DNA from: Deltaproteobacteria bacterium RBG_13_61_14
GTDB taxonomy: Bacteria > RBG-13-61-14
DNA: 5,932 nt
Assembly (NCBI GenBank): GCA_001797815.1
Contig: MGQK01000123.1
Location: 47,602-53,533 of the forward strand
Direction: 5' to 3'
Shown: positions 1 to 5,932 of the stretch, in pieces
Layout: every line of letters starts with the position of its first letter
How positions within the stretch are numbered: position 1 is the first letter of the stretch
The notes under the pieces: model-generated
Seen by the model: only the letters and a program-made list of their open reading frames with translations
Database searches by the model: none
Told to the model about the DNA's origin: nothing
Translations under genes and position numbers: made by a program

Positions 1-126
1 CTCTCCGCCATCCGCGACATGCACGTCTATACCACCGGCCCGGCCAAGGAGCAGGCCTACCGGGAGGCTGACCGGGTGATCAATTACCTCAAGGACCACG
101 TCTTCCCCATCCTGGGCGCGCGCTGA
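1..126 (+). CDS. 3' end of an unidentified protein gene (C-terminal 41 residues)
   Basis: Frame 1 is open from the left edge to a TGA at 124-126 and encodes 41 residues ending in FPILGAR. The codons are GC-rich and biased (mostly C or G in third position), like the rest of the window, so this is very probably a real gene entering from the left. The visible part is soluble and charged, probably helical, with no membrane segment and no motif I recognise, so I assign no function. The gene converges on trmFO: only 24 bases separate the two stop codons, and an inverted repeat fills that gap. The start and most of the protein lie outside the window. Confidence 0.75.
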   Translation, partial: LSAIRDMHVYTTGPAKEQAYREADRVINYLKDHVFPILGAR

Positions 127-152
127 ATATCTGGGGTCAGACCCCAAATGTT
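126..152. repeat. Inverted repeat filling the gap between two convergent genes
   Basis: The core TGGGGTCAGACCCCA (132-146) has perfect 7-base arms around A139. With two mismatches per arm the symmetry extends to 13-base arms (126-138 and 140-152), from the last base of the upstream TGA into the trmFO stop codon. As RNA it can form a hairpin on either strand, so it may end or protect both converging transcripts. No U-tract follows on either side, so it is not a canonical intrinsic terminator. From memory, cores of the GGGGTCAGACCCC type recur as REP-like dispersed repeats in several bacterial groups. I could not check this. Confidence 0.6.
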
Positions 153-1443
153 AGATTAAGGATCGCAAGTGGGCCAGGGAACGCTCGACCAGTTTCGGTT
201 TGCGCTGGTGCTTGGGCCCCGGGCCGGCGAGGGGATCGAGGATGCCGAAGTTGGCGGCCATGGGCGAGAAGGGGCCTTCGCGCTGAGTTGTAACATATCT
301 TACTAATGCTCCGATCAGGGTGGTGGCGGGCAGGACCAGCGGCTCCCGGCCCAAGGCCCGGCGGCCGGCGTTGATGCCGGCGATGATCCCGGCGGCCGCG
401 CTTTCCAGGTAACCCTCGACCCCGGTGATCTGGCCGGCGAAGAAGAGGCGCGGGTCGCTCCGCAGGGAGAGGTCCGGGTGAAGCAGCGAGGGCGAATGGA
501 TAAAGGTGTTGCGGTGGACGGAGCCGAGGCGGACGAACTCGGCGTGGGCGAGGCCCGGGATCATCCGGAAGATGCGCTCCTGCTCGGGGTAAGCCAGCCG
601 GGTCTGGAACCCGACCAGGCTGTAGAGGGTCCCGGCCAAATCGTCCTGCCGAAGCTGCACCACCGCGTAGGGCCGCTGACCGGTGCGGGGGTCGGTCAGA
701 CCCACCGGCTTCATCGGGCCAAAGGCCAGGGTCTCCGGCCCCCGCTCCGCCATCACCTCGATGGGCAGGCAGCCCTCGAAATAGTTCGGCGCTTCGAATT
801 CGCGGAGCGGCACCTTGCGGCCCGCCAGCAGGGCCTGGTAGAAGCGCTCGTATTCTTCCCGGGTCATGGGGCAGTTCAGGTAGTCGCCGCCGCCCTGGTC
901 GTAGCGGGAAGCGCGGAAGGCGATGCTCTGGTCAATGGATTCCGCGGTGACGATCGGCGCGATGGCGTCGTAAAAGGAGAGCGCCTCGCGGTGGCAGAGC
1001 TCGCGGACGGCCTGGGCCAGGGCCGCGGAGGTCAGCGGCCCGGTGGCCACGATCACGATTCCCGCGGCCGGGATCGAAGCGGCCTCTTCGCGGACAATCT
1101 CCACCCCGGGCAGTTGCTCGACCGCGTGGGTCATGTGGTCGGCGAAGCGCTCGCGGTCCACGGCCAGGGCCGAGCCGGCCGGGACCCGGGTCTCTTCGGC
1201 CATAGCCAGGACCAGGGAGCCTAAAAGCTTCATCTCGGCCTTGAGCAGGCCGTGGGCGTTGGTCAAAGACTCGGACTTGAAAGAATTGGAGCAGACCAGC
1301 TCGGCCAGTTGCTCGGACTGGTGCGCGGGGGAGAAGCGATGGGGCTTCATCTCCAGGAGCCGGCAAGGAAGCCCGGCCGCGGCGATTCGGGCCGCGGCTT
1401 CGCAGCCGGCCAGGCCGCCGCCGATGACCGTGATCGGTTCCAT
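151..1443 (-). CDS. trmFO: Methylenetetrahydrofolate-tRNA-(uracil-5-)-methyltransferase TrmFO
   Basis: This cytoplasmic flavoprotein makes 5-methyluridine at position 54 (T-loop) of tRNA, taking the carbon from methylenetetrahydrofolate and reducing with FADH2. The 430-aa product is full length for the family (roughly 430-470). It begins with an FAD-binding Rossmann motif, GGGLAG at residues 8-13, followed by E15. C51 in VCSNSFKSE and C225 in YFEGCLPIEV correspond to the two functional cysteines of Bacillus subtilis TrmFO (C53 and C226). FAGQITGVEGYLESAA at 335-350 is the second FAD-contacting signature shared with MnmG/GidA. TrmFO is preferred over MnmG because of the length, the VCSNSFKS block and the absence of the extra MnmG C-terminal domain. 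The start ATG (1441-1443) directly precedes the Rossmann strand, so no earlier start is needed. It has only weak Shine-Dalgarno similarity, and I see no strong promoter in the preceding 60 bases. Read-through from the glycosyltransferase gene upstream on the same strand is possible across a 207-bp repeat-bearing gap. Confidence 0.96.
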   Translation of the reverse strand: MEPITVIGGGLAGCEAAARIAAAGLPCRLLEMKPHRFSPAHQSEQLAELVCSNSFKSESLTNAHGLLKAEMKLLGSLVLAMAEETRVPAGSALAVDRERFADHMTHAVEQLPGVEIVREEAASIPAAGIVIVATGPLTSAALAQAVRELCHREALSFYDAIAPIVTAESIDQSIAFRASRYDQGGGDYLNCPMTREEYERFYQALLAGRKVPLREFEAPNYFEGCLPIEVMAERGPETLAFGPMKPVGLTDPRTGQRPYAVVQLRQDDLAGTLYSLVGFQTRLAYPEQERIFRMIPGLAHAEFVRLGSVHRNTFIHSPSLLHPDLSLRSDPRLFFAGQITGVEGYLESAAAGIIAGINAGRRALGREPLVLPATTLIGALVRYVTTQREGPFSPMAANFGILDPLAGPGPKHQRKPKLVERSLAHLRSLI

Positions 1444-1547
1444 TTTCTCAGTGACTCTTGCCGCCTATCTTACCTTATCGCATCTCCTGACACCATCCAC
1501 CGACAAGAGATCCGCAGATTGGAAAGACTCTAGGGGACTTGGAGGGG

Positions 1548-1606
1548 GACAGACATTCCGCCTTCGCGGAGGACGAAGCGCTTCGGCGGAGTCTCTCTTG
1601 TCTGTC
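1548..1606. repeat. Compound inverted-repeat element (REP/MITE-like)
   Basis: Nested symmetry is visible. Outer arms are GACAGAC (1548-1554) and GTCTGTC (1600-1606). Inner arms are TCCGCC (1557-1562) and GGCGGA (1585-1590). Inside these are a small hairpin TCCGC-CTTC-GCGGA (1557-1570) and the perfect 12-base palindrome CGAAGCGCTTCG (1574-1585). The G-run before the left arm (GGGGGACAGAC) resembles REP-like elements I remember from other genomes, but I have not verified that. It lies between the glycosyltransferase stop and the trmFO start, in a stretch with no credible gene. It could be a mobile palindrome remnant or a processing or attenuation structure in a GT-trmFO transcript. No U-tract supports a standard terminator. 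Confidence 0.6.
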
Positions 1607-1613
1607 ATTCTTC

Positions 1614-1648
1614 AATTACTGTCCACTGTGCACCGTGCACTGTTCACT
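1614..1648. repeat. Tandem heptamer repeat, five units of GTNCACT type
   Basis: Five consecutive 7-base units can be read: AATTACT, GTCCACT, GTGCACC, GTGCACT, GTTCACT. The consensus is GTNCACT, with the degenerate unit at the left edge. The array ends two bases from the glycosyltransferase stop codon (complement of 1651-1653), so it forms the start of that gene's 3' untranslated region. The same heptamer recurs at 4514-4541. It resembles in kind the short tandemly repeated repetitive heptamers (STRR) described in cyanobacteria, but the unit sequence is different. Confidence 0.7.
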
Positions 1649-1650
1649 CT

Positions 1651-3357
1651 TCAAGGCTTGCGGCGATAGATCCGGTAGCGGCCGTAGCGCTCGCCCGGCT
1701 GGTAGTGGTCCAGGATGTAACCATACACCTGTTGAATCTCCCGGATATAGAGCAGGGAACCCAGGCTGCCCTCCGGATCGGTGACGATCACGAGCGGAAT
1801 CTTCGCGCGCTCGATCTGCTCGATCAAGAGGGGTTGGTCCTGGCGGGAGAAGTTTTCGAAGAAGAGGAAGGTCCAATAGGTCCCGCTCTGGCGGTCGCTC
1901 AGGAAATAGTAAATACCTCCCACTGGGAAAACGAAGATGGGATCTTCGGGTCGGGTCTCCCGTTGGACCGTGCCCACGATGCCTTCCGCCTCTTCCTTGA
2001 GCAAAGGCGACACCCGGAGGCCCCGGGCCCGGGACAGATTCAGGGGCAGGGTCTGCTGATAAAGCGGCTCGACGGAGAGCGGGGGGAGGGGATTGTTCAG
2101 GTTGAGCGCCACTCCCGAGAGCAGCGCGGTTGCGGTCGCGCCAGCCAGCGCCCAGCGGGTTTTGCTCCGCCAAGACTCCGGCACCGCGCAAACCACTCGT
2201 TCGGCCAAATAGCCGACGAGAACCAGGGACCAGACCCCATACAGAAGGTTATGTCCGAAGTCGAACCCGGAGAGGGTGCCGAAAACCATCATCCCGATCA
2301 CAAAGACGGCGCTGAGCAGAACTGCACGACGTTGGCCGGGATCAAGCCCGCGATCCGACCTTAAAGCATAAAGGGCCAAGGCCGCCAGCCCGAACGGCGT
2401 CAGCAAGGATGCCGCGGTCAAGGCCACCGGACCTTTCTGGAACGCGAGGATCGCCGCGAGGCCGGCCAGATGCAAAAGAACGAGGCTGGCGAGCCAGCCC
2501 CAGGCCGGCCGGGTGGGTCGGCGGAAAATTTGTTGGACCGCCAGAATCATCATCCCCAGGTAAAGACCGAACAAAGCCAGCGCGGGCAGGATCAGTCGCG
2601 GGATCTGTCTCCAGACCCAGGACTTGGTTCCGCCGGCCAGGAAGGCGGCTTGTAAGAACTCGAGCGCGAGACCATCCCGGGCAAAGACGATCAGCACCAG
2701 CAAGGGTGCGATCAAGCCCGCGGCCAGGGAGCCCGCCAGACCCAGCCAGGGAGCGTGGCGGCCGCGCTCTTTGACCACGAGAAGAACCGCGAAGATAGTG
2801 AGGAAGGCCGCAGCCCCTCCGCTGTTTTGGTGGATGCAGAAGCAAATCCCGGCCAGCAAGCCCGCGGTAAAGAGCCATGCCAGGCGGCGGGTCCGGCAAA
2901 ACCGCAGCAGCGCGCCCAGGGTCAGGAAATCCACAAAGACCGAATCAACCGCATAATTGTTCCATGGGGCAAACCCCAGGCTGAAGCCAATGAAAATAAC
3001 TGGCGGGATGACACGATAGGGTGGAGCAGCCAGGTTGCGCGAGATCGCCCAAAAAAGCCAGATCAGGAGGAGGGATTGAACGAGGTTATAGATTCGGTTA
3101 ACGATCAAGGCCGGGCCAAAGATCTCAAAGAGCATGGCCTGGAACCAGAAGCTCAAGGGCGTGTGTTGGAAGTAAAAGTCCCGGTAGGGCAGGAACCCTT
3201 TGCGGAAGAGTTCCACGAGTAGGAGACAATGGCCCTCGTCCACGGCACTGAAGCCGCGGTTGAAAACCAGCAGGTAATAAGCGCAAGCGACTAAAAGCAC
3301 GGTCAGGAGGCTCAAGCGATCCGAGGGAAAGCGGGCCGGAACCGGGCCTGAATTCAT
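1651..3357 (-). CDS. Multi-pass membrane glycosyltransferase, GT-C fold (PMT/ArnT-like)
   Basis: The 568-aa product has a short polar N-terminus, then about eleven to thirteen hydrophobic segments (first at about 15-32, last at about 403-418), then a soluble tail of about 150 residues. GT-C enzymes have this plan and transfer a sugar from a polyprenyl-phosphate donor on the outer face of the cytoplasmic membrane. Supporting motifs are an acidic pair, D40-E41 (VDEG), after the first membrane segment, where the catalytic Asp of PMT/ArnT enzymes lies, and LPYRDFYFQHTP (57-67), matching the conserved first-loop block with D60 and H65. The acceptor and sugar cannot be told from sequence; a protein, lipid or envelope glycan are all possible. 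The ATG at 3355-3357 lies just after an extended -10 element, giving an almost or fully leaderless transcript. The stop abuts a heptamer array. The gene is divergent from uppP, whose product regenerates the lipid carrier such enzymes depend on. The family call is good, the specific role unknown. Confidence 0.88.
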   Translation of the reverse strand: MNSGPVPARFPSDRLSLLTVLLVACAYYLLVFNRGFSAVDEGHCLLLVELFRKGFLPYRDFYFQHTPLSFWFQAMLFEIFGPALIVNRIYNLVQSLLLIWLFWAISRNLAAPPYRVIPPVIFIGFSLGFAPWNNYAVDSVFVDFLTLGALLRFCRTRRLAWLFTAGLLAGICFCIHQNSGGAAAFLTIFAVLLVVKERGRHAPWLGLAGSLAAGLIAPLLVLIVFARDGLALEFLQAAFLAGGTKSWVWRQIPRLILPALALFGLYLGMMILAVQQIFRRPTRPAWGWLASLVLLHLAGLAAILAFQKGPVALTAASLLTPFGLAALALYALRSDRGLDPGQRRAVLLSAVFVIGMMVFGTLSGFDFGHNLLYGVWSLVLVGYLAERVVCAVPESWRSKTRWALAGATATALLSGVALNLNNPLPPLSVEPLYQQTLPLNLSRARGLRVSPLLKEEAEGIVGTVQRETRPEDPIFVFPVGGIYYFLSDRQSGTYWTFLFFENFSRQDQPLLIEQIERAKIPLVIVTDPEGSLGSLLYIREIQQVYGYILDHYQPGERYGRYRIYRRKP

Positions 3358-3365
3358 AATGTGCT

Positions 3366-3374
3366 ATTATAACA
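3366..3374 (-). promoter_or_regulatory. Extended -10 promoter for the glycosyltransferase gene
   Basis: On the minus strand the sequence reads TGT-TATAAT, a perfect -10 hexamer (3366-3371) preceded by the TG of an extended -10 element (3373-3374). The position 17 bases further upstream is A-rich and does not match TTGACA, as is usual for extended -10 promoters. Only AGCACATT lies between the hexamer and the ATG, so the predicted transcription start falls at about 3357-3360, within two or three bases of the start codon. That implies a leaderless mRNA. Confidence 0.65.
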
Positions 3375-3601
3375 CACTTCCCCGCGGGCTTTTTGCTTTC
3401 CGCGCTGATCCAGCCGCAAAGTTTTAGCGCAGAGAAACTGAACCTGGTCCCCTGGGCCTGGGCCGATCAGGCTCCCTCAAGCGCCCGCGCCCGCTAGCGT
3501 GCCAAAGGCCGGACGGCTGATTTTACGATTGCCCTGTTCAACATATCGCGTGGGCGCCAGAAAATTTCCCCAATATCTTGCGCTTTTGCCTCATTTTTTC
3601 G

Positions 3602-3630
3602 TTGACAACTATGGCTAGTTTTAGTATAAT
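3602..3630 (+). promoter_or_regulatory. Perfect sigma-70 promoter for uppP (and probably ftsK)
   Basis: TTGACA at 3602-3607 and TATAAT at 3625-3630 are separated by exactly 17 bases: consensus hexamers at optimal spacing. A T-rich stretch lies just upstream of the -35. The transcription start is predicted near 3636-3638, leaving a leader of only about 13-15 nt before the uppP ATG with no Shine-Dalgarno sequence in it. A fully consensus promoter is expected to be strong unless repressed, which makes the overlapping palindromes worth noting. Confidence 0.85.
3607..3620. promoter_or_regulatory. Inverted repeat in the promoter spacer (possible operator half)
   Basis: AACTA-TGGC-TAGTT is a perfect 5-base inverted repeat with a 4-base centre, lying between the -35 and -10 hexamers of the uppP promoter. 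A protein bound here would block RNA polymerase. Five-base arms can arise by chance, so this alone is weak evidence. Confidence 0.3.
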
Positions 3631-3643
3631 TTAACCTAAATTA
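3627..3643. promoter_or_regulatory. Operator-like palindrome over the -10 end and start site
   Basis: TAATTTA-ACC-TAAATTA has perfect 7-base arms with a 3-base centre. It begins inside the -10 hexamer and runs past the predicted transcription start, a classic repressor position. I do not recognise it as a Fur, LexA or other standard box, and no regulator gene is visible nearby. The AT-rich composition raises the chance of accidental symmetry. Confidence 0.45.
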
Positions 3644-3650
3644 AAATCCG

Positions 3651-4508
3651 ATGGATGCGTATGTGTGGCAAGCGGTTTTACTGGGGATAATTCAAGGACT
3701 TACAGAATTTTTACCCGTCTCCAGTTCCGGCCACTTGGCCATTGCCCAGCACTTTCTGCCTGGGTTTAAACAGCCGGGGATTTTGCTGGACGTGCTCCTC
3801 CATTTCGGGACCCTGGTCGCGGTAGCGCTTTACTTCTACCGCGACTTGAAAGACTTGGTGCTCAACGTCGCCGTAGGGGCACGGCATGCCGTGCCCCTAC
3901 CTGAAAAGCCGGGCTGGCGGCTGCTCATCGGCCTGGTGGTCGCCTCGGTCCCTACCGCGGCGATCGGCCTGGTCTTGGAAGACCGGGTGGAGAAATGGTT
4001 CGAGTCGCTCTCGGCCGTGGGCGCGGCGCTGATCGGGACCGCAGTTCTGCTGGCGGCGGGTGAATTCGCGGCCCGCCGCCGGGAAAAAAATGTAGGGGCA
4101 AGGCATGCCTTGCCCCTACGCCAAGACCCCGGAATCGGGCAGAGCCTGCTGATCGGCCTGTTTCAGGGCCTGGCCGTGATCCCGGGGCTGTCGCGCTCGG
4201 GCTCGACCATCAGCTCCGGGCTTCTCTGCGGGGTGGAGGGCGTGACCGCGGCGCGGTTCTCGTTCCTGCTTTCGATCCCGGCGGTGGGCGGGGCCACGGC
4301 GATCACGCTGGTTAAGCACCTGGGCGAAATCCAGGCGGGCTCGGCCGGAGAGATCGCCGGGTATGTGCTCGGGCCGCTCATGGCCGCAGGAGTTGGTTAC
4401 GCCTGCATCGGGCTGATGATGCGGGTGATGAAGCGAGCGCGGCTAAGTTACTTTGCCGTTTATTGCGCGTTGCTGGGACTTGCCACTATGCTCGTGGCAA
4501 CTCGTTAG
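3651..4508 (+). CDS. uppP: Undecaprenyl-diphosphatase UppP (BacA)
   Basis: This integral membrane enzyme hydrolyses undecaprenyl diphosphate to the monophosphate carrier used for peptidoglycan and other envelope polymers; overexpression gives bacitracin resistance. The 285-aa product carries both family signatures: QGLTEFLPVSSSGHL at 15-29 with E19 and H28 (equivalent to E. coli E21 and H30), and PGLSRSG at 178-184 with S181 and R182 (equivalent to E. coli S173 and R174). The first Glu of the E. coli motif (E17) is Gln15 here, a common variant. About eight hydrophobic segments are present. The ATG at 3651 places the first signature where expected; no Shine-Dalgarno sequence precedes it and the leader is about 13 nt. 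Two perfect 28-bp palindromes lie in frame at codons 75-84 and 148-157 and add hydrophilic loop segments, making the protein slightly longer than the usual 260-275 residues. The first 25 or so codons are AT-richer than the rest. ftsK follows after 41 bases, probably in the same transcript. Confidence 0.95.
   Translation: MDAYVWQAVLLGIIQGLTEFLPVSSSGHLAIAQHFLPGFKQPGILLDVLLHFGTLVAVALYFYRDLKDLVLNVAVGARHAVPLPEKPGWRLLIGLVVASVPTAAIGLVLEDRVEKWFESLSAVGAALIGTAVLLAAGEFAARRREKNVGARHALPLRQDPGIGQSLLIGLFQGLAVIPGLSRSGSTISSGLLCGVEGVTAARFSFLLSIPAVGGATAITLVKHLGEIQAGSAGEIAGYVLGPLMAAGVGYACIGLMMRVMKRARLSYFAVYCALLGLATMLVATR
3873..3900. repeat. Intragenic 28-bp perfect palindrome, copy 1
   Basis: The half-site GTAGGGGCACGGCA (3873-3886) is followed directly by its exact reverse complement, with no central spacer. 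It starts at a codon boundary and encodes VGARHAVPL (residues 75-83) plus one base of the next codon. It falls in the loop after the second hydrophobic segment of UppP. No target-site duplication is evident. A second member of the same family lies 191 bp downstream at 4092-4119. Confidence 0.95.
4092..4119. repeat. Intragenic 28-bp perfect palindrome, copy 2
   Basis: The half-site GTAGGGGCAAGGCA (4092-4105) is followed by its exact reverse complement. It has the same reading frame as copy 1 and encodes VGARHALPL (residues 148-156). It differs from copy 1 only at positions 10 (C to A) and 19 (G to T), which pair with each other, so symmetry is kept. It lies in the polar loop between the RRR stretch and the segment leading to the second catalytic motif. 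Comparison from memory with typical UppP loops suggests about nine or ten extra residues here, matching the element. Confidence 0.95.
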
Positions 4509-4509
4509 C

Positions 4510-4518
4510 GGAGGAGGA
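4510..4518 (+). promoter_or_regulatory. Strong Shine-Dalgarno sequence displaced from the ftsK start
   Basis: GGAGGAGGA begins one base after the uppP stop codon (4506-4508). It is the only strong anti-16S match found near any start in the window. It is about 31 bases from the best ftsK start (GTG 4550), too far for direct initiation, but its first GGAGG is 6 bases from another GTG at 4521. That GTG opens a 9-codon frame (8 residues and TAG 4545-4547) ending 2 bases before the ftsK GTG, so ftsK may be translated by coupling or re-initiation. Confidence 0.5.
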
Positions 4519-4541
4519 CTGTGCACTTGGCACTGTGCACT
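4514..4541. repeat. Tandem heptamer repeat, second locus
   Basis: The units are GAGGACT, GTGCACT, TGGCACT and GTGCACT; the first is degenerate and overlaps the Shine-Dalgarno sequence. The unit matches the array at 1614-1648 in the same plus-strand orientation. It occupies most of the 41-base uppP-ftsK spacer, so it has probably lengthened the distance between the ribosome binding site and the ftsK coding start. Confidence 0.65.
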
Positions 4542-4549
4542 AACTAGCG

Positions 4550-5932
4550 GTGAAGCCAGCGGAAGCGGAAACGAGGTGGCACAAGCTGCGGCGGGAGATC
4601 GGCGCGGTCTTTCTCTTCTTCCTGGCCGGCTTTGGGGCTCTGTGCCTGTTCACCTATCACCCGAACGATCCCTCGCTCAATCACGTGCAGGACGAGGTCG
4701 CCCGGATCCACAACGCCGGAGGGGTGGTCGGCTCCTATCTCGCGGACATCCTTTACCAGGGCTTTGGCTTGGCCGCCTATCTTTTCGTGTTCCTGCTCGG
4801 GCTGCTGGCCTATTGGAGAGGGTTCAAGAGCGATGAGCCGATCTTCGGCCATTCCCGCGTCTGGCTCTTGGTGCGCGCGACCGGTTTTTTCCTGCTGCTC
4901 CTCGCTCTCTCCGCCTGGCTGGGGCTCTGGCCCAAAGAGTTCCTTCAAGCCGGCCAGCCGGTCACGGCCGGCGGCCTGCTGGGCGAGGTGCTGGCCAAGT
5001 CCCTGCGCGATTCGCTGAACCCGATCGGCGCCTATGCCCTGACCTCGGTCCTGCTCCTGGTCGCGGTGATGCTGGCCGGCAACCTCTCGCTCCGGGAGCT
5101 GCTCTCCACCCTGGGCCAGGCCGCGGACCGGCTGGGCGATGCGGTCTCCCAACTCTGGACCCTGGTCCAGGAGCGCCGACGCCGCAAGGCCGAGGTCCGG
5201 GTGGAAAAAGCGCGGCTCTTCCAGGCGCGCTCGCTGGCCGAGCCGGTCATCTCCGCCCCGGCCCGGCCGGAGAAGAAAAAGGCTCCGCCCAAGGAAGCGC
5301 CCAAGCAGGAAGCGTTTGACTTTGACGCGCGGCACGGCGCCTTCAAGCTGCCCCCGCTCAAGCTGCTGGAATCCGACGAGCAGGCCTCGGTGCCGGTGGA
5401 CCGCGACAGCCTGCTCATGAACGCGCGGCTCCTGGAGAAAAAGCTCCTCGATTTCGGCGTCACCGGCCAGGTGGTGGAGGTGATGCCGGGACCGGTCATC
5501 ACCATGTATGAGTTCCGGCCGGCCGCGGGGGTCAAGATCAACAAGATCGCCAACCTGGCCGACGACATCGCCCTGGCCATGTCCGCGATCAGCGTGCGCA
5601 TCATCGCGCCCATCCCGGGCAAGGACGTGGTCGGGATCGAGATCCCCAACAAGCAGCGGGAGATGGTTTACGTCAAGGAGATCATCACCTCCCGGGAATA
5701 CGACAATTGCCGGTCGCTCTTGCCCATGGCCATGGGCAAGGACATCGTGGGCAAGCCGTTTGTCTTTGACCTGCGCCGGTCGCCGCACCTCTTGGTGGCC
5801 GGCGCCACCGGCGCGGGCAAGAGCGTGAGCCTCAACGCCATGATCATGAGCGTGCTCTACCGCGCCACCCCGGACCAGGTGCGGATGCTGATGATTGACC
5901 CCAAGCGGCTCGAACTCTCGGTCTACGAGGGC
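4550..5932 (+). CDS. ftsK: DNA translocase FtsK/SpoIIIE, N-terminal 461 residues (runs off the window)
   Basis: This membrane-anchored, septum-localised hexameric ATPase pumps double-stranded DNA to clear chromosomes from the closing septum. Four hydrophobic segments (about 17-35, 69-89, 104-125, 157-177) form the usual anchor. A charged Pro/Lys/Arg linker follows (about 205-260), shorter than in E. coli. The alpha domain and RecA-like motor then begin: RIIAPIPGKDVVGIEIPN at 350-367 and Walker A GATGAGKS at 418-425 (K424, S425). MIDPKRLELSVYEG at 448-461 is also a typical FtsK block. Walker B, the rest of the motor and the winged-helix gamma domain lie beyond the right edge; typical proteins have 700-800 residues. 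TAA at 4541-4543 closes this frame upstream, so GTG 4550 is the earliest reasonable start; it puts a short charged N-terminus before the first membrane segment. No Shine-Dalgarno sequence lies directly upstream. The gene follows uppP closely and probably shares its promoter. Confidence 0.94.
   Translation, partial: MKPAEAETRWHKLRREIGAVFLFFLAGFGALCLFTYHPNDPSLNHVQDEVARIHNAGGVVGSYLADILYQGFGLAAYLFVFLLGLLAYWRGFKSDEPIFGHSRVWLLVRATGFFLLLLALSAWLGLWPKEFLQAGQPVTAGGLLGEVLAKSLRDSLNPIGAYALTSVLLLVAVMLAGNLSLRELLSTLGQAADRLGDAVSQLWTLVQERRRRKAEVRVEKARLFQARSLAEPVISAPARPEKKKAPPKEAPKQEAFDFDARHGAFKLPPLKLLESDEQASVPVDRDSLLMNARLLEKKLLDFGVTGQVVEVMPGPVITMYEFRPAAGVKINKIANLADDIALAMSAISVRIIAPIPGKDVVGIEIPNKQREMVYVKEIITSREYDNCRSLLPMAMGKDIVGKPFVFDLRRSPHLLVAGATGAGKSVSLNAMIMSVLYRATPDQVRMLMIDPKRLELSVYEG

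Follow-up and report, generated by a model that had tools for sequence, protein, structure and literature searches.

Two palindromes that lie in frame in the uppP gene of the window (the whole stretch of DNA analysed here, 5,932 nucleotides) are probably two separately acquired members of a family of double-foot GTAG REPs dispersed in the genome, spread by a REP-associated tyrosine transposase (RAYT) and tolerated in loops of the enzyme without any function of the peptides that they encode. The in-frame palindromes had been observed in an earlier note on this DNA and are confirmed here (Table 1). Both are perfect over 28 bp, they are separated by 191 bp, and both are read from GTA in one shared frame, all as that note described; it is also correct that one frame is closed, as the frame starting at the second base opens with TAG, and the two open frames give peptides of the form VGAxxxxPL or RGxxxxAPT. 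The chance expectation for a perfect 28-bp palindrome is about 2e-5 per window and 0.02 per genome, compared with 62 exact-end copies observed in the host genome. Both uppP copies have GTAGGGGC...GCCCCTAC at their ends, and thus a 5' GT[AG]G foot and the complementary C[TC]AC 3' foot enclosing a long palindrome, the double-foot arrangement.

Table 1. The uppP gene and its two palindromes, in positions of the window.
Feature	Positions	Strand	Description
uppP (undecaprenyl-diphosphatase, UppP/BacA family), host of both palindromes	3651..4508	+	PF02673, TIGR00753, alignment to solved UppP 5oon/6cb2
Palindrome 1, double-foot GTAG REP	3873..3900	.	GTAGGGGCACGGCATGCCGTGCCCCTAC; core ACGGCATGCCGT; encodes VGARHAVPL, residues 75-83; length-variable loop
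Palindrome 2, double-foot GTAG REP	4092..4119	.	GTAGGGGCAAGGCATGCCTTGCCCCTAC; core AAGGCATGCCTT; encodes VGARHALPL, residues 148-156

The host open reading frame matches PF02673 (BacA) with an E value of 8.7e-74 and TIGR00753 with 192 bits, under the model cut-off of 217.5 and with nearly the whole model covered, and its product aligns to the solved E. coli enzyme; apart from the palindromes it is, as judged from its sequence, a normal UppP. By hydropathy and the alignment to solved UppP, the palindrome 1 peptide lies between hydrophobic stretches 41-66 and 87-113, the palindrome 2 peptide lies between stretches 116-142 and 160-181, and both are distant from the catalytic motifs EFLPVSSSGH (19) and PGLSRSGST (178). 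The earlier note had placed them in polar loops, and their location outside the hydrophobic stretches and at a distance from the catalytic motifs is borne out, but the nine-residue peptides are not themselves polar (mean hydropathy +0.6 to +0.7). Loop 1 has 30 residues here, 34 in two order-level relatives and 11-37 elsewhere; loop 2 also has 30 residues here, with 21-23 in the same relatives and up to 28 elsewhere, and in the alignment E. coli UppP lacks six residues opposite palindrome 2. Loop 2 therefore looks lengthened, by 6-9 residues relative to the order-level relatives and E. coli, and loop 1, with a net change of -4, has no demonstrable net insertion. At both loops the order-level relatives carry different residues, in agreement with the reading of the palindromes as insertions.

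The palindrome recurs throughout the host genome, as its description as a repeat family requires. The pattern GTAGGGGC-N12-GCCCCTAC has 62 copies with zero-mismatch ends in the assembly (4.74 Mb in 132 contigs, 95% complete, with the fetched part at 61% GC) and its reversed-pattern control has none, and a sister pattern, GTAGGGGCG-N10-CGCCCCTAC, has 118 matches at two or fewer mismatches and one in the reversed control. A search of the genomes of two order-level relatives for GTAGGGGC-N12-GCCCCTAC gave no copies. The self-complementary cores are of several types, namely the palindrome 1 core with its A/T variants, GGYTCGCGARCC, GACCGGCCGGTC and GCGATTAATCGC, and in the first of these types 32 of 35 copies keep a base pair where the core varies (C-G 20, T-A 9, A-T 3), so both arms change together. 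The exact palindrome 1 core is present in 21 copies in the fetched DNA, and two further copies of the palindrome 2 core were fetched, at C72 and C82. Less perfect GTAGGGGC hairpins also occur in the same genome as pairs with starts 31 bp apart, which resemble classical REP dimers (L051 5726/5757, L063 3961/3992 and L115 3001/3032), and the window itself contains an unrelated intergenic pair of 24-bp repeats, ACTGTGCAC...GCACTGTKCACT (1625-1648 and 4518-4541), that are 83% identical.

Most copies are found between genes. Among the 97 with fetched flanks, 89 lie outside coding sequence and eight inside, so that about 90% are intergenic by coding calls that come from a home-made codon model, are approximate, and would count frame-breaking insertions as outside. 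Since 79% of the fetched DNA is coding, the palindromes avoid genes, and the proposal of a protein-embedded family has to be given up; the accompanying comparison with Rickettsia palindromic elements (RPE) survives insofar as a repeat family is found in frame in protein loops, but this is not a protein-embedded family as such. For the intergenic copies the median distance to the neighbouring gene is 51 bp where its 3' end faces them and 120 bp where its 5' end does. Divergent gaps contain fewer copies (7 of 77) than their 21% share of intergenic bases would give. This placement is REP-like. Five copies are internal to genes, two in uppP and one each in L077, L071 and L088, and the genes that carry them look like membrane proteins; those other than uppP are a TPR/PMT-like membrane protein, a large protein without a Pfam match, and one with a weak transport-domain match. 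Three more copies lengthen C-termini, those of RibD, an arginase-family protein, and a protein that, on our reading of its sequence, we take to resemble prolyl-tRNA synthetase.

The exact 28-mer of palindrome 1 is found in many bacterial phyla among the matches listed, which include Nostoc, Chloroflexi, Acidobacteria, Planctomycetota, Omnitrophota, Nitrospirae, Desulfobulbaceae, Nitrosomonas, an archaeal MAG and others. Many of these hosts are MAGs, in some of which misbinned contigs are possible, and the element is also present in named strains, for example of Nostoc and in Nitrosomonas halophila. In other phyla, palindromes are in frame in TsaD (L182:3586-4593), MenE (L183:6311-7816) and RsmG (L155:2307-3011), where they give VGARHAVPL or VGAVREPPL, and the uppP peptide recurs in frame in unrelated proteins, namely TsaD, MenE and an AMP-binding enzyme. 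We did not find VGARHAVPL in the literature searched; a paper on HetR that contains GTAGGGGC was set aside, as the sequence is there in primers only. Viral contigs in IMG/VR (L366/L464 and L354/L467) carry in-frame palindromes in phage portal- or head-like genes whose relatives at 60-72% identity have none.

These genes also bear on the footprint of insertion. At the palindrome TsaD has nine more residues than the solved TsaD 6n9a, RsmG has two more than 3g88, and MenE has no net change relative to 6nj0, its residues being replaced, so simple insertion does not explain the MenE case. Together with UppP the net change is from about -4 to +9 residues, and this range lends no support to the unit of 27 or 30 bp suggested earlier. 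No target-site duplication flanks the 28-mer, as matches equal the shuffled expectation at lengths 1-11. We found no clean empty site among order-level UppP homologues, MITE paralogues or phage relatives of palindrome-bearing genes, and none when viral genes with in-frame palindromes (L354, L366 and L346) were compared with relatives 60-85% identical.

The association of the palindrome with RAYT genes is evident in other genomes. Among 386 genomes, a RAYT of the type in the planctomycetotal locus L182 is present in 40 of 55 with the palindrome and 56 of 331 without it (odds ratio 13, p ~3e-16, a value that is only a guide as the species are non-independent). In L182 itself the RAYT-like gene, which matches NCBIfam REP_Tyr_transpos with an E value of 6e-16, under the model cut-off, has GTAGGGGCGGTTCGCGAACCGCCCCTAC in frame directly after MPNHLH, and a second palindrome at its stop codon, where the GTAG provides the TAG. 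In a member of the Chlorobiaceae (L399), copies are located upstream of the RAYT gene, within it in frame, and downstream of it, and in-frame palindromes are also present inside the RAYT genes of L404, L406, L414, L419, L420, L423 and L431. Overall, a palindrome of 22 bp or more lies inside 24 of 31 RAYT open reading frames, mostly 10-27 codons past MPNH; not all of these palindromes are of the GTAGGGGC type. In genomes G151 and G224 the sole exact-end copy is the one within the RAYT gene. The genes that are flanked by REPs, or contain them, or both, have the NHxH, WQ and YIxNNP motifs. The identity of the 28-mer over many phyla, taken with the in-frame palindromes of the same kind in RAYT genes, supports horizontal spread of a REP-RAYT pair.

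The earlier pointer to a RAYT-type transposase was right, but no subclass 2.4-like RAYT matched in the host genome (95% complete) at E values up to 1e-8. A search with PF01797 recovered 19 Y1 genes there, all of other kinds, and no palindrome is present in the 1.5 kb fetched on each side of them. We therefore rejected the host's own Y1 transposases as the cognate RAYT; many are instead bounded by paired TGGGGTCAG repeats. The host copies look like orphans, as there is no such RAYT in the genome. In the product of one of the Y1 genes (L035), which is RAYT-like but divergent, the loop that follows the HuH motif contains a triple in-frame repeat, SEPDFRGAGAPR. The motif of the TGGGGTCAG repeats is also present in the window at 132-146 (TGGGGTCAGACCCCA), just past the stop codon of a trmFO-like open reading frame (151-1443, minus strand).

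The family, its copy number and locations, the frame used in uppP and the association with RAYT genes elsewhere are established by these results; we infer that a RAYT moved the host copies, that the hairpin was its substrate, and that UppP still works. The family consists of perfect 28-bp palindromes with fixed 5' GTAG and 3' CTAC ends and a 12-bp core that varies as a self-complementary unit. A TnpA_REP subclass 2.4 RAYT would recognise the hairpin in single-stranded form, together with its GTAG foot, and would copy or join it into new sites, where no target duplication arises. Most copies persist between genes, and the few within genes would be those whose effect on local length leaves the frame intact and whose site is a C-terminus or a loop tolerant of change; in uppP two insertions would have been tolerated in two extramembrane loops with no need for a function of the peptide. 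The transposase responsible for the spread would no longer be detectable in the host genome. For the role of the palindromes in UppP, neutral tolerance is most likely. Counting against this explanation are the absence of a subclass 2.4 RAYT from the host, the lack of a clean empty site, the MenE palindrome without length change, and the share of copies in MITE-like elements.

Some of the spread in the host has taken another route. Of 85 unique host copies, 30 are bounded by inverted repeats that exceed the 95% quantile of the null, where shuffled flanks would give 5%, and in 21 the repeats exceed the 99% quantile; many different terminal inverted repeat (TIR) sequences are involved. About a third of copies are therefore in MITE-like elements, and a part at least of the spread in this host was by other transposases. 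The MITE B copies that were checked are all 128-129 bp long; CTTAG stands at either end of one of them (L099) and occurs singly in a related stretch (L092), which thus resembles an empty site. The palindrome is present in each of the six well-matched MITE B copies, with a different core in one, and at two loci of the same genome (L449 and L462, at C76 and C41) the family B TIRs enclose a single-foot GTAG hairpin, GTAGGGCGGGT..ACCCGCCC, in place of the double-foot palindrome. MITE A halves are found in varied left and right combinations around the same palindrome (L036, L042, L051, L057, and L073 around 3001), as though recombination had joined them at the palindrome. A family D element (L051, ~5500-5580) has its palindrome split at the centre by another palindromic repeat, CTTCGGCGAGCTCAGTCGAGCCG.

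It could be, and we put this forward tentatively, that in the host lineage REP palindromes are swappable cargo of TIR-bounded MITE shells that ordinary transposases spread without a RAYT of their own: there are many TIR families, mostly of ~100-160 bp, each with a double-foot REP, and one TIR type can have differing cores or a single-foot GTAG hairpin. The arrangement is possibly new, no description having come up in literature searched on other points, and if confirmed it would give REPs a second means of spreading. It is unlikely that the palindromes spread here mainly as passengers of such elements, moved by unrelated transposases, with bare copies such as those in uppP as remnants of shells lost by recombination or deletion. 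The bounded copies and the uniform MITE B elements favour this, but neither uppP copy is bounded by above-threshold inverted repeats, bare copies are the majority, and the association with inverted repeats is weak in other genomes, where 22 of 131 pass the 95% quantile and 4 the 99% quantile.

We consider it quite improbable that the hairpin or the VGARHAVPL peptide is selected in UppP, for example in translation control or as a new interaction loop. Both uppP copies are perfect, share a frame and leave the gene open, as such a role would have it, but the occurrence of the same peptide in unrelated proteins of other phyla points to insertion and not to a function, three internal host copies are in other genes, and the loop 1 length varies widely across the family. 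An artefact of assembly or binning, for which the fragmented assembly might speak, can hardly be credited with more than 60 copies over many contigs in differing contexts, with two uppP copies that differ in core, or with the same element in named strains. UppP (twice) and TsaD, MenE and RsmG of other genomes are clear cases of REPs in frame within conserved enzymes, and they make the long-open questions of REP insertion, its footprint and its tolerance by genes testable through near-identical strains.

Among known systems, TIRYTs (TIR-flanked Y1 transposase genes, PMC3733652) resemble the many host Y1 genes with paired TGGGGTCAG repeats, but there is no relation between the TGGGGTCAG repeats and the GTAGGGGC palindromes. 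RPE share with the present family a palindromic repeat that is in frame and tolerated in protein genes; however, RPE-4 and RPE-6 are placed with CGTC-type repeats (PMC3733652), a listing that sets them apart from this GTAG-type family of many phyla. Closer are the intragenic GTAG REPs, short palindromes that lie mostly between genes but in some cases are read in frame in unrelated genes, sometimes two to a gene, and that have themselves been likened to RPE (Di Nocera 2013, PMC3733652); in these the GTAG is unpaired at one end, whereas the present palindromes are paired at both ends, with no unpaired loop. The best match of the uppP palindromes is to the published double-foot GTAG REPs of TnpA_REP (RAYT) subclass 2.4, or Bertels group 4, with which they share a 5' GTAG and complementary 3' CTAC, a long GC-rich palindrome, linkage to RAYT genes with NHxH, WQ and YIxNNP, and in-frame copies between HuH and Y in the transposase gene itself (PMC6006769), so that the palindrome just after the HuH motif is already in print. 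The present family differs in a host genome without a detectable RAYT, in copies that are also in MITE-like shells, and in two copies within one membrane enzyme gene. REPs without a RAYT gene in the same genome have been reported, a cognate RAYT being usual but not defining (PMC6006769), and because REPs of this sort are described in both PMC6006769 and PMC3733652, the uppP case belongs to a known kind.
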